Positions 1 through 64,000 of a stretch of 64,000 nt of DNA are shown piece by piece. The notes beneath the pieces are model-generated. The model did not search any database. It saw only the letters and a list, made by a program, of their open reading frames with translations, and was not told the origin of the DNA. Position numbers and translations under genes: made by a program. The stretch covers positions 38,965 through 102,964 of the forward strand of contig MPDC01000017.1 of NCBI GenBank assembly GCA_001874255.1, given 5' to 3'. Origin of the DNA: Alphaproteobacteria bacterium MedPE-SWcel. GTDB taxonomy: Bacteria; Pseudomonadota; Alphaproteobacteria; Rhodobacterales; Rhodobacteraceae. The first letter of the stretch is position 1. Each line of letters starts with the position of its first letter.

Positions 1-253
1 TGTTCTTTGGCAACCTGATCGGGCGGGGCCGAGCACACGCAAAGTCTTGGACTTTCTGCGGCGCGATGCTGATCTCTTGACCGCGCAAGTCTGAAACAGG
101 CCGACCTGCACGAACGGCATGAAAGACGCGCACCCCATAGGCTTTCCGGCTATTCATGTGGAGCGGGCTGACCCAGCCGGTGCGCAGAACATGGGCGATC
201 CTGCGCGCGTCGGTCTTGTCTATATGGTCGGTCTTGTCTGTCTTGTTGCGCAT
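1..253 (-). pseudogene. IS110-family transposase fragment (5' truncated/degenerate)
   Basis: Reverse-strand reading MRNKTDKTDHIDKTDARRIAHVLRTGWVSPLHMNS... resembles the IS110 'KTDRNDARGIAxxxRxGWxxPVHxKS' region; similarity then fades and runs off the window edge. Confidence 0.5.
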
Positions 254-520
254 CGCTGAAAGCCGGCAAAATTCCATTGCCCATCTTCCTTGTTCAAAAC
301 CGCCCTGTGATCTCGACGGGAGCTCGACCTCTGGATCGGGGCGGCGCAAGTGCGCCTGCTAGGTTCCCATTTCCCGTTGATTTTCGAAGCAGCGAAGGGC
401 GCTCTGAAGCTTGACGGTTGCGCAATCCGGGTTTAGAAAAAACCAACAGGGGTCCGCAAGAACCCCGTGAGGCGCCAGCCCAATCTTGCATCCTTCAAAC
501 CCGTTCCAGGAGGATGCTTC

Positions 521-1339
521 ATGGCGTCATATAATGAAATCCCCGTATCAACATTGGCCCGCTTGATCGGCACGCCCGACTGCCCTGTAATTCTCGATGT
601 GCGCATTGATGAAGACTTCGATGCGGACCCACATCTGATTCCCAGCGCGCGGCGTCACCCTTTCGCAGAGGTGTCCGACCTTGCCGACGATCTTGTCGGC
701 CGTTCTGTCATCGTCTCCTGCCAGAAGGGGCTGAAGCTCAGCCAGGGGGCGGCTGCGATATTGCGGTCAGCAGGCGCGAAGGCAGAAGTCCTCGAAGGGG
801 GGCACATCGCCTGGAGAGATGCCGCGCTGCCGATGGTTGTTGCAGAAAGGATTCCGCCGACCGACACCCGCGGGCGCTCGGTCTGGGTCACCCGCCACAG
901 GCCAAAGATCGACCGGATCGCCTGCCCTTGGCTTATTCGCCGGTTCATCGATCCGCATGCGCAATTCCTGTTCGTCGCCGCATCTCAGGTCGGCAATGTC
1001 GCCGAGCGGTTCAATGCGACCCCGTTCGACATCGAAGGCGTCTTCTGGAGCCATCGCGGAGACAAATGCACCTTCGATACGATGATTGAAGAGTTTGGCA
1101 TCAGCCATGAAGCGCTTGACCGATTGGCGACTATTGTGCGCGCGGCCGACACCAACACCCATGATCTGGCTCCGGAAGCGGCAGGACTTCTTGCCGCCTC
1201 ACTGGGCCTGTCTCGCATGTACCGTGATGATCTGGCGCAACTCGACGCTGGCATGTTGCTTTATGACGCCTTCTATCGCTGGGCGCGCGATGCCATGGAT
1301 GAAGGGCACGACTGGCCTGCCACGTCGAAAAAGACATAA
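521..1339 (+). CDS. Rhodanese domain fused to ChrB-type chromate resistance domain
   Basis: N-terminal rhodanese-like domain (VILDVRIDEDF...VIVSCQKGLKLSQGAA) and C-terminal ChrB-like 'RHRPKIDRIACPWLIRRFIDPHAQFLFV'; immediately upstream of chrA; start chosen at MASYNEI. Confidence 0.85.
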   Translation: MASYNEIPVSTLARLIGTPDCPVILDVRIDEDFDADPHLIPSARRHPFAEVSDLADDLVGRSVIVSCQKGLKLSQGAAAILRSAGAKAEVLEGGHIAWRDAALPMVVAERIPPTDTRGRSVWVTRHRPKIDRIACPWLIRRFIDPHAQFLFVAASQVGNVAERFNATPFDIEGVFWSHRGDKCTFDTMIEEFGISHEALDRLATIVRAADTNTHDLAPEAAGLLAASLGLSRMYRDDLAQLDAGMLLYDAFYRWARDAMDEGHDWPATSKKT

Positions 1340-1342
1340 CTG

Positions 1343-2638
1343 ATGGCTGGTTCTGATGACGTCCGTGCCCAGACAAACCCGACGCTTGCTGAGGCGACAC
1401 GGGTCTGGTGGAAGATCGGCATTCTGTCCTTCGGCGGCCCGGCGGCGCAGATCGCGCTCATGCACAAGGAGGTCGTCGACGACCGAGGCTGGCTGTCCGA
1501 GCAGCAGTTCCTGAATGCGCTGAGCTTTTGCATGCTCCTGCCCGGCCCCGAGGCGATGCAATTGGCGACCTATTCCGGGTGGCGGTTGCATGGTACACTC
1601 GGCGGTCTGATCGCGGGGCTGCTGTTTGTCTTGCCCGGTGCCGCTGTCATCATGGTGTTGGCGACGATCTACAGCATCTATGGCGATGTCGCTCTGGTGG
1701 AGGCGCTGTTTTACGGCATCAAGGCCGCCGTTCTGGTGATCGTGCTCGAGGCACTGCTGCGCGTCGCTAAAAAGGCGCTTTCGCAGCGGCTGCATTGGCT
1801 GATCGCCGCTCTGGCCTTTGTCGGGATCTTCTTCCTGTCCCTCCCCTATCCTCTGATCGTCCTGCTGGCAGGTCTTTTGGGGTGGCTGCTGGGAACGGCT
1901 GAGAACACGGATCAACCGGCTGCCAGTATCGGGCATGTGTCAGTCGGCAAGACGGGCCTGACGATTGTCACCTGGCTGGCGATCTGGATCTTGCCGTTGC
2001 TTGTGCTCGCCGGGCTGGGCGCGCCAACCATTCTGCATGAGGTCGGCACGTTCTTCTCCACACTTGCGGTGGTGACCTTCGGCGGGGCCTATGCGGTTCT
2101 GGCCTACATGGCGCAGGATGTCGTGGTGCAGTTCGGCTGGCTGACAGCCGGCGAGATGGTGGACGCCCTTGGGCTCGCCGAAACCACGCCGGGGCCTCTT
2201 ATCCTGGTCACGCAATTCGTCGGGTTTCTCGCGGGCTTCAAGGAGGGGGGGCTACTGCTTGGCCTCAGCGCAGCGGGGGTGGCTCTTTGGGTCACCTTCG
2301 CCCCCTGCTTTCTGTGGATTTTCGCCGGTGCCCCCTACATCGAATGGATCTCGAACCAACCGAGGCTTCGAGGCGCGCTCAAGGCGATCACAGCCGCGGT
2401 GGTCGGTGTCATCCTCAATCTCTCCATCTGGTTCGCGCTGCATGTGCTGTTCTCTGACGTGAGCAGGCAAAAGCTGGGCCCGATAACGCTTTGGACAGCG
2501 GAGCTTGCAACCATCGAATGGCTCTCCCTGGCCCTGTTCCTCCTCAGCTGCGTTTTGGCCTTTCGCTTGCACTGGGGGATCACCAGGATCTTGTTGGTTG
2601 CGTCTCTTCTGGGGACCGGGTTGAGGCTGCTGATCTAG
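1343..2638 (+). CDS. chrA: Chromate efflux transporter ChrA (CHR family)
   Basis: 'WWKIGILSFGGPAAQIALMHKEVVDDRGWLSEQQFLNALSFCMLLPGPEAMQLATYSGWRLHG' CHR motif, duplicated CHR domain architecture. Confidence 0.92.
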   Translation: MAGSDDVRAQTNPTLAEATRVWWKIGILSFGGPAAQIALMHKEVVDDRGWLSEQQFLNALSFCMLLPGPEAMQLATYSGWRLHGTLGGLIAGLLFVLPGAAVIMVLATIYSIYGDVALVEALFYGIKAAVLVIVLEALLRVAKKALSQRLHWLIAALAFVGIFFLSLPYPLIVLLAGLLGWLLGTAENTDQPAASIGHVSVGKTGLTIVTWLAIWILPLLVLAGLGAPTILHEVGTFFSTLAVVTFGGAYAVLAYMAQDVVVQFGWLTAGEMVDALGLAETTPGPLILVTQFVGFLAGFKEGGLLLGLSAAGVALWVTFAPCFLWIFAGAPYIEWISNQPRLRGALKAITAAVVGVILNLSIWFALHVLFSDVSRQKLGPITLWTAELATIEWLSLALFLLSCVLAFRLHWGITRILLVASLLGTGLRLLI

Positions 2639-2824
2639 TGCAAGACGGTCTTGATGCGGTGTGGCCAAAATTAGAACTGTGGCTGCAACGCACATCAAAA
2701 GCAGGTGGGGTTGTCTCCGCGGTCGGCACTGGGCCGCCGCATGATGGCGCTTCGGGGGGGCGTTGTTGTAAAGCTCAGACGCCATAGGACTCACTTTGCG
2801 AATCCATGCGGTTAAACGGAATGC

Positions 2825-3083
2825 ATGAGCAAGCCACGTCCCACCCGCTATCGCACGACGAACTGGTCCAGCTACCACGGGGCGCTGCGCAAGCGTGGGT
2901 CTTTGTTGATATGGGTGGACAAGGACATCACCTGGCAGGCGCGGGCTGACGGGCGGCCCGGCCGCCGGTCGGTTTCTTCGGACGCGGCTATCCAGTTCTG
3001 TCTCTCGCTCAAAATCCTGTTCAAGCTGCCGTTGCGCCAGACCGAGGGGAGGGTAGCCAGCCTGCTCCGGTTGGCGGGGCTGC
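2825..3083 (+). pseudogene. IS5-family transposase N-terminal fragment
   Basis: 'RPTRYRTTNWSSYHGALRKRGSLLIWVDKDITW...SDAAIQFCLSLKILFKLPLRQTEGRVASLLRLAGL' is a typical IS5-family N-terminus; homology stops after RLAGL. Confidence 0.8.
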
Positions 3084-3389
3084 TTTCATCGCCATCCGCT
3101 CCTCTCCCGGCCAAGGGAAATCAAGCGGAAGTACCTAACCATAAACGAGGACGTTTCCAGGGATCACAGCAGGCGAGATAGGCCACGGCTCTGGTCAACG
3201 CGTCTGTATGAAGAGTGGTGGTGCCCGTGACAGGATCAGCAAAAAGCGGATTGTCTCCAATTTGCAGTGTTGCTAATTAGCGACCGATTGAAAACATTGT
3301 TTGAAAATCACTATTCAGAACTCTTTACATTGCTCAGGTATATTCAAATTAAACGTGCTTGAGCGGTCGCGGCTATTTTGTTTTCGTTA

Positions 3390-3432
3390 CGCTACGAAAA
3401 ATTATAAGTAGACTTTATATAATATCGTAGCG
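3390..3432. promoter_or_regulatory. Inverted repeat CGCTACGA ... TCGTAGCG in AT-rich region upstream of MBL-fold gene
   Basis: CGCTACGA at 3390-3397 and TCGTAGCG at 3425-3432 flank an AT-rich spacer in an otherwise GC-rich window. Confidence 0.35.
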
Positions 3433-3540
3433 CTTTGTGAGCCGAAATAGGACGGCTATCCTGCTCCTACGCGTGGGAATTTTTCCGGTGCGCGATGCAT
3501 CTTCTGTGCCCGCGCCGCGCGTAAGTGGAGGAGAAACAGC

Positions 3541-4851
3541 ATGAAAAAATTAGCGTCTCTGGCCATTTTGGCCGGCTCTGTTGTTGCGACTGACGGTGTA
3601 GCTGAGATCGCAACAGAGGACATGATTGCGGCCCGGCAGCATATATTCGGTATAGAGAATGTTGATCCCGAAACCGGCGCCCTGCCTGACGACCGAGTGG
3701 TCTTCTCGTGGCTTTCGGCTTCGTCTTTTGCAGGGGCTGTGCAAGGTCGTGTATTCATGATGGACAGCTTTCTGACGCGTATGGAAATTGAACGCGGCAG
3801 AACACCTCTGACGATTTCGGACATTACAAATTTGAATCCGGAAGCGATCCTGTTGGGCCATGGCCACGGCGACCACGCCGACAATGCGGCCTATATCTCG
3901 GCCCACACGGACGCTGTCATCTACGCAACCGAAGAAACCTGTTCGACAATGGACCTAGACTTTCAGCGCATGGCGGAAGACCCGCGCATTCAAAACAACC
4001 CCGATTTTGCCTTCCCCGAGGGAGCCTCGGTGGATTGTGTGTCGGTGACAAGCTTTGGATCGGTGCCAGGTACAGAAGTGTTCAACCTTCCATTCCTGGA
4101 GCCGCAGGCCTGTGTGACGGCGTTCCGGCATCTTCACTCGAACGCTGTTGATCCGGACCCGGATTTTCCGCCAACACCGGTACAGATCATCGTAGACGAG
4201 CGTGATGCCAGCCTGTTCCCGAAAGGCGTCGCTCAATGGCCACGTCGGGCAGAGCCTGACTATCAGCCGGTCGACGATCGTCAGTTCGACAATCGTACAA
4301 CCCGCGGCGCGCCGGGTGGGCCGGAATCTCTGTTCTTCAGCTTCCTGCTGCGCGAAGATACGAACTTTTCCTTCGTGTACCACAACACGGCCGGTGCATT
4401 GAAAGAGGGCAAAGGCCGAGGCTATGATGGCACGCCGGAAGACGGTCAACGCATCATTGGCCTGCTGGAAGCTTTGGGTCCGACCGACGTGCAGCTTGGC
4501 ACGGCTGCGACCTCGAACTTTGACAACAACGGTTTGCGCGATCTGATCATGTATCAACAGGCAATCAAGCCTTCGATCTACATTCCGAACCACATCACAA
4601 CCGGTTCGCGCGCCAAAGAGGGGTCGTCTCTTTCGGTCTATGCCGGCTATGTTGACCAGCTGGATCTGATGGGAATTCCTTCTGATGAGCGTCCGCGTCT
4701 GCATTGGCTGGTTGACCCGGTCGATTACATCAAGCCGATCGTTTACACGACCGACAACCCGAATTGGGCGGATCCTGCCAAGTCCGAGATCCTCGATGGG
4801 TTCTGTAATCCGACGGGATCAGACGCTCCGACACCAGTGTCGCTGGACTGA
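3541..4851 (+). CDS. Secreted MBL-fold metallo-hydrolase-like protein
   Basis: Signal-peptide-like N-terminus; HGHGDH (HxHxDH) metal-binding motif in 'AILLGHGHGDHADNAAYI'. Confidence 0.65.
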   Translation: MKKLASLAILAGSVVATDGVAEIATEDMIAARQHIFGIENVDPETGALPDDRVVFSWLSASSFAGAVQGRVFMMDSFLTRMEIERGRTPLTISDITNLNPEAILLGHGHGDHADNAAYISAHTDAVIYATEETCSTMDLDFQRMAEDPRIQNNPDFAFPEGASVDCVSVTSFGSVPGTEVFNLPFLEPQACVTAFRHLHSNAVDPDPDFPPTPVQIIVDERDASLFPKGVAQWPRRAEPDYQPVDDRQFDNRTTRGAPGGPESLFFSFLLREDTNFSFVYHNTAGALKEGKGRGYDGTPEDGQRIIGLLEALGPTDVQLGTAATSNFDNNGLRDLIMYQQAIKPSIYIPNHITTGSRAKEGSSLSVYAGYVDQLDLMGIPSDERPRLHWLVDPVDYIKPIVYTTDNPNWADPAKSEILDGFCNPTGSDAPTPVSLD

Positions 4852-4866
4852 TCCGATTGCAACGAT

Positions 4867-4895
4867 GACGAAGGGCAACCAGATTGCCCTTCGTC
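4867..4895 (+). terminator. Hairpin, 12-bp stem GACGAAGGGCAA/TTGCCCTTCGTC
   Basis: Perfect inverted repeat just after the stop codon at 4851; no strong T-tract. Confidence 0.5.
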
Positions 4896-5023
4896 CACCT
4901 CTGTGATTGGCAATGGTGCGCCATCAAAAACGGCTCAGGTCTGTGGGAAATCACCGTGCTCGCTGTTTGTGTCCCCTCCGGTTTTTGCTTGATGGGAAGA
5001 GAGAGAAGGAGAGGAAAAGGCCA

Positions 5024-5548
5024 ATGGGAGCGATAATCGACCGGCGTCGGTATACGCGCCGGACCTTGTTGAAAACGGCGGGTATGGCGATACTGACGCC
5101 GCTTTCGGTTCGGGCCGCGGAGGCAAGGCGCATCAAGTGGTCTGAACTGATCCCGGGCAACCTTCCTTACGCCGAAATCATCGGCAGGGGACGCATAGAT
5201 ACGGACAAGGACATCTGGGTGCCGGAGTTCGATGCGAATGGCAGCCAGTTGAACACGGATTTGGACGGGCAGCGGATAACACTCGCCGGATACATTCTGC
5301 CGTTGGAAATCGGCTCCGAGGGCGTGTCGGAGTTCGTTCTGGTGCCGTATGTCGGCGCCTGCATTCATACACCGCCACCGCCTCCGAACCAGTTGCTCTT
5401 TGTGACCTCTGTCGTGCCATGGCCGCAGGGCAATTTATGGGACGCGGTTCTGGTAACCGGGGTGCTGCAGGCACAACCGCTGGACACCGAAGTTGCGAAT
5501 ATCGGTTACCAGATGCAGGCGGAATACATTGAACCCTATCGTGCGTAA
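5024..5548 (+). CDS. Tat-exported DUF3299 family protein
   Basis: RRYTRRTLLKTAG twin-arginine-type start; 'LDGQRITLAGYILPLE...FVLVPYVGACIHTPPPPPNQLLFV' DUF3299 signature. Confidence 0.75.
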   Translation: MGAIIDRRRYTRRTLLKTAGMAILTPLSVRAAEARRIKWSELIPGNLPYAEIIGRGRIDTDKDIWVPEFDANGSQLNTDLDGQRITLAGYILPLEIGSEGVSEFVLVPYVGACIHTPPPPPNQLLFVTSVVPWPQGNLWDAVLVTGVLQAQPLDTEVANIGYQMQAEYIEPYRA

Positions 5549-5697
5549 GGTGTCCTCGTTGCGTACTAGATGTATTCTTGCTCAGGGTTGGGATACCCTG
5601 TGTTTGCTATGGAAGAGATCATTTCTTGACGGCAGAGCGCGTCTGGGCAACCATAATAGGGCGTCCGGGGCACCGGAGGCCCCATGACCTGCTGACC

Positions 5698-5895
5698 TAA
5701 GCAGCCAGAATTTCCCGACATAGGAGGTTGTCCGAGACAATCGTCTTTGGCATGCCCCGATCAGCGATCACACGGTCCAGCTCACGCGCAACCCGTTGGC
5801 CCGACAATGATGTGTCCGCAACCAATACAAGGGTCTCACGGCTGATGTCATCAACAACCGCCAATAAGCGTCAACGACGTCCGCCTGTCAGTGCA
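5698..5895 (-). pseudogene. IS3-family transposase OrfB fragment
   Basis: Reverse reading gives 'RLLAVVDDISRETLVLVADTSLSGQRVARELDRVIADRGMPKTIVSDN', an rve/integrase core segment of IS3 OrfB, without flanking ORF. Confidence 0.65.
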
Positions 5896-5958
5896 ACCGA
5901 CGCGAAATCTAAGTTTCAGCCTTGGTTTTGACCATCGGGCAGCACTGGCGTGCCCGCA

Positions 5959-6954
5959 TCAGTTGATCCGGATCCCGTCGGTATCAAAGAAATACGACCT
6001 CCCTGGCAAAATTCCGACCCGCCGGGTGGCGCCAACCGTGACGGTCTGTTGGCCGAAGAGACGCAAGGTGATCGGATGGCCTTGGCACGTTGCAATCACG
6101 TTGGTGTCGCCGCCCAGATGCTCGACGTGTTGTGTTGTAATTTCGAGCGGACCGTCGTTGTCAAAGAACAAATCCTCCGGTCGAACGCCGAGTGTGTTGC
6201 GATCGCCGTCTTGCAGCAGCTTTGCGGGCAGGAAATTCATTGCAGGGGATCCGAGGAAACCGGCGACAAACTGATTGGCGGGATTGTTGTATAGTTCCAT
6301 CGGGCTGCCGACTTGTTCCACGCGCCCATCGCGCAGCACGACAATCTTGTCCGCAAGGGTCATGGCCTCGGTTTGATCGTGCGTCACGTAAATCATGGTC
6401 GCACCCAACGTCTGATGGAGGTTCGCGATCTCCAGGCGGGTGTTCATGCGCAGCGCGGCATCCAGATTGGAAAGAGGTTCGTCAAAAAGGAACAGTTTCG
6501 GATGGCGCACGATCGCGCGGCCGATCGCGACCCGCTGACGCTGTCCACCGGACAATTCGGAAGGGTAGCGGTCCAGATAATCCTCAAGGCTGAGCATTCG
6601 GCTCGCTTCTGCCAGGCGCTGTTCAATGACCTGCTTGCTTTCCCTGGCCTGCTTGAGCGCCAGGGTCATGTTGTTGCGCACGTTCAGATGCGGATAGAGC
6701 GCATAGCTTTGGAAAACCATGGCGATGCCGCGTTTCGAAGGGGGGGTCTGGTTCACTTTGGTGTCGCCAATTCGCACCTCGCCCGAGGTGACGTCGTCAA
6801 GGCCGGCAATTGTGCGCAAAAGGGTCGACTTCCCACATCCGGATGGGCCGACAAAGACGACGAACTCTCCTTCTTCGACGTCGATATTGATGTCTTTCAG
6901 CACATCCACGGTCCCGAAGGATTTATGCACATTGGTAAGGGTCAGCGCCGTCAT
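5959..6954 (-). CDS. Sugar ABC transporter ATP-binding protein (MalK/UgpC type)
   Basis: Walker A GPSGCGKST, LSGGQRQRVAIGRA signature, Walker B LFLFDEP, C-terminal TOBE-like domain. Confidence 0.92.
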   Translation of the reverse strand: MTALTLTNVHKSFGTVDVLKDINIDVEEGEFVVFVGPSGCGKSTLLRTIAGLDDVTSGEVRIGDTKVNQTPPSKRGIAMVFQSYALYPHLNVRNNMTLALKQARESKQVIEQRLAEASRMLSLEDYLDRYPSELSGGQRQRVAIGRAIVRHPKLFLFDEPLSNLDAALRMNTRLEIANLHQTLGATMIYVTHDQTEAMTLADKIVVLRDGRVEQVGSPMELYNNPANQFVAGFLGSPAMNFLPAKLLQDGDRNTLGVRPEDLFFDNDGPLEITTQHVEHLGGDTNVIATCQGHPITLRLFGQQTVTVGATRRVGILPGRSYFFDTDGIRIN

Positions 6955-7985
6955 GGCAAAACCTCCTCTAACTTGATTGGGGTGCCGAGGCGGATGCTTT
7001 GATCTGCGGCCAGGCAAATCGCCAGGGATTGAACGGCGTCCCTTGCGTGGCGCGACAGGTCAATGTCCTGGGAAATGGCGCGTAGGACATAGGCCTGTTC
7101 CGCATCACAAAGGTCCTGATGGCCGGGTTCGCCCGGCAGATCTATGAGCTGATCGCCGTCTGGACGGTGCACCAATAGACCGCCGACGCGGGTATGACCG
7201 TCCACGTCGGAGGATGCGGATTTGGCGTCTTCGGAGATGGAGACGGAGCCATTGGGAGTGATCACATCTTTGACGAAAAAGGCGGTCTCGGACATCATGG
7301 GCCCCCAGCCGGCCTCATACCATCCCACGGATCCGTCGTCGAAAGTCACCTGGAATTGGCCGTAGTTATACATGTCTGAGGCGATTTCGTCGGTGAGCCG
7401 AAGGCCGATCCCATTGACCACGACGGGCTTTGCATCCGTGATCTGACACCACACATCGACGTAGTGGACGCCGCAATCGACAATGGGCGAGGTCGTTTGC
7501 ATCAGTGCCTTGTGCGTTTCCCACTCCGGCCCGCGGCTTTGCTGGTTCAGGTTCATGCGAAACACATACGGCCCACCAAGCGCCCTGGCTTCTGTGATCA
7601 ACCGCGCCCAGGACGGGTGATGGCGCAGGATATAGCCGACGACCAATTTCCGGCCCGTTGCCCTGGCACAAGCGGTGACCCGGCATGCATCTTCCACGGT
7701 GGTGGCCAGGGGTTTTTCGACAAAGACATGGGCGCCTGCTTCCATCGCGGCTATTGCATAGGGCGCGTGACTGTCGGAGTAGGTTGCAATGACCACAAGG
7801 TCAGGCTGCGTATTTGTCAGGGCGGAGTGGAAATCCGTAAACAGCGGGTACTGTGTCAGCTCAGGGTGCTCCACCGTGCCGGAGCGGTTCACAAGCCCGA
7901 CGATTTCGGCCTCCGGGTTTGTGTGATGAGCCAGCGCGTGGCTCAGCCCCATGTTTCCCAACCCTGCAATGAGGACCCGGATCAT
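6951..7985 (-). CDS. Gfo/Idh/MocA family oxidoreductase
   Basis: MIRVLIAGLGNMGLSHALAHH Rossmann start, 'HVFVEKPLATT' motif. Confidence 0.9.
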   Translation of the reverse strand: MIRVLIAGLGNMGLSHALAHHTNPEAEIVGLVNRSGTVEHPELTQYPLFTDFHSALTNTQPDLVVIATYSDSHAPYAIAAMEAGAHVFVEKPLATTVEDACRVTACARATGRKLVVGYILRHHPSWARLITEARALGGPYVFRMNLNQQSRGPEWETHKALMQTTSPIVDCGVHYVDVWCQITDAKPVVVNGIGLRLTDEIASDMYNYGQFQVTFDDGSVGWYEAGWGPMMSETAFFVKDVITPNGSVSISEDAKSASSDVDGHTRVGGLLVHRPDGDQLIDLPGEPGHQDLCDAEQAYVLRAISQDIDLSRHARDAVQSLAICLAADQSIRLGTPIKLEEVLP

Positions 7986-8821
7986 TTGACGGCTCCCGAG
8001 GTTATGCCACGGATCAGTTGGCGCGAGAAAATGACATAGAGGATCAAGACCGGCAGGATCGCCATCGACAGTGCAGACAGGACGGCATTCCAATCGGTCA
8101 CGAACTGGCCGATGAAGACCTGGCTGCCCAGCGTCAGCGTTTTGGTTTCCTCGGCAGGGGCGAGAATCAGCGGGAACCATAGATCATTCCAGATCGGGAT
8201 CATGTTGAACACCGCGACCGTCGCCATGGCCGGGCGCACCAATGGCAGCACCAGTTTGAAAAATATGGCATATTCGCTCAGACCGTCGATGCGTCCTGCA
8301 TTTTTCAGATCGTCGCTCACTTGCCGCATGAATTCGCTGAGGATGAAAACGGCCAGCGGCAGGCCTTGCGCGGTATAGACCAGAATGAGCGCCCAGAGCG
8401 TATTCACAAGACCCGTCGCGACCATCATTTCAAGGATTGCCACGGTGCCGATGCGGATCGGGATCATGATGCCCAGCGCAAGGTACAGCCCCATCAGCAT
8501 ATTGCCGCGAAAACGATACTCGCTGAGGGCAAAGGCAGCCATTGCGCCAAGCAGCAGGATCAAGGTCAGCGATCCGACAGTCACAATGAATGAGTTCTGA
8601 AAGTAGAGAAAGAAATCGCCCTGCTTCATCACCGTCTGGTATCCGACCAGCGAGAAACTCTCGGCGTCCGGCAGCGCCAGAGGCTCGCGAAAGATCTTCT
8701 TTCGACTCTTGAAGCTGTTGATCAGGATGACGAAGACGGGGAACAGCGCAATCAACGTATAGAGGATCAGCGCGCCATGCATCAGGGCTGCATTGATGGG
8801 GTTTGAACGTGCGGAATTCAT
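7982..8821 (-). CDS. Carbohydrate ABC transporter permease (MalG-like)
   Basis: Multi-TM protein with EAA-type loop 'LKNAGRIDGLSEYAIFFKLVLPLVRPA'. Confidence 0.9.
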   Translation of the reverse strand: MNSARSNPINAALMHGALILYTLIALFPVFVILINSFKSRKKIFREPLALPDAESFSLVGYQTVMKQGDFFLYFQNSFIVTVGSLTLILLLGAMAAFALSEYRFRGNMLMGLYLALGIMIPIRIGTVAILEMMVATGLVNTLWALILVYTAQGLPLAVFILSEFMRQVSDDLKNAGRIDGLSEYAIFFKLVLPLVRPAMATVAVFNMIPIWNDLWFPLILAPAEETKTLTLGSQVFIGQFVTDWNAVLSALSMAILPVLILYVIFSRQLIRGITSGAVK

Positions 8822-8833
8822 CTCGTGCCTCCG

Positions 8834-9748
8834 TCAGAGCTGATAGCGGCGCATCCGCGTCTGGATGCCAAAAAGATAGAGACAGACGCCGACGAGGATA
8901 ATCGCGAACATGGCCCCGGCAATTGCCGAACCCATATGTGGATCGCCAAGTTGCAGCTGAAAGCCAAAGAAGGTGCGATACATGAAGGTACCCAGTATGT
9001 CGGTCGAGAAATCCGGCCCTGCCAGCGCGCCTTGGGCCGCATAGATCAGATCAAACGCGTTGAAATTCCCGACAAAGGTCAGAATGGAGATAATGCCGAT
9101 CGACGGCAGGATCAGCGGGAGTTTGATCTTCCAGAACGCGGCGAGGCCGGTCACGCCGTCGATTTCTCCGGCCTCGAGGATTTCCTCCGGGATCGACAAG
9201 AGCGCCGCATAGATCAGCATCATCGGTATTCCGACGAACTGCCAGACAGAGATCATGGCCAGCGTCGTCAGTGCGTATTCTTCTTTTCCGAGCCAGGGTG
9301 CAAAGAGCGATTTCAGACCGACAGCATCCAGCATTGATGGCGCTATGCCCCAGATGGGCGACAGAATCAGTTTCCATGCGAAGCCGACAATCACGAAGCT
9401 GAGAACCGTCGGTATGAAGATGGCCGAACGATACAGGGCCGCAAATCGCAGGCGTGGGTGACTGAGCAGGGCCGCAAGTGCGATGCCGACCGGGTTTTGC
9501 ACCAGCATGTGGATCAGGAAAAACCAGAAATTGTTGCCAAGCGCATTCCAGAATTGTTCCGACCAGATCGGATCGAAAAACAAGGTGCGAAAATTCTCGA
9601 GCCCGACAAATACGCGTTCCTGATCGACCTTGGCATAGAGGGCAAGGCGCAGCGTGTTGAAAAGGGGGAAGATCATAACCGTGGAATAGATGAGCACGGC
9701 AGGAGTCAGGAAAACGGCGATATGCCAACGGACGCGGGGCAGTTGCAT
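8834..9748 (-). CDS. Carbohydrate ABC transporter permease (MalF-like)
   Basis: EAA loop 'EILEAGEIDGVTGLAAFWKIKLPLILPS'; adjacent to second permease. Confidence 0.9.
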   Translation of the reverse strand: MQLPRVRWHIAVFLTPAVLIYSTVMIFPLFNTLRLALYAKVDQERVFVGLENFRTLFFDPIWSEQFWNALGNNFWFFLIHMLVQNPVGIALAALLSHPRLRFAALYRSAIFIPTVLSFVIVGFAWKLILSPIWGIAPSMLDAVGLKSLFAPWLGKEEYALTTLAMISVWQFVGIPMMLIYAALLSIPEEILEAGEIDGVTGLAAFWKIKLPLILPSIGIISILTFVGNFNAFDLIYAAQGALAGPDFSTDILGTFMYRTFFGFQLQLGDPHMGSAIAGAMFAIILVGVCLYLFGIQTRMRRYQL

Positions 9749-9831
9749 GGAGAACTCCGGTACAGGATCCGGACGCGTGGGTGGCACGCGTCCGGTGGTT
9801 TCTCAACGGTGGTCTTGGTCGCCTGCGCGCT

Positions 9832-11085
9832 CTATTGTTGCGGGGCGTACCAATTCGCCAGGCCGGCCTGCAGTTTTTCGGCAAGCGCCTCGGGGGTCTC
9901 AGTGCCCTTGATTGCGGCAGCGGATGCGCCCCAGGTTTCATTCTCCAGGTTCGGAGTGCCGCGCGACAGGATCTGATAGGTGGAGCGGATAGTGCTTTCG
10001 CACTCGCCACGCCAGCTCACAAACTCTTTGGCCAGCGGGTCGTTCATCTCGACCGGCGCGTTTGACAGCGGGAAGAAGCCCGGCAAGGCGTTCCCGAAGA
10101 TACTGGCAAACTCGGGCGATGCCACCCAGCTCAGGAAGGTCTGAGCCGCCTCGGGATGTTCGGTCGACGCATTCATGCCAATGCCGATATCCGTGTGATC
10201 TGAGATGTAGCAGGTGTCGCCTGCTGCCTTGACCGGCGGTTTGAAGGCTCCCATCTCAAAATCGGCCTGGGCGTTGAAGCCCGAGATCTCCCAGCTGCCG
10301 GCCGGATAGATCGCGGCGCGACCGAGTGTGAAGATGTTCTGGCTGTCCGGATAGGTCTGGGCCTCAAATCCGTCACCAAGGTAGTCCGCCCATTTGGCAA
10401 GGGTCTCAAACGGGGCCACCCACTGCGCATCGGTCAGTTTCTGCTCGCCTGCGATCAGTGCTTTGCGGCCTTCTTCGCCTTTCCAGTAGTTCGGGCCGAT
10501 GTTGTTGTATCCCATGGTCGCCGCTTCCCACTGGTCATTGGTGCCCATGGCCATCGGGATGTAGCTGCCGTCTTCCTTGATGGTTTCCAGCGCGGCAAAG
10601 AACTCATCCTCGGTCGTCGGAACGTCCAGTCCCAGCTCTTCGAATGCGTCCTTGTTGTAGATGAAACCGTGGATTACCGAGGCCATCGGCACACAGAAAC
10701 TGGCAGAGCCGTCGTCGGTCTGCCAAGCGGATTTGGCAACATCGGAAAAGTTGCCCATGGCGTCCATGTCGTCAAGATCAGCCAGATGACCGGCCTCGAA
10801 CAGCGCCAGAGAGGCGCCAAAAGGTCGGCAGGTGATCAGGTCGCCGGCAGAGCCTGCATCGAGTTTGGAGTTCAGCACGGCGTTGTATTCGGTCGGTGCG
10901 CTGGGCGTGAACTTGACCTTGATACCGGGGTGAGAGGCCTCAAACGCCGGAATGATCTTGTCCTGCCAAAGGGTCAGGTCGTCGTTGCGCCAGCTCTCGA
11001 CGGTCAAGGTGACGTCTTCGGCGAGGGCTGAAGTTGCGACCAGTGCGGTACCGGCCAGTGCGGTCAACATAAACTTGCTTTTCAT
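9832..11085 (-). CDS. Extracellular sugar-binding protein
   Basis: Signal peptide MKSKFMLTALAGTALVATSALA; family 1-like SBP; part of ABC operon. Confidence 0.88.
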   Translation of the reverse strand: MKSKFMLTALAGTALVATSALAEDVTLTVESWRNDDLTLWQDKIIPAFEASHPGIKVKFTPSAPTEYNAVLNSKLDAGSAGDLITCRPFGASLALFEAGHLADLDDMDAMGNFSDVAKSAWQTDDGSASFCVPMASVIHGFIYNKDAFEELGLDVPTTEDEFFAALETIKEDGSYIPMAMGTNDQWEAATMGYNNIGPNYWKGEEGRKALIAGEQKLTDAQWVAPFETLAKWADYLGDGFEAQTYPDSQNIFTLGRAAIYPAGSWEISGFNAQADFEMGAFKPPVKAAGDTCYISDHTDIGIGMNASTEHPEAAQTFLSWVASPEFASIFGNALPGFFPLSNAPVEMNDPLAKEFVSWRGECESTIRSTYQILSRGTPNLENETWGASAAAIKGTETPEALAEKLQAGLANWYAPQQ

Positions 11086-11118
11086 TGGGTCTTCCTCCTG
11101 TTGGAATGATTTTTTGGT

Positions 11119-12009
11119 CTATTTTGTGATGGTTTGCAGTGCAGGGCGCAGCTTGCCGGACGTTATCTGCAGGCGACGCTCTGCATCCGAGAGGTCTTGC
11201 GCCCCGGCCGCGATGAGGATCGCGCATTTGGTGTTCCCGTCTGCGGCCTCGATTGCAGTGGCTGCTGCGTCTTGGGCAACGTTTGCAGCGCGCGCAACGA
11301 TGTGCCGGGCGCGGGCGCGTAATTTGATATTGTCGGCGCGCAGGTTGACCATCATGCCGTCATGCACATGACCCAGTTCAATCGCCATGAGGGTGGACAG
11401 CATGTTCAGGGCAATTTTCTGAGCGGTTCCCGCCCCCATTCGGGTCGAGCCTGAGACAACTTCCGGTGCGGTATTCAGATGTATCGCGTGATCGCTGAGA
11501 TTCAGCAGTTCAGACCCTGCATTGTTTGCGATCCCGATCACGGTCGCCCCGCGTCGCTTGGCAAGGCGGGCCGCTTCGACCGTAAAAGGTGTGGTGCCGC
11601 TGGCCGAGACGCCGATGATCACGTCCGTGCTGTTGACGCCGGCCAGATCGCGCTTCAGGCCATTGATGTCATCCTCCGTGTCGCCGGGCATTTCCACGCC
11701 GACAGGCAGGCCTCCTGCCATGTGGATCCGAAGCTGCGTGGCTGGAATTGAGAAGGTTCCCCCCAGTTCCAGCGCATCGGCGGCGGCCATGAGGCCGGAG
11801 GACCCCGCCGCCGCATAGTGCAGGGTGCCGCCGGTTTGGATGGCACGCGCCATCGCCAGCGCACCACTGCAAATGGCATCGATCGCAGGCAGTGCGGCCT
11901 GTGCGGCGGCCTGCTGGGATTGCGCAAGGATGAGGGCCACGTCACTCAGGGCGCGGACGTCCAGATCTTTGGCTTTGGTGTGCAATTGTTCCGTGGCAGC
12001 GGTGGGCAC
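11119..12009 (-). CDS. murQ: N-acetylmuramic acid 6-phosphate etherase
   Basis: SIS domain; 'GSTRMGAGTAQKIALNMLSTLMAIELGHVHDGMMVNL' MurQ signature. Confidence 0.92.
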   Translation of the reverse strand: MPTAATEQLHTKAKDLDVRALSDVALILAQSQQAAAQAALPAIDAICSGALAMARAIQTGGTLHYAAAGSSGLMAAADALELGGTFSIPATQLRIHMAGGLPVGVEMPGDTEDDINGLKRDLAGVNSTDVIIGVSASGTTPFTVEAARLAKRRGATVIGIANNAGSELLNLSDHAIHLNTAPEVVSGSTRMGAGTAQKIALNMLSTLMAIELGHVHDGMMVNLRADNIKLRARARHIVARAANVAQDAAATAIEAADGNTKCAILIAAGAQDLSDAERRLQITSGKLRPALQTITK

Positions 12010-12188
12010 GTGATTCTCTCCAGGTTCACGTTGACGATACCGATTTGATACCTTTTGTCTACCATTTCATCCTGAGAAGCTGAGGTTTCCCCAAATTACG
12101 AAGAGGCTGTCCGTAGTTTTGATGTTTTTTTGCATGTGGTTTCCAATTAGTCTTTCCTGCGGATGATTGGCATTGTAATGGTATCTGC

Positions 12189-13067
12189 ATGGAGAATGCA
12201 TTGAAGACCTCTGTTCTTGCTCTTGATGGTGGCGGTACCCGGTGCCGACTGGCCCTTTCGGATGGGGCGTCGGTGGTCGCTGTCGAGGCTGGTTCAGCAA
12301 ATATTTCCACTGATCTCGCGGGCGCCGTATTGCAGGTGCGCGACGGTCTGGTTCGGCTGTCAGCCCGGACGGGGCATTCGTTCGCTGATCTGGTCTCCTG
12401 CCCGACCTACATCGGGATTGCAGGGGTTACGGGGGAGGTGATTGCCGACCGGTTTGCATCCATGTTGCCATTTCGGCGGGTGCGGGTCACGGATGACCGT
12501 CCCACGGCCTTGCGGGGCGCCCTCGGTGACCGTGACGGGTTTGTCGCGCATTGCGGCACGGGGTCGTTCTTTGCCAGTCAGCTGTCTGGGGCTGCACGGT
12601 TCGTTGGGGGGTGGGGTGCTGTTCTGGGCGATCCTGGATCTGCGCAATGGGTCGGGCGGCGGGCCTTGTCATCTGCCCTCGAGGAAGAGGATGGGCTGCG
12701 CCAACCCTCTGGCTTGGGGCAGCAGATGCTCGACCGGTTTGGCGGCGCATCCGGGATCGTCGCTTTTGCCGGCTCGGCCCAACCTGCGGACTTTGGGATG
12801 ATCGCACCGCAGGTGACGGGTCTGGCCGCGCGTGATGACCTGCTGGCCGTCGAGATCCTGAGCGCCGCGGCGCAGGAAATTTCCGGCACTCTGCTCAAAC
12901 TTGGATGGCAAGCGGGCATGCCGCTGTGTCTGACCGGGGGCATAGCGCCAGAGTTCAGACCGTTTTTGCCAGTGTCGATGCAGGATGCATGCATCGAGCC
13001 GGTCGGAACGCCGCTTGATGGCGCCATTGCGCTCGCCTGGGATTTCGCGAAGGAAGGTGGCGCATGA
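12189..13067 (+). CDS. BadF/BadG-type ATPase, predicted GlcNAc/MurNAc kinase
   Basis: 'LALDGGGTRCRLAL' phosphate-1 motif, 'CGTGSFF' phosphate motif; gene context. Confidence 0.82.
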   Translation: MENALKTSVLALDGGGTRCRLALSDGASVVAVEAGSANISTDLAGAVLQVRDGLVRLSARTGHSFADLVSCPTYIGIAGVTGEVIADRFASMLPFRRVRVTDDRPTALRGALGDRDGFVAHCGTGSFFASQLSGAARFVGGWGAVLGDPGSAQWVGRRALSSALEEEDGLRQPSGLGQQMLDRFGGASGIVAFAGSAQPADFGMIAPQVTGLAARDDLLAVEILSAAAQEISGTLLKLGWQAGMPLCLTGGIAPEFRPFLPVSMQDACIEPVGTPLDGAIALAWDFAKEGGA

Positions 13068-13819
13068 GCATTACCGAGTTTCTGCAACCGGTGAATTGGT
13101 TCGACCAGGGGAGCGGACCACGGTATGTCCAGCTGCGCCGTCGGCTGGAGGATGCGATCCGAACCGGCGTTTTGCCACCGAACAGCTCCCTGCCGCCCGA
13201 GCGCGAGATTGCGGAGATTACCGACCTGTCACGTGTTACGGTGCGCAAGGCGATGCAGGAGCTGGTCCAGCAAGGCGCTATTGAACAGCGTCAGGGGTCG
13301 GGGACATTCGTGTGTGACAATCCTGCGCGGGTCGAACAATCCTTGTCGCATCTGACATCGTTTACCGAAGACATGCAGCAACGTGGGGTGGAAACAACGT
13401 CGACCTGGCTCGAACGCGGCATCTTTCTGCCGAGCGAGGAGGAGGTCGACGTCCTTGATCTCGGGGCGGAACTGTCGGTTGCCAGAATATATCGCCTGCG
13501 TGCAGCGGGAGGGCAGCCGATGGCCTTGGAACGTGCCGCGCTTCCACTCACGGTTCTGCCGAACCCTCTTGAGGTGACGACGTCCCTCTATGCCACCCTC
13601 GAACGTCTCGGACATCGTCCGGTGCGCGCGGTGCAAAAGATATCCGCGATCAACCTGCAGGCCACCGAAGCCGGGCTGCTCGGTGTTGCGGAGGGAACGG
13701 CCGGTTTGCGAATTCAGCGCGTTTCATATCTGGCCGATGGCCGTGTGGCGGAGCTGACACGATCCATTTATCGGGGCGATGCATATGATTTCGTCGCCGA
13801 ACTGCGGTTGTCCAATTGA
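13064..13819 (+). CDS. GntR family regulator with UTRA domain
   Basis: 'YVQLRRRLEDAIRTGVLPPNSSLPPEREIAEITDLSRVTVRKAMQELVQQGAIEQRQGSGTFV' GntR HTH. Confidence 0.92.
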   Translation: MSITEFLQPVNWFDQGSGPRYVQLRRRLEDAIRTGVLPPNSSLPPEREIAEITDLSRVTVRKAMQELVQQGAIEQRQGSGTFVCDNPARVEQSLSHLTSFTEDMQQRGVETTSTWLERGIFLPSEEEVDVLDLGAELSVARIYRLRAAGGQPMALERAALPLTVLPNPLEVTTSLYATLERLGHRPVRAVQKISAINLQATEAGLLGVAEGTAGLRIQRVSYLADGRVAELTRSIYRGDAYDFVAELRLSN

Positions 13820-13832
13820 AGGGATATTGGCC

Positions 13833-14861
13833 ATGAACGCTCTCCGGACGCAGATGCGGCGCGAGATTGATGAAATTCCTGACGCGGTTGAACATTTGCT
13901 GATCAACGGGTCTGATGCGGTCACGTCAACCGCCGCGCATATTCGCGACCTGGCGCCGGGCTATCTTTTGTCCGTGGCGCGGGGGTCCTCGGACCATGCC
14001 TGCACGTATCTGAAATACGCCAGCGAATTGCTGCTGGGCCTGCCAATGGCCTCGGTCGGCCCCTCGGTGAAATCGATCTATGGCGTCGATCTCATGTGCA
14101 AGGGCGCATTGAGTCTCTCGGTGTCCCAATCCGGAAAAAGCCCGGACATCGTGCAGCTGACCTCGGCATTCACGGCCGGCGGCGCATATACGGTGGCGAT
14201 TACCAATGATGCCATGTCTCCGTTGGCGGAAGCGTCAGAAGCCATCTTGCCGATCCATGCAGGCCCTGAGTTGAGCGTTGCGGCCACCAAGACCTTTGTG
14301 ACTTCGCTGGTGGCGGGGCTGTGGCTGATGGCTGAGGTCAAGCAGGACGCAGAGCTTCTGAGCGCAATTCGCAGGCTGCCGGTGCATCTGGCCAAGGCAA
14401 AGGAGTGCAACTGGAGCGCCGCAATCGAGGCGGTCGGCGGGCAATCGCTCTATACGCTGGGGCGGGGTCCGAGCTGGGCGATTTCCAACGAGGCGGCACT
14501 GAAGTTCAAGGAAACCTGCCAGATCCATGCTGAGAGCTATTCTGCAGCAGAGGTCCTGCATGGGCCGGTGTCCATCGTTGGTCGCGAATTCCCGGTCATC
14601 GCGTTTGCCGCCGGTGATGCTGCCGAGGCCAGCGTCGCAGAAATCGCAGAGGCCTTGGCGGCCAAGGGGGCGCGCGTATTCGCCACAACCGAACAGGCCA
14701 AGGGCGTTGAGGTTCTGCCGCATGTGCGGACGGATCATTGGATCACTGATCCGATCGCAAGTATCGTTTCGTTCTATGGCATGGTCGAAACCGTTGCGGT
14801 GCGGCGCGGTGTCAATCCAGATGCGCCAAGGCACCTGAACAAAGTGACGGAAACCATATGA
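13833..14861 (+). CDS. SIS domain protein, NagB-II-like glucosamine-6-phosphate deaminase
   Basis: Two SIS domains: 'SVARGSSDHACTYLKYASE', 'LGRGPSWAISNEAALKFKETCQIHAESYSAAEVLHGP'. Confidence 0.82.
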   Translation: MNALRTQMRREIDEIPDAVEHLLINGSDAVTSTAAHIRDLAPGYLLSVARGSSDHACTYLKYASELLLGLPMASVGPSVKSIYGVDLMCKGALSLSVSQSGKSPDIVQLTSAFTAGGAYTVAITNDAMSPLAEASEAILPIHAGPELSVAATKTFVTSLVAGLWLMAEVKQDAELLSAIRRLPVHLAKAKECNWSAAIEAVGGQSLYTLGRGPSWAISNEAALKFKETCQIHAESYSAAEVLHGPVSIVGREFPVIAFAAGDAAEASVAEIAEALAAKGARVFATTEQAKGVEVLPHVRTDHWITDPIASIVSFYGMVETVAVRRGVNPDAPRHLNKVTETI

Positions 14862-16000
14862 CACAAGCGCTATGTACCTACACGGGCGGGCCGATCTTTG
14901 ACGGGGTGCGCCTGCGAGAGGGATACGCCGCGCAGTTCCGGGAGGGGAGGCTTGTTGCTCTGATGCCGTCAGCCGAACTGAATGAACGTGGCGAGGACAT
15001 TGATCTCAAAGGCGACATCCTGTCGCCTGGCTATGTGGATCTGCAGGTCAATGGTGGCGGTGGGGTCATGCTCAATGATGCGCCGGGCCCTGCGGACATT
15101 ATTCGGATCATCGAGGCGCATCGCGCAATGGGGGCGACCACGATTTTGCCGACCCTGATAACCGATACCGCTGAAAAGACCGCAGCCGCCCTTGCTGCGG
15201 CAATTGCGGCGGCTGATGCGGGGATGCGCGGGTTTGGCGGCCTGCATCTGGAAGGCCCGCATTTGTCCGTCGCGCGGAAGGGCGCGCATGATGCGGCACT
15301 GATCCGGCCGATGGATGCGGAGGATCTGGAGCGGATATGCAGAGCGGCCGGACGTTTGCCGAAATTGAAAGTGACGATAGCCCCGGAAAATGTCACTCCG
15401 GAGCAGGTGAGCCGCCTGGTGGCCGCCGGTGTCCTGGTGTCGCTGGGCCATACGGATGCGCCTTTTGAAACCTGCGTGTCCTACGTCAGGGCCGGGGCGC
15501 GTTGCGCCACTCATCTGTTCAACGCCATGAGCCAGCTCGGCAACCGTATGCCGGGTCTTGTCGGTGCGGTTCTGGAGACGCCCGAGATGTCTGCGGGCCT
15601 GATTGCGGATGGTATCCATGTTCATCCGGCCAGCCTGCGTGCGGCCTGGGTGGCCAAGCGGCGGGGGGAGGGGCGTCTTTTCCTTGTCAGCGACGCGATG
15701 GCGGTTGCCGGTACAGACAGGACAGAGTTCGAGCTCGAAGGCCGACTGATCACGCGCCGCGATGGCCGACTGTGTTTGCCCGATGGGACATTGGCCGGTG
15801 CTGATCTCGATCTGACCACTGCGCTCGCCGTTCTGACGCAGCGCTGTGATGTGGACCTGGCGGATGCGCTGGCGGCGGCGACTGCAGTGCCTGCAGGTTT
15901 GATCGGCCAGACGGTTGATCTCAGTTCTCCGGGCTATGCTCTTTCGAACATGATCCGCATCGCCCGGGATCTTTCGTCCGCGGCGCCTGTGGTGGCGTGA
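14858..16000 (+). CDS. nagA: N-acetylglucosamine-6-phosphate deacetylase
   Basis: 'DILSPGYVDLQVNGGGGVMLND', 'GGLHLEGPHL', 'THLFNAMSQL' motifs. Confidence 0.93.
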   Translation: MTQALCTYTGGPIFDGVRLREGYAAQFREGRLVALMPSAELNERGEDIDLKGDILSPGYVDLQVNGGGGVMLNDAPGPADIIRIIEAHRAMGATTILPTLITDTAEKTAAALAAAIAAADAGMRGFGGLHLEGPHLSVARKGAHDAALIRPMDAEDLERICRAAGRLPKLKVTIAPENVTPEQVSRLVAAGVLVSLGHTDAPFETCVSYVRAGARCATHLFNAMSQLGNRMPGLVGAVLETPEMSAGLIADGIHVHPASLRAAWVAKRRGEGRLFLVSDAMAVAGTDRTEFELEGRLITRRDGRLCLPDGTLAGADLDLTTALAVLTQRCDVDLADALAAATAVPAGLIGQTVDLSSPGYALSNMIRIARDLSSAAPVVA

Positions 16001-16110
16001 TCGCTGGCCCGGCAGGGTGACGCAAGGTTTTTGAAAATGGCACGATCTGCAAATGTCTGCGCGTGGCGGACCGGCTAGGGTGTTTCTGACTGGCTGCCGC
16101 GGAGGAGACA

Positions 16111-16569
16111 ATGAAGCTGACCGTCAATGGAACCGCCCACGAGGTCGATGTGGAGCCCGAGATGCCTTTGCTATGGGTGTTGCGGGATGAATTGAACATC
16201 AAGGGTCCAAAATACGGCTGTGGAGTCGCCCAATGCGGCGCCTGCACGGTGCATGTGGACGGGATTGCCGTGCGGTCTTGCCAATTGCCGGTCGGAGATC
16301 TGGAGGGCGAGGTCCTGACGATCGAAGGCCTGGGCTCCCCAGAGAGTTTGCACGCCGTGCAAGACGCCTGGATCGCCCATCACGTTGCGCAATGCGGCTA
16401 CTGCCAATCGGGTCAGATCATGCAGGCCGCCAGTCTTCTCGAAATGACACCGCAGCCAACGGACGCCGAGATCGATGAGGCGATGTCCGGCAATCTGTGT
16501 CGATGCGGAACCTATCCCCGCATCCGGGCCGCCATCCACACGGCCGCCCGGACATTGAGCGAGGCATAG
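16111..16569 (+). CDS. (2Fe-2S)-binding subunit, isoquinoline 1-oxidoreductase alpha-type
   Basis: '[16 protein letters not shown]', '[12 protein letters not shown]', '[16 protein letters not shown]'. Confidence 0.92.
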
Positions 16570-16572
16570 AGC

Positions 16573-18825
16573 ATGAGCCGCATTGCTACACTGACCCGCC
16601 GAACGTTTCTTGTCGGCTCCACCGCCGTTGCAGGCGGTGTGGCCTTCGGGATCTATCTGGCCAGGAAACCAATTCCGAACCCGCTGCTGGATGGGCTGGT
16701 GGACGGAGAGGTGGCGCTGACCCCTTTTGTGAAAATCGATGCCGAAGGGATCACACTGATCACGCCGCGCGCCGATATGGGGCAGGGTACATACTCTATT
16801 CAGGCCTATCTCATCGCGGAAGAGCTGGATATCGATCCTGCCACGGCCACGTTGTCTCCCGGTACGCCGGGGCCTGCGTATCACAACGCGACGATCCTTG
16901 CGGAAGGGGTCCCGTACCCGGCCTTCGACGACAGCTTTGTGGCAGAGAGCTTGCGCAATTTCATGGCGGTTCCGGCCAAGCTGTTCTCTGTCCAGATCAC
17001 GGGTGGGTCATCGACAGTCCCGGATGGGTTCGATCGGTTGCGGACAGCGGGCGCAATCGCGCGGGAAACACTGAAGGAGGCGGCTGCCCGGCGGACAGGT
17101 TCCGCGCGGGGCGATTTGAAGACCCAGGATGGTTTCGTCCTGCTGCCGACAGGGGAACGGATCGCCTATACCGATCTTGCCGCAGAGGCAGCACAGATCG
17201 CGCCCGTCGGCGATGTCTCCCTGCGTCCATCCTCGGAGTGGCGGTACCTTGGTCAGTCAGCCCTGCCGCGGCTGGATATGGCGCGGAAATGCACGGGCAC
17301 CGAGGTCTATGGCATCGATCTGGAGTTTGATGACATGCTGCACGCCACCGTGCGGGCGAACCCTGCGATCGGCGCGGGCATCGCTCAATTCGACAGCGCC
17401 GGGGCGGAGGACATGCGAGGCGTGCACAGTATCGTGCAGATATCGCAGGGGATCGGGGTGATTGCCGACAACACCTGGCGAGCGTTTCAGGCGGCGGAGT
17501 ATTTGGACATCAGTTGGGACTATCCGGAGTATCCCGGCTCGTCGGAGGGGCTGTATCAGGAGCTGGAGGCGGCTCTGAATGCGCCCGAGACCTATGACCA
17601 CAGACAGCGGGACGACGGGAATGTCGACCGCGCCCTGTCCGGTGGCGACGTCATCACAGCAGAGTATCGGGTGCCCTATCTCGCGCATGCGCCGATGGAG
17701 CCGATGAATGCCGTGGTTCGGGTCGATGGAGAGTCTGTGGAAATCTGGACCGGCACCCAAATCCCTGTATTCGTCCGTGACCGGGCCGCCCGTATCGCGG
17801 GTGTGAAAGCGGACAACGTCGAGGTGCATGTCCTGCCGATGGGCGGAAGCTTCGGCCATCGGCTGGAAATGACCCATGTGGAACAGGCGGTGGAATTGGC
17901 CATGGCCGTGCCGGGACGCCATTTGAAGATGACATGGAGCCGCGAAGAAGACATGACCCATGACTACCCGCGTCCTGCGTCTGTCGCACGGGCGCGTGGC
18001 GCGGTTTCCGACGGACAGGTCTCCGCATTCGATCTGTCCGTCAGCCAATCCGCCATGGCGCCGGAATGGTTGGAACGGTTGAGCGGCCGGAAATTGCCGG
18101 GTCCCGATGCAAGCATCACCACCGGGTCCTGGGATCAACCGTTTGCGATTCCTGACTACCGGGTCACAGGCTATCGCGCACCATCCATGGTCCCGGTCTC
18201 GTCCTGGCGCTCGGTGGGGGCCTCCGGGAACGGGTTTTATCACGATTGCTTTCTGGACGAGCTGATCCATGCGGCCGGAGCCGATCCGCTTGCCGAACGA
18301 ATGCGTCTCTGCATGCATGAGCCGTCCCGCAAGGTGCTGGAGGCCGTGGGAGAGATGTCTGGCTGGAATGGCCCGGCGCGCGGTGGCGGGCGGGGGCGCG
18401 GCGTCGGCTTCTGCATGTCGTTTGGCGTGCCCTGCGCACAGGTGGTTGACGTGGCGCAGACTGCAGAGGGGATCCGGATCGCAAAGGTCTATGTTGCGGT
18501 CGATGTGGGCGAGGTGCTCGATCCAACCAACCTTGAGGCCCAGGTCTTTGGGGGTGTGATCTGGGGATTGGGCCATGCGATGAACTGTGAGTTGACCTAC
18601 GAAGGTCATGTGCCGGATCAAACCAATTTCTATGATTATGAAGGCATGCGTCTGTACCAGGCGCCTGACATCACGGTCAGGGCGCTCACCAATGGCCCGT
18701 CCATCCGCGGTATCGGGGAACCTGCTGTGCCGCCTGCGGCGCCCGCGCTCGCCAACGCGATTTTTGCAGCAACCGGACAGCGTATTCGCGAACTGCCCCT
18801 GAACAAGCATATTGATTTTGTGTGA
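16573..18825 (+). CDS. Molybdopterin-binding aldehyde oxidase/IorB-like subunit with Tat-type N-terminus
   Basis: 'LTRRTFLVGSTAVAGG'; xanthine dehydrogenase-like MoCo domains; downstream of IorA-like subunit. Confidence 0.9.
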   Translation: MSRIATLTRRTFLVGSTAVAGGVAFGIYLARKPIPNPLLDGLVDGEVALTPFVKIDAEGITLITPRADMGQGTYSIQAYLIAEELDIDPATATLSPGTPGPAYHNATILAEGVPYPAFDDSFVAESLRNFMAVPAKLFSVQITGGSSTVPDGFDRLRTAGAIARETLKEAAARRTGSARGDLKTQDGFVLLPTGERIAYTDLAAEAAQIAPVGDVSLRPSSEWRYLGQSALPRLDMARKCTGTEVYGIDLEFDDMLHATVRANPAIGAGIAQFDSAGAEDMRGVHSIVQISQGIGVIADNTWRAFQAAEYLDISWDYPEYPGSSEGLYQELEAALNAPETYDHRQRDDGNVDRALSGGDVITAEYRVPYLAHAPMEPMNAVVRVDGESVEIWTGTQIPVFVRDRAARIAGVKADNVEVHVLPMGGSFGHRLEMTHVEQAVELAMAVPGRHLKMTWSREEDMTHDYPRPASVARARGAVSDGQVSAFDLSVSQSAMAPEWLERLSGRKLPGPDASITTGSWDQPFAIPDYRVTGYRAPSMVPVSSWRSVGASGNGFYHDCFLDELIHAAGADPLAERMRLCMHEPSRKVLEAVGEMSGWNGPARGGGRGRGVGFCMSFGVPCAQVVDVAQTAEGIRIAKVYVAVDVGEVLDPTNLEAQVFGGVIWGLGHAMNCELTYEGHVPDQTNFYDYEGMRLYQAPDITVRALTNGPSIRGIGEPAVPPAAPALANAIFAATGQRIRELPLNKHIDFV

Positions 18826-19021
18826 GGAAGGATTTTCCAGTGCTCGCGAGCCCATTTTCTGTTCGCGCCGCAACTGGCTCGCCAAATCCCGCTCTGCTGG
18901 CCGAGACGGGTCCGGGGCTCATGCGGGGGACCGGGCGACGGGATTGGTTTGCCATGCTGAAGAATGGGGTCGCCTGTGATGCCTGTGATGCCGGTAGCGT
19001 GACAGCGTAGGAGATCCTGGA

Positions 19022-19168
19022 ATGGATGATGAGATGACAGGTCCAGTGCCGGGGTTCGCGGCCTTGTTCGCCAAGGGCACGATCACATATGCAGAGGCGC
19101 GAGGTATCGATCCTGAGGTGGCAGATCGTAGCATGCGACAACTCTTTCTTGCGGCACGGGGCAGATGA
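19022..19168 (+). CDS. Short ORF of unknown function (48 aa), MDDEMTGPVPGFAALFAKGTITYAEARGID...
   Basis: RBS-like 'ggagatcctgga' before ATG; not in the supplied track; may be a decayed gene fragment. Confidence 0.3.
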   Translation: MDDEMTGPVPGFAALFAKGTITYAEARGIDPEVADRSMRQLFLAARGR

Positions 19169-19326
19169 TCGCGGGCGGCAAGGCAAGCCCCTCGGTTCAC
19201 CTGCAGGGGATGATTGAACTACACAGCTGCAACTGCGGCCGCTCTGGATGTCCTGCGGAGGTCCGACGTGCGCGATCTGATCGCCGAAGGGTTGGGCGCA
19301 GCTGTCGCCCGGTGCCACAAGATGGG

Positions 19327-19953
19327 CTATCCCTGCCGGAGGCTGTGCCGGTCCATAAAGGCCGCAACCTCTTCGGGTTCCGGTTGCCGGCCAGAGAACA
19401 TTTCGACGTAATGCGGTACCCGTGCGAGCCTCGCGGCCGGGTTTTCTTCGACTTGTAGCGAGATATAGCCAATCTGGGTGTAGATCACTGTCAGGCTTCG
19501 CACATCGGCCTGCGCAGGGCTGTAGCCAAATCGCCTGAACATGTCCCGTACGGCAGCGATGCGTGCTGCATCCGCGTCATGCAGGCGGGCGGCAAGCACC
19601 GGGTCGATGCGTGCCCAGTTTCGGATCGCCAGATCCAGTCGCGTATCGAACAGCCGCGGCGAGAGCCAGCAGTCCATCAGATTGAAGAGGGCCTGATTGA
19701 CCGTCTCGGCCGGAGCGTCGCATCTTGCTTGTATCTGACCGGTGTTGCGGGTTTCCCAGGTTGCGATCATCGCATCGTGCAGGGCGCTCAGATCTTTGAA
19801 ATACCAGTAAAATCCGGTGCGCGTCTGTCCCAGGGATTTGGCCAATGGCATGATTTTGACGGCTTCGATGCCGTTTGTCGTCAGAAGATCGAGTGCAGCA
19901 TCGAGCCAAAGTTGGCGAGAGCCTCGGATGCGGGTGTTGGAGGATTGCAGCAT
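19327..19953 (-). CDS. TetR family regulator
   Basis: N-terminal HTH 'LDAALDLLTTNGIEAVKIMPLAKSLGQTRTGFYWYFKDLSALHDAMI'. Confidence 0.88.
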   Translation of the reverse strand: MLQSSNTRIRGSRQLWLDAALDLLTTNGIEAVKIMPLAKSLGQTRTGFYWYFKDLSALHDAMIATWETRNTGQIQARCDAPAETVNQALFNLMDCWLSPRLFDTRLDLAIRNWARIDPVLAARLHDADAARIAAVRDMFRRFGYSPAQADVRSLTVIYTQIGYISLQVEENPAARLARVPHYVEMFSGRQPEPEEVAAFMDRHSLRQG

Positions 19954-20045
19954 AGCCGGAGTTTAAAATAGTTGACACATGTGTCAAGTCGCATGCAGGC
20001 TGACGTAACACCTCTGTCCAGACCCTGTATCGAGAAGGCAGCGCC

Positions 20046-22091
20046 ATGTCCCGCGACCCCTTGTTGCAACCATTCAAGCTGAAACACCTCTCGCTGCGAA
20101 ACCGGATCATGACCACCAGTCATGAACCTGCCTATCCCGAGGACGGAATGCCGAAGGAGCGCTATCGCGCCTATCACGCCGAGCGGGCACGGGCTGGGGT
20201 GGCGCTTGCGATGACGGCGGGATCTGCCTCGGTTTCAAAAGACAGCCCCCCCGTTTTCAACAACATTCTTGCCTATAAGGACGAAGTCGTACCTTGGATT
20301 CGCAATCTGACGGACGGCTGTCACGAGCATGGCTGTGCGGTGATGATCCAATTGACGCATCTGGGACGAAGAACCACCTGGAACAAGGGGGATTGGCTGC
20401 CGTCGGTATCGTCATCGAGACATCGCGAACCTGCGCATAGAGCTTTTCCCAAACTGGCCGAGGATTGGGATATAGAGCGGATCATCTCCGACTTTGCCGA
20501 CGCCGCCGAGCGAATGCAGGCGGGGGGTATGGATGGGATCGAACTGCAGGCCTACGGTCACCTGATCGATCAGTTCTGGTCGCCTCTGACTAATGACCTG
20601 AGTGGTCCGTACGGGGCCGACACTTTGGAAAACCGACTTCGCTTTCCGCTTGATGTGTTGGAGGCCATTCGCAAACGCGTCGGCAAGGATTTCATCGTCG
20701 GCATGCGATTTACCGCAGATGAAGTGCAAAAAGGCGGCATCACCCCCGAAGACGGGCTCAAGATTTCCCGCATTCTGAGCGCCAGCGGGCAGGTTGATTT
20801 CCTGAACGTGATACGCGGTCGCATTCACACAGATCCTGCAATGACCGACGTGATCCCGGTTCAGGGGATGAAGGCCGCGCCTCATCTTGATTTCGCGGGT
20901 CGGGTGAAACAAGACACCCATTTGCCGGTCTTTCACGCGGCCCGCATTCCGGATGTGGCGACTGCACGACATGCAATCCAGGCCGGATTGCTGGATATGG
21001 TCGGGATGACGCGCGCCCATATGGCGGACCCGCATGTGGTCCGCAAGATCATCGAAGGTCGCGAAGATGATATCCGCCCCTGTGTCGGCGCCACCTATTG
21101 TCTCGACCGGATCTATCAGGCCGGTGACGCGCTTTGTATTCACAACGCGGCCACGGGGCGCGAGCTATCAATGCCGCATGACATCCCGGTGGCGCAGACG
21201 CGGCGCAAGATCGTGGTTGTGGGCGCCGGGCCTGCAGGATTGGAGGCCGCACGTGTTGCCGCCGAGCGTGGACATGACGTCGTCGTATTCGAGGCGCAGT
21301 CTGATCCCGGCGGGCAGGTGCGCCTTGCAGCCCAGACTCCCCGGCGTCGCGAGATGATATCCATCATTGATTGGCGCATGGCCCAATGTGCCGCGCGCGA
21401 TGTGCGATTTGAATTCAATACCTGGGCAGAGGCAGAGGACATTCTGGCCGAATCCCCGGATGTGGCCATCATTGCCACCGGAGGCCTGCCGAATATTGAA
21501 CTATTTGAAAGCGGGCATGATGCACAGCATGTGATCTCGGCATGGGATCTGATCGCCGGCGATGCGCAACCTGCGCAGCATGTGCTGATCTACGACGAAA
21601 GCGGCGACCATCCCGCGCTTCAGGCGGCTGAGATTGCTGCAAAGGCCGGAGCCCGCGTGGAGATCATGACGCCCGACCGCACCTTTGCCCCCGACATCAT
21701 GGCGATGAACCTGGTGCCATACATGCGAGCGTTGCAGGAAAAGGACGTTGCTTTCACGGTCACTCGCCGGTTGCTGGATGTTTCGCGACGCGGCAATGAA
21801 CTGGTGGCCACGATCGGCACGGACTACAGCGATTTCACCTCAGAGCAGAGCTACGACCAGATTGTCGTCAATTATGGAACCTTTCCCAACGACGATATAT
21901 ATCACGATTTGAAACCTCACAGTGTGAACGGCGGCCAGGTGGATCATGAGGCATTGATCGCCGGGAAACCGCAGCCGATGGTGCGCGAACCGAACGGGGG
22001 CTTCCAGCTGTTTCGGATCGGTGATGCCGTTGCGGCACGCAACATCCATGCCGCCGTATATGACGCGCTCCGCCTTGTGAAGGATCTGTGA
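20046..22091 (+). CDS. NADH:flavin oxidoreductase / FAD-dependent oxidoreductase (TMADH/N-methylproline demethylase-like)
   Basis: N-terminal OYE barrel, middle Fe-S region, C-terminal FAD/NAD domain 'KIVVVGAGPAGLEAARVAAERGHDVVVFE'. Confidence 0.88.
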   Translation: MSRDPLLQPFKLKHLSLRNRIMTTSHEPAYPEDGMPKERYRAYHAERARAGVALAMTAGSASVSKDSPPVFNNILAYKDEVVPWIRNLTDGCHEHGCAVMIQLTHLGRRTTWNKGDWLPSVSSSRHREPAHRAFPKLAEDWDIERIISDFADAAERMQAGGMDGIELQAYGHLIDQFWSPLTNDLSGPYGADTLENRLRFPLDVLEAIRKRVGKDFIVGMRFTADEVQKGGITPEDGLKISRILSASGQVDFLNVIRGRIHTDPAMTDVIPVQGMKAAPHLDFAGRVKQDTHLPVFHAARIPDVATARHAIQAGLLDMVGMTRAHMADPHVVRKIIEGREDDIRPCVGATYCLDRIYQAGDALCIHNAATGRELSMPHDIPVAQTRRKIVVVGAGPAGLEAARVAAERGHDVVVFEAQSDPGGQVRLAAQTPRRREMISIIDWRMAQCAARDVRFEFNTWAEAEDILAESPDVAIIATGGLPNIELFESGHDAQHVISAWDLIAGDAQPAQHVLIYDESGDHPALQAAEIAAKAGARVEIMTPDRTFAPDIMAMNLVPYMRALQEKDVAFTVTRRLLDVSRRGNELVATIGTDYSDFTSEQSYDQIVVNYGTFPNDDIYHDLKPHSVNGGQVDHEALIAGKPQPMVREPNGGFQLFRIGDAVAARNIHAAVYDALRLVKDL

Positions 22092-22257
22092 CAGCCAGCC
22101 CCCGTGCCGCGAGCCCACGAAAGCCGCAGCCACGGGCGTCCTTCTTCAACCTTTCACCGATACGGTGTCGTCTGGTATTTCGGCTCGGGATAGGCGGTTC
22201 CCCCAGGAAGGTAGCTCGAACGGCCCGGCCATCGGCGCGGGCTTCGTCGCTCCTCGG

Positions 22258-24357
22258 TCATGCCCGGGCGCGAGAACTGTCGTCTTTTCGGGCTTCGAGC
22301 CAGAGGGGAACAGCCTCCTGAGGCATTGGCCGAGCGACCCCGTATCCCTGGAAATGGTTGCAGCCCAGCAGGAGCAGTTTTTCCATTTCCGGCTCGGTTT
22401 CCACCCCTTCGGCCAGGCATTCGATTCCCAGATTGCGGCATAGGTCAACCAGGGTTCGAAGGATCATCTCCTGTTCGGGGTCCTGATCGACGCCGGATAC
22501 AAAGTCCCGATCAATCTTGACGCCGTCGACCTTGAAGCGACGCAGGTTGGATATCGACGCATGGCCGGTGCCGAAATCGTCCAATTCGATCTTGTAGCCG
22601 CGCGCCTGAAGCTGAGCGATGGTATTCAGCGCCGGATCCACGCCATCGCCAAACAGCACGCTTTCCAGTACTTCGATATTGATATCCTTGGGCTGCAGTG
22701 CGGCTTCAAACAGGGCGTCGTCGAGGAACTCGACAAGGCCGCCGTCGCGCAGCTGTTTGGCCGAAAAGTTGACACTGACACTGGGCGCAGGCAATCCGCG
22801 TGCCCGCCAGTCCAGAAGCGCCGCAATCGCATGTGATACGATCGTTGTCGTCAGCCGGTCGCCCAGTCCGTGCTCGAACGCCAGAGTAATAAAAACCGAA
22901 GGGTCCAACATTCCACGTTCGGGATGCTGCCATCGCGCCAGAGCTTCGAAGCCCAGAACCTTGCCTGTCCGACCATCTACCTGTGGCTGAAAATAGGGGA
23001 TGATTTCACCATTTTCCAACCCGGTCTGCAGATCCTTCAGAAGCGCCATGTTTCCCTCGAAACGCGCACGCGTTGCATCGTTGTAAAAGGAGGCGCGTCC
23101 GCGCCCTTCGCTTTTGGCCACATAGAGAGCAATGTCGGCGTTGGACAGAATACGAGCGGGATCCTGTTCGTGATCTCCCACAAACGCGATTCCGATGCTG
23201 GCGCCGACGTTGACGAACTCCCCCCAGATTTCGATCGGCTGGCTGATCGCATCGATCACCCGCAGCGCCAGAGATTCGACTTGGGCTTCATCCTCCGTCT
23301 CGCGAAGGATAATGACAAATTCGTCACCGCCGACACGAGCCGTCATGTCGATGTCTCTGATCTGAGATGACATCGCGCGCGCGACATGGCGCAGCACTTC
23401 ATCTCCGGCTGCGTGTCCCAACAGGTCGTTGATCTGCTTGAACCTGTCCAGATCGACGTGAAGAACGGCTGCACGATGGCCAGTTTCCTGTCGCTCTGAC
23501 AGGCATTGGCTCAGGTGCTCCTGCAAGGCGCGTCGGTTGGGCAGATTGGTGAGTTGGTCATGCAGCGCCAGATGCTCAATTCTGGATTTGGCGGCGCTCA
23601 GATCCCGAAGCGTGCGGGAAAAGGCCGCGACCCCACGCGCGATCTGTCCGACTTCGTCGCGGCGCCCCAGGTCTCTGACGGTTGCGTCGTAGTCCCCGTC
23701 CCGGATGCGTTCCATCGCTTGGGCCAGTCGTGTCAAAGACACCACCAGATGGCTGCTGAAGCCGAGAAACGCAGAGCCCGACACCACAAAAATCGCAACC
23801 ATCGAGATGAAGATGATTGCGACGTGGCGTACATATTTTTCACGGGCGTTCTGGTTTGTCGTCGCCGCACTGAGACGGACTTCCTGTTCGAAGGCCACAA
23901 GGGACAATTCGATTCTACGCGCCAATTGATCAAGTCGGCTGTGGGATGGCACTTGCGTGTCCGAGATTAAACCAAGTGCAATCGACGCCTCGTGATTCCA
24001 AGTGTCGAATTGCCGCAAGATCTGTGCGGCCATTGCAGCTTGCCTCGGCGAACCTTCCGCAGCCCCGGCTTCTTCCCATACGCTTTCGAACACTGAAACG
24101 AATTGCTCATGTTTACTTGCGATTTCAGACGGGGGGATGACTGTGTTGAAATCCAGAAACCGTTCCAGCTGGGCCTCTATTTCTTCTCTGATCCTTTGTG
24201 CGCGTTCGGTGGCCTGAAGTGTCCGCAGGGTCGCGCTATCAGCTTCCTGGATTTCATTTTGGGTCTGGATCGCGGCCAGGGATATCCATGATGCGCCCAC
24301 GATCCCAATCAAGATCAGAAAGACAATCGGTCCAAGAATGCGACGTTTGATCGACAT
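22258..24357 (-). CDS. HAMP-GGDEF-EAL protein (c-di-GMP signalling)
   Basis: TM-flanked sensor, HAMP, GGDEF domain with active-site reading 'VGGDEFVII', EAL domain with 'GFEALARWQHPERG'. Confidence 0.92.
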   Translation of the reverse strand: MSIKRRILGPIVFLILIGIVGASWISLAAIQTQNEIQEADSATLRTLQATERAQRIREEIEAQLERFLDFNTVIPPSEIASKHEQFVSVFESVWEEAGAAEGSPRQAAMAAQILRQFDTWNHEASIALGLISDTQVPSHSRLDQLARRIELSLVAFEQEVRLSAATTNQNAREKYVRHVAIIFISMVAIFVVSGSAFLGFSSHLVVSLTRLAQAMERIRDGDYDATVRDLGRRDEVGQIARGVAAFSRTLRDLSAAKSRIEHLALHDQLTNLPNRRALQEHLSQCLSERQETGHRAAVLHVDLDRFKQINDLLGHAAGDEVLRHVARAMSSQIRDIDMTARVGGDEFVIILRETEDEAQVESLALRVIDAISQPIEIWGEFVNVGASIGIAFVGDHEQDPARILSNADIALYVAKSEGRGRASFYNDATRARFEGNMALLKDLQTGLENGEIIPYFQPQVDGRTGKVLGFEALARWQHPERGMLDPSVFITLAFEHGLGDRLTTTIVSHAIAALLDWRARGLPAPSVSVNFSAKQLRDGGLVEFLDDALFEAALQPKDINIEVLESVLFGDGVDPALNTIAQLQARGYKIELDDFGTGHASISNLRRFKVDGVKIDRDFVSGVDQDPEQEMILRTLVDLCRNLGIECLAEGVETEPEMEKLLLLGCNHFQGYGVARPMPQEAVPLWLEARKDDSSRARA

Positions 24358-24367
24358 GGTGTTTCCT

Positions 24368-25369
24368 TCAGTCGACCGGCAACGCCGGAGCCGATACATG
24401 CGGTTCGTAGGCCGTCAGAGTTTCGAGAAATGCAATCAGGTCATTCACATCCTGATCAGTCATTTTGTCCAAAGGCGGTAGGTCACTTGGCTGCACCTCG
24501 GAGGGCATGCCCCCGCGCCGATAATGTTCCACAATCTCACGGAGCGACGTCAGGCTTCCATTATGCATATAGGGAGCGCGCAGCGCGATGTTGCGTAGCC
24601 CTGGCGTCTTGAAGCGGTAGGCCATGTCAGGATCAATCAAGCCACGACCGCGGTCCTTGCTTTCGACGCCGACCCGGTGAAAATCATGATCGGTGAAGGC
24701 CCAGCCCCTGTGGCACGAACTGCACATTCCGACGCCGGTGAAAACGTCAAAGCCGCGTTTGGCTGGTTCCGATATGGCATCCTCGTCGCCTTCCACCCAG
24801 TCATCGAAGGGCGACCAGCCTGATCGCAATGTCCTTTGATACGTCGCGAGCGCCACGAGAATCGTATGCCGATTCAGTCCTTCATTGGGAAAGGCGATCT
24901 CAAAATTGCGGCGATAGCTGGAAATCGAAGCCAGCCGTCGAACAACCCGATTCATACTGTAGCCCATTTCCTGCGGATGGCTCACCGGTTCCATGGCCTG
25001 CTGGTCCAACCGCTGGACGCGGCCGTCCCAAAAGAAGTGCTCGGATTCCGCGAGATTTTCTATCGTTGGGGTGTGTCGCGCCACCGGTCTCTGCATGGCG
25101 CCAAGGGCACGGGAAACCGGCGTTTCCCAGCCGAAAGACGGATTGTGACAGGTTGCACAACTGCGGTTTTGTTCCCCTGACAGTCGTGCATCAAAGAAGA
25201 GCATTTTCCCAAGTGCCGCCTTTTGAGGAGAATACGGCTCGTCTACGGGAAACGCGATGCGCGCCGGGCGTGCGAAGGCATTCTGCAATTCCTGATGTCG
25301 GGTCGCGGCAGACAGGACGATAAAGCAGAAAAAGCCTACCAGAACAGGTTTCAAAGATCGCACGCGCAC
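24368..25369 (-). CDS. Di-haem cytochrome c peroxidase/MauG family protein
   Basis: Two CxxCH motifs: CATCHNPSFGW and CSSCHRGWAFTD. Confidence 0.9.
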   Translation of the reverse strand: MRVRSLKPVLVGFFCFIVLSAATRHQELQNAFARPARIAFPVDEPYSPQKAALGKMLFFDARLSGEQNRSCATCHNPSFGWETPVSRALGAMQRPVARHTPTIENLAESEHFFWDGRVQRLDQQAMEPVSHPQEMGYSMNRVVRRLASISSYRRNFEIAFPNEGLNRHTILVALATYQRTLRSGWSPFDDWVEGDEDAISEPAKRGFDVFTGVGMCSSCHRGWAFTDHDFHRVGVESKDRGRGLIDPDMAYRFKTPGLRNIALRAPYMHNGSLTSLREIVEHYRRGGMPSEVQPSDLPPLDKMTDQDVNDLIAFLETLTAYEPHVSAPALPVD

Positions 25370-25939
25370 AGTCCCATTTCGGTGTCCGGCCAGGTTTCAG
25401 TGATGTGACACTGAGTGGAGCGCATGAAAAAACAGTTTATTCACACCGCGGGCGTCCGTCTACTTCGTTGAAAAGTGAACTAAACTTTTGGGGCAATTTG
25501 TATCTGTTGCCCGTCGGCAAAATTTTACCCGGTTTCCACGCGGGGGCTGCAGTACAGGGCTCGGCGGCTGGTCGCGGCCGGTGCATGAAGCTGTGTTCGC
25601 GGTTTGGGGCGAGAAGTTTCTGTTCTGTTACCCGGCTTTGCAAGTTGTAGCCGCAGTTTAGCCAAAGTGAGAGCAGCTGGGCCGCGACTGGCTCAAGGAC
25701 AGTCACAGGTGGGGTGGTTACAGGGGCTTCGAGCTCAATTTGACTCATATTTTAGCTATATGCCTCTGCATTTTAGCTCTTCTTTAGCATCCTCGCGGCA
25801 AGAGTTGGCGTGCATCTTATTGAGTTGGTTGTGGCGGCCGAAGTGCTCCACACGTTCAGAAAGACGAGAGAGAAACCCCATAACGGGGCAAGGAAATAGA
25901 CCGGGGCCAAAGTGCTCCTTGCTCAAAGGAACTCATGCT

Positions 25940-26785
25940 ATGTCCAGCATTTTGACAAACAATGGTGCTATGGTCGCATTGCAGACACTTCAGTCTGTAA
26001 ACCAAAGCCTCACCGACACCCAGAACGCGATTTCCACTGGTAAGGAAATCGAAACAGCCAAAGACAATGCGGCTGTATGGGCGATTTCCAAAACGATGGA
26101 ATCGGACATCGCCAGCTTCGAGGCCATCGAAGAGGGTTTGGCAATGGGCGACGCAACCGTTGCTGTTGCATCTGCCGGCGCAGAACAAATTGTTGAAAAA
26201 CTGGTCGAGATCAAGGAACTGATTGTTTCCGCACAGGCGGAGAACGTGGACCATGGAAAAATTCAAACTGACATCGATTCCAAGGTTGATCAGATTGAAT
26301 CCATCATCTCGGCGGCTCAATTCAACGGCGCAAACCTCCTGACTTCGACCATCGATGGCACTGCAACTGAAATGGGAGTGTTGGCTTCGCTCGATCGTGT
26401 CGGCGCTGGTGGTACGGTGACCTCTACCGATATCACGATCTCTGCGCAGGGCTTCGATTCCACCTTGGATTTGGCCACTGACCTGACCGTCATCTCTGAC
26501 ACGGCCACTGCCGGGTCCGCATTGGCAGAAATTGAAACGTTCCTGCAAACCGCGATTTCTGGTGCTGCTGTCCTGGGTGCGGCCTCCGCAAGGATTGATG
26601 ACCAGGCGATGTTCGTTGCCAACTTGGTTGACTCCATGACCCTTGGCGTATCGACGATGACCGATACCAATATGGAAGAGTCGTCCGCTCGTTTGAGCGC
26701 CCTCCAGACACAGCAGGAATTGGCGGTCCAGTCTCTCGGCATTGCGAATGAAGCGCCTCAGGCTCTCCTGCAACTGTTCAATTAA
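25940..26785 (+). CDS. Flagellin
   Basis: MSSILTNNGAMVALQTLQSVNQSLTDTQNAISTGKEIETAKDNAAVWAIS... and C-terminal coiled region; the ORF track start at 25604 is too far upstream. Confidence 0.95.
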   Translation: MSSILTNNGAMVALQTLQSVNQSLTDTQNAISTGKEIETAKDNAAVWAISKTMESDIASFEAIEEGLAMGDATVAVASAGAEQIVEKLVEIKELIVSAQAENVDHGKIQTDIDSKVDQIESIISAAQFNGANLLTSTIDGTATEMGVLASLDRVGAGGTVTSTDITISAQGFDSTLDLATDLTVISDTATAGSALAEIETFLQTAISGAAVLGAASARIDDQAMFVANLVDSMTLGVSTMTDTNMEESSARLSALQTQQELAVQSLGIANEAPQALLQLFN

Positions 26786-26812
26786 CGGGCAGACCCGATC
26801 TAACCTTCCGTT

Positions 26813-26845
26813 AAGGGGCGCTCTTGGGCGCCCCTTTCCCTTTTG
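26813..26845 (+). terminator. Rho-independent-like terminator after flagellin
   Basis: AAGGGGCGC-tcttgg-GCGCCCCTT followed by tccctttt. Confidence 0.8.
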
Positions 26846-27031
26846 GGCCCTCTGAAAATGGGGGCGGAGGTTCAGTCCAAAAACCAGCAGATTGAAGAAA
26901 GCAGAGGAGTCGATTAAATTTTAGGCAAATTGGCAAGCGTTTGACGGCCTCTTTCGCCTGCAAGAGCATAAAATACCTGCCTTTGGCAGCTGCTGCTTTG
27001 GAATTGGGAGAGGATGAGGCAGGCTGAGTGC

Positions 27032-28459
27032 ATGAAAAGTTTATCGTTTTTCGACGAAATGCTCAGTGCCCCTGATTCCGTACGTGATCCCTACAAGGTC
27101 TATCACGATTGGTTCAGTCAGGATGATATCAAGCGGCTGCGGCGCAAGTCGCAGGAAGCCGAAGCTTTTTTCCGGCGCATCGGAATAACCTTCAATGTCT
27201 ATGGGCAGGAAGAGGCCGATGAGCGGCTGATCCCCTTTGATATTGTGCCGCGCATTATCTCAGCCAAAGAATGGAGCAAACTCGAACGCGGGATTGAGCA
27301 GCGTGTCCGTGCTATCAATGCGTTTTTGCATGATATCTACCACCGGCAGGAAATCCTGCGGGCTGGGCGGATACCATGTGAACTGATCGCGGGAAACGAG
27401 GCGTTCACGCCGGAAATGATTGGCGTCAACCCTGCGGGTGGAGTCTATACCCATATCGCAGGTGTTGATCTCGTACGCACTGGTGAGGACGATTTCTTCG
27501 TGCTGGAGGACAACGTCCGCACTCCGTCGGGCGTATCCTATATGCTCGAAAATCGCGAAACCATGCTCCAGATGTTTCCTGAACTGTTTGCGCAGATGAA
27601 GGTGCGCCCGGTTTCGCCCTATCCTCAGTTGTTGCGCCGATCGTTGTCCGCCAGTCTGCCTGCAGGAACGCGGAACAGCGAACCGGTCCTCGCCGTCCTG
27701 ACGCCTGGCATTCATAACTCGGCCTATTTCGAACACGCCTTCATTGCAGACCAGATGGGCGCTGATCTTGTCGAAAGCCAGGACCTGAGGATCGAAGACG
27801 GCTATGTCGCCATGCGCACGACACAAGGGTACAAGCCAATTGATGTCCTTTATCGTCGGGTGGACGATGATTATCTCGATCCGCTGACCTTCAACCCTGA
27901 CAGTTTGCTGGGCGTTCCGGGTATCATGGACGTTTACCGTGCGGGCAACATCACGATTGCCAACGCTCCGGGGACCGGGATCGCCGATGACAAGGCACTC
28001 TATTCCTACATGCCCGATATTATCGAGTTCTACACAGGCGAGCGGGCGATCCTGAAAAACGTGCCAACCTGGCGTTGCTCCGAACCTGAGGCGCTGAGGT
28101 ATGTTCTGGACAACCTCTCAGAGTTGGTCGTCAAGGAGGTTCATGGCTCTGGTGGGTATGGCATGCTGGTCGGCCCGGCTGCCAGCAAAAAGGAACTGTC
28201 GATGTTCGAAGCAAAGCTGCGCGCCAGGCCCGAGAATTATATTGCACAGCCGACGTTGTCTCTGTCGACGGTTCCGATCCTTGCAAAATCCGGACTTGCG
28301 CCGCGTCATGTTGACCTTCGGCCCTTTGTTCTGGTCTCGCCAAACCGGATTGACATTACCCCCGGTGGGTTGACCCGGGTGGCCCTGAAAAAGGGATCTC
28401 TGGTGGTGAATTCCTCGCAGGGCGGTGGGACCAAAGACACTTGGGTTCTGGGAGACTGA
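27032..28459 (+). CDS. Circularly permuted type 2 ATP-grasp protein
   Basis: 'PRIISAKEWSKLERGIEQRVRAINAFLHDIYHRQEIL' and 'NVPTWRCSEPEALRYVLDNLSELVVKEVHGSGGYGMLVGP' typical of CP_ATPgrasp/DUF404-407. Confidence 0.92.
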   Translation: MKSLSFFDEMLSAPDSVRDPYKVYHDWFSQDDIKRLRRKSQEAEAFFRRIGITFNVYGQEEADERLIPFDIVPRIISAKEWSKLERGIEQRVRAINAFLHDIYHRQEILRAGRIPCELIAGNEAFTPEMIGVNPAGGVYTHIAGVDLVRTGEDDFFVLEDNVRTPSGVSYMLENRETMLQMFPELFAQMKVRPVSPYPQLLRRSLSASLPAGTRNSEPVLAVLTPGIHNSAYFEHAFIADQMGADLVESQDLRIEDGYVAMRTTQGYKPIDVLYRRVDDDYLDPLTFNPDSLLGVPGIMDVYRAGNITIANAPGTGIADDKALYSYMPDIIEFYTGERAILKNVPTWRCSEPEALRYVLDNLSELVVKEVHGSGGYGMLVGPAASKKELSMFEAKLRARPENYIAQPTLSLSTVPILAKSGLAPRHVDLRPFVLVSPNRIDITPGGLTRVALKKGSLVVNSSQGGGTKDTWVLGD

Positions 28460-28463
28460 CAAC

Positions 28464-29405
28464 GTGCTAGGACGAACTGCAGGCGGCCTGTTCTGGATGT
28501 TTCGCTACCTCGAGCGGGCTGAAAACAATGCGCGATTGCTTGAGGCAGGCTGGCATATTGCGCTGACCCGATCCGATGGCAGCACCAATGAATGGGAATC
28601 CATTGTGCGCACGGCCGGTCAGGCGGTGGCATTCGAAGCCAAGCATGACGAATATACCGCACAGAATGTGATCAACTTCTTGTTGCGGGATATGGGCAAC
28701 CCCTCGAGCGTGATGGCTTCGGTGGATTCGGCACGTTCAAACGCCCGGCAGGTGCGAACGGCTTTGTCGCGCGAGGTTTGGGAAGCCACCAATGAATGCT
28801 GGATGGTCCTCAAGGGGGCACTGTCGCGCCCCGTGAGTGAACGTAATTTGCATGAGACGCTCGCGTTGATCCGAAATCGGGCATCCGTGGTGCGGGGTGC
28901 TCTGCACGGAACCATGTTGCGCAACGATATTTTTTCATTTGCCCGCCTGGGCACATTCATCGAAAGGTCCGACAGCACCGCCCGCATTCTTGACGTGAAA
29001 TACTATGTGCTGCTGCCCTCGGCGGCCTTTGTCGGCAGCAGCATGGATAACGTTCAATGGGAGGTGATCCTTCGATCGGTGTCGGCGGAACGGTCCTTTT
29101 CGTGGCTGCATGCGGGCTCTGCATCTCCACAGAGAATTGCAGAGTTTCTCATTCTGGACGAGCGAATGCCCCGATCGCTGGCCTTTTGCTCGACAAAAGT
29201 CGCGCAGTACCTGCAGCACCTGGAACGAGACTACGGCATACGCCACGAAAGCCAGGTTGTCGCGGAATGCATCGCGAGCCGGGTGCAAGATACGTCCATC
29301 GAAACAATTTTCCAGAATGGCCTGCATGAATTCCTCGGCGAGTTTGTGCAGGAAACGGTTCGTCTTGCAACTCACATCGAGAAGGACTTTCGGTTCTATG
29401 GTTGA
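28464..29405 (+). CDS. Alpha-E domain protein (DUF403)
   Basis: GTG start; 'LGRTAGGLFWMFRYLERAENNARLLEAGW' and multi-helix profile; operon context. Confidence 0.9.
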   Translation: MLGRTAGGLFWMFRYLERAENNARLLEAGWHIALTRSDGSTNEWESIVRTAGQAVAFEAKHDEYTAQNVINFLLRDMGNPSSVMASVDSARSNARQVRTALSREVWEATNECWMVLKGALSRPVSERNLHETLALIRNRASVVRGALHGTMLRNDIFSFARLGTFIERSDSTARILDVKYYVLLPSAAFVGSSMDNVQWEVILRSVSAERSFSWLHAGSASPQRIAEFLILDERMPRSLAFCSTKVAQYLQHLERDYGIRHESQVVAECIASRVQDTSIETIFQNGLHEFLGEFVQETVRLATHIEKDFRFYG

Positions 29406-30216
29406 TGTTACAAGGCTCTCCATTCGTCATATCACCACCTATAGTTACGAACAGCCGGTCCACTATGCGCTGCAGAAGCTGCGATTGACCCCTCGGTCGG
29501 GGCATGGGCAGTCTGTTGTCGAATGGTCGTCGACGGTGACAGGGGGACGCAAGCAGCTGGTATATGATGATCCGCTGATGAACCACACGGAGCTGGTCAA
29601 GGTCGACAGTGGCGCGACCCATGTGGAAATCGTCAGCGAAGGTATCGTGGATGTTGAAGACAGGCACGGGGTGATTGGTCGGCATTCCGGTTTTGCACCG
29701 TTGTGGCTGTATGAGACAGCGACACCGCTAACCGCTGCCGGGAACAATGTCCGTCATCTGGCTGCGCAGCTTCGGCAAGAGACCGATGGCATGGACGATC
29801 TTTCGCGCATGCACCGTCTCGCCGCCGACATCGGCACTGCCGTGCAATATGAAATCGGCCAGACCAACGCGGGCACCACGGCAGAGATGGCGCTGACTGC
29901 CGGGCATGGAGTGTGTCAGGATCACGCACATATCATGATCGCGACGGCCCGGCACTTGGGGTATCCCGCACGCTACATCAGCGGATATCTTTTGATGGAT
30001 GGGCAGACGGGTCAGGATGCCAGCCATGCCTGGTGCGAGATCCACCTGGAAACGCTGGGGTGGATCGGCTTTGATGTGTCCAACGGAATTTGCCCGGATG
30101 GTCGCTATGTGCGTGTCGCCGTGGGGCGCGATTACGGCGATGCCGCGCCGATTGTCGGCATTCGGCAGGGCGACGGTGCCGAAGCGCTAACAGTTTCCTT
30201 GCAGGTTCAGCAATAG
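29398..30216 (+). CDS. Transglutaminase-like family protein
   Basis: N-terminal 'LSIRHITTYSYEQPVHYALQKLRLTPR', catalytic 'GVCQDHAHIMIATARHLGYPARYISGYL', 'ASHAWCEI'. Confidence 0.92.
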   Translation: MVDVTRLSIRHITTYSYEQPVHYALQKLRLTPRSGHGQSVVEWSSTVTGGRKQLVYDDPLMNHTELVKVDSGATHVEIVSEGIVDVEDRHGVIGRHSGFAPLWLYETATPLTAAGNNVRHLAAQLRQETDGMDDLSRMHRLAADIGTAVQYEIGQTNAGTTAEMALTAGHGVCQDHAHIMIATARHLGYPARYISGYLLMDGQTGQDASHAWCEIHLETLGWIGFDVSNGICPDGRYVRVAVGRDYGDAAPIVGIRQGDGAEALTVSLQVQQ

Positions 30217-30251
30217 ACTGATTGAAGGCTCTGGATAAAGGAGGGGCATTT

Positions 30252-30992
30252 ATGACCTATTGCGTGGGCCTCATGCTCAAAAAGGGACTTGTCTTCATGT
30301 CGGACACCCGGACGAATTCCGGTGTCGACAATATCTCAACGTTCCGAAAAATGTTCACGTGGGAAGTCCCGGGTGAACGCTCCATCACGCTGATGACAGC
30401 CGGAAATCTCGCGACCACTCAGGCTGTGATCAGCCTGCTCGAAGAGCGCAGCAAGGAACCGAGTGAACGCAACCCCAGTATTCTGGAAGCCCCCTCGATG
30501 TTTCAGGTCGCGACAATGGTGGGCAACCTTCTGAAGGATGTGATCTCCACTCACGCCGAGGTCGGTCAGCGCGCGGATGCGGCCTTCAACGCCACGATTG
30601 TGCTGGGCGGCCAGATCGGCGACGGCGCTCCTTGTTTGTTCCTGATCTATCCCGAAGGCAACTATATAGAGGCGAGTTTCGACACTCCCTATTTCCAGAT
30701 CGGTGAAACCAAATACGGTCGCCCCATCCTGGTCCGGGCCTACGATCCGGACATGAGCTTTGAGGATGCGGTGAAGTTGTTGCTGGTGTCATTCGATTCC
30801 ACCATCAAGGCCAACCTCTCTGTCAGCCTGCCATTGGATGTACACATATATGAGGCGGGCAGTCTGAAGAACGGTCGTGTGTTCCGCATTGCACCGGATG
30901 ACCCCTATTATGAAAGCGTGTCGTCCGGCTGGGGCATCGCATTGCGCGACGCCTTTGGCAAACTGCCGGAGTTCGTGTTGCCGCCCGAATGA
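30252..30992 (+). CDS. Anbu (proteasome/HslV-related) putative peptidase
   Basis: MTYCVGLMLKKGLVFMSDTRTNSGVDNISTFRKM: Thr directly after Met, Asp17 and Lys32 counting from that Thr; proteasome-type beta fold family. Confidence 0.9.
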   Translation: MTYCVGLMLKKGLVFMSDTRTNSGVDNISTFRKMFTWEVPGERSITLMTAGNLATTQAVISLLEERSKEPSERNPSILEAPSMFQVATMVGNLLKDVISTHAEVGQRADAAFNATIVLGGQIGDGAPCLFLIYPEGNYIEASFDTPYFQIGETKYGRPILVRAYDPDMSFEDAVKLLLVSFDSTIKANLSVSLPLDVHIYEAGSLKNGRVFRIAPDDPYYESVSSGWGIALRDAFGKLPEFVLPPE

Positions 30993-31071
30993 ACCTCGCA
31001 CAGGATGTGGTCCGGAATGGCTGTACCCCTTTGGTGCGGGCAAAGGTGACGCCTGCGGAGGGTCGGCACGG

Positions 31072-32103
31072 TCATTGCAGGATGGCGCTGCTCCACTCCG
31101 AGAGGAACGCGGCTTTCTTCAGTCGATCAAGGTACACCAGCAGACCGGGCCCCATACGAATCCGCCTGAGGGCCTGCGCTTCGCCCGTCCATGCGTCTTC
31201 CTCCGAGACGGAGACGGCACCGGGGGCGGCTTCCCAGCCTCGGGCAATGAGGTGATCGATGAACATCCCCGCGAGCTCCGGGGCCTTGCTGGTTTTGGGA
31301 ATGAACGCCGTCCGCATCATGATGATCGTATAGTCTTGCGGCAGCATGACGATCACCTCGTCGAGGTTCCCCTTGGCGCGGGCGTAGCTGCCGAGAACGT
31401 TATATGCCACCGACAGCTCGCCTGAGGTCACATCGTCGATCATCTGGCTGGAGCAGCAATAGAGCTTGACGCCAAAGGCCCCCATGACCTCGCTCAGGCG
31501 CCAGTAGGTCTCGGAGGTGCGCGCATCCTGTGTTGCGAACAGATAGCCCAGCCCCGAGGTGTGCAGATCATAGGTCCCGACCTTCCCTTGAAACCGGTCC
31601 GGGTGTTCGCGCATCAGGTCGATCAGTTCCTGACGGCTTTGTGGGATCGGCAATCCGGCCAGAGCCTTTCGGGACAGGACGATCGCGGCCGGCTCCTGCG
31701 TGAAGGCAAAAAGGTTGTCGCGCCAGCGGGCCCATTCCGGCAGTTGTGCCGTGACGGAGGAGCTGTAGTTGCGCGATAATCCGTCGTTCACCAGTTTCGT
31801 TTGCAGATCGGTTGCGCTGGAAATCGCCAGGTCCACAGTGTGGCCCTCGCGTCCCATCGCCACCATCAGCTCGGACGAGCTGGCGACCGTGTAGTCCACC
31901 CTCACATCCGGCCGCGTTGACAGAAAATCGCGTATTGTGGGTTCGAAAAACTCGGCATCGCCGTTGGAAATCACCCGCAGGACCTGGCGGGCCTCCGCTG
32001 GGCCGACGCTGATATGATCTTCGATTTCAAACGCCTGTACCGGCGGTGTGGCCAACTGCCACCAGAGCAGGATCAGGCCAATGGAAAGAACAATCGTGCG
32101 CAT
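31072..32103 (-). CDS. Periplasmic substrate-binding protein (ABC-type SBP fold) linked to TctDE
   Basis: Signal peptide then 'LRVISNGDAEFFEPTIRDFLSTRPDVRVDYTVASSSELM'; start overlaps the 3' end of the histidine kinase gene. Confidence 0.75.
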   Translation of the reverse strand: MRTIVLSIGLILLWWQLATPPVQAFEIEDHISVGPAEARQVLRVISNGDAEFFEPTIRDFLSTRPDVRVDYTVASSSELMVAMGREGHTVDLAISSATDLQTKLVNDGLSRNYSSSVTAQLPEWARWRDNLFAFTQEPAAIVLSRKALAGLPIPQSRQELIDLMREHPDRFQGKVGTYDLHTSGLGYLFATQDARTSETYWRLSEVMGAFGVKLYCCSSQMIDDVTSGELSVAYNVLGSYARAKGNLDEVIVMLPQDYTIIMMRTAFIPKTSKAPELAGMFIDHLIARGWEAAPGAVSVSEEDAWTGEAQALRRIRMGPGLLVYLDRLKKAAFLSEWSSAILQ

Positions 32104-33458
32104 GCGCCACCTTCTTCGCTGCGGTTGGACAGGAACAGCTGGCCGCCATGGGCGCGGGCAACTTCGTTGACGATGGTCAGGCCAAGGCCGGATCCCACAA
32201 CCGTTTCAGTGTTGCTGCCGCGCACGAAACGGCGCGTGAGCCGTCCCATGTCGGCCTTGGGAAATCCTGCGCCATTGTCCTGCACCGTGATCTCGACACC
32301 GGTTTCGACGGCGCGAACGTGCACATAGACCCGACTGTCAGGCGGGGAATACTTGATCGCGTTGTCCAGAAGATTCAAGAGCGCGCTTTGCAGCAGGATT
32401 GCATCCCCTTTGACGTATATCGCCGCCTTGGGGATCGTGACGTCCAGTTCAATGTCGCGCAAATCGGCCATCGGCACCACGCGGGACACGGCATCCCGGG
32501 TCAGCCTGCAAATCTCGACCTCTTCGACCTCCAGATGATCGGACCGGAAAGATACCATCGCATGATCCAGAAGTTGCCCGGCGGCACGGCTGCTTTCGTC
32601 AATCGCGCGGATCATCTCGCGCACCGCTTGCCGGTTCTCCGGTTTGTCGACACGCCGAAGCGTGATCTCGGCCTGAGTGCGGACTGTGGTCAATGGGGTG
32701 CGGACCCTGTGAGCGGCTTCCGCGATCAGGTCCTCTGACCGGGAGAGCGAGGCTTTGAGGCGGCCCATGAAACCATTGAGAGCCCCGACAAGCACCTCCA
32801 TTTCCGCAGGGACCGGAGCGGATACCGGCCGCAGATCCGAAAGGCCTCGACGGGAAACGGATCCCGCCAGTTGCCGCAGCGGCTGAATTGCGGATTGCGC
32901 CGCGAGAATGCCAAACAGGGCGGCGATGGCAAAGAACCCAAGGCCAAACCCGGCGACGGTGCGGGAAATCCCGGCAAGCTGCTGCCGCAGGCCGTATCGG
33001 GTCTGGGCCACAGTCACCTCGATGAAATCCGGTTGCCCGCTGATCGACATCCGACGGGTGGCGGTCACCATGCGAATGCTTTCTCCGTCATAGCTGTCGG
33101 TTCGGAACCTGGGCGAGGTATCGGTGGCAGCGGTCGGTTTCGGCAGGTCGGGGTAGCCCGTCAGAAAGTCGCCGTTTCGGGTGATGGAGTAAAAGACCCG
33201 GTCCTCACTGATATTGCCCAGCATGGAAAAAGCGAAATACGGAATGTCGACGGTCAGATCCCCATTGCGGACCGCGGCGGAATCCAGGATGGCCGTGACC
33301 GAGGCCGCGAGGATCTCATCCTGGCTTTGCCCGGCGAGATCACGCGCGTAAGACTGAACCACAAGGAACATCAGCGTCGCAAGCAGCGCGGCGCCCGTCA
33401 GGAGCTGCACGATCAGACGGCGCTGGATGGACCCGCGCAGATGAATGGACCCGCTCAT
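32073..33458 (-). CDS. tctE: Sensor histidine kinase, TctE-like
   Basis: H-box 'LIAEAAHRVRTPLTTVRTQAEI', N-box 'LLNLLDNAIKYSP', G boxes; adjacent to response regulator. Confidence 0.88.
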   Translation of the reverse strand: MSGSIHLRGSIQRRLIVQLLTGAALLATLMFLVVQSYARDLAGQSQDEILAASVTAILDSAAVRNGDLTVDIPYFAFSMLGNISEDRVFYSITRNGDFLTGYPDLPKPTAATDTSPRFRTDSYDGESIRMVTATRRMSISGQPDFIEVTVAQTRYGLRQQLAGISRTVAGFGLGFFAIAALFGILAAQSAIQPLRQLAGSVSRRGLSDLRPVSAPVPAEMEVLVGALNGFMGRLKASLSRSEDLIAEAAHRVRTPLTTVRTQAEITLRRVDKPENRQAVREMIRAIDESSRAAGQLLDHAMVSFRSDHLEVEEVEICRLTRDAVSRVVPMADLRDIELDVTIPKAAIYVKGDAILLQSALLNLLDNAIKYSPPDSRVYVHVRAVETGVEITVQDNGAGFPKADMGRLTRRFVRGSNTETVVGSGLGLTIVNEVARAHGGQLFLSNRSEEGGACARLFFPLA

Positions 33459-34120
33459 GACTGGCTGAGCCGGTAGCCCAGACCGCGCACCGTCACGATT
33501 TGCACGGCCGCGCCTTCTAGGTGTTTGCGCAGGCGGCCAACATAGACCTCGATCGCGTTTTCCGATGCGTCCACATCATATGAGAATAGCCGATCGACGA
33601 GTTTTGATTTCGAGAACACTTGCTCCGGGGCGCAGATGAAGATCTCCAGCAAGCGCAGTTCGCGGTTGCGGAGGCGGATATCACGTCCGTGCACAGTCAG
33701 GGTGCAGGCGAGAGGATCGAACACCACATCGCCGAAGCTATGCACGTTGCTTGCCCCGCCGCTCTGCCGGCGCAAGACCGCACGACACCGGGCTTCCAGT
33801 TCCGAAAAGTCAAACGGTTTGACAATGTAGTCGTCGGCGCCAAGATCCAGAACGCCTACTCTGTCCGAGACCTCTGACCGAGCGGTAAGGACAATGATGG
33901 GCGTGTCTCTTCGTGCAGCACGGTGCGACTGCAGGAAATGCCGACCGTCCCCGTCGGGCAGCATGATGTCCAGCAAAATGAGATCGTATTCGGTGGTCGC
34001 GATAAAATCCTCGGCGGTGCCAAGGTTGCCGGCGCGATCCACGACATGGCCGTCCAGGCTGAGCCGATCGACAACGGCGGTCGCAAGCTGGTCGTTATCT
34101 TCGACGAGTAAATATCGCAT
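33455..34120 (-). CDS. tctD: OmpR-type response regulator, TctD-like
   Basis: Receiver 'LILLDIMLPDGDG' and winged-helix C-terminus; next to tctE and divergent from tctC. Confidence 0.88.
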   Translation of the reverse strand: MRYLLVEDNDQLATAVVDRLSLDGHVVDRAGNLGTAEDFIATTEYDLILLDIMLPDGDGRHFLQSHRAARRDTPIIVLTARSEVSDRVGVLDLGADDYIVKPFDFSELEARCRAVLRRQSGGASNVHSFGDVVFDPLACTLTVHGRDIRLRNRELRLLEIFICAPEQVFSKSKLVDRLFSYDVDASENAIEVYVGRLRKHLEGAAVQIVTVRGLGYRLSQS

Positions 34121-34222
34121 AGGGGCGAATCCTCAGCTCCGTGTCAGGTTTGTGTCAGCTTGGGACGAAATATCCCGAGTCATGAGCGCGCAAATGTGCG
34201 TTTGTCAAATGGGAGGAACATT

Positions 34223-35209
34223 ATGACACTTTTTGCACTGGGTCGCAGGGCCCTGCTTGCTGCTGCGGCGGCGACTCTGACACTCTCCAGCCCGGCTCTG
34301 GCGGGCGGCCATCAGGTTCTTGAGAAAATGCACTTCCTGATCCCCGGCGGTGCTGGTGGCGGTTGGGACGGTACGGCTCGAGGTACCGGAGAAGCCCTGA
34401 GCAAAGCGGGCCTGGTCGGCACGGCGTCCTATGAAAATATGTCCGGCGGCGGCGGCGGCAAGGCGATTGGCTACCTGATTGAGAATGCCGACAGCCTTGA
34501 AGATACGCTGATGGTGAATTCCACGCCCATCGTGATCCGGTCCCTGACCGGCGTATTCCCGCAGAGTTTCCGCGACCTGACACTCGTCGCCGGAACAATT
34601 GGCGACTACGCAGCGCTGGTTGTGTCCAAAGACAGCCCGATCAGCTCCATGGAAGAATTCCTCGCGGCCTATCGTGCAGATCCCCGTGGTACGGCCGTGG
34701 GTGGCGGGTCGGTCCCGGGCGGGATGGATCACCTCGTGGCAGCCATGGTCATGGAAGCGGCAGGCGAGGATCCGACCGAGCTGAAATACATCCCCTATGA
34801 TGCGGGTGGCAAGGCGATGGCCGCGTTGCTCTCGGGTGAGATCAAGGCGCTGTCGACCGGTTTCTCCGAAGCCATCGCGCTTGCCGAGGCCGGCGAGGTG
34901 AAGATCCTGGGCGTGACCTCGGATGATCGTGTGCCTGCCTATGACACGGCTCCGACGATGACTGAACAGGGGCTCGACACCACATTCGTGAACTGGCGGG
35001 GTTTCTTTGCGGCTCCGGGCCTGAGCGAGGAGAAACTGACAGCCTATCAGGATGCACTCGCCAAAATGTATGACACGCCGGAATGGGAAGAAGTGCGCGC
35101 CCGCAATGGCTGGGTCAACATTCACAACTCCGGCGATGACTTCCGTGCGTTTCTGGAAGATCAGGAAAAAGCCATTGGTGATCTGATGAAAAAGCTCGGC
35201 TTCCTCTGA
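34223..35209 (+). CDS. tctC: Tripartite tricarboxylate transporter substrate-binding protein
   Basis: 'MHFLIPGGAGGGWDGTARGTGEALSKAGL' TctC start; upstream of TctB/TctA. Confidence 0.92.
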   Translation: MTLFALGRRALLAAAAATLTLSSPALAGGHQVLEKMHFLIPGGAGGGWDGTARGTGEALSKAGLVGTASYENMSGGGGGKAIGYLIENADSLEDTLMVNSTPIVIRSLTGVFPQSFRDLTLVAGTIGDYAALVVSKDSPISSMEEFLAAYRADPRGTAVGGGSVPGGMDHLVAAMVMEAAGEDPTELKYIPYDAGGKAMAALLSGEIKALSTGFSEAIALAEAGEVKILGVTSDDRVPAYDTAPTMTEQGLDTTFVNWRGFFAAPGLSEEKLTAYQDALAKMYDTPEWEEVRARNGWVNIHNSGDDFRAFLEDQEKAIGDLMKKLGFL

Positions 35210-35290
35210 GGCGGATCTTTCACGTCTGGTCCGGCACCGTGATTGGGTGCCGGACCTTTTCCCGAATGCATTCTAAAACAGGAGGCGATC

Positions 35291-35776
35291 ATGGCGCTTG
35301 ACCGTTGGATCGCGCTGATCATTCTCGGTATCGCTTTGGCCTACGGCTATGCGGCCTATTTCACCATGGACCAGCTTCTGCCGCCCTTCATGCAGCGCAA
35401 TCCGATCTGGCCAAGCACTTTTCCAAAGGTTCTGGCTGTGATGGCAATTGTCACGTCGCTGGTGATCCTGCTCGGTTTGGAAAAACCAAGTGGCGAGGTC
35501 GCGACACCCGACATCGATTACCGGCGACTGGGCGATTACAAGATCGGGCAGGCCGCGTGCCTCCTTGGGTTGATGGTGGCCTATGCGCTGCTTTTGCGCC
35601 CGGCCGGCTTCTTGCTGTCCACGGCCGGGTTCCTGACAATTGGGGGGATGATCCTGGGCGAGCGAAAGCTCTGGGTACTCTGTCCGGTGGCGGCGCTGGC
35701 GACGGGTGTTGTCTGGTATCTGGTTGAAGGGGTGTTGGGCATCTTTCTGCGACCTCTGCCTTTCTTTCTCGGATAA
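35291..35776 (+). CDS. tctB: Tripartite tricarboxylate transporter small membrane subunit
   Basis: 4-TM small protein between tctC and tctA. Confidence 0.88.
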   Translation: MALDRWIALIILGIALAYGYAAYFTMDQLLPPFMQRNPIWPSTFPKVLAVMAIVTSLVILLGLEKPSGEVATPDIDYRRLGDYKIGQAACLLGLMVAYALLLRPAGFLLSTAGFLTIGGMILGERKLWVLCPVAALATGVVWYLVEGVLGIFLRPLPFFLG

Positions 35777-35788
35777 ACGGAGAGTACG

Positions 35789-37309
35789 ATGCTTGAAGGT
35801 TTGACGATCGGCCTTTCCACGGCCTTTTCAATCACGAATATCCTCATGGTGATCGGCGGATGTTTGATCGGGACATTCATTGGTATGCTGCCGGGCCTCG
35901 GCCCGATGTCGATCATTGCGATCATGATTCCGGTCGCGATTACTCTGGGCGATCCGTCGGCTGCGCTGATCCTGCTGGCCGGCGTCTATTACGGCGCAAT
36001 CTTCGGCGGCTCCACGTCGTCGATACTGCTCAACGCGCCCGGGGTGGCGGGTACGGTGGCCACCAGTTTCGACGGCTATCCGATGGCGCGCGCGGGCAAA
36101 GCGGGCAAGGCGTTGACCATCGCGGCAATCTCGTCGTTCATGGGCGGGACGATCGGGGCGGTGCTCCTGATGATATTCGCACCGATGTTGTCGACGGTTG
36201 CATTGCTCTTTCACTCGGCGGAGTATTTTGCGCTGATGGTCGTGGGGCTTTCGGCAATTGCCGCATTCGCGGGCACGGGCAATGTGGCAAAGGCGATGAT
36301 GATGACGCTGCTGGGGCTGATGATGGCCACAGTCGGCGAGGGCGCGTTGTTCAACATGCCGCGCTTCACCATGGGGCTGATGGATCTGCAGTCGGGGTTC
36401 AGTTTTATCACGCTGGCAATGGCAATGTTCGCCCTGCCCGAAGCGATCTTCCTGGTGATGAACCCCGCCCGGTCCGCGCAATCTGGCGAAGGCGGAGGCA
36501 AGATCACGGGCCTGCGTATCACCCGCGACGAGGCCCGCAAGATTGCCCCGGTGATCGGGCGCCAGTCCATCCAGGGGTTCTTCATCGGCGTCTTGCCCGG
36601 GGCAGGGGCGACGATTGCCTCTTTTCTGGGATATGCAGTGGAACGCAATATCGCCTCGGAAGAAGAGCAGAAGGAATTCGGCAAAGGCTCCATCAAGGGT
36701 CTGGCGGCACCGGAAACCGCAAATAACGCCGCTTGCACAGGCTCCTTCGTGCCGTTGCTGACACTTGGCATCCCCGGGTCCGGGACGACGGCAATCCTGC
36801 TGGGCGCTCTGATCGCGCTCAACGTGACGCCGGGGCCGCGCCTGATGATCGACAGTCCTCACATCTTCTGGGCTGTCATCATCTCGATGTATATCGGCAA
36901 TCTCGTTCTCCTTGTGCTGAACCTGCCGTTGATCCCCTATATTGCCAAGGTCCTGTCGGTTCCGCGCACCTACCTGATCCCCTTCATTCTGTTCTTTACC
37001 CTGATGGGGTCGTATATCGGGCAGAACAACGCGACTGAATTGTTGATCCTTGTGGGCTTTGGCCTGTGTGCGACGGTCTTGCGGTTCGCAGACTACCCGC
37101 TGGCGCCTCTGCTGATCGGTTTTATTCTTGGTCGGATGCTCGAGGACAACTTTTCGCGCTCGATGCAGATCTATGACGGGGCGGTCTTCATACTGGATCG
37201 TCCGATGACGCTGGGTCTGTTGGTTCTGGCGGTCTTGCTGGTCGTGGTCCCAAGCTACCGCGCGCGGCGCGCCCGTGCCCGCGCAGCCGGGGTGGCCGAT
37301 GGGGACTAA
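35789..37309 (+). CDS. tctA: Tripartite tricarboxylate transporter large permease
   Basis: 'GTFIGMLPGLGPMSIIAIMIPV', 'YYGAIFGGSTSSILLNAPG' TctA motifs. Confidence 0.94.
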   Translation: MLEGLTIGLSTAFSITNILMVIGGCLIGTFIGMLPGLGPMSIIAIMIPVAITLGDPSAALILLAGVYYGAIFGGSTSSILLNAPGVAGTVATSFDGYPMARAGKAGKALTIAAISSFMGGTIGAVLLMIFAPMLSTVALLFHSAEYFALMVVGLSAIAAFAGTGNVAKAMMMTLLGLMMATVGEGALFNMPRFTMGLMDLQSGFSFITLAMAMFALPEAIFLVMNPARSAQSGEGGGKITGLRITRDEARKIAPVIGRQSIQGFFIGVLPGAGATIASFLGYAVERNIASEEEQKEFGKGSIKGLAAPETANNAACTGSFVPLLTLGIPGSGTTAILLGALIALNVTPGPRLMIDSPHIFWAVIISMYIGNLVLLVLNLPLIPYIAKVLSVPRTYLIPFILFFTLMGSYIGQNNATELLILVGFGLCATVLRFADYPLAPLLIGFILGRMLEDNFSRSMQIYDGAVFILDRPMTLGLLVLAVLLVVVPSYRARRARARAAGVADGD

Positions 37310-38486
37310 GCCGCTCTCGGGTATCCGGGTTCTGGATCTGACCAATGTGCTTGCCGGGCCATATTGCTGTTATCAGCTGGCTCTGATGGGGGCAGAGGTC
37401 ATCAAGGTCGAACGCCCGGGGACCGGCGACCTGGCACGCCAGCTGGGTGCCGATCCGGACCGGAATGCGGCCCTCATGGGGGTCAGCTTTCTGGCCCAGA
37501 ATGCGCAAAAGAAATCGGTCACGCTCAACATGAAGACCGAGCAGGGCAAGGCGTTGTTGCGGCGCCTCGTCCGCACATCCGACGTGTTGGTTGAAAACTT
37601 TCGCCCCGGTGTCATGGCCCGTCTGGGCCTTGAGTATGATGCGCTCCGTTGCGAGAACCCAAACCTGATCTATTGCGCCATCAGTGGTTTTGGCCAGGAC
37701 GGACCCTGGAAGGACAACCCGGCCTATGATCAAATCGTACAGGGCGTGAGTGGCGTCATGTCGGTGACGGGTGACGACAGCAGCGCGCCGCTTCGGGTCG
37801 GCTATCCGCTGGCCGATACGGTGGGCGGCATGACGGCGGCCTTTGCGATTTCCACGGCGCTGAATGATCCCGAGCGGGGCGGCTTTCTGGATATTTCCAT
37901 GACCGAGGCGGTGATCTCCAGCATGGGCTGGGTGGTGTCGAACCATCTGATCGCGGGGCAGCAGCCGGCGGCGCATGGAAATGAGAATACGACCTCTGCC
38001 CCGTCGGGGACCTTTGCCTGTGCCGATGGGCCTATCAACGTTGCAGCCAATCGCGACGAGCAATGGCAATCCATGGCGCAACATCTTGGTCGGGGCGATC
38101 TTCTGGCGCATCCCGACTATGCCACGCGCGAAGACCGCAAGCGCAACCGACATATGTTGCGGGCGGAACTCGAGGATGTCTTGCGGAGACGGCCTGCGGC
38201 GGACTGGGTCGAGGAACTCAACGCGCTTGGGGTGCCGGCTGGGCCAGTTCTGACGGTGCCGCAAATCCTGCGCGAACCGCAGGTCAGGAACCGGGGTCTT
38301 GTGGCCGAGGTTGAAACACCTGACGGTGTTCTGGCACTGACCGGATCGCCGCTGCGATTTGGCGCCTTCCGGCCTGTTCCGGAAACGGCGCCACCTGCGC
38401 TTGGCGCTGACAACGATCAGATCTGGAGTGACCTTGGCCTGTCCGCAGATGAGATCGAAACCCTGAGGCAGGAGCACGTGATATGA
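37299..38486 (+). CDS. CaiB/BaiF family (class III) CoA transferase
   Basis: 'LSGIRVLDLTNVLAGPYCCYQLALMGAEVIKVERPGTGDLAR'. Confidence 0.92.
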   Translation: MGTKPLSGIRVLDLTNVLAGPYCCYQLALMGAEVIKVERPGTGDLARQLGADPDRNAALMGVSFLAQNAQKKSVTLNMKTEQGKALLRRLVRTSDVLVENFRPGVMARLGLEYDALRCENPNLIYCAISGFGQDGPWKDNPAYDQIVQGVSGVMSVTGDDSSAPLRVGYPLADTVGGMTAAFAISTALNDPERGGFLDISMTEAVISSMGWVVSNHLIAGQQPAAHGNENTTSAPSGTFACADGPINVAANRDEQWQSMAQHLGRGDLLAHPDYATREDRKRNRHMLRAELEDVLRRRPAADWVEELNALGVPAGPVLTVPQILREPQVRNRGLVAEVETPDGVLALTGSPLRFGAFRPVPETAPPALGADNDQIWSDLGLSADEIETLRQEHVI

Positions 38487-39250
38487 GTGATGTCAGCGAT
38501 TGGTGGCGAACGTCGATTATTGACATGGAGCCGGGCAGGATTGCGCTGCGGGGCACGCCAATTCAGGACTTGATCGGGACAGTCGGTTTTGCCGAGATGA
38601 TCTGGCTGATGGTGCGGGGCGACCGACCGACGCCGGATCAGGCCTGTCTGTTCGAAGCGGCGCTTGTGTCCGCTGTGGATCATGGCCCGCAGGCCCCTTC
38701 CATCGCCGCGGCGCGCATGGCGGTGACCTGTGGCTTGCCGCTCAACAATGCCATGGCGAGTGCGGTCAATATGCTGGGCAATGTCCATGGTGGTGCCGGT
38801 CAACAGGCGGTAGAGCTCTATCACCATGTGGCGGAGGCGCCGGATGGTCTACCCAAGGCTCTTGATAGGTGGCGGGCCACGCATGGAAAAATCGTACCGG
38901 GGTTTGGTCACAGGTTTCACAAACCCACCGATCCCCGCGCCCCAAGATTGATGGAGCTGGTTCGTGATGCCGCCGCCAAGGGGGCGGTCTCTGGCAATTT
39001 TGCCGATATAGGAGAAGCAATCGAAGCGCAGATTACGATGGAAAAAGGGCGGCCGGTGCCGATGAATATCGATGGCGCGACTGCGGTGATCTATGCTGAG
39101 CTTGGGTTCGCCCCGCCACTTGCGCGTGGACTTTTTTGTTTGTCGCGCTCTGTTGGCATTCTTGCTCATGCTTGGGAACAACAACAACAGGGCGGGCGCA
39201 ACAAAGGACCGACGCCACCCAAATACCGATGGACATATGAAGGCACATGA
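38483..39250 (+). CDS. Citryl-CoA lyase (citrate synthase superfamily)
   Basis: 'MEPGRIALRGTPIQDLIGTVGFAEMIWLMVRGDRPT', 'GNVHGGAGQQAVELY', 'IVPGFGHRFHKPTDPRAPRL'. Confidence 0.85.
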   Translation: MSDVSDWWRTSIIDMEPGRIALRGTPIQDLIGTVGFAEMIWLMVRGDRPTPDQACLFEAALVSAVDHGPQAPSIAAARMAVTCGLPLNNAMASAVNMLGNVHGGAGQQAVELYHHVAEAPDGLPKALDRWRATHGKIVPGFGHRFHKPTDPRAPRLMELVRDAAAKGAVSGNFADIGEAIEAQITMEKGRPVPMNIDGATAVIYAELGFAPPLARGLFCLSRSVGILAHAWEQQQQGGRNKGPTPPKYRWTYEGT

Positions 39251-40277
39251 CGCATTTCGCCTGATCGTCACCATTTGCGTGGCGCTTTCGGGAACAGTTA
39301 TTTTTGAACTGATCGGATTTCCTGCCGCCCCTCTGACAGGGGCTGCTGCCGCCATTTCCGTGGCCGCAATCGCTGGCCTGCCGGTTCATGTGCCGGATTG
39401 GCTGCGGACAACGGCATTTGTCTTGCTGGGCATCAACATCGGCAGCACGGTCACGTCCGAGATGCTGCAGACTGCCCTGAACTGGCCGATCACCATTGCC
39501 ATTCTGTCACTGAGCCTGTTTGTGTCGCTTCAGATCTCACGCCTGGGCCTGGAGCGATGGATGGGGTTCAACTCTCGGGATTCCGTGTTGGCGGCGGCGC
39601 CCGGACACCTCAGTTATGTGTTGGCGTTGTCGATCAGCGACAATGGCCAGACCTCACGTATCGCAGTGGTCCAGAGCGTCCGGGTCTTGTTCCTCACGCT
39701 CTGTGTGCCGGTGCTCGTGGCCACCGTTTTTGGCGCAAGCGGCGTGATATTGGTGGCGCAGCACGTTTTGGTGCCCTGGGCGCTCTTGTTGCTGCTTGGG
39801 GTGACCCTTCTCGTCGGAGCCGTATTTGTTCGCCTCAATGTCCCCGCAGCCTATCTGTTGGCTGGAATTTTATGCAGCGCGCTGGGCCATGTGTTTTCCA
39901 TTACGCCGGGGCGTCCCCCCGAGGTTGCGACCTATCTGGCATTTCTGGTGATGGGCACCTTGATCGGGTCACGCTTCGTGGGCCAGAGCCTGTCCGGATT
40001 GCGGAAAGACTTCGTTGCAGGGCTTTGGGTGACCGCGATCAATGTGGTGATCACGCTGCTGAGCATTGCCCTGTGCATGAGCTTCATGGGACTGCCGCCG
40101 GCTCTGCTGATCGTCGCCTTTTCTCCCGGAGGGGTCGAAGCGATGGCGGCGATTGCCGTCACACTCGGCCTCGATCCGGCCTTTGTCGCGGCGCATCACG
40201 TGATGAGGCTTTTGATACTCACCGGTCTCATTCCTTGGATGCTGCATGCGGCCAGACGCAACAGCGGCGTGTCATAG
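39237..40277 (+). CDS. AbrB family membrane protein (putative transporter)
   Basis: Duplicated AbrB-type TM module: 'FELIGFPAAPLTGAAAAISVAAIAGLPVHVPDWLR', 'FSPGGVEAMAAIAVTLGLDPAFVAAHHVMRLLI'. Confidence 0.8.
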   Translation: MKAHDAFRLIVTICVALSGTVIFELIGFPAAPLTGAAAAISVAAIAGLPVHVPDWLRTTAFVLLGINIGSTVTSEMLQTALNWPITIAILSLSLFVSLQISRLGLERWMGFNSRDSVLAAAPGHLSYVLALSISDNGQTSRIAVVQSVRVLFLTLCVPVLVATVFGASGVILVAQHVLVPWALLLLLGVTLLVGAVFVRLNVPAAYLLAGILCSALGHVFSITPGRPPEVATYLAFLVMGTLIGSRFVGQSLSGLRKDFVAGLWVTAINVVITLLSIALCMSFMGLPPALLIVAFSPGGVEAMAAIAVTLGLDPAFVAAHHVMRLLILTGLIPWMLHAARRNSGVS

Positions 40278-40339
40278 AAAACGCCCCGGCAACAATGATG
40301 CTGTCGGGGCGATGCCTGTCAGATCGCTGGATAAAGGAT

Positions 40340-40483
40340 CTATTGGCCGCTCTGAGCGTCCTGTGCTTCCTGTTCAATTCCTGCGCCGAGAGCCTCGACA
40401 TCCCGGCCCAGGCCTTCGGTCGTTTCGCAGGCAGACAGAACAGTCAACGCGGCTATCATGAGGCTGAAGATACGCATGGTCAT
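40340..40483 (-). CDS. Entericidin-like small lipoprotein
   Basis: MTMRIFSLMIAALTVLSACETTEGLGRDVEALGAGIEQEAQDAQ; lipobox LSAC and entericidin-like tail. Confidence 0.72.
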   Translation of the reverse strand: MTMRIFSLMIAALTVLSACETTEGLGRDVEALGAGIEQEAQDAQSGQ

Positions 40484-40487
40484 CACC

Positions 40488-40976
40488 TTATTTGATCTTG
40501 TTGGCGACGTGACTTGCAAACGCGTCAATCATCGCAGTGTAGAAAACATCGCTCTCAACAGTCAGGGATGATGTATCGGTGCCCTCGGGGAAATAGACGT
40601 TGGCCTGATCTGCGGTCACGGTCAGCGTATAGCGCTGGTCGTCCTTGCTCCCCGGCAAATCCACCGACACATCCCCTTGCAGGACGGAACTCGCGATGCC
40701 CAGCTCAGCCTCGAAACCGGAGGCGAGAGACACTGTGTCGATTTCGATGTCAATGTCAGCTGCGTCCTTGGTGCCCTCTTCGGCAATCTGGTTCACCAGT
40801 TGCGCGGCCAGCGCGGTTTTCAGGTCTGTCTCGAGCTCGCCCCAGACTGCGACAGCTTTCGAATTTTCAAGGGCGCTGATGTCGGCCTCGACCTCAATGT
40901 CCTGGACCAGAATCGACGCGCCGGCGGCCGTTGCCATGGAGATAACGAGGGCGGTGGTGCGGATCAGATGAGTCAT
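40488..40976 (-). CDS. Secreted protein of unknown function (general stress response candidate)
   Basis: MTHLIRTTALVISMATAAGASILVQDIEVEADIS..., signal-peptide-like; preceded by exact GGAAC-N16-CGTT. Confidence 0.6.
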   Translation of the reverse strand: MTHLIRTTALVISMATAAGASILVQDIEVEADISALENSKAVAVWGELETDLKTALAAQLVNQIAEEGTKDAADIDIEIDTVSLASGFEAELGIASSVLQGDVSVDLPGSKDDQRYTLTVTADQANVYFPEGTDTSSLTVESDVFYTAMIDAFASHVANKIK

Positions 40977-41027
40977 CGTTCGGTTCCTTGCTTTTCTTTG
41001 CAACATCCTCTTGGGATCTGCCCGGAC

Positions 41028-41052
41028 AACGGGTGGCGCGGGGAAAAGTTCC
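41028..41052 (-). promoter_or_regulatory. EcfG-type promoter GGAAC-N16-CGTT
   Basis: Reverse strand GGAAC (41052-41048), 16-nt spacer, CGTT (41031-41028); upstream of 40976 start. Confidence 0.75.
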
Positions 41053-41127
41053 TGATTTGCGGCCAGAAAAATCTGCAATCTCTGCCGCAGCGCTTATTTG
41101 TCATGGAACCATAGGCTGCAATTCAGC

Positions 41128-41152
41128 GGAACAATGAGCCGACCGGCGCGTT
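41128..41152 (+). promoter_or_regulatory. EcfG-type promoter GGAAC-N16-CGTT
   Basis: GGAAC 41128-41132, 16-nt spacer, CGTT 41149-41152; upstream of ExoD-family gene starting at 41191. Confidence 0.75.
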
Positions 41153-41190
41153 CAATGGTCAAGCCGAAGCCTTTCTGGAAAACGGATCCC

Positions 41191-41778
41191 ATGACACATT
41201 CAACGCGCGCCGTCGAAGACGTTCTCGACAAAACGGAAGAGCTGCTGGACGGAGAAAAGGACTACCTGCATGTCTCGGAGCTGATTGAGGAGTTGGGGAT
41301 GAAATCCATCGCTGCTGTTCTCGTCGCACCGTCTCTTGCCGTCGTGTCGCCCTTGAGCGGCGTGCCCCTGTTTTCCTCGGCATGCGGATTGATCATTGCG
41401 CTGGTGTCTGGGCAAATGTTGATGGGGCGTGAGAACCTCTGGTTGCCCGACTTCCTCTCCCGTCGAGCCGTGTCAGCCAATGCCGCCCACAAGGCCACGC
41501 AGGCGTTGCGCCGCGTCGCGTCCTGGATGGACAGTCTTTTCATGAAGCGGTTTCAGCCGCTGCTTTCGCCGCCCTTCGTGCGCGTCATTCAGGTGATCTG
41601 CATGCTCTGCGGCCTTGCTATGCCGTTTCTCGAAATATTGCCCTTCACCTCCTCCATTCTCGGGGCGGTGGTGGCGCTTCTGGCCGTGTCCATGCTGACC
41701 GGAGACGGGCTGATTGCGCTTTCAACCGTGACGTTTCTCTGTCTCGGCCTGGGCGGGGTCGTGTTCCATTTTTGGTAG
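41191..41778 (+). CDS. ExoD family exopolysaccharide synthesis protein
   Basis: 'DYLHVSELIEELGMKSIAAVLVAPSLAVVSPLSGVPLFSSACGLIIALVSGQMLMGRENLWLPDFL' ExoD signature. Confidence 0.88.
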   Translation: MTHSTRAVEDVLDKTEELLDGEKDYLHVSELIEELGMKSIAAVLVAPSLAVVSPLSGVPLFSSACGLIIALVSGQMLMGRENLWLPDFLSRRAVSANAAHKATQALRRVASWMDSLFMKRFQPLLSPPFVRVIQVICMLCGLAMPFLEILPFTSSILGAVVALLAVSMLTGDGLIALSTVTFLCLGLGGVVFHFW

Positions 41779-42059
41779 GTCGGCTGCCGTGCGTCCCCTC
41801 TGACGGATCACACTGATCAAAGGCCGGACCGGAACTGATCCAGCCTTTCTCGCCGTTGGAACTGGCCTATTTCTCGCAATGCCACATCTTGCGCACCGTT
41901 CCGAAATTGCCGACACGAGTCGCATTCGGGCGACGGGACCGGGGAGAAATTTCTAACCACAATACAGGCCTATACTGCGCACCGGACGACAGCGCCCGGC
42001 ATAGCTGCAGCGGCCCAAATGACAGTGAGACCGCCACCCTGTGATCTGCCGTGTCCCGC

Positions 42060-43922
42060 CTAAAGTGTCTGATCCACTCCGGAGTGGTAGTGATTTTCCG
42101 GCTCGAAGGGCATGACGTCAAAGGTGAGGCTGACGCAATAGCTGTCGTCGGTCTCATCGAAGACCGGGCTCCCTTCCAACTGACGCGCAAAGCCCCGGAT
42201 CAACTGGCTTCCCAGCCCGGTGCCTTCATCCTCCGGTGCGATAGTGTCGGAGGTGGAGTTGGCGACGGTCAGTGTGACCTTGTCATCATCCAGAACTTTC
42301 AGGGACAGGCGGACCCAACGCTGGCCTGCCTTGTCAATGCCGAGATACTTCAGCGCATTCGTCGCCGCCTCAACGGCGAGCAAAGCCAGAGGCACGGCTT
42401 GATCCGGATAGAGAACGATCGGATCGAGTTCCATATGGATCTGCGGCACCGGCGCAGTCGTTGGCGCAAGGTCGGTCAGGGGGCGAACCACATCACGCAG
42501 CAGGTCATTCGCCTGCACGCGCCCGAGTTCAGAGGCCTGATAGAGCGTCTGGTGAACCGTGGCGACACTGGTCACCCGGCGGTTCACGGTTTTCAGCGCG
42601 GCCGCGGTCACCTCGTTGCGGGTCCGGCGAATTTGCATGCTGATGATCGAGGAAATGAGCTGCAGGTTGTTTTTGACTCTGTGATGCAGTTCCTTCAGCA
42701 ACACGTCCTTGTCATGCATCGCATCAAAGAGGGTTGCCTCATCCAGCAGCAGCTTTTCCGCCATCTGCGTGAACTGATCTTCGATCACCTCCAGCTCTAT
42801 TGGCATGAACGAGCCCGAAGTGGACGCCGGCAGGGTGCGGGACTGGGCAAACTGACGCATCTGCAGGCTGATTGTCCGAAGATAACGTACGACCTGGCGA
42901 TCCAGCGCGACATAAATAAGGATCAGGCTGACCAGCCACATCAGGATTGGAAACAGGGCAGGCGTCAGCAGAAGCTGGTTGAACGCCCCCGGGGCGGAGG
43001 GCGCATGCCTGCCGTCCGGATCCCAGCTTCCGATGACATAAAAACCGCTGCTGAGAACCGGTACAATTGAAAACAACCGCCGTTGCCCCGCAGCATTTTC
43101 TGTTTCGATCCGGCGCGGGTTGAGCTCTATGAGCTCCTTCAGGCTGATGGTTGCGGGCAGCCGCTCCCTTGCCGTTTCCCGTGCGCCAGAGGCACTCAGG
43201 ATGTCGCCATCCGCGCTGATGGTGACGAGGTCAATCGGGCGGTCCCCCAGCTTGACCTGGAAATTCTCGTCGATCTTGTCATGTGGGGCGTGGATGATCT
43301 GATTGCCGATAAAAGTGTCGTCGCGATCAAAGACGGGCTCGGACACAATCAGGACCGCATCGCCTGCGACAGGCCCAACCGGGTTTACCCGAACCTCGCG
43401 TTTCGGGCTTCGCATCCATGTGACAAAGTCCGGATTGTCAGTGTAGTCGATCGTCAAATCCGCGGATGCACAGTCCATTACGCCATCAGTCGGCAGAAAA
43501 CCTGCGAAACTGTAGCGCTCTGACATGGCATCCACGAAATTGGTCATCAATGCGTTGCAACGTTCCAGGTCATCGGTCAGATCCGGCAGGGTCAACGCGA
43601 GGGTCTCGGCTGCGGTAAAGGCCGATTTGATGATTTCCCGTTCTTCCTGCGCAAATTCTGCGGTCAAGGCCTGCAGGCTGAGGTTGTTCGACGTTGTCAC
43701 TTCGTTTTGCAGCCGGACAGTCTGGTCGACGGCAATGAGACCCAGAGGAACCAATGCGCCAGAGAGCAATATGGCAAGCCGGATCGACAGGTTGCGTGTC
43801 CAGCCAAAGGGTCTGGATACGTCCGGTTTATTTCCGCCGCCCTGGAGAGACGGAGACTGGGGGGGATTTGTCTGCATAGGGTCCTGCTTGGATGCTCGCG
43901 ACGGAAGGGTCCTCCGATTCAC
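42060..43922 (-). CDS. HisKA_2/HWE-type sensor histidine kinase (PhyK-like candidate)
   Basis: 'LLKELHHRVKNNLQLISSIISMQIRR' H-box; TM-flanked periplasmic region; overlaps ecfG stop. Confidence 0.88.
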   Translation of the reverse strand: MNRRTLPSRASKQDPMQTNPPQSPSLQGGGNKPDVSRPFGWTRNLSIRLAILLSGALVPLGLIAVDQTVRLQNEVTTSNNLSLQALTAEFAQEEREIIKSAFTAAETLALTLPDLTDDLERCNALMTNFVDAMSERYSFAGFLPTDGVMDCASADLTIDYTDNPDFVTWMRSPKREVRVNPVGPVAGDAVLIVSEPVFDRDDTFIGNQIIHAPHDKIDENFQVKLGDRPIDLVTISADGDILSASGARETARERLPATISLKELIELNPRRIETENAAGQRRLFSIVPVLSSGFYVIGSWDPDGRHAPSAPGAFNQLLLTPALFPILMWLVSLILIYVALDRQVVRYLRTISLQMRQFAQSRTLPASTSGSFMPIELEVIEDQFTQMAEKLLLDEATLFDAMHDKDVLLKELHHRVKNNLQLISSIISMQIRRTRNEVTAAALKTVNRRVTSVATVHQTLYQASELGRVQANDLLRDVVRPLTDLAPTTAPVPQIHMELDPIVLYPDQAVPLALLAVEAATNALKYLGIDKAGQRWVRLSLKVLDDDKVTLTVANSTSDTIAPEDEGTGLGSQLIRGFARQLEGSPVFDETDDSYCVSLTFDVMPFEPENHYHSGVDQTL

Positions 43923-44476
43923 GCAGCGGTTCCACCGCTGGCTGAAACCACGGCATGGGTGGCCGCGTCCGTCAGCTCCATGCGGTCATTTGCATCGATG
44001 TGCATCTTGAGGGCCAGCGCTTCGCGCCCGCGATTGAGACGGCTCTTGATGGTGCCGACTTTGACGCCACAGACCTCTGCCGCCTCTTCATACGAGTATT
44101 GCAGGACGCCAATCAGGGTCAGCACTTCCCGCTGTTCCACAGGCAGCAGGTCCAGCGCCGCGCGAAATTCCGCCAATTGCAGGCGACCGTCATGAGCCGG
44201 TTTCACCGAGATGCTCTCGGTCATGGATCCGGTGGAATCCTCGACTTCCCGCACGGCCTTGCGGCGGTTGGAGTAAAATGTGTTGCGCAGGATCGTAAAC
44301 AGCCAGGCCCGCATGTTTGTGCCTTCCTGGAATTTTTCCAGATTGGTCCATGCTTTCAGAACCGTATCCTGGACCAGATCGTCGGCTGCGGCATCATTGC
44401 GGGTGAGACTCATGGCGAAGGCCCGAAGCACCTTCATGTGACTGATCAACTCAGCCTTGGCATCCTGTCTGTTCAT
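43919..44476 (-). CDS. ecfG: General stress response ECF sigma factor EcfG
   Basis: Sigma-70 region 2 and 4; flanked by NepR, PhyR and HWE-type kinase. Confidence 0.92.
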   Translation of the reverse strand: MNRQDAKAELISHMKVLRAFAMSLTRNDAAADDLVQDTVLKAWTNLEKFQEGTNMRAWLFTILRNTFYSNRRKAVREVEDSTGSMTESISVKPAHDGRLQLAEFRAALDLLPVEQREVLTLIGVLQYSYEEAAEVCGVKVGTIKSRLNRGREALALKMHIDANDRMELTDAATHAVVSASGGTAA

Positions 44477-44658
44477 CCTTCGGCCTCCGGGAGGGGCGCC
44501 GAACCATCGGCTCCATCCGTGACCTGAATTTTGTCAAGACGATCGAGGAGTTCCAGAAGGTGCGGCGGCAAATCTGCATTGGCATCTTCTTCGAAAACCT
44601 TCTTCAGGTTTTCGTCGATGAGGCTGTCCCATGACTGTTTTTGTGGCCGGTGTGGCAT
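44473..44658 (-). CDS. nepR: Anti-sigma factor NepR
   Basis: 'SWDSLIDENLKKVFEEDANADLPPHLLELLDRLD' NepR core; overlaps ecfG start. Confidence 0.9.
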   Translation of the reverse strand: MPHRPQKQSWDSLIDENLKKVFEEDANADLPPHLLELLDRLDKIQVTDGADGSAPLPEAEG

Positions 44659-44708
44659 TCGCTTCTCCTGCAACGTCGGTACTGTCGCCCGCAACTTATT
44701 TTGTGTAT

Positions 44709-44745
44709 CATGGAACAAACGCGATTGTCGGACGTTTGTTCCATG
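44709..44745. promoter_or_regulatory. Palindromic bidirectional EcfG-type promoter between nepR-ecfG and phyR
   Basis: catGGAACAAACGcgattgtcggaCGTTTGTTCCatg; GGAAC-N16-CGTT reads exactly on both strands. Confidence 0.85.
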
Positions 44746-44770
44746 GAATATTGGTGACAGGAGAAAAAAA

Positions 44771-45592
44771 TTGTCGACCCCCACCACAGGACAAGCCCTG
44801 ACTCTGTCGGACCTTATCGCTCCTCATCTGCCGTACTTGCGCCGTTATGCGCGGGCATTGACCGGTGCCCAGCAGTCCGGAGATACCTATGCCGCCTCGA
44901 CCCTTGAGGCTATCCTCACAGATCCAAGCTGTTTTGAAGCGCGCGATCTTGGCGGGAAAGTCGCCCTTTTCAAAGTGTTTCACAGCCTTTGGGGCAGCTC
45001 TGGCCAACCCGTTGCCGAATACGACGACGGCCCCCGTGCCCGTGCATTGCAGCATCTTTCTGCCTTGACGCCGAACACCCGCGAAGCGCTGTTGCTGAAT
45101 ACCGTTGAATCATTCACCGTCGGCGAGATCTCTCACATCATGGGCATCGACGTCGAAGAGGCGGCGCGCTTGATCCAGTTGGCCCGCGACGAGATGCAGC
45201 AGGCGGTGAGTGGCAAGATCATGATCATCGAAGACGAAGCGATCATCGCGATGGATCTAGAAGGTATCTGCACCATGATGGGCCACGAAGTCACGGGTAT
45301 CGCACGCACTCGTGCCGCTGCCGTGAAACTGGGAACCGAGGACAAACCGGACCTGATACTGGCCGATATTCAGTTGGCAGATAATTCCAGCGGGATCGAT
45401 GCCGTGGCTGACCTGCTGGAAACGATCGGCGACGTTCCGGTCATCTTCATCACGGCCTTCCCGGAACGCCTGCTGACCGGAGAGCGACATGAGCCGGCTT
45501 TCATGATTGCAAAACCCTATGTCCCCGATCAGGTCGTTTCGGCGATCAGCCAGGCGATGTTCTTTGCTTCGACAGATACGCTGACCAATTAA
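44771..45592 (+). CDS. phyR: Anti-anti-sigma response regulator PhyR (TTG start)
   Basis: N-terminal sigma-like domain plus receiver domain 'IMIIEDEAIIAMDLEGICTMMGHEV'; 'aggagaaaaaaaTTG' start. Confidence 0.9.
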   Translation: MSTPTTGQALTLSDLIAPHLPYLRRYARALTGAQQSGDTYAASTLEAILTDPSCFEARDLGGKVALFKVFHSLWGSSGQPVAEYDDGPRARALQHLSALTPNTREALLLNTVESFTVGEISHIMGIDVEEAARLIQLARDEMQQAVSGKIMIIEDEAIIAMDLEGICTMMGHEVTGIARTRAAAVKLGTEDKPDLILADIQLADNSSGIDAVADLLETIGDVPVIFITAFPERLLTGERHEPAFMIAKPYVPDQVVSAISQAMFFASTDTLTN

Positions 45593-45679
45593 AGCCGACT
45601 GTTTGCCCCGGAGCAATCCGGGGCAGATCTGCGATGGCGCCGGCACATGACGTCGGCACAGCCTCCCGATTTCAAACAA

Positions 45680-45712
45680 GAAGCCCTGCACACCTTTGGT
45701 CTGCAGGGCTTC
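45680..45712 (-). terminator. Hairpin terminator downstream of Dps-like gene
   Basis: GAAGCCCTGCA ... TGCAGGGCTTC 11-bp stem. Confidence 0.65.
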
Positions 45713-45731
45713 TTCATGGATGCAGGCGGTC

Positions 45732-46229
45732 TTACGAGGCAGACAAAGCCCGCAGCATCCAAGCCGCTTTTTCATGAAAGGCCGCACGTTCAGTGGCCAG
45801 GTCTCCGGTCACCATATCGTTGCGGGCCTCTGCAAGCTGGATCAGCGCGTGCAGACGGTGAGACAGCCGCATATGATCCGATTCCAGGTCAGAACACATT
45901 TCGCCTGCGCTGGGCATCTGCTCCAGATCGTCGACCACGCTTTCCGACAGCACGCCGGCAATTTTTGTGGGCGTCATATGGCCCAATGCGCGGATACGTT
46001 CGGCCAGTTCGTCGGCGGCCGCGAACATGTTCTGATATTGCGTCTCGGTCAGGTTGTGGAGCGAAAAGAACAAAGGCCCTTCGACGTTCCAGTGGTAGAT
46101 ATGGGTCTTGAGCGTCAGTCGATAGGTGTCGGCCAGTACATCGCTCAGCCCTTCGGCAATTGGTGCAGTGTCCCGAACGCCTGTTTCAACAGAGGCAGTC
46201 TTGGGTTTGATATCCAGTGCAGGTGTCAT
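45732..46229 (-). CDS. Dps/ferritin-like DNA-protection protein
   Basis: 'LADTYRLTLKTHIYHWNVEGPLFFSLHNLTETQYQNMFAAADELAERIRALG' Dps signature. Confidence 0.9.
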   Translation of the reverse strand: MTPALDIKPKTASVETGVRDTAPIAEGLSDVLADTYRLTLKTHIYHWNVEGPLFFSLHNLTETQYQNMFAAADELAERIRALGHMTPTKIAGVLSESVVDDLEQMPSAGEMCSDLESDHMRLSHRLHALIQLAEARNDMVTGDLATERAAFHEKAAWMLRALSAS

Positions 46230-46280
46230 GTCACCTCCTTATTCTTGATGGGGTCAGAGCGACGTCAGCGTGAGCGCCGG

Positions 46281-46442
46281 TCACCGTCGGACAGCGCGAA
46301 ACACCAATGTGGCGACGAACAACACCAGAAAAATAACAAAGAGGATTTGAGCGATCCCGGCAGAGGCGCTGGCGATACCACCAAAGCCAAAGACGGCTGC
46401 GATCAAAGCGATTACCAGAAATGTCAGTGCCCAACTCAGCAT
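46281..46442 (-). CDS. DUF1328-type small membrane protein (53 aa)
   Basis: Own reading: [53 protein letters not shown]; below the track length cutoff. Confidence 0.85.
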
Positions 46443-46497
46443 TGCATGTCTCCTTTACCGTTTAAAACATCCCGCGTGTTGCAGGCTTCGGATAGGA

Positions 46498-46522
46498 AAC
46501 GGCCGACGGCTGGATTTGTTCC
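46498..46522 (-). promoter_or_regulatory. EcfG-type promoter GGAAC-N16-CGTT
   Basis: Reverse strand GGAAC (46522-46518), 16-nt spacer, CGTT (46501-46498); upstream of DUF1328 and dps-like genes. Confidence 0.75.
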
Positions 46523-46800
46523 GCATCGAAATTTGGTTTCCCATTCCGGGTGTAGAGACGCAGGCAGGTTTCGCCAGAGGTCCAGCCCGTTGATCAGGAG
46601 GGATGCGCCGCGCTCTTGCGAACTGTATCTTGTGCGCATTCGGCGGTCCGGCAGGGCCCGAAAGGGAAGAGGGACGAAACGCAGCATCGCTCCAAAAACC
46701 AGCCTGGGATCATTGGCGGGCCCTATGCAGACGGCGATTTGGTCGGATATCAAACCGCCGCATGTGAGATCACGCGAAGGTCAATGCGACGACGCGGACT

Positions 46801-47621
<821 letters not shown>

Positions 47622-47625
<4 letters not shown>

Positions 47626-48005
47626 TTCGGACTCACCACCAACTCGACACGGGCAAATCCGGCGCTCGAGAGATCTTTCAACAGACCCGCAGCCTTGGCC
47701 GCTTCGAGGGCGCTGTCGGCCCGCAGTTGCAACACGGCATCCGAGGCCGAAACCTGCGCGAGACGGGCAAGCGCGGCATCGCCCTCGATCCCGTCAAATG
47801 ACAGCCTGCCGGTCTTGTCGACATAGAGTATCGCTTCGGCTTCCACCGGCGCATCAAGGTCGGCCGTGGGGGGGGTGATCTCAAACGGATCCGGTTGCGC
47901 AAGGCGCGAGGTCATCAGGAAAAAAATCAACAGCAGAAAGACAACATTGATCATCGGAACGATTGATTCGGCGCGCGGGCGGCGGGGGGCATCTGTCAGA
48001 TCCAT
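47622..48005 (-). CDS. ExbD/TolR family protein
   Basis: 'ESIVPMINVVFLLLIFFLMTSRL'. Confidence 0.9.
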
Positions 48006-48011
48006 TGCCGA

Positions 48012-48389
48012 TCACTCCACCAATACAACCGAGGTATAGCCCTCGGATTTCAGCATTTCCGTCAAGGACACAATCCGCTGCAGGGTCGCGCCGTCCTTGC
48101 CACGCAGGATCAGCACGTCAGTCTTGGCCTCGATCAGGGGCGCCAATTCGGCGCCGAGGGAAGCTTCGGCCACGGGACGGCCGTTCAGCAAAATCTGTTC
48201 CGGTGCCACATCGATGAGCCGCGGCGGGCCGCTGTATTCTCCGCCACCCGTCGCCAATGGCAGGGGCAGCGCCGAGTCGACCCCGAACCGAGAGGCCAGC
48301 ATGAAGAAGACCAACAACAGAAAGACGACATCGATCATCGGTGTCAGGCTCGGCTTTCGCGGAGGTCGGGAGGGAGTGTCCAGCAACAT
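48012..48389 (-). CDS. ExbD/TolR family protein (second copy)
   Basis: 'PSLTPMIDVVFLLLVFFMLASRFG'. Confidence 0.9.
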   Translation of the reverse strand: MLLDTPSRPPRKPSLTPMIDVVFLLLVFFMLASRFGVDSALPLPLATGGGEYSGPPRLIDVAPEQILLNGRPVAEASLGAELAPLIEAKTDVLILRGKDGATLQRIVSLTEMLKSEGYTSVVLVE

Positions 48390-48395
48390 TGCCGA

Positions 48396-49376
48396 TCATT
48401 CCGCCGCGAGGCGTATGTTCTGCGGTGCCTCGCTGACGAACAGGCGGGTTGCGCTGTCCTCCACGTCGCGCCGAATACGGTCAATCACAGCTTCGAACCA
48501 GGTCAGCGCTGCAGAGGCCGGGATCGCGACAGCCATACCCGCAGCAGTGGTCAGAAGCGCCTCCCAGATGCCGCCGGCAAGCATGGAGGGATCGGCCTTG
48601 GACCCGGCTGTTTGCAAGGCCTGAAAGGCTGCGATCATGCCGAGCACGGTGCCAAGCAAACCGAGAAGCGGCGCGATGGTTGAAATCAGCTCCAGCGCTC
48701 CCAAGCCACTGCGGGCAGAGCCCAATTCGCGTTTGGCGACACGCGCCGTCTCTTCGCGGGCGTGAGTGTCGGGCAGGCTCCGCAATGCGGTCAGCGCAGC
48801 ATAGACCACTTTTGAGCGGACGCCGCGACGACCGGCCACCAGGGCAATTGCGCGGTCCGCATCTCCGGCCTCATAGGCGGCAACCGCTTTGCGGGCCTTG
48901 CCCCGCGACCAGGCGCCAATCAGCGCCAAGCGCCAGATTTTCCAAAGAATCAGGGCCAGGGTGATGATCGACAATGCTGCGATGGCCCAGATCGAAGGGC
49001 CGCCGTTGCGAAGGAAGGTTTGCGCGGTGTCCAGCGCATCATAGGCCATCTCCTGCATGTTCTCCGGCGTGCTCTCGACCGGAAGCGGCACGGCTGGTTC
49101 ACTGTTTTCCACACCGGTGTCGGGGGCGATCAGTGTCTCGGCGTTGTCCTCAGATGCCGTGGCCTCAGATGTGGTGGCCTCAGAGGTCGGCAAGGTCACA
49201 TCGAGGTCCGATTCAAACGGCGTTTCAGGCACTTGCGGGGATGTCGGCGCAGTCGGAGCCACGAGTTCTGTTGCGAGACTGGGAACGGGGGGCTGGCCGC
49301 TGTCCGGGGCGACTGTCTGAGCTTGGGCGAGCACCGGCAGCAGCAGAAACATCGTCAGGAGAAAGGGCTTTTTCAT
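48396..49376 (-). CDS. MotA/TolQ/ExbB proton channel family protein
   Basis: 'LELISTIAPLLGLLGTVLGMIAAFQAL...GGIWEALLTTAAGMAVAIPA'. Confidence 0.9.
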   Translation of the reverse strand: MKKPFLLTMFLLLPVLAQAQTVAPDSGQPPVPSLATELVAPTAPTSPQVPETPFESDLDVTLPTSEATTSEATASEDNAETLIAPDTGVENSEPAVPLPVESTPENMQEMAYDALDTAQTFLRNGGPSIWAIAALSIITLALILWKIWRLALIGAWSRGKARKAVAAYEAGDADRAIALVAGRRGVRSKVVYAALTALRSLPDTHAREETARVAKRELGSARSGLGALELISTIAPLLGLLGTVLGMIAAFQALQTAGSKADPSMLAGGIWEALLTTAAGMAVAIPASAALTWFEAVIDRIRRDVEDSATRLFVSEAPQNIRLAAE

Positions 49377-49566
49377 ATCGGGCTCCGTGTAGCGGCAAGT
49401 GGCTCTGGTCTGCACAGCACGTGACAGATTTGGGATCGCTGGCAGATAGGCTTGGCTACACGACACACCCCGAGAGGGGCGTCCGCGATTGGCTACAGGA
49501 GACATTGGCCTCCGGATCTGGCGCTTAATTTAGCATAGTATTTTTGTCAAGTTAAGCCTGTGTGCC

Positions 49567-50625
49567 TCAACTCGCCGGCCGTGTCCAGTAGGCTGCGATG
49601 TAGTGGTCTTTGGGGCTGAGACCCGCGGCTTTGATATGCGCCCGGAGCTTCTGCGCGGCCTTTTTTTCCGATGCAAACCAGATCATGTGATCAGCGAAGG
49701 CCCCCATCTCTGCGATTGCAACATCTGCGAGGTCCAGATTTGAAACCGCCGGGTGATGCAGCACGTCGATCCCCGCGTGGTCCGGCAGCGGGTAGCTCTT
49801 GCTGTCAGGGGTTGTGTGTTCCAACAGGACACGCCCACGGGCCTCGGGGCCCAATGCTGCGAGAAGCCTGGCGACGGCCGGGTACCCGGTTTCGTCAGAA
49901 TAGATGGTGATGGCTTCGGTCTGTGGGATGCCGCCGCCCCCCGGGCCGGTTATGCCGACGCGGCTGCCCGGCGTCGCGCTGCGGGCCCATTCGGTTGCGC
50001 GCCCGCCGTCATGTTCGAAAACGTCGAATACCAGGCGCCCGGTTTTGGCGTCCAGTTCGCGGACTGTATAGACCGGACGATGCAGCGTCGCCGCCCCCGT
50101 CGGCCAGACAGTTGCTCCGGTCTCGCTGAGATATGGCCATTCCGGATAGGCGAGTTCGGGCGTCGGCAGAGCCAGTCGGAAATGAATGGCATCTGTCGTG
50201 AAATGCGCCAGGGTCTCGGCCTCGGTCACCACGCGCAGAAACCCGCCGGGAATTTGCCTGACCTCCTGCACCGTGATGAACTGAAAGTTTGGCGGCAGGC
50301 AACCTGCGCTTTCCTGTGCATCCGACCACATGATCTTGCTGGCAGTGTCAGGCGAGAGATGCGCGATCGTGTCGCCGAGACTTTCCTTGAGAACATAAAG
50401 CCAATCCGCGCGGGTTGATCCGACCTGAACCGAACTCTCTGTGCCCTGACGCAGAAAGCTGTAGTTGCCATAGTCCGTTTCAATCTGAATTTCCCGATCT
50501 GTGTTGATCACAACAGGCAGGTCATGTTCCTTGGCCGTGCTCAGAACGGTGGTTCTGACGGTGTCGAACGAGAGGCCGGGCAACCGGGACTGAGTGTCGA
50601 AGGAAAAACGGTCTTGCATGGACAT
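49567..50625 (-). CDS. Siderophore-interacting protein (ferric-siderophore reductase, SIP family)
   Basis: 'RPVYTVRELDAKTGRLVFDVFEHDGGRATEWARSATPGSRVGITGPGG'. Confidence 0.9.
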   Translation of the reverse strand: MSMQDRFSFDTQSRLPGLSFDTVRTTVLSTAKEHDLPVVINTDREIQIETDYGNYSFLRQGTESSVQVGSTRADWLYVLKESLGDTIAHLSPDTASKIMWSDAQESAGCLPPNFQFITVQEVRQIPGGFLRVVTEAETLAHFTTDAIHFRLALPTPELAYPEWPYLSETGATVWPTGAATLHRPVYTVRELDAKTGRLVFDVFEHDGGRATEWARSATPGSRVGITGPGGGGIPQTEAITIYSDETGYPAVARLLAALGPEARGRVLLEHTTPDSKSYPLPDHAGIDVLHHPAVSNLDLADVAIAEMGAFADHMIWFASEKKAAQKLRAHIKAAGLSPKDHYIAAYWTRPAS

Positions 50626-50637
50626 GGTCAGGCCTCT

Positions 50638-51420
50638 TCAGCTTGGAATGACGTGCGGTGTGCCGTGATTGGGGTCGGCGATGATGGTGCAGGGCAGATC
50701 AAACACGTCCTTCATCATGGCGTGGGTGATGACCTGCTGCGGGGGGCCTTCGCTATGGATGTCCCCGCCCCGCAAGGCGATGACATGGTCGCAGTAGCGG
50801 GCCGCGAGGTTGATGTCGTGCAGGACCATGGCGACGGTGCGCCCGGTCTCGCGGTTGAGTCGGCTCACCAGCTCCAGAAGTTCGATCTGATGTGGCAGGT
50901 CGAGATAGGTCGTTGGTTCATCCAGCAATAAAAGCTGAGTGTCCTGCGCCAGTGCCATCGCAATCCACGCACGCTGGCGTTGGCCGCCCGACAGGGTATC
51001 GAGCAAGCGATTTTCCAATCCCTCCATACCAGTCGCCATCAGAGCGCTTGTGACAGCTGCGGCATCTTCGGCCGAATGCTGGCGCCATGCGGATTGATGA
51101 GGCGTACGTCCCCGCAGGACGAGATCCCGGACGCTCAGCCCCTCCGGAGCAATCGGCGACTGGCCCAGAATGGCCAACCTGCGGGCCACCGATTTGCTGT
51201 TCTGTTCTGCGATGCTCTTGCCGTCGAGAATGACCTGACCCTGGCTGGCTTTTTGCAGCCGCGCGAAACTGCGGAGCAGGGTAGATTTGCCGCAGGCGTT
51301 GGGGCCGACGATGGCTGTGACCGCGCCATCGGGGAGGGCAACGGAGAGGTTGTTCAACACGGTTGTGCGCGCGAAGGCGACGCTCAGATCACGGGCACTG
51401 AGACGAGAATGTTCAGGCAT
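50638..51420 (-). CDS. Iron-siderophore ABC transporter ATP-binding protein
   Basis: Walker A GPNACGKST, 'LSGGQRQRAWIAMALAQDTQLLLLDEPTTYLDLPHQIELLELV' FecE/FepC type. Confidence 0.93.
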   Translation of the reverse strand: MPEHSRLSARDLSVAFARTTVLNNLSVALPDGAVTAIVGPNACGKSTLLRSFARLQKASQGQVILDGKSIAEQNSKSVARRLAILGQSPIAPEGLSVRDLVLRGRTPHQSAWRQHSAEDAAAVTSALMATGMEGLENRLLDTLSGGQRQRAWIAMALAQDTQLLLLDEPTTYLDLPHQIELLELVSRLNRETGRTVAMVLHDINLAARYCDHVIALRGGDIHSEGPPQQVITHAMMKDVFDLPCTIIADPNHGTPHVIPS

Positions 51421-51423
51421 GGT

Positions 51424-52458
51424 TCAGAGGGCTCCTTTGCGAAACTGTGCGACGAGCAGCCACATCAGGACTGGCGCGCCGATCACAGCGGTGAACACGC
51501 CGGCCGGCAATTGCACGATGGGAACAAGCCGGGCCGCCGTGTCGGCCCCCAGCGTGACGAGTGCACCGATCAAGGCAGCAGCGGCGAGCACGGGGGCGCC
51601 GGTTCCCAGCAGGCGACGGGCTACCGGGCCTGCGACGAAGGCGACAAAGGGCAGAGGCCCTGCAACACTCACGGCGAGAGCGGCCAGCACTACCCCGGTG
51701 CAGGTCATGAGCAGCCGCAGAAGAGGCAGACGAAAGCCGAACCCACGCACGATGTCATCGGGCAAGACAAGCCGGTTCAGCGGGAACTGCAGCCAGACCA
51801 CGAGGGGCGTCAGCAGCGCCAGACCGCCCCAAATCAGAGCCACGTCGTTCAGGCTGCGGGCATTGAGCGATCCGGTCAGCCATTGGGCCATATCGGCGGC
51901 GCGCTGTTCGTCGGTCATGCTCAGCAGCAGATCGCTGGTTGCGCTCAGGGTCAGGCTCGCACCGATCCCGACCAGAATGAGGCGGTATGGATCAAGCCCA
52001 TTCTCGCGTCGTGGATCCCAGGCCAGAGCGAGGACCAGCGCCGCAGTCAGCAAGCCGCCAAGCAGCGCCCAGGGCAGCACGAACCGGACCGAGCCGAAGA
52101 CAAGGATGGCCAGAACGGCGCCACAGCTCGCGCCTGCGTTGAACCCGATCACATCAGGTGAGGCCATAGGGTTGCGGAGCATCGATTGGAACATGGCACC
52201 CGACAGACCCAGGGCTGCTCCGGCGCCGATGGCAACCAATATGCGCGGCAGGCGGTGATCGAGCAGGATCATCCGCGTGATGCCGTCCATCTCGCCCGCC
52301 AAGGCGGTGCCCAGGTCTGCGGCCCCGACCGGGAAGCTCCCCAATTGCAGGGCACCGAGGCCGGAGGCAATCAGCACAATGAAGAGACCGATCCCGGTGG
52401 CCAGATTGCGCCGTGAGATCGGCATGGAAAAAGAACCCAGGCGGAGGGGGACAGTCAT
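51424..52458 (-). CDS. Iron-siderophore ABC transporter permease
   Basis: FecCD family: 'GAALGLSGAMFQSMLRNPMASPDVIGFNAGAS'. Confidence 0.92.
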   Translation of the reverse strand: MTVPLRLGSFSMPISRRNLATGIGLFIVLIASGLGALQLGSFPVGAADLGTALAGEMDGITRMILLDHRLPRILVAIGAGAALGLSGAMFQSMLRNPMASPDVIGFNAGASCGAVLAILVFGSVRFVLPWALLGGLLTAALVLALAWDPRRENGLDPYRLILVGIGASLTLSATSDLLLSMTDEQRAADMAQWLTGSLNARSLNDVALIWGGLALLTPLVVWLQFPLNRLVLPDDIVRGFGFRLPLLRLLMTCTGVVLAALAVSVAGPLPFVAFVAGPVARRLLGTGAPVLAAAALIGALVTLGADTAARLVPIVQLPAGVFTAVIGAPVLMWLLVAQFRKGAL

Positions 52459-53492
52459 AGCTTGCGCACTCCCTTGCTGCGGACCAGCCAGATCAGAACC
52501 GGTCCCCCGAGGATCGCGGACATCACGCCCGCCTGCATGTTGCCGCCGAAAAGGGCTGAACGGGCTATGATGTCCGCGACACCCAGCATCGACGCGCCAT
52601 AGATGCCGCTGTAGAGCGCCAGCCAGCGCATATCCTGTGGCGCTGTCGCTCGAGCCAGATGCGGAACAATCAGGCCGATAAACGCAATCGGGCCCGCCAT
52701 GGACACGGTCGCGGCGCATAGGACAACGATTGCACAACCGGTCAGCAATTGCAGCAGCCCCACACGAACGCCCAACCCCTGAGCGGTGTCTTCGCCCAAT
52801 TGCAACGCGTTGAGGCCAAAGCCTGCGGCGAATGCAATGAATAGCCCGATGGCAACGAAGGGGAGCAGCGCTGTGATCATGTCGAGCGTGACATTGTCAA
52901 ACCCACCAAGCACCCAAACGCGGTACACCTCAAGCGAGGAACGGCTGACTAGCAACAGCCCTCGAATGAGCGCGTAGAACAGCGCGCTGACGGCGGCGCC
53001 TGCAAGGATCAGCCGCCCGGTACGTGAGGGCGCGTTGCCGCCGAGTATGAACACGAGGACGGCGGCCAGCGCGGCGCCGAAAAGGGCGCTCCAGAAGAAT
53101 TGCGCGGGGTCGGTTATCCGCAGCGCAAAAGTACAAAGCACAACCCCGAGCGCTGCCCCGGCATTGACCCCCAATAGCCCCGGATCGGCAAGCGGGTTGC
53201 GCGTGAGCGCCTGCATCAGGGCCCCGGCGACGCCAAGGCATCCTCCACACAAGAGCGCCGCCGCAATGCGGGGCAAGCGGATCTGACGAATGACGATATG
53301 TTCAGCAGAATCGGGGTCAAAAGCGACGAGAGAGAGCCAGATGTCCTGCCACGACAGGGCGCGCACACCAAGGCGCAGGGCAAAGACCGCTGTCACGCCA
53401 ATTGCGAGGATGCCAATTGCGAGCCAGAAAAACCGGCCAGGTTGGACACGCGCGGTCACAGGTATCTCCGACCTAGCGGTCATCCGATACAC
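52455..53492 (-). CDS. Iron-siderophore ABC transporter permease
   Basis: FecCD family: 'GGCLGVAGALMQALTRNPLADPGLLGVNAGAALG'. Confidence 0.92.
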   Translation of the reverse strand: MYRMTARSEIPVTARVQPGRFFWLAIGILAIGVTAVFALRLGVRALSWQDIWLSLVAFDPDSAEHIVIRQIRLPRIAAALLCGGCLGVAGALMQALTRNPLADPGLLGVNAGAALGVVLCTFALRITDPAQFFWSALFGAALAAVLVFILGGNAPSRTGRLILAGAAVSALFYALIRGLLLVSRSSLEVYRVWVLGGFDNVTLDMITALLPFVAIGLFIAFAAGFGLNALQLGEDTAQGLGVRVGLLQLLTGCAIVVLCAATVSMAGPIAFIGLIVPHLARATAPQDMRWLALYSGIYGASMLGVADIIARSALFGGNMQAGVMSAILGGPVLIWLVRSKGVRKL

Positions 53493-54480
53493 CTCCGGCC
53501 AGAATTCCGGCCTCGCGGGAGGAGGTCACCTCGGTGTCGGGATCTCCATCCATTGCCTGTTCGAGAAGGGGGACGAGCCTGTCCAGCGCGTAGTTGATGC
53601 TCAGCGGGCTGGAATGGGACAGCGCGGATGTCAGCATCAAACCGGAGTATATCTCGCGCCCTTCGATATAGGCCCTCATGAAGCGGCGCAGCGGCAAACG
53701 GTTCAGACGCGCGACAGAGGTGCCTCCGTCGAGCCAAAGCAAAACATCGGCGTCGATGGGGGCGAGATCTTCGTCGGACACGATGTAGTAGGATTGATTG
53801 GGACCCTGGTAGGCAAGGACCTCCTCTGTCGGCACAAAGCCCAGTTCGGCAAGAAATTTCCCGCGGATATCGTGATGGGTATAGGCCCCGGTCGTCCCGG
53901 CCCAGACCATCACCCCGGTTGCACCCTGCCAGTCGGGGTGACTTTGGCGCAGGTCGGCAAAGCGCCGCTCCAGCCCTGCAAGGGTTTCCTGGGCGCGCTC
54001 GATGCGTCCGGTGGCCCGGCCGAGCCGCAACAGCATCTGCTGCCATGACGTCCCGTAGTCCCCGCTGCCGGGCGCCGCTGCGACTGTCGGCGCTATTTCT
54101 GAAAGCAGAGCATATTCGCGCGCCGTCATCCCGGACCATTGGCCGACGATCAAATCGGGCTCCATGGCCGCAATGGCTTCGATATCGATCTCGCCTTGCA
54201 TCACAATGGGGGTGCCGTCGCCCAGAGCGTCCTGCGCCCATGGCCAGACCCCATAGGGAAAGGTGCCATACCATTTGCGCAACGCATGAGGCACCACGCC
54301 AAGCGACAGCAGAAAATCATGGCCGATAAAGCTGAGCGACACCACGCGCTTCGGCTCGGCCGCTATCTTTGTTGCGCCAAAAATATGCTCGATTTCGACC
54401 GGAAACACCTGCGCCACGCCCCTGTTGGGACCGAGCGAGATGGCGCAGAGGGAAATCAGTATCAACAGGTGACGCATCAA
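53473..54480 (-). CDS. Iron-siderophore ABC transporter substrate-binding protein
   Basis: Signal peptide; 'AEPKRVVSLSFIGHDFLLSLGVVPHALRKWYG'; operon context. Confidence 0.9.
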   Translation of the reverse strand: MMRHLLILISLCAISLGPNRGVAQVFPVEIEHIFGATKIAAEPKRVVSLSFIGHDFLLSLGVVPHALRKWYGTFPYGVWPWAQDALGDGTPIVMQGEIDIEAIAAMEPDLIVGQWSGMTAREYALLSEIAPTVAAAPGSGDYGTSWQQMLLRLGRATGRIERAQETLAGLERRFADLRQSHPDWQGATGVMVWAGTTGAYTHHDIRGKFLAELGFVPTEEVLAYQGPNQSYYIVSDEDLAPIDADVLLWLDGGTSVARLNRLPLRRFMRAYIEGREIYSGLMLTSALSHSSPLSINYALDRLVPLLEQAMDGDPDTEVTSSREAGILAGGVSDDR

Positions 54481-54548
54481 GTGATCTTTGTGTGGCGTTG
54501 GAAAAAGGGGCTCCCCGGACTGGTGCAGCCCGGGAAGCCTGAGATGGC

Positions 54549-56648
54549 TCAGAACTTTGACGTCAGGGTGAGCGCGACATTTCGGCCCTCACCTATGTAG
54601 CAGGCGCCGGACTGGCAGGTGGTGACATAGAACTCATCGAGCAAATTCTGCACATTCAAAGCCACTTGCCAGTTGTCGCGGGAATAGGTGACCGCGGCAT
54701 CATAGAGCGTGTAGGATGGGGTTTCCTGGGTGTCGCTTCCATCCCAGCTGGTGCCGGTGTAGCGAACGCCCGCGCCGAATTTCCAGCCCTGCAGTTTTCC
54801 CTGCCCGGGTTCATAGTTGACCCAGAGGGAGGCTGTATTCTCCGGCACTTGCGCGATCTGCGCGCCGCTGGAGTTTTCAGTATCGAGATAGGTATAGGCT
54901 GCATCGAAACTGACATCCGCGACCCGGTGAAACAGTTCAAGTTCCAGCCCCTTGGACGTGGCTTCGCCGGTCTGGTTGGAGAACCCGGGGTTCGCGGGGT
55001 CGGATACCGTCATGTTCGACTTCGTGAGGTCAAAGATCGAAGCCGCAAACAGGGTGTCGGTGCCAGCGGGCTGATATTTGACGCCAATTTCGTATTGGGT
55101 GCCTTCGGTCGGCTTGAATGGGGTGCCGTTCACATCCGTGCCGACGACGTCCTGCCGAAAGCTCTCGGCATAGCTGATATAGGGCGACACACCATTGTCA
55201 AATCGGTACATGACCGCCGCATTGCCAGTCCATGCGCTGTCGTCAGCCGCAATGGTGGTGGCCCCAAAGCTGCCAGTGCTGGCACCCGTTTTGATGCTGC
55301 CGTAGCGCAGGCCGAAATCGACATAGAGCCGGTCGTTCAACGTGGCCCGGTTCTGAAGATACAGACCCGTTTCCGTGATCGACGTGCCATCGCTGTCGGC
55401 GACGGTAATGGCATTGTAGCCCGTGTAGGTCGGATTGAACGGATCAATCGGTGCGATCTGCGCCCCATAGGCAAAGTCGCTGTCATAATATCCGCGGGAA
55501 TAGCTTGCCCCGATGATCGTACGCAGATCAAGGCCGCCCACGGCATAGTTCGCCGTGGCATAGGCGTCGAGCGCGGCGCTCTTCATTTCGTTCTCGGCGC
55601 GATAGAACGAGCGGTTGATGGTGCCGTCAGCATTGTAGCGACCGTTGCCATAGTTGTCGAAGGCCCACCACGCGTGTTGATACTCGGCCTCGCCCTCAAG
55701 GTAGCGCGCGCTGGCGTTTGCGGTCCAGGTCTCGTTGAAGCGATGGCTCACCATCGCGGTCAGGCTGCGTTGTTCGCTGTTGAATTTGTCAAAGCCGGGT
55801 TCGCCGACAAACAGGCTGTCGTCAAAGAAGGTGCCGTTGCCAAAACCGGTGGCCGGTTCGAGAGTGCCGTAGAGTGATGCGAACTGGATCAGCGGGCTGC
55901 CGTCATTCTTCTGATAATTGGCAAGCAGGGTCAGTTCGGTGTCATCATTCGGCCGCCAGGTAATGGAGGGCGCGAAGGCGAGCGCATCGTCTTGCGAGAA
56001 ATCAACAGGGGTTTCCGCGCTGCGCAACAGTCCCACCAGGCGGTAGCGCAGGGTTCCTGTGGCGTTCAGATCACCGCTGATGTCGCCTGCGATCTGGCCA
56101 CGTTGGTTGGATCCGACGGAGAGCTGCCAGAGGTTCTCGCTGTCCTGTGCCGCCGTTTTCGACGTGGTGTTGACCACACCGCCAACGGAGCCACTGCCGT
56201 AGAGCCCCGAGGCTGGGCCTTTCAACACTTCGACGCTTTGCAGCAGGAAGGGTTCCGGTTTGGTGTCGTTGTAGTAGTCGTAGCGGGCATTGAGACCGTC
56301 ATGCAGGGTGGACGGAGAAAATCCGCGCACCAATGACCAATCGGAGCGGTTGTCGAGACCCCATTGCCCGGCCAGAATGCCGGATGCATATTGCAGCGCC
56401 TGCTCAACACTGGTGGCTCCGCGTTCCGCGATCTGTTGCGCCGTGACGATGTGAACGGCCCGGGGAGTCTTCGAAATGGCGTCACCTGTCTTGGCGACAG
56501 TGCCGGATTCGAGTGCGACGCTCTCGCCAAAGAATGCCGTGTTCTCGTCGGTTTCCACGTAGATTGGTTGGAGTTCTATGACATCAGCGGCAGCAGGCAG
56601 CGCCGCGATCAATGCACAGAAAGATACAGTTGTTGTCCGGAGTCCCAT
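54549..56648 (-). CDS. TonB-dependent siderophore receptor
   Basis: Plug 'KTPRAVHIVTAQQIAERGATSVEQALQYASGI...VLKGPASGLYGSGSVGGVVNTTSK' and C-terminal 'NVALTLTSKF'. Confidence 0.94.
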   Translation of the reverse strand: MGLRTTTVSFCALIAALPAAADVIELQPIYVETDENTAFFGESVALESGTVAKTGDAISKTPRAVHIVTAQQIAERGATSVEQALQYASGILAGQWGLDNRSDWSLVRGFSPSTLHDGLNARYDYYNDTKPEPFLLQSVEVLKGPASGLYGSGSVGGVVNTTSKTAAQDSENLWQLSVGSNQRGQIAGDISGDLNATGTLRYRLVGLLRSAETPVDFSQDDALAFAPSITWRPNDDTELTLLANYQKNDGSPLIQFASLYGTLEPATGFGNGTFFDDSLFVGEPGFDKFNSEQRSLTAMVSHRFNETWTANASARYLEGEAEYQHAWWAFDNYGNGRYNADGTINRSFYRAENEMKSAALDAYATANYAVGGLDLRTIIGASYSRGYYDSDFAYGAQIAPIDPFNPTYTGYNAITVADSDGTSITETGLYLQNRATLNDRLYVDFGLRYGSIKTGASTGSFGATTIAADDSAWTGNAAVMYRFDNGVSPYISYAESFRQDVVGTDVNGTPFKPTEGTQYEIGVKYQPAGTDTLFAASIFDLTKSNMTVSDPANPGFSNQTGEATSKGLELELFHRVADVSFDAAYTYLDTENSSGAQIAQVPENTASLWVNYEPGQGKLQGWKFGAGVRYTGTSWDGSDTQETPSYTLYDAAVTYSRDNWQVALNVQNLLDEFYVTTCQSGACYIGEGRNVALTLTSKF

Positions 56649-56920
56649 GTCTCATTTCCGCTTTTTGCTTTTTATTCGTGCACCTGGCGAAAATGCTTGG
56701 TCAGCTTGCGGCTATAAAAGCCATATAAAAGAGTCAAGTATTATTCCCCCATGGTGATCGTCCGATCGCTGCATTGCAGCAGGGGAAAGGCGGCAGTTGG
56801 AACGAAGGTGGATGGGACGCAGCCTTCGCCCTGTCACCAGCAGAAAGTGCAGCATTTCGGGTTGACAGTTTTGGGGAGCAGAGGCCTAAATGCCCAACAT
56901 TTTTAAAAACCTGGGATGAA

Positions 56921-57586
56921 ATGTTGTTCAACCGTCGTGCCGCTGAGGATGATACAGTCGTGGCCATGCTGGCCTCCGCCATACGGCGGGACATTTCCTT
57001 TGGTGCGCTGTGCCCGGATGAGAAGCTGAAGATCGACGATCTCAGGAAACGCTATGGTGGATCGAACCATTCCATGCGGGAAACCCTGCGCATGCTGGCC
57101 TCCGAGGGCATGGTGGAAGCAACCAATCAACGTGGATTTCGGGTGACTTCGGCCACCGAAGAGGATCTGGCGGATATCCTGCTGGTGCGGCTGGAGATTG
57201 AAAAGCTGGCCCTGTCGCTTGCGATCGAACGTGGCAGCGTGGAGTGGGAAGCGGCGGTGGTCGCAGCCCAGCATCAAATGCGACGTGCCGAGGCAGCCGT
57301 GCAGCGGGACCCCAATGATGTGTCGGCGCTCGAATGGGACGAGGCCTGCCGGGCCTATATGCTGACGCTGGTCTCGGCGTGCGGATCACCGCGCCTGATT
57401 GAAATGGCCGGGAGGTTCTATGATCAGTCCCGTCGTTTTCGTCTTGCGCACCTGCGCGAGGGCCGTCTCGACTTTGACGCGCGCAGCCGTCGGCACACAG
57501 CGCTGGTGACGGCAATCATGGACCGGGACGTGCCGGCAGCGCTTGCGCTTCTGGAGGAGGACACCCGCGCGGACATGTGCGGATGA
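56921..57586 (+). CDS. GntR family regulator (FCD type)
   Basis: GntR HTH 'LKIDDLRKRYGGSNHSMRETLRMLASEGMVEATNQRGFRV' and helical C-terminal domain. Confidence 0.88.
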   Translation: MLFNRRAAEDDTVVAMLASAIRRDISFGALCPDEKLKIDDLRKRYGGSNHSMRETLRMLASEGMVEATNQRGFRVTSATEEDLADILLVRLEIEKLALSLAIERGSVEWEAAVVAAQHQMRRAEAAVQRDPNDVSALEWDEACRAYMLTLVSACGSPRLIEMAGRFYDQSRRFRLAHLREGRLDFDARSRRHTALVTAIMDRDVPAALALLEEDTRADMCG

Positions 57587-57620
57587 GACGCCACATAAAC
57601 ATCACTGGGAGGAGAATACG

Positions 57621-58637
57621 GTGACATACAACAGACGACAAACCCTCGCGCTCATGGGGGCGGCTGCGGCTTCGGGCCTTGCCGCTCCGGCCATCGCCTC
57701 GGGCAAGAAACCGGTGGTGGGGGCCCTGAGCCTGACCAGCCATTCGGGCAGCTTCATTGCGCTGGAACGTGGCTACTTCAAGGATGCGGGCCTCGATGTG
57801 GAACTGAAGTTCTTTCAGGCGGCACAGCCCATGGCCGTGGCGATCGCCTCGGGTGACGTGGATTTCGGGGTCACGGCAATTTCCGGTGGCCTCTTGAGCC
57901 TCGCACAAAAGGGCGCGGTCAAGGTCATCGGCGGTGCGCTCTCGGAGGAGCCGGGTATCGAGGGCCAGAAGCTCCTGGCCTCCGATGCGGCGTTCGAGGC
58001 CGGGTTGACCTCGCCTGCCGCGCTGGACGGCAAGCGCTATGGCATGACCACGGCGGGCTCCTCTTTCCACTACATGGGGTCAAAAATCGCCGGAGCCGAA
58101 GGCGGCACGCCGCAGTTCATCCCGCTGCAGAAGGTGGGGGCCGTCATTGGCGCGCTCAAGTCGGGCCAGATCGATGCCTGGTCCATCGTGCCCCATATCG
58201 CCAAACCCCTTGCCGGCTCGGGTGCGGTGCATATCATCGGCAATGTCGCCGACTATCTGCCGAACTATCAGGTCACCACCGTCTTTACGTCGGCGCGCAA
58301 TGCCAGTGAGGAGCGCGGTTTGACCGAAAGCTTCCTGAACGGCTTCGGCAAGGGGGTTGCGGATTACAACGCGACCATGGTCGACAAGGAAAACGGGGAT
58401 GCCGCCATCGACGAGATGGTCGATCTGATCCACAAATATGTCTACGCCGACCGCCCGCGTGAAAAGGCGGCTCCCTCAATCATCAATGGCTCCATGCGGA
58501 TCAACAAGGACGCGGCGATCAATGTCGCCTCGGTGACAGATCAGCTGACATGGATGCAAACCGAGGGGTTGGTGGATGCGAATATCACGCTCGAGACCTT
58601 CCTCGACACCAGCTATGTGGATGTGATCGGCGCCTGA
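57621..58637 (+). CDS. NitT/TauT-type ABC substrate-binding protein (Tat-like signal, GTG start)
   Basis: 'YNRRQTLALMGAAAASGLAAPAIA', NMT1/SsuA-like fold; upstream of ATPase and permease. Confidence 0.85.
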   Translation: MTYNRRQTLALMGAAAASGLAAPAIASGKKPVVGALSLTSHSGSFIALERGYFKDAGLDVELKFFQAAQPMAVAIASGDVDFGVTAISGGLLSLAQKGAVKVIGGALSEEPGIEGQKLLASDAAFEAGLTSPAALDGKRYGMTTAGSSFHYMGSKIAGAEGGTPQFIPLQKVGAVIGALKSGQIDAWSIVPHIAKPLAGSGAVHIIGNVADYLPNYQVTTVFTSARNASEERGLTESFLNGFGKGVADYNATMVDKENGDAAIDEMVDLIHKYVYADRPREKAAPSIINGSMRINKDAAINVASVTDQLTWMQTEGLVDANITLETFLDTSYVDVIGA

Positions 58638-58702
58638 CGGGCAAATCAAGTACGGAAATGAGGGTGCGGGCAACGGCCCGCCCCTGACACAGGACTGAAT
58701 TC

Positions 58703-59470
58703 ATGGACATTCGACTGGACGCGATCAGCCATTCCTATGGCGAGACGGAGGTATTGCGCGACATTTCCCTGGAGGTCGGATCGGGACAGATCGTCTGTCT
58801 GGTCGGCCCCTCCGGCTGTGGGAAGTCGACGTTACTGCGGTTTCTCGGCGGATTGGAGCGGCCAGAGGCGGGGCGGGTCCTGCAACTGGGATCTCCGCCC
58901 GAGGGCTGTCTGAACCCGCTGACCTATGTGTTTCAGGATTTCGCCCTGTTGCCGTGGCGCAGCGTGCACGGCAACATTTCCCTGGTGCTGGAAGATCACG
59001 GCATTCGGGGCGCCCGCGCCGACCAAATCATCGGCGATGTCTTGGCCCGGACCAAACTGTCCGATTTTGCCGGTGCATTGCCGAAACAGCTTTCGGGCGG
59101 GATGAAGCAGCGGGTCGCGATTGCCCGCGCTCTGGCCGTGAAGCCTGCGGTGATGCTGATGGATGAACCGCTCTCGGCGCTCGACAGTCAGACCCGGGAA
59201 CTGCTGATGGACGACCTGATTGCGCTCTGGGACCGGCAGCCCTTCACGGCTGTCTACGTGACCCACAACCTCGCCGAAGCCGTGCGGTTGGGGCACAAGA
59301 TCGTGGTGCTGTCGCGCCGCCCCGGCCGGATCCGCGAGATCGTCGAGATCGAAAAGCCGCTGACCGCGAGAGAGTATGCCGATCCGGATCTTGAGAAGGT
59401 GCAGAAACACCTCTGGAATCTGATGCGGGAAGAAGCCCGGGCCGCTGATGAGGAGTTGCTCAATGTCTGA
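58703..59470 (+). CDS. NitT/TauT-type ABC transporter ATP-binding protein
   Basis: Walker A GPSGCGKST, 'LSGGMKQRVAIARALAVKPAVMLMDEPLSALD'. Confidence 0.92.
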   Translation: MDIRLDAISHSYGETEVLRDISLEVGSGQIVCLVGPSGCGKSTLLRFLGGLERPEAGRVLQLGSPPEGCLNPLTYVFQDFALLPWRSVHGNISLVLEDHGIRGARADQIIGDVLARTKLSDFAGALPKQLSGGMKQRVAIARALAVKPAVMLMDEPLSALDSQTRELLMDDLIALWDRQPFTAVYVTHNLAEAVRLGHKIVVLSRRPGRIREIVEIEKPLTAREYADPDLEKVQKHLWNLMREEARAADEELLNV

Positions 59471-60275
59471 TACATCCCTGTCGCATCACCAGCCGCTGGA
59501 AGTTCGGTTTCGGGGCGGAGGCTTTGCCCCGCGGCGTCATCGCTGGATTGGGGCGGCAGCCTTCGTCATCCTGATCGCGTTTCTCGAATGGGCGACGCAA
59601 TCGGGGGTGATCACGCCGCTGACCCTGCCCAAACCCTCGGATGTGTTGGCCACTCTGGTCGAGTTGTGGCAATCCGGCATGTTTGTGAAACATATCGTGC
59701 CCTCATTGACCCGGCTGGCCGTCGGCGCCTCTTTGGGTGCCATTGTCGGCGTGGGTGTCGGGGTTCTGATCGGACTGTTTTCTTTGGTCCGGGCCGGATT
59801 GGTTCCGTTGGTTGCGGCAATCTTTCCCATTCCCAAAATCGCCCTGTTGCCCTTGTTCGTGATATGGTTCGGCATCGACGAGGGATCAAAATACGCGCTG
59901 ATTGCATTTGGGACGTTCACACCAACCGTGGTGGCCACCTATGGCGCGGTCGACAACGTGGATCGCTCCCTGATCCGCATGGGGCAGAGCTTTGGCCTGT
60001 CGTGGTTTTCCATCGTGCGCAAGATCGTGCTTCCGGGGGCGATGCCGGGCGTCCTGTCCGGGCTGAGGATCAGCCTTGCCATCGCGATCATCCTCCTCGT
60101 CGCTGCAGAAATGCTGGGCGCGCAATACGGGATTGGCGCCTATATCCTGGAGGCCGGGTCGCTGTATGATCTGGAACGGCTGTTTGCCGGCGTGGTGATC
60201 CTGTCCCTGTTGGGGGTGCTGACCTCCACGGCCATCGGCATGATCGAACGAAGGGTGCTGGCCTGGCGGTCCTGA
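59463..60275 (+). CDS. NitT/TauT-type ABC transporter permease
   Basis: SsuC-like TM protein; 'FPIPKIALLPLFVIWFGIDEGSKYALIAFGTFTP'. Confidence 0.92.
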   Translation: MSDTSLSHHQPLEVRFRGGGFAPRRHRWIGAAAFVILIAFLEWATQSGVITPLTLPKPSDVLATLVELWQSGMFVKHIVPSLTRLAVGASLGAIVGVGVGVLIGLFSLVRAGLVPLVAAIFPIPKIALLPLFVIWFGIDEGSKYALIAFGTFTPTVVATYGAVDNVDRSLIRMGQSFGLSWFSIVRKIVLPGAMPGVLSGLRISLAIAIILLVAAEMLGAQYGIGAYILEAGSLYDLERLFAGVVILSLLGVLTSTAIGMIERRVLAWRS

Positions 60276-60302
60276 CCGATCGGTAGGATCACTGACCCAA
60301 AC

Positions 60303-61193
60303 TCAGGCGTTCCAGGCAACCTGCCCGAAGCCACTGACATCATAGCCCCCAAGACTGGCCGCGCGTTTTGCAAAAGCGTCAGACTGACAGTAGGACAGAA
60401 GGGTCTGGAAGGCCGCGTCGAACCAGGCCTTTCGGTCGACCAGCAAGGCAAATTCTTCCTTGATGACAGGGGCGAAACAGAGGCCATAGCCCTGTGCAAC
60501 GGATTCAAGTCCAAAGGTCACATCGGCGGCGCCGCGGCGCACGTATTCGACCGCTTCATCCTCGGACCGCGCGACGTCGGTCATCTGCACCGCGTCGAGA
60601 TCCAGCTTGGCCTCCGTCGCAAGATCCCGCAGCAGCCGATCGGTGCCGGAACCTGGCTGTCTCGGGACAAGGCGAAGCCCCGCTATGTCCTGAAGGGTCG
60701 ACAGCTCTCTGACATCGTCGCGGTAGACAAGGCCCCGCTGGCGGCTTGCAAAGTGAATGAGCACGGCATTCTGGCTCAAGGCCATGCGTTGGACTGCAGC
60801 GACATTCCATGTGCCAGCCTTGCCATCGCGCAGATGCAACCCGGCTGCGATCCCCTCGCCCTTGGTGAACCGGTCCAGCCCATCCATGGAGCCGTCGAAA
60901 TAGGTGGCAAGCCCGGAGCGCGACTGCCGGATCGCCCAATCCAGCAGGGGGTCATGGCTTCCGAGCAGGATCTGCGGGCGATCTGTGTCCGGGGCGGTTG
61001 TCCCACCGGATTTCGCCCTGTTCAACCAGGCACGTATTTCCCCGGCCGGGAACAGAAGCTTTCCCGTCGCACGTGAACAGGGCACCTCGCCAGAGGCTGC
61101 GAGATCATAGATCTTGCGTTCTTTCAGGCGCAGCAGCTCGGCCAGCTCGTGAACGGTCAGATATTCGTGGTCGGGAAAATTCAGGTCAGTCAT
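60303..61193 (-). CDS. HTH (excisionase/MerR-like) plus periplasmic-binding-like domain regulator
   Basis: 'YLTVHELAELLRLKERKIYDLAASGEVPCSRATGKLLFPAGEIRAWL' followed by PBP-like 'LLGSHDPLLDWAIRQSRSGLATYFDGSMDGLDRF'. Confidence 0.85.
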   Translation of the reverse strand: MTDLNFPDHEYLTVHELAELLRLKERKIYDLAASGEVPCSRATGKLLFPAGEIRAWLNRAKSGGTTAPDTDRPQILLGSHDPLLDWAIRQSRSGLATYFDGSMDGLDRFTKGEGIAAGLHLRDGKAGTWNVAAVQRMALSQNAVLIHFASRQRGLVYRDDVRELSTLQDIAGLRLVPRQPGSGTDRLLRDLATEAKLDLDAVQMTDVARSEDEAVEYVRRGAADVTFGLESVAQGYGLCFAPVIKEEFALLVDRKAWFDAAFQTLLSYCQSDAFAKRAASLGGYDVSGFGQVAWNA

Positions 61194-61241
61194 GTCGCAG
61201 TCTGGTTGGGGCGACTTTGGATGGTCGCCCCGCAGACTGTA

Positions 61242-62063
61242 TCAGTTCTTTGGCGCGTTGGGAAAGAACAGTTGCTGATTGCCGACTTCAAACGCAGCAA
61301 TCGCCCCTTGCCCCTCGTCCGAGATCAGCCAGTCGGTAAATTTCTTTGCAGCCGCGACATGCGCGGTCGGGCATTTCGCAGGGTTCACCGGGATCACGCC
61401 ATACTGGTTGAACAGATCATCATCACCTTCCACCTGAATTTTGTAGTCCTGCTTGTTGCCAAAGCTGATCCATGTGGCGCGATCCGTCATCACATAGGCC
61501 CCCATGCCAATGCCCGCGTTCAAGGTGGCCCCCATTCCGGACCCGGTTTCGCGATACCACTGACCAGAGGCCGCAGACGGATCGACGCCGCTCTCCGCCC
61601 AGAGCGATTTTTCCTTCTTGTGGGTGCCGGAATCATCGCCGCGGGACGCAAACAAAGCGCCACTCGCTGCGATCTTTGCGAATGCGGCCTGCGCATCCTT
61701 GGTGCCGCCCACCGCAGCGGGGTCCGAATCCGGGCCGACAATGACAAAATCATTATACATCAAGTCGGTCCGCGAGGTGCCGTATCCGGCGGCCACGAAA
61801 TCGAGTTCCGAGGCTTTGGCGTGAACCAACAAGACGTCGCCGTCGCAATTCTGTGCGTTCTTGATCGCCTGTCCGGTGCCGACTGCAACCACGTTGACCT
61901 GAATGTCGGTCTTTTGCTGAAACAGAGGCAGAAGATACTCGTAGAGGCCGGAGTTCGCAGTTGATGTCGTCGATTGCACAATAATTGATTGATCCGCAGC
62001 CTGGACGCTGCCTGCAACCGCCAGTGCCACGATCGACGCACAGAGAGATCGGCTCAGTTTCAT
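61242..62063 (-). CDS. tupA: Tungstate ABC transporter substrate-binding protein
   Basis: 'IIVQSTTSTANSGLYEYLLPLFQQKTDIQVNVVAVGTGQAIKNAQNCDGDVLLVHAKASE' TupA signature. Confidence 0.92.
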   Translation of the reverse strand: MKLSRSLCASIVALAVAGSVQAADQSIIVQSTTSTANSGLYEYLLPLFQQKTDIQVNVVAVGTGQAIKNAQNCDGDVLLVHAKASELDFVAAGYGTSRTDLMYNDFVIVGPDSDPAAVGGTKDAQAAFAKIAASGALFASRGDDSGTHKKEKSLWAESGVDPSAASGQWYRETGSGMGATLNAGIGMGAYVMTDRATWISFGNKQDYKIQVEGDDDLFNQYGVIPVNPAKCPTAHVAAAKKFTDWLISDEGQGAIAAFEVGNQQLFFPNAPKN

Positions 62064-62086
62064 TTGGGGCTCCCTTGGGTTTGGAA

Positions 62087-62848
62087 TTAGAGAACAAGTC
62101 TGCCGTTCAGATAATCCCGGGCGGCTGGGGTCTGGGGGGCAGAAAAGAAATCGCGGGCCGGACTGTGTTCGGCGATGCGGCCGCCCTGCAGGAACACGAT
62201 GTCGTCGGCCAACCGCCGTGCCTGTCCGATATCGTGCGTGACGCAAATTACGCGGACGCCACGCGCGCAGGCGTCCCGAACGATGGATTCGATGGTCAGG
62301 ATGGAGGCCGGGTCGAGACTGGCGGTGGCCTCGTCCAGGAACAGGACATCAGGCTCTGTTGCCAGTGCCCGGGCCAACGCAAGGCGCTGTGCCTCGCCGC
62401 CAGATAGCAGCCGCGCGGGCTGGCGAGCCTTTTGGGCAAGGCCGACATGATCAAGCAGCGCATTGCACAGGGATCGTGGGCGACCTTTTGCACGCAGGAC
62501 AAAGTCAATATTCGCGGCCACGGAGCGGCGCAACAGGATTGGCTTCTGGAACACAAGAGCCTGCCGTTTCATTGCCGCGGTTGTGGTTTGGCCTGCCCAG
62601 TCGATCTGGCCCGTCGTGGGAACAATCAGCCCGTGCAACAGCTTCAGCAACAGGCTCTTTCCCGCGCCATTCGGTCCCATGATCACCGTGCAGCCATGGG
62701 GGCCAAGATCCAAATTCAGCCCGCTTAGTATCGCCTTGCCCTCAAAGCTGAGCCCGAGGCCGCGAATTCGCAGTGGCATCAGGCCGGGGGCGGCTGTCTC
62801 GGGGATGGCGCGTCTCGGGCTGAAGGCGATGGTGTCGAGGCTAGACAT
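62087..62848 (-). CDS. tupC: Tungstate ABC transporter ATP-binding protein
   Basis: Walker A GPNGAGKS, 'LLSGGEAQRLALARALATEPDVLFLDEATASLD'; between tupB and tupA. Confidence 0.9.
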   Translation of the reverse strand: MSSLDTIAFSPRRAIPETAAPGLMPLRIRGLGLSFEGKAILSGLNLDLGPHGCTVIMGPNGAGKSLLLKLLHGLIVPTTGQIDWAGQTTTAAMKRQALVFQKPILLRRSVAANIDFVLRAKGRPRSLCNALLDHVGLAQKARQPARLLSGGEAQRLALARALATEPDVLFLDEATASLDPASILTIESIVRDACARGVRVICVTHDIGQARRLADDIVFLQGGRIAEHSPARDFFSAPQTPAARDYLNGRLVL

Positions 62849-63581
62849 AGGCTTGCCTCCGGGCGCTCATGCGCAAACTCTGCACGGCTCCATTGACGCC
62901 CAGTGCAATGGTCAGCAGCAACAGGCCCAGGGCCAATGCGAGCGCAAGATCGCCTTTGGATGTTTCCAGGGCGATGGCGGTGGTCATCACCCGGGTCAGG
63001 TGATCGATGTTCCCGCCAACGATAATGACCGCTCCGACCTCTGCAACCGCGCGGCCAAAGCCGGCCAGGCCCACGGTCAGCAGGGAATAGCGGGCATCCC
63101 AGAGCAGCGCCGATACTGTCTGCCACTGGTTGAGGCAAAGCGAGCGGAACTGCTCGGCATATTCCGAATGGAGATCCTCCAGAACCTGACGCGACAGGGC
63201 GGCAATGATCGGAGCGATGAGGATGGTCTGGGCGATGATCATCGCCGTCGGAGTGTACAGCAGCCCCAAGAAGCCAAGCGGCCCGGATCTGGACAGGTGC
63301 AAATAGACGAGCAAACCGACGACAACGGGCGGAAGCCCCATCAGAGCGTTCATGAGCACGAGAAGAATCCCACGTCCGGGAAAACGGCTGATCGCCATCA
63401 GGGCACCGATGGGCAAGCCACACAGGCATGCCAGAAGTGTCGCTGTGAGGCTGACGCGCAAGGACAGTGCCACAATTTCAAATAGGTCCGCGTTGCCTGA
63501 TAGCACGAGCTGTAGCGCCAGCGTGAATGCGTCTCCGATACTCTGCAAAATTTCCGACCTCTGCGAATTTTCCGTCTGCAC
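62841..63581 (-). CDS. tupB: Tungstate ABC transporter permease
   Basis: 'GLPIGALMAISRFPGRGILLVLMNALMGLPPVVVGLLVYLHLSRSGPLG' TupB family. Confidence 0.9.
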   Translation of the reverse strand: MQTENSQRSEILQSIGDAFTLALQLVLSGNADLFEIVALSLRVSLTATLLACLCGLPIGALMAISRFPGRGILLVLMNALMGLPPVVVGLLVYLHLSRSGPLGFLGLLYTPTAMIIAQTILIAPIIAALSRQVLEDLHSEYAEQFRSLCLNQWQTVSALLWDARYSLLTVGLAGFGRAVAEVGAVIIVGGNIDHLTRVMTTAIALETSKGDLALALALGLLLLTIALGVNGAVQSLRMSARRQAYV

Positions 63582-63789
63582 GCTACGAGGGAAACGCGGG
63601 TTTGATCAAGCATATTGGCGGGCATTTCGCGTAAATTGTGGCTGCGGGGACAAAATGAACCGGAAAGGGTTGCAAAATTTACGGATGTTGGACGATCTGT
63701 CCGTCATGCAGCGCGTCGGTGCCGCAGACGCGCTGGAGTTTGACTGACCCCAGGTTCGACGAACCTCAGGGCACTGTGTGAAAACAACA

Positions 63790-63813
63790 AAGGCGCCCGA
63801 GGGCGCCTTGTTT
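63790..63813. terminator. Bidirectional-looking hairpin terminator
   Basis: AACAAAGGCGCCC-ga-GGGCGCCTTGTTT, A-rich left arm and T-rich right arm. Confidence 0.7.
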
Positions 63814-63825
63814 GTAGAGAGTCAC

Positions 63826-64000
63826 GGCTTTGTTGCACAAATCGTATGAAGGGCGTTCTTCCCCTTACCCCGGACGGATTTAGCCTACGGCCTCAGTGAC
63901 AGGTATGCCAAGCGCCGTATAGCGATTGAGCAATGAGCCATGTCGCGCCATTGATGGGATGGATGGCTCCCGCTTCCGGCATCGCAATGTGCCACATTGG
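63826..64000 (-). mobile_element. IS5-family insertion sequence, right end and transposase C-terminus (runs off window)
   Basis: Terminal 'ggctttgttgcacaaatc' followed inward by reverse-strand coding ...GSLLNRYTALGIPVTEAVG*, matching the IS5-family '(I/L)LNRFTxLGxPxTxxx' terminus; frame upstream appears imperfect. Confidence 0.7.

Follow-up and report, generated by a model that had tools for sequence, protein, structure and literature searches.

A probable bidirectional EcfG promoter in a palindrome between phyR and nepR-ecfG, conserved across Rhodobacteraceae

Whether the general stress response of Alphaproteobacteria fires depends on the balance between PhyR and NepR. At the locus described here, phyR and the nepR-ecfG unit are divergent, and ~112 bp separate the nepR and phyR start codons. 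In the window, by which we mean the whole 64,000-nt stretch of DNA that was analysed, all four components of a PhyR-NepR-EcfG general stress response locus are present by Pfam (PhyR, NepR, EcfG and an HWE/HisKA2 kinase):

44771..45592, + strand: phyR, TTG start, AGGAG at 44759-44763 (Pfam PhyR_sigma2, 2.6e-25; PhyR_sigma-like; Response_reg)
44473..44658, − strand: nepR, anti-sigma factor, 61 aa (Pfam NepR, 2.3e-07)
43919..44476, − strand: ecfG, sigma factor, start overlapping the nepR stop (Pfam Sigma70_r2, Sigma70_r4_2)
42060..43922, − strand: HWE/HisKA_2 sensor kinase (Pfam HisKA_2, 8.7e-22; HWE_HK)

By Pfam, the phyR product joins a sigma-like domain to a receiver. The phyR gene apparently starts at the TTG that follows the AGGAG leader, and both start and leader are conserved across a genus subgroup (window 44771; L347-L353). 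The kinase gene probably belongs to the nepR-ecfG operon, and its true start may be an inner ATG of 42060..43922. Plasmid pDSHI02 of Dinoroseobacter shibae is annotated with the same gene order. The whole kinase-ecfG-nepR-phyR locus is plasmid-borne in several roseobacters (NC_009956.1, NC_015741.1 and others), a location that may make the stress switch movable or losable.

Between the two units, with phyR to its right and nepR-ecfG to its left, lies catGGAACAAACGcgattgtcggaCGTTTGTTCCatg (44709-44745), a perfect palindrome with an 11-nt core and 13-nt arms (44709-44721 and 44733-44745, flanking cat/atg included), of which 44712-44742 is the conserved part, GGAACAAACG-N11-CGTTTGTTCC. The published EcfG consensus is GGAAC-N16/17-C/GGTT (PMC12148442; PMC4814048), and the phyR and nepR-ecfG units are both generally EcfG-driven (PMC4814048; PMC8103513). 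A pattern search of the window found GGAAC-N16-CGTT at 44712-44736 on the + strand and at 44718-44742 on the − strand. The sequence-only reading had held that the EcfG consensus is perfect on both strands and that the arms are exact inverted repeats, and its coordinates and sequence proved exact. The elements are as follows (counts refer to the 77 Rhodobacteraceae pairs described below):

44712..44716, + strand: −35 of the putative phyR promoter, GGAAC, intact in 76/77 family pairs
44733..44736, + strand: −10 of the putative phyR promoter, CGTT, spacer 16, CGTT intact in 61/77
44738..44742, − strand: −35 of the putative nepR-ecfG promoter, GGAAC, intact in 77/77
44718..44721, − strand: −10 of the putative nepR-ecfG promoter, CGTT, spacer 16, CGTT intact in 50/77, the remainder mostly NGTT
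44722..44732, no strand: unconserved core between the −10 elements, family pairwise identity ~0.25 at the centre, varying within the genus

The two sites are interleaved with no base in common: the top promoter occupies 44712-44716 and 44733-44736, the bottom promoter 44742-44738 and 44721-44718, and 11 bp lie between the two −10 elements. Even with three mismatches allowed, the window contains a single copy of the full palindrome, and none of 100 shuffles has one; for a looser interleaved EcfG pattern it is again the only match in the window, with 0.09 expected. No sigma-70-like promoter was called in the 500 bp around the palindrome. We read the palindrome as one bidirectional EcfG-dependent promoter built of two interleaved consensus sites, one for phyR and one for nepR-ecfG, and consider this reading well supported, with a probability of about 0.8.

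Further perfect EcfG-type sites lie nearby, one upstream of a DUF1328 gene (46498-46522, −) and two that form a separated divergent pair (41028-41052, −, and 41128-41152, +), with an ExoD-like gene on one side and the ORF ending at 40488 on the other; the genes next to them may be stress-regulon members grouped round the switch. The placement of AACG close after GGAAC was considered as a general EcfG spacer preference and discarded, as it occurs within 4 nt in only 3 of the 28 other sites examined in the same genome.

Conservation was followed at two depths. At the level of the genus (the genome of the window plus seven with PhyR 85-96% identical), the 10-nt arms GGAACAAAC and GTTTGTTCC, with both CGs, are identical letter for letter in all eight genomes and the 11-nt core drifts; in a ninth, whose PhyR is less similar (61%), the palindrome takes the 33-bp form. 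Identical arms around a free core are the footprint expected from two overlapping promoters. At the level of the family, a PhyR search of 199 genomes gave a match in 90, about half of the genomes having none, and the 90 upstream regions were compared. A superimposed EcfG pair (≤1 mismatch per site) is present in 77 of them, and 41 of these pairs are perfect in both directions. Identity per alignment column is 1.00 at the two −35 elements and ~0.25 in the core and near flank. Many of the 13 exceptions have distant PhyR paralogues, and some retain the dyad with a weak −10. A few members have no dyad: on a plasmid of R. litoralis (L345 2394-2501), for example, both recognisable EcfG sites have been lost, while nepR, ecfG, the kinase gene and phyR remain. 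In a PhyR tree the Rhodobacteraceae form a single clade with superimposed sites in 40/42, and as judged from these alignments the superimposed layout is a hallmark of the family, kept across almost the whole of it, a point that the sequence-only reading did not make. That reading would have been refuted by an inverse half-site that is not conserved, and the alignment finds the half-site kept in genus and family. The claim that two superimposed EcfG promoters serve phyR and nepR-ecfG is supported, in that consensus, position and conservation of all four elements agree.

One measure of rarity was abandoned. In an even sample of 387 genomes from the class, only the genome of the window has the exact k=1 pattern (GGAAC-N1-AACG). 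This result misleads, since the k=2 form (GGAAC-N2-AACG) is the one in most relatives, and it came to light only when the search was anchored on phyR. A scan of ~85,000 species genomes for GGAACNNAACGN{10,11}CGTTNNGTTCC returned at least 117 stretches; 108 of the 117 matches listed lie at phyR or ecfG (97 at phyR with a divergent ecfG, 9 at phyR only, 2 at ecfG only). The other nine among those listed are unrelated, in Methylobacterium (4), Marinobacter (2), two Rhizobiaceae MAGs and one Clostridiales MAG, and ~8 chance matches are expected from the size of the collection alone at equal base frequencies. The named locus matches among those listed belong to the Rhodobacteraceae sensu lato, ranging from Rubellimicrobium and Paracoccus to Sulfitobacter and Celeribacter; some listed locus matches are MAGs whose names are merely broad.

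Beyond the family, the two EcfG sites usually stand apart, back to back. Of 24 other-class loci that have a divergent ecfG, 12 carry back-to-back pairs (≤1 mismatch per site), three carry superimposed pairs with a mismatch, and strict superimposed sites are absent from all. In the back-to-back pairs the −35 elements are mostly 6-9 bp apart, with a mode of 8 (L271, L273, L274, L276, L283, L286, L289, L292, L296), a second narrowly kept arrangement, in which two polymerases may likewise be crowded. In another family (f41), six of the seven genomes have a superimposed dyad of 32 bp in front of phyR; the dyad reads GGAACCAACGGGGAAG..GCATTGGTTCC (L337-L341, L343), with a phyR −10 that is mostly CATT. 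In the PhyR tree, whose deep branches are weakly supported, this family stands apart from the Rhodobacteraceae clade, which suggests that superimposition arose there independently.

If the palindrome is a bidirectional promoter, its architecture would be GGAAC-N1/2-AACG-core-CGTT-N1/2-GTTCC, and EcfG-RNA polymerase would bind it in either of two orientations. The rightward orientation would lead to phyR, with a start expected near 44742-44745, and the leftward one to nepR-ecfG(-kinase), with a start expected near 44709-44712, so that the starts would lie ~32 bp apart. Each −35 would fall roughly at positions −5 to −1 with respect to the opposite promoter, within the region to be melted, and only one orientation should therefore be occupied at a time. 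At sigma-70 bidirectional promoters one polymerase is bound at a time (PMC12825309); from this precedent and the geometry we infer that the two orientations exclude each other. At such promoters competition sets in only once one direction is highly active, noise then being lower, and in E. coli there is no competition at basal activity (PMC12825309). Given the latter result, exclusion at the palindrome may matter only under strong stress.

Competition for one site would have a further consequence. The ratio of phyR to nepR-ecfG initiation would equal K1/K2, the ratio of the strengths of the two sites, at any level of free EcfG, whereas with separate promoters of unequal affinity it would drift as EcfG rises; for separate sites with K1/K2 = 3.3 the calculated ratio falls from 3.3 at low EcfG to 1.0 at high EcfG. 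One shared site would, in addition, set a ceiling on both outputs when stress is strong. Since the partner switch is controlled by the PhyR:NepR ratio, a constant ratio would be useful, and we advance, as a tentative hypothesis, that ratio-locking explains why the palindrome is conserved. Its fuller form, a stoichiometry lock selected family-wide that fixes the PhyR to NepR-EcfG ratio independently of EcfG and arose at least twice in Alphaproteobacteria, is conceivable and falls short of an even chance.

The most probable of the rival explanations is economy of space, in which two independently useful EcfG promoters overlap merely because the start codons of nepR and phyR are so close, and exclusion has no regulatory role. 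It fits with sigma-70 bidirectional promoters being common and, at basal activity, free of competition (PMC12825309). However, two separate sites do fit before phyR in other families, so that space does not force the overlap, and the narrow family-wide range of dyad lengths together with the second apparent origin suggests that the overlap itself is favoured, common descent explaining part of this pattern. We regard space-saving as rather unlikely, though a serious contender.

Less probable still is that only one direction works as an EcfG promoter in vivo, the other gene being driven by another sigma factor or start site. The expression data from R. sphaeroides, which also count against the bidirectional reading, speak for this explanation: under membrane stress ecfG (RSP_1272) mRNA rises in a PhyR-dependent manner and phyR mRNA does not, and oxidants raise phyR mRNA and not that of RSP_1272 (PMC5830050). 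In that species dRNA-seq detects one promoter for nepR-ecfG (PMC5830050). A near relative standing in for R. sphaeroides, Luteovulum azotoformans (as recorded), has a perfect palindrome (L233). According to the sequence-only reading, the one site would also couple feed-forward on phyR to feedback on nepR-ecfG. The R. sphaeroides data argue against simple co-induction, which is not automatic from a shared site; in R. sphaeroides either phyR has another promoter or the choice of orientation is regulated. The −10 elements point partly the same way, being weak on one strand in some family members and perfect on one strand only in 29 of 79 dyads, where the perfect copy is more often that of phyR (20 versus 9, p = 0.06, the rows not being independent). 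Against a single working direction, the −35 is kept on both strands in 76-77/77 pairs, NGTT is present on both strands in 67/79 dyads, and in the window both sites are perfect. With two working directions, a single perfect −10 in 29 dyads means that the strengths of the two sites need not be equal.

A dimeric transcription factor could also be proposed, with the palindrome as its operator for repressing or activating both genes and the likeness to EcfG sites incidental or secondary. A perfect dyad between divergent genes is typical of dimer operators, and there is partial conservation (C/A) in the stretch that separates GGAAC from AACG. An operator of this kind would have a fixed half-site and dyad spacing, but in the family the gap from GGAAC to AACG is 1, 2 or 3 nt, 16- and 17-nt spacers are mixed, and the GGAAC..GTTCC dyad, counted with no −10 required, measures 31 (8), 32 (46) or 33 bp (24), other lengths occurring at most once each. 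CGTT follows the top GGAAC after 16 nt (39) or 17 nt (22) and the bottom GGAAC after 16 nt (33) or 17 nt (17). As gap and dyad length vary while the 16/17 spacing holds, what is held constant is the spacing of a sigma factor, not that of a protein-dimer half-site. Moreover, the conserved letters are those of the EcfG consensus, and in other families these genes have ordinary EcfG sites that stand apart, which leaves the operator highly improbable. The idea that the inverted repeat is an RNA hairpin or terminator can be set aside almost entirely, for although the predicted fold, were it transcribed, is strong (−28.9 kcal/mol, z −4.3), there is no T run and no terminator was called at the palindrome, the starts expected at its outer edges would leave it out of both transcripts, and the core is free while the arms vary as promoter elements do.

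A promoter at which phyR and nepR-ecfG had to compete for a single polymerase site would be a simple, hard-wired means of keeping the PhyR/NepR balance. The overlap is conserved in a large environmental family and other families have separate sites, so that nature itself provides a comparison; laboratory strains such as Dinoroseobacter shibae, which has the palindrome, make it directly testable.

Bidirectional promoters and EcfG promoters are both known already, whereas the interleaved EcfG palindrome and its conservation are apparently new: the searchable literature, which does not extend to subscription papers, yielded no earlier report of either. The predicted GSR promoters of Rubellimicrobium thermophilum (PMC12148442, Fig. 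4) concern the same kind of locus, and the palindrome is present there (L211); a word search of that paper's text finds no palindrome named there. With the EcfG (ECF15) promoters of Alphaproteobacteria the palindrome shares the genes, the consensus GGAAC-N16/17-CGTT and the divergent EcfG-driven units (PMC4814048, PMC8103513). The difference is one of layout, since in the other families examined that have a clear pair the sites are usually separate and back to back with −35 elements 6-9 bp apart, and here they are interleaved within 31-33 bp. The bidirectional promoters of Warman, Grainger and colleagues (PMC12825309 and earlier work cited there) likewise consist of symmetric DNA giving divergent RNAs from two exclusive orientations, which for the palindrome are predicted from symmetric, interleaved and conserved elements for two polymerase orientations at one site. 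Those promoters, however, are read by sigma-70, share a −10 and have starts mostly 10, 18 or 23 bp apart. In contrast, the palindrome has separate −10 elements, with a full −35 and −10 per strand, no bases in common and one fixed locus family-wide, and would widen the bidirectional class, described for sigma-70, to include an ECF sigma factor acting at a defined regulatory node.
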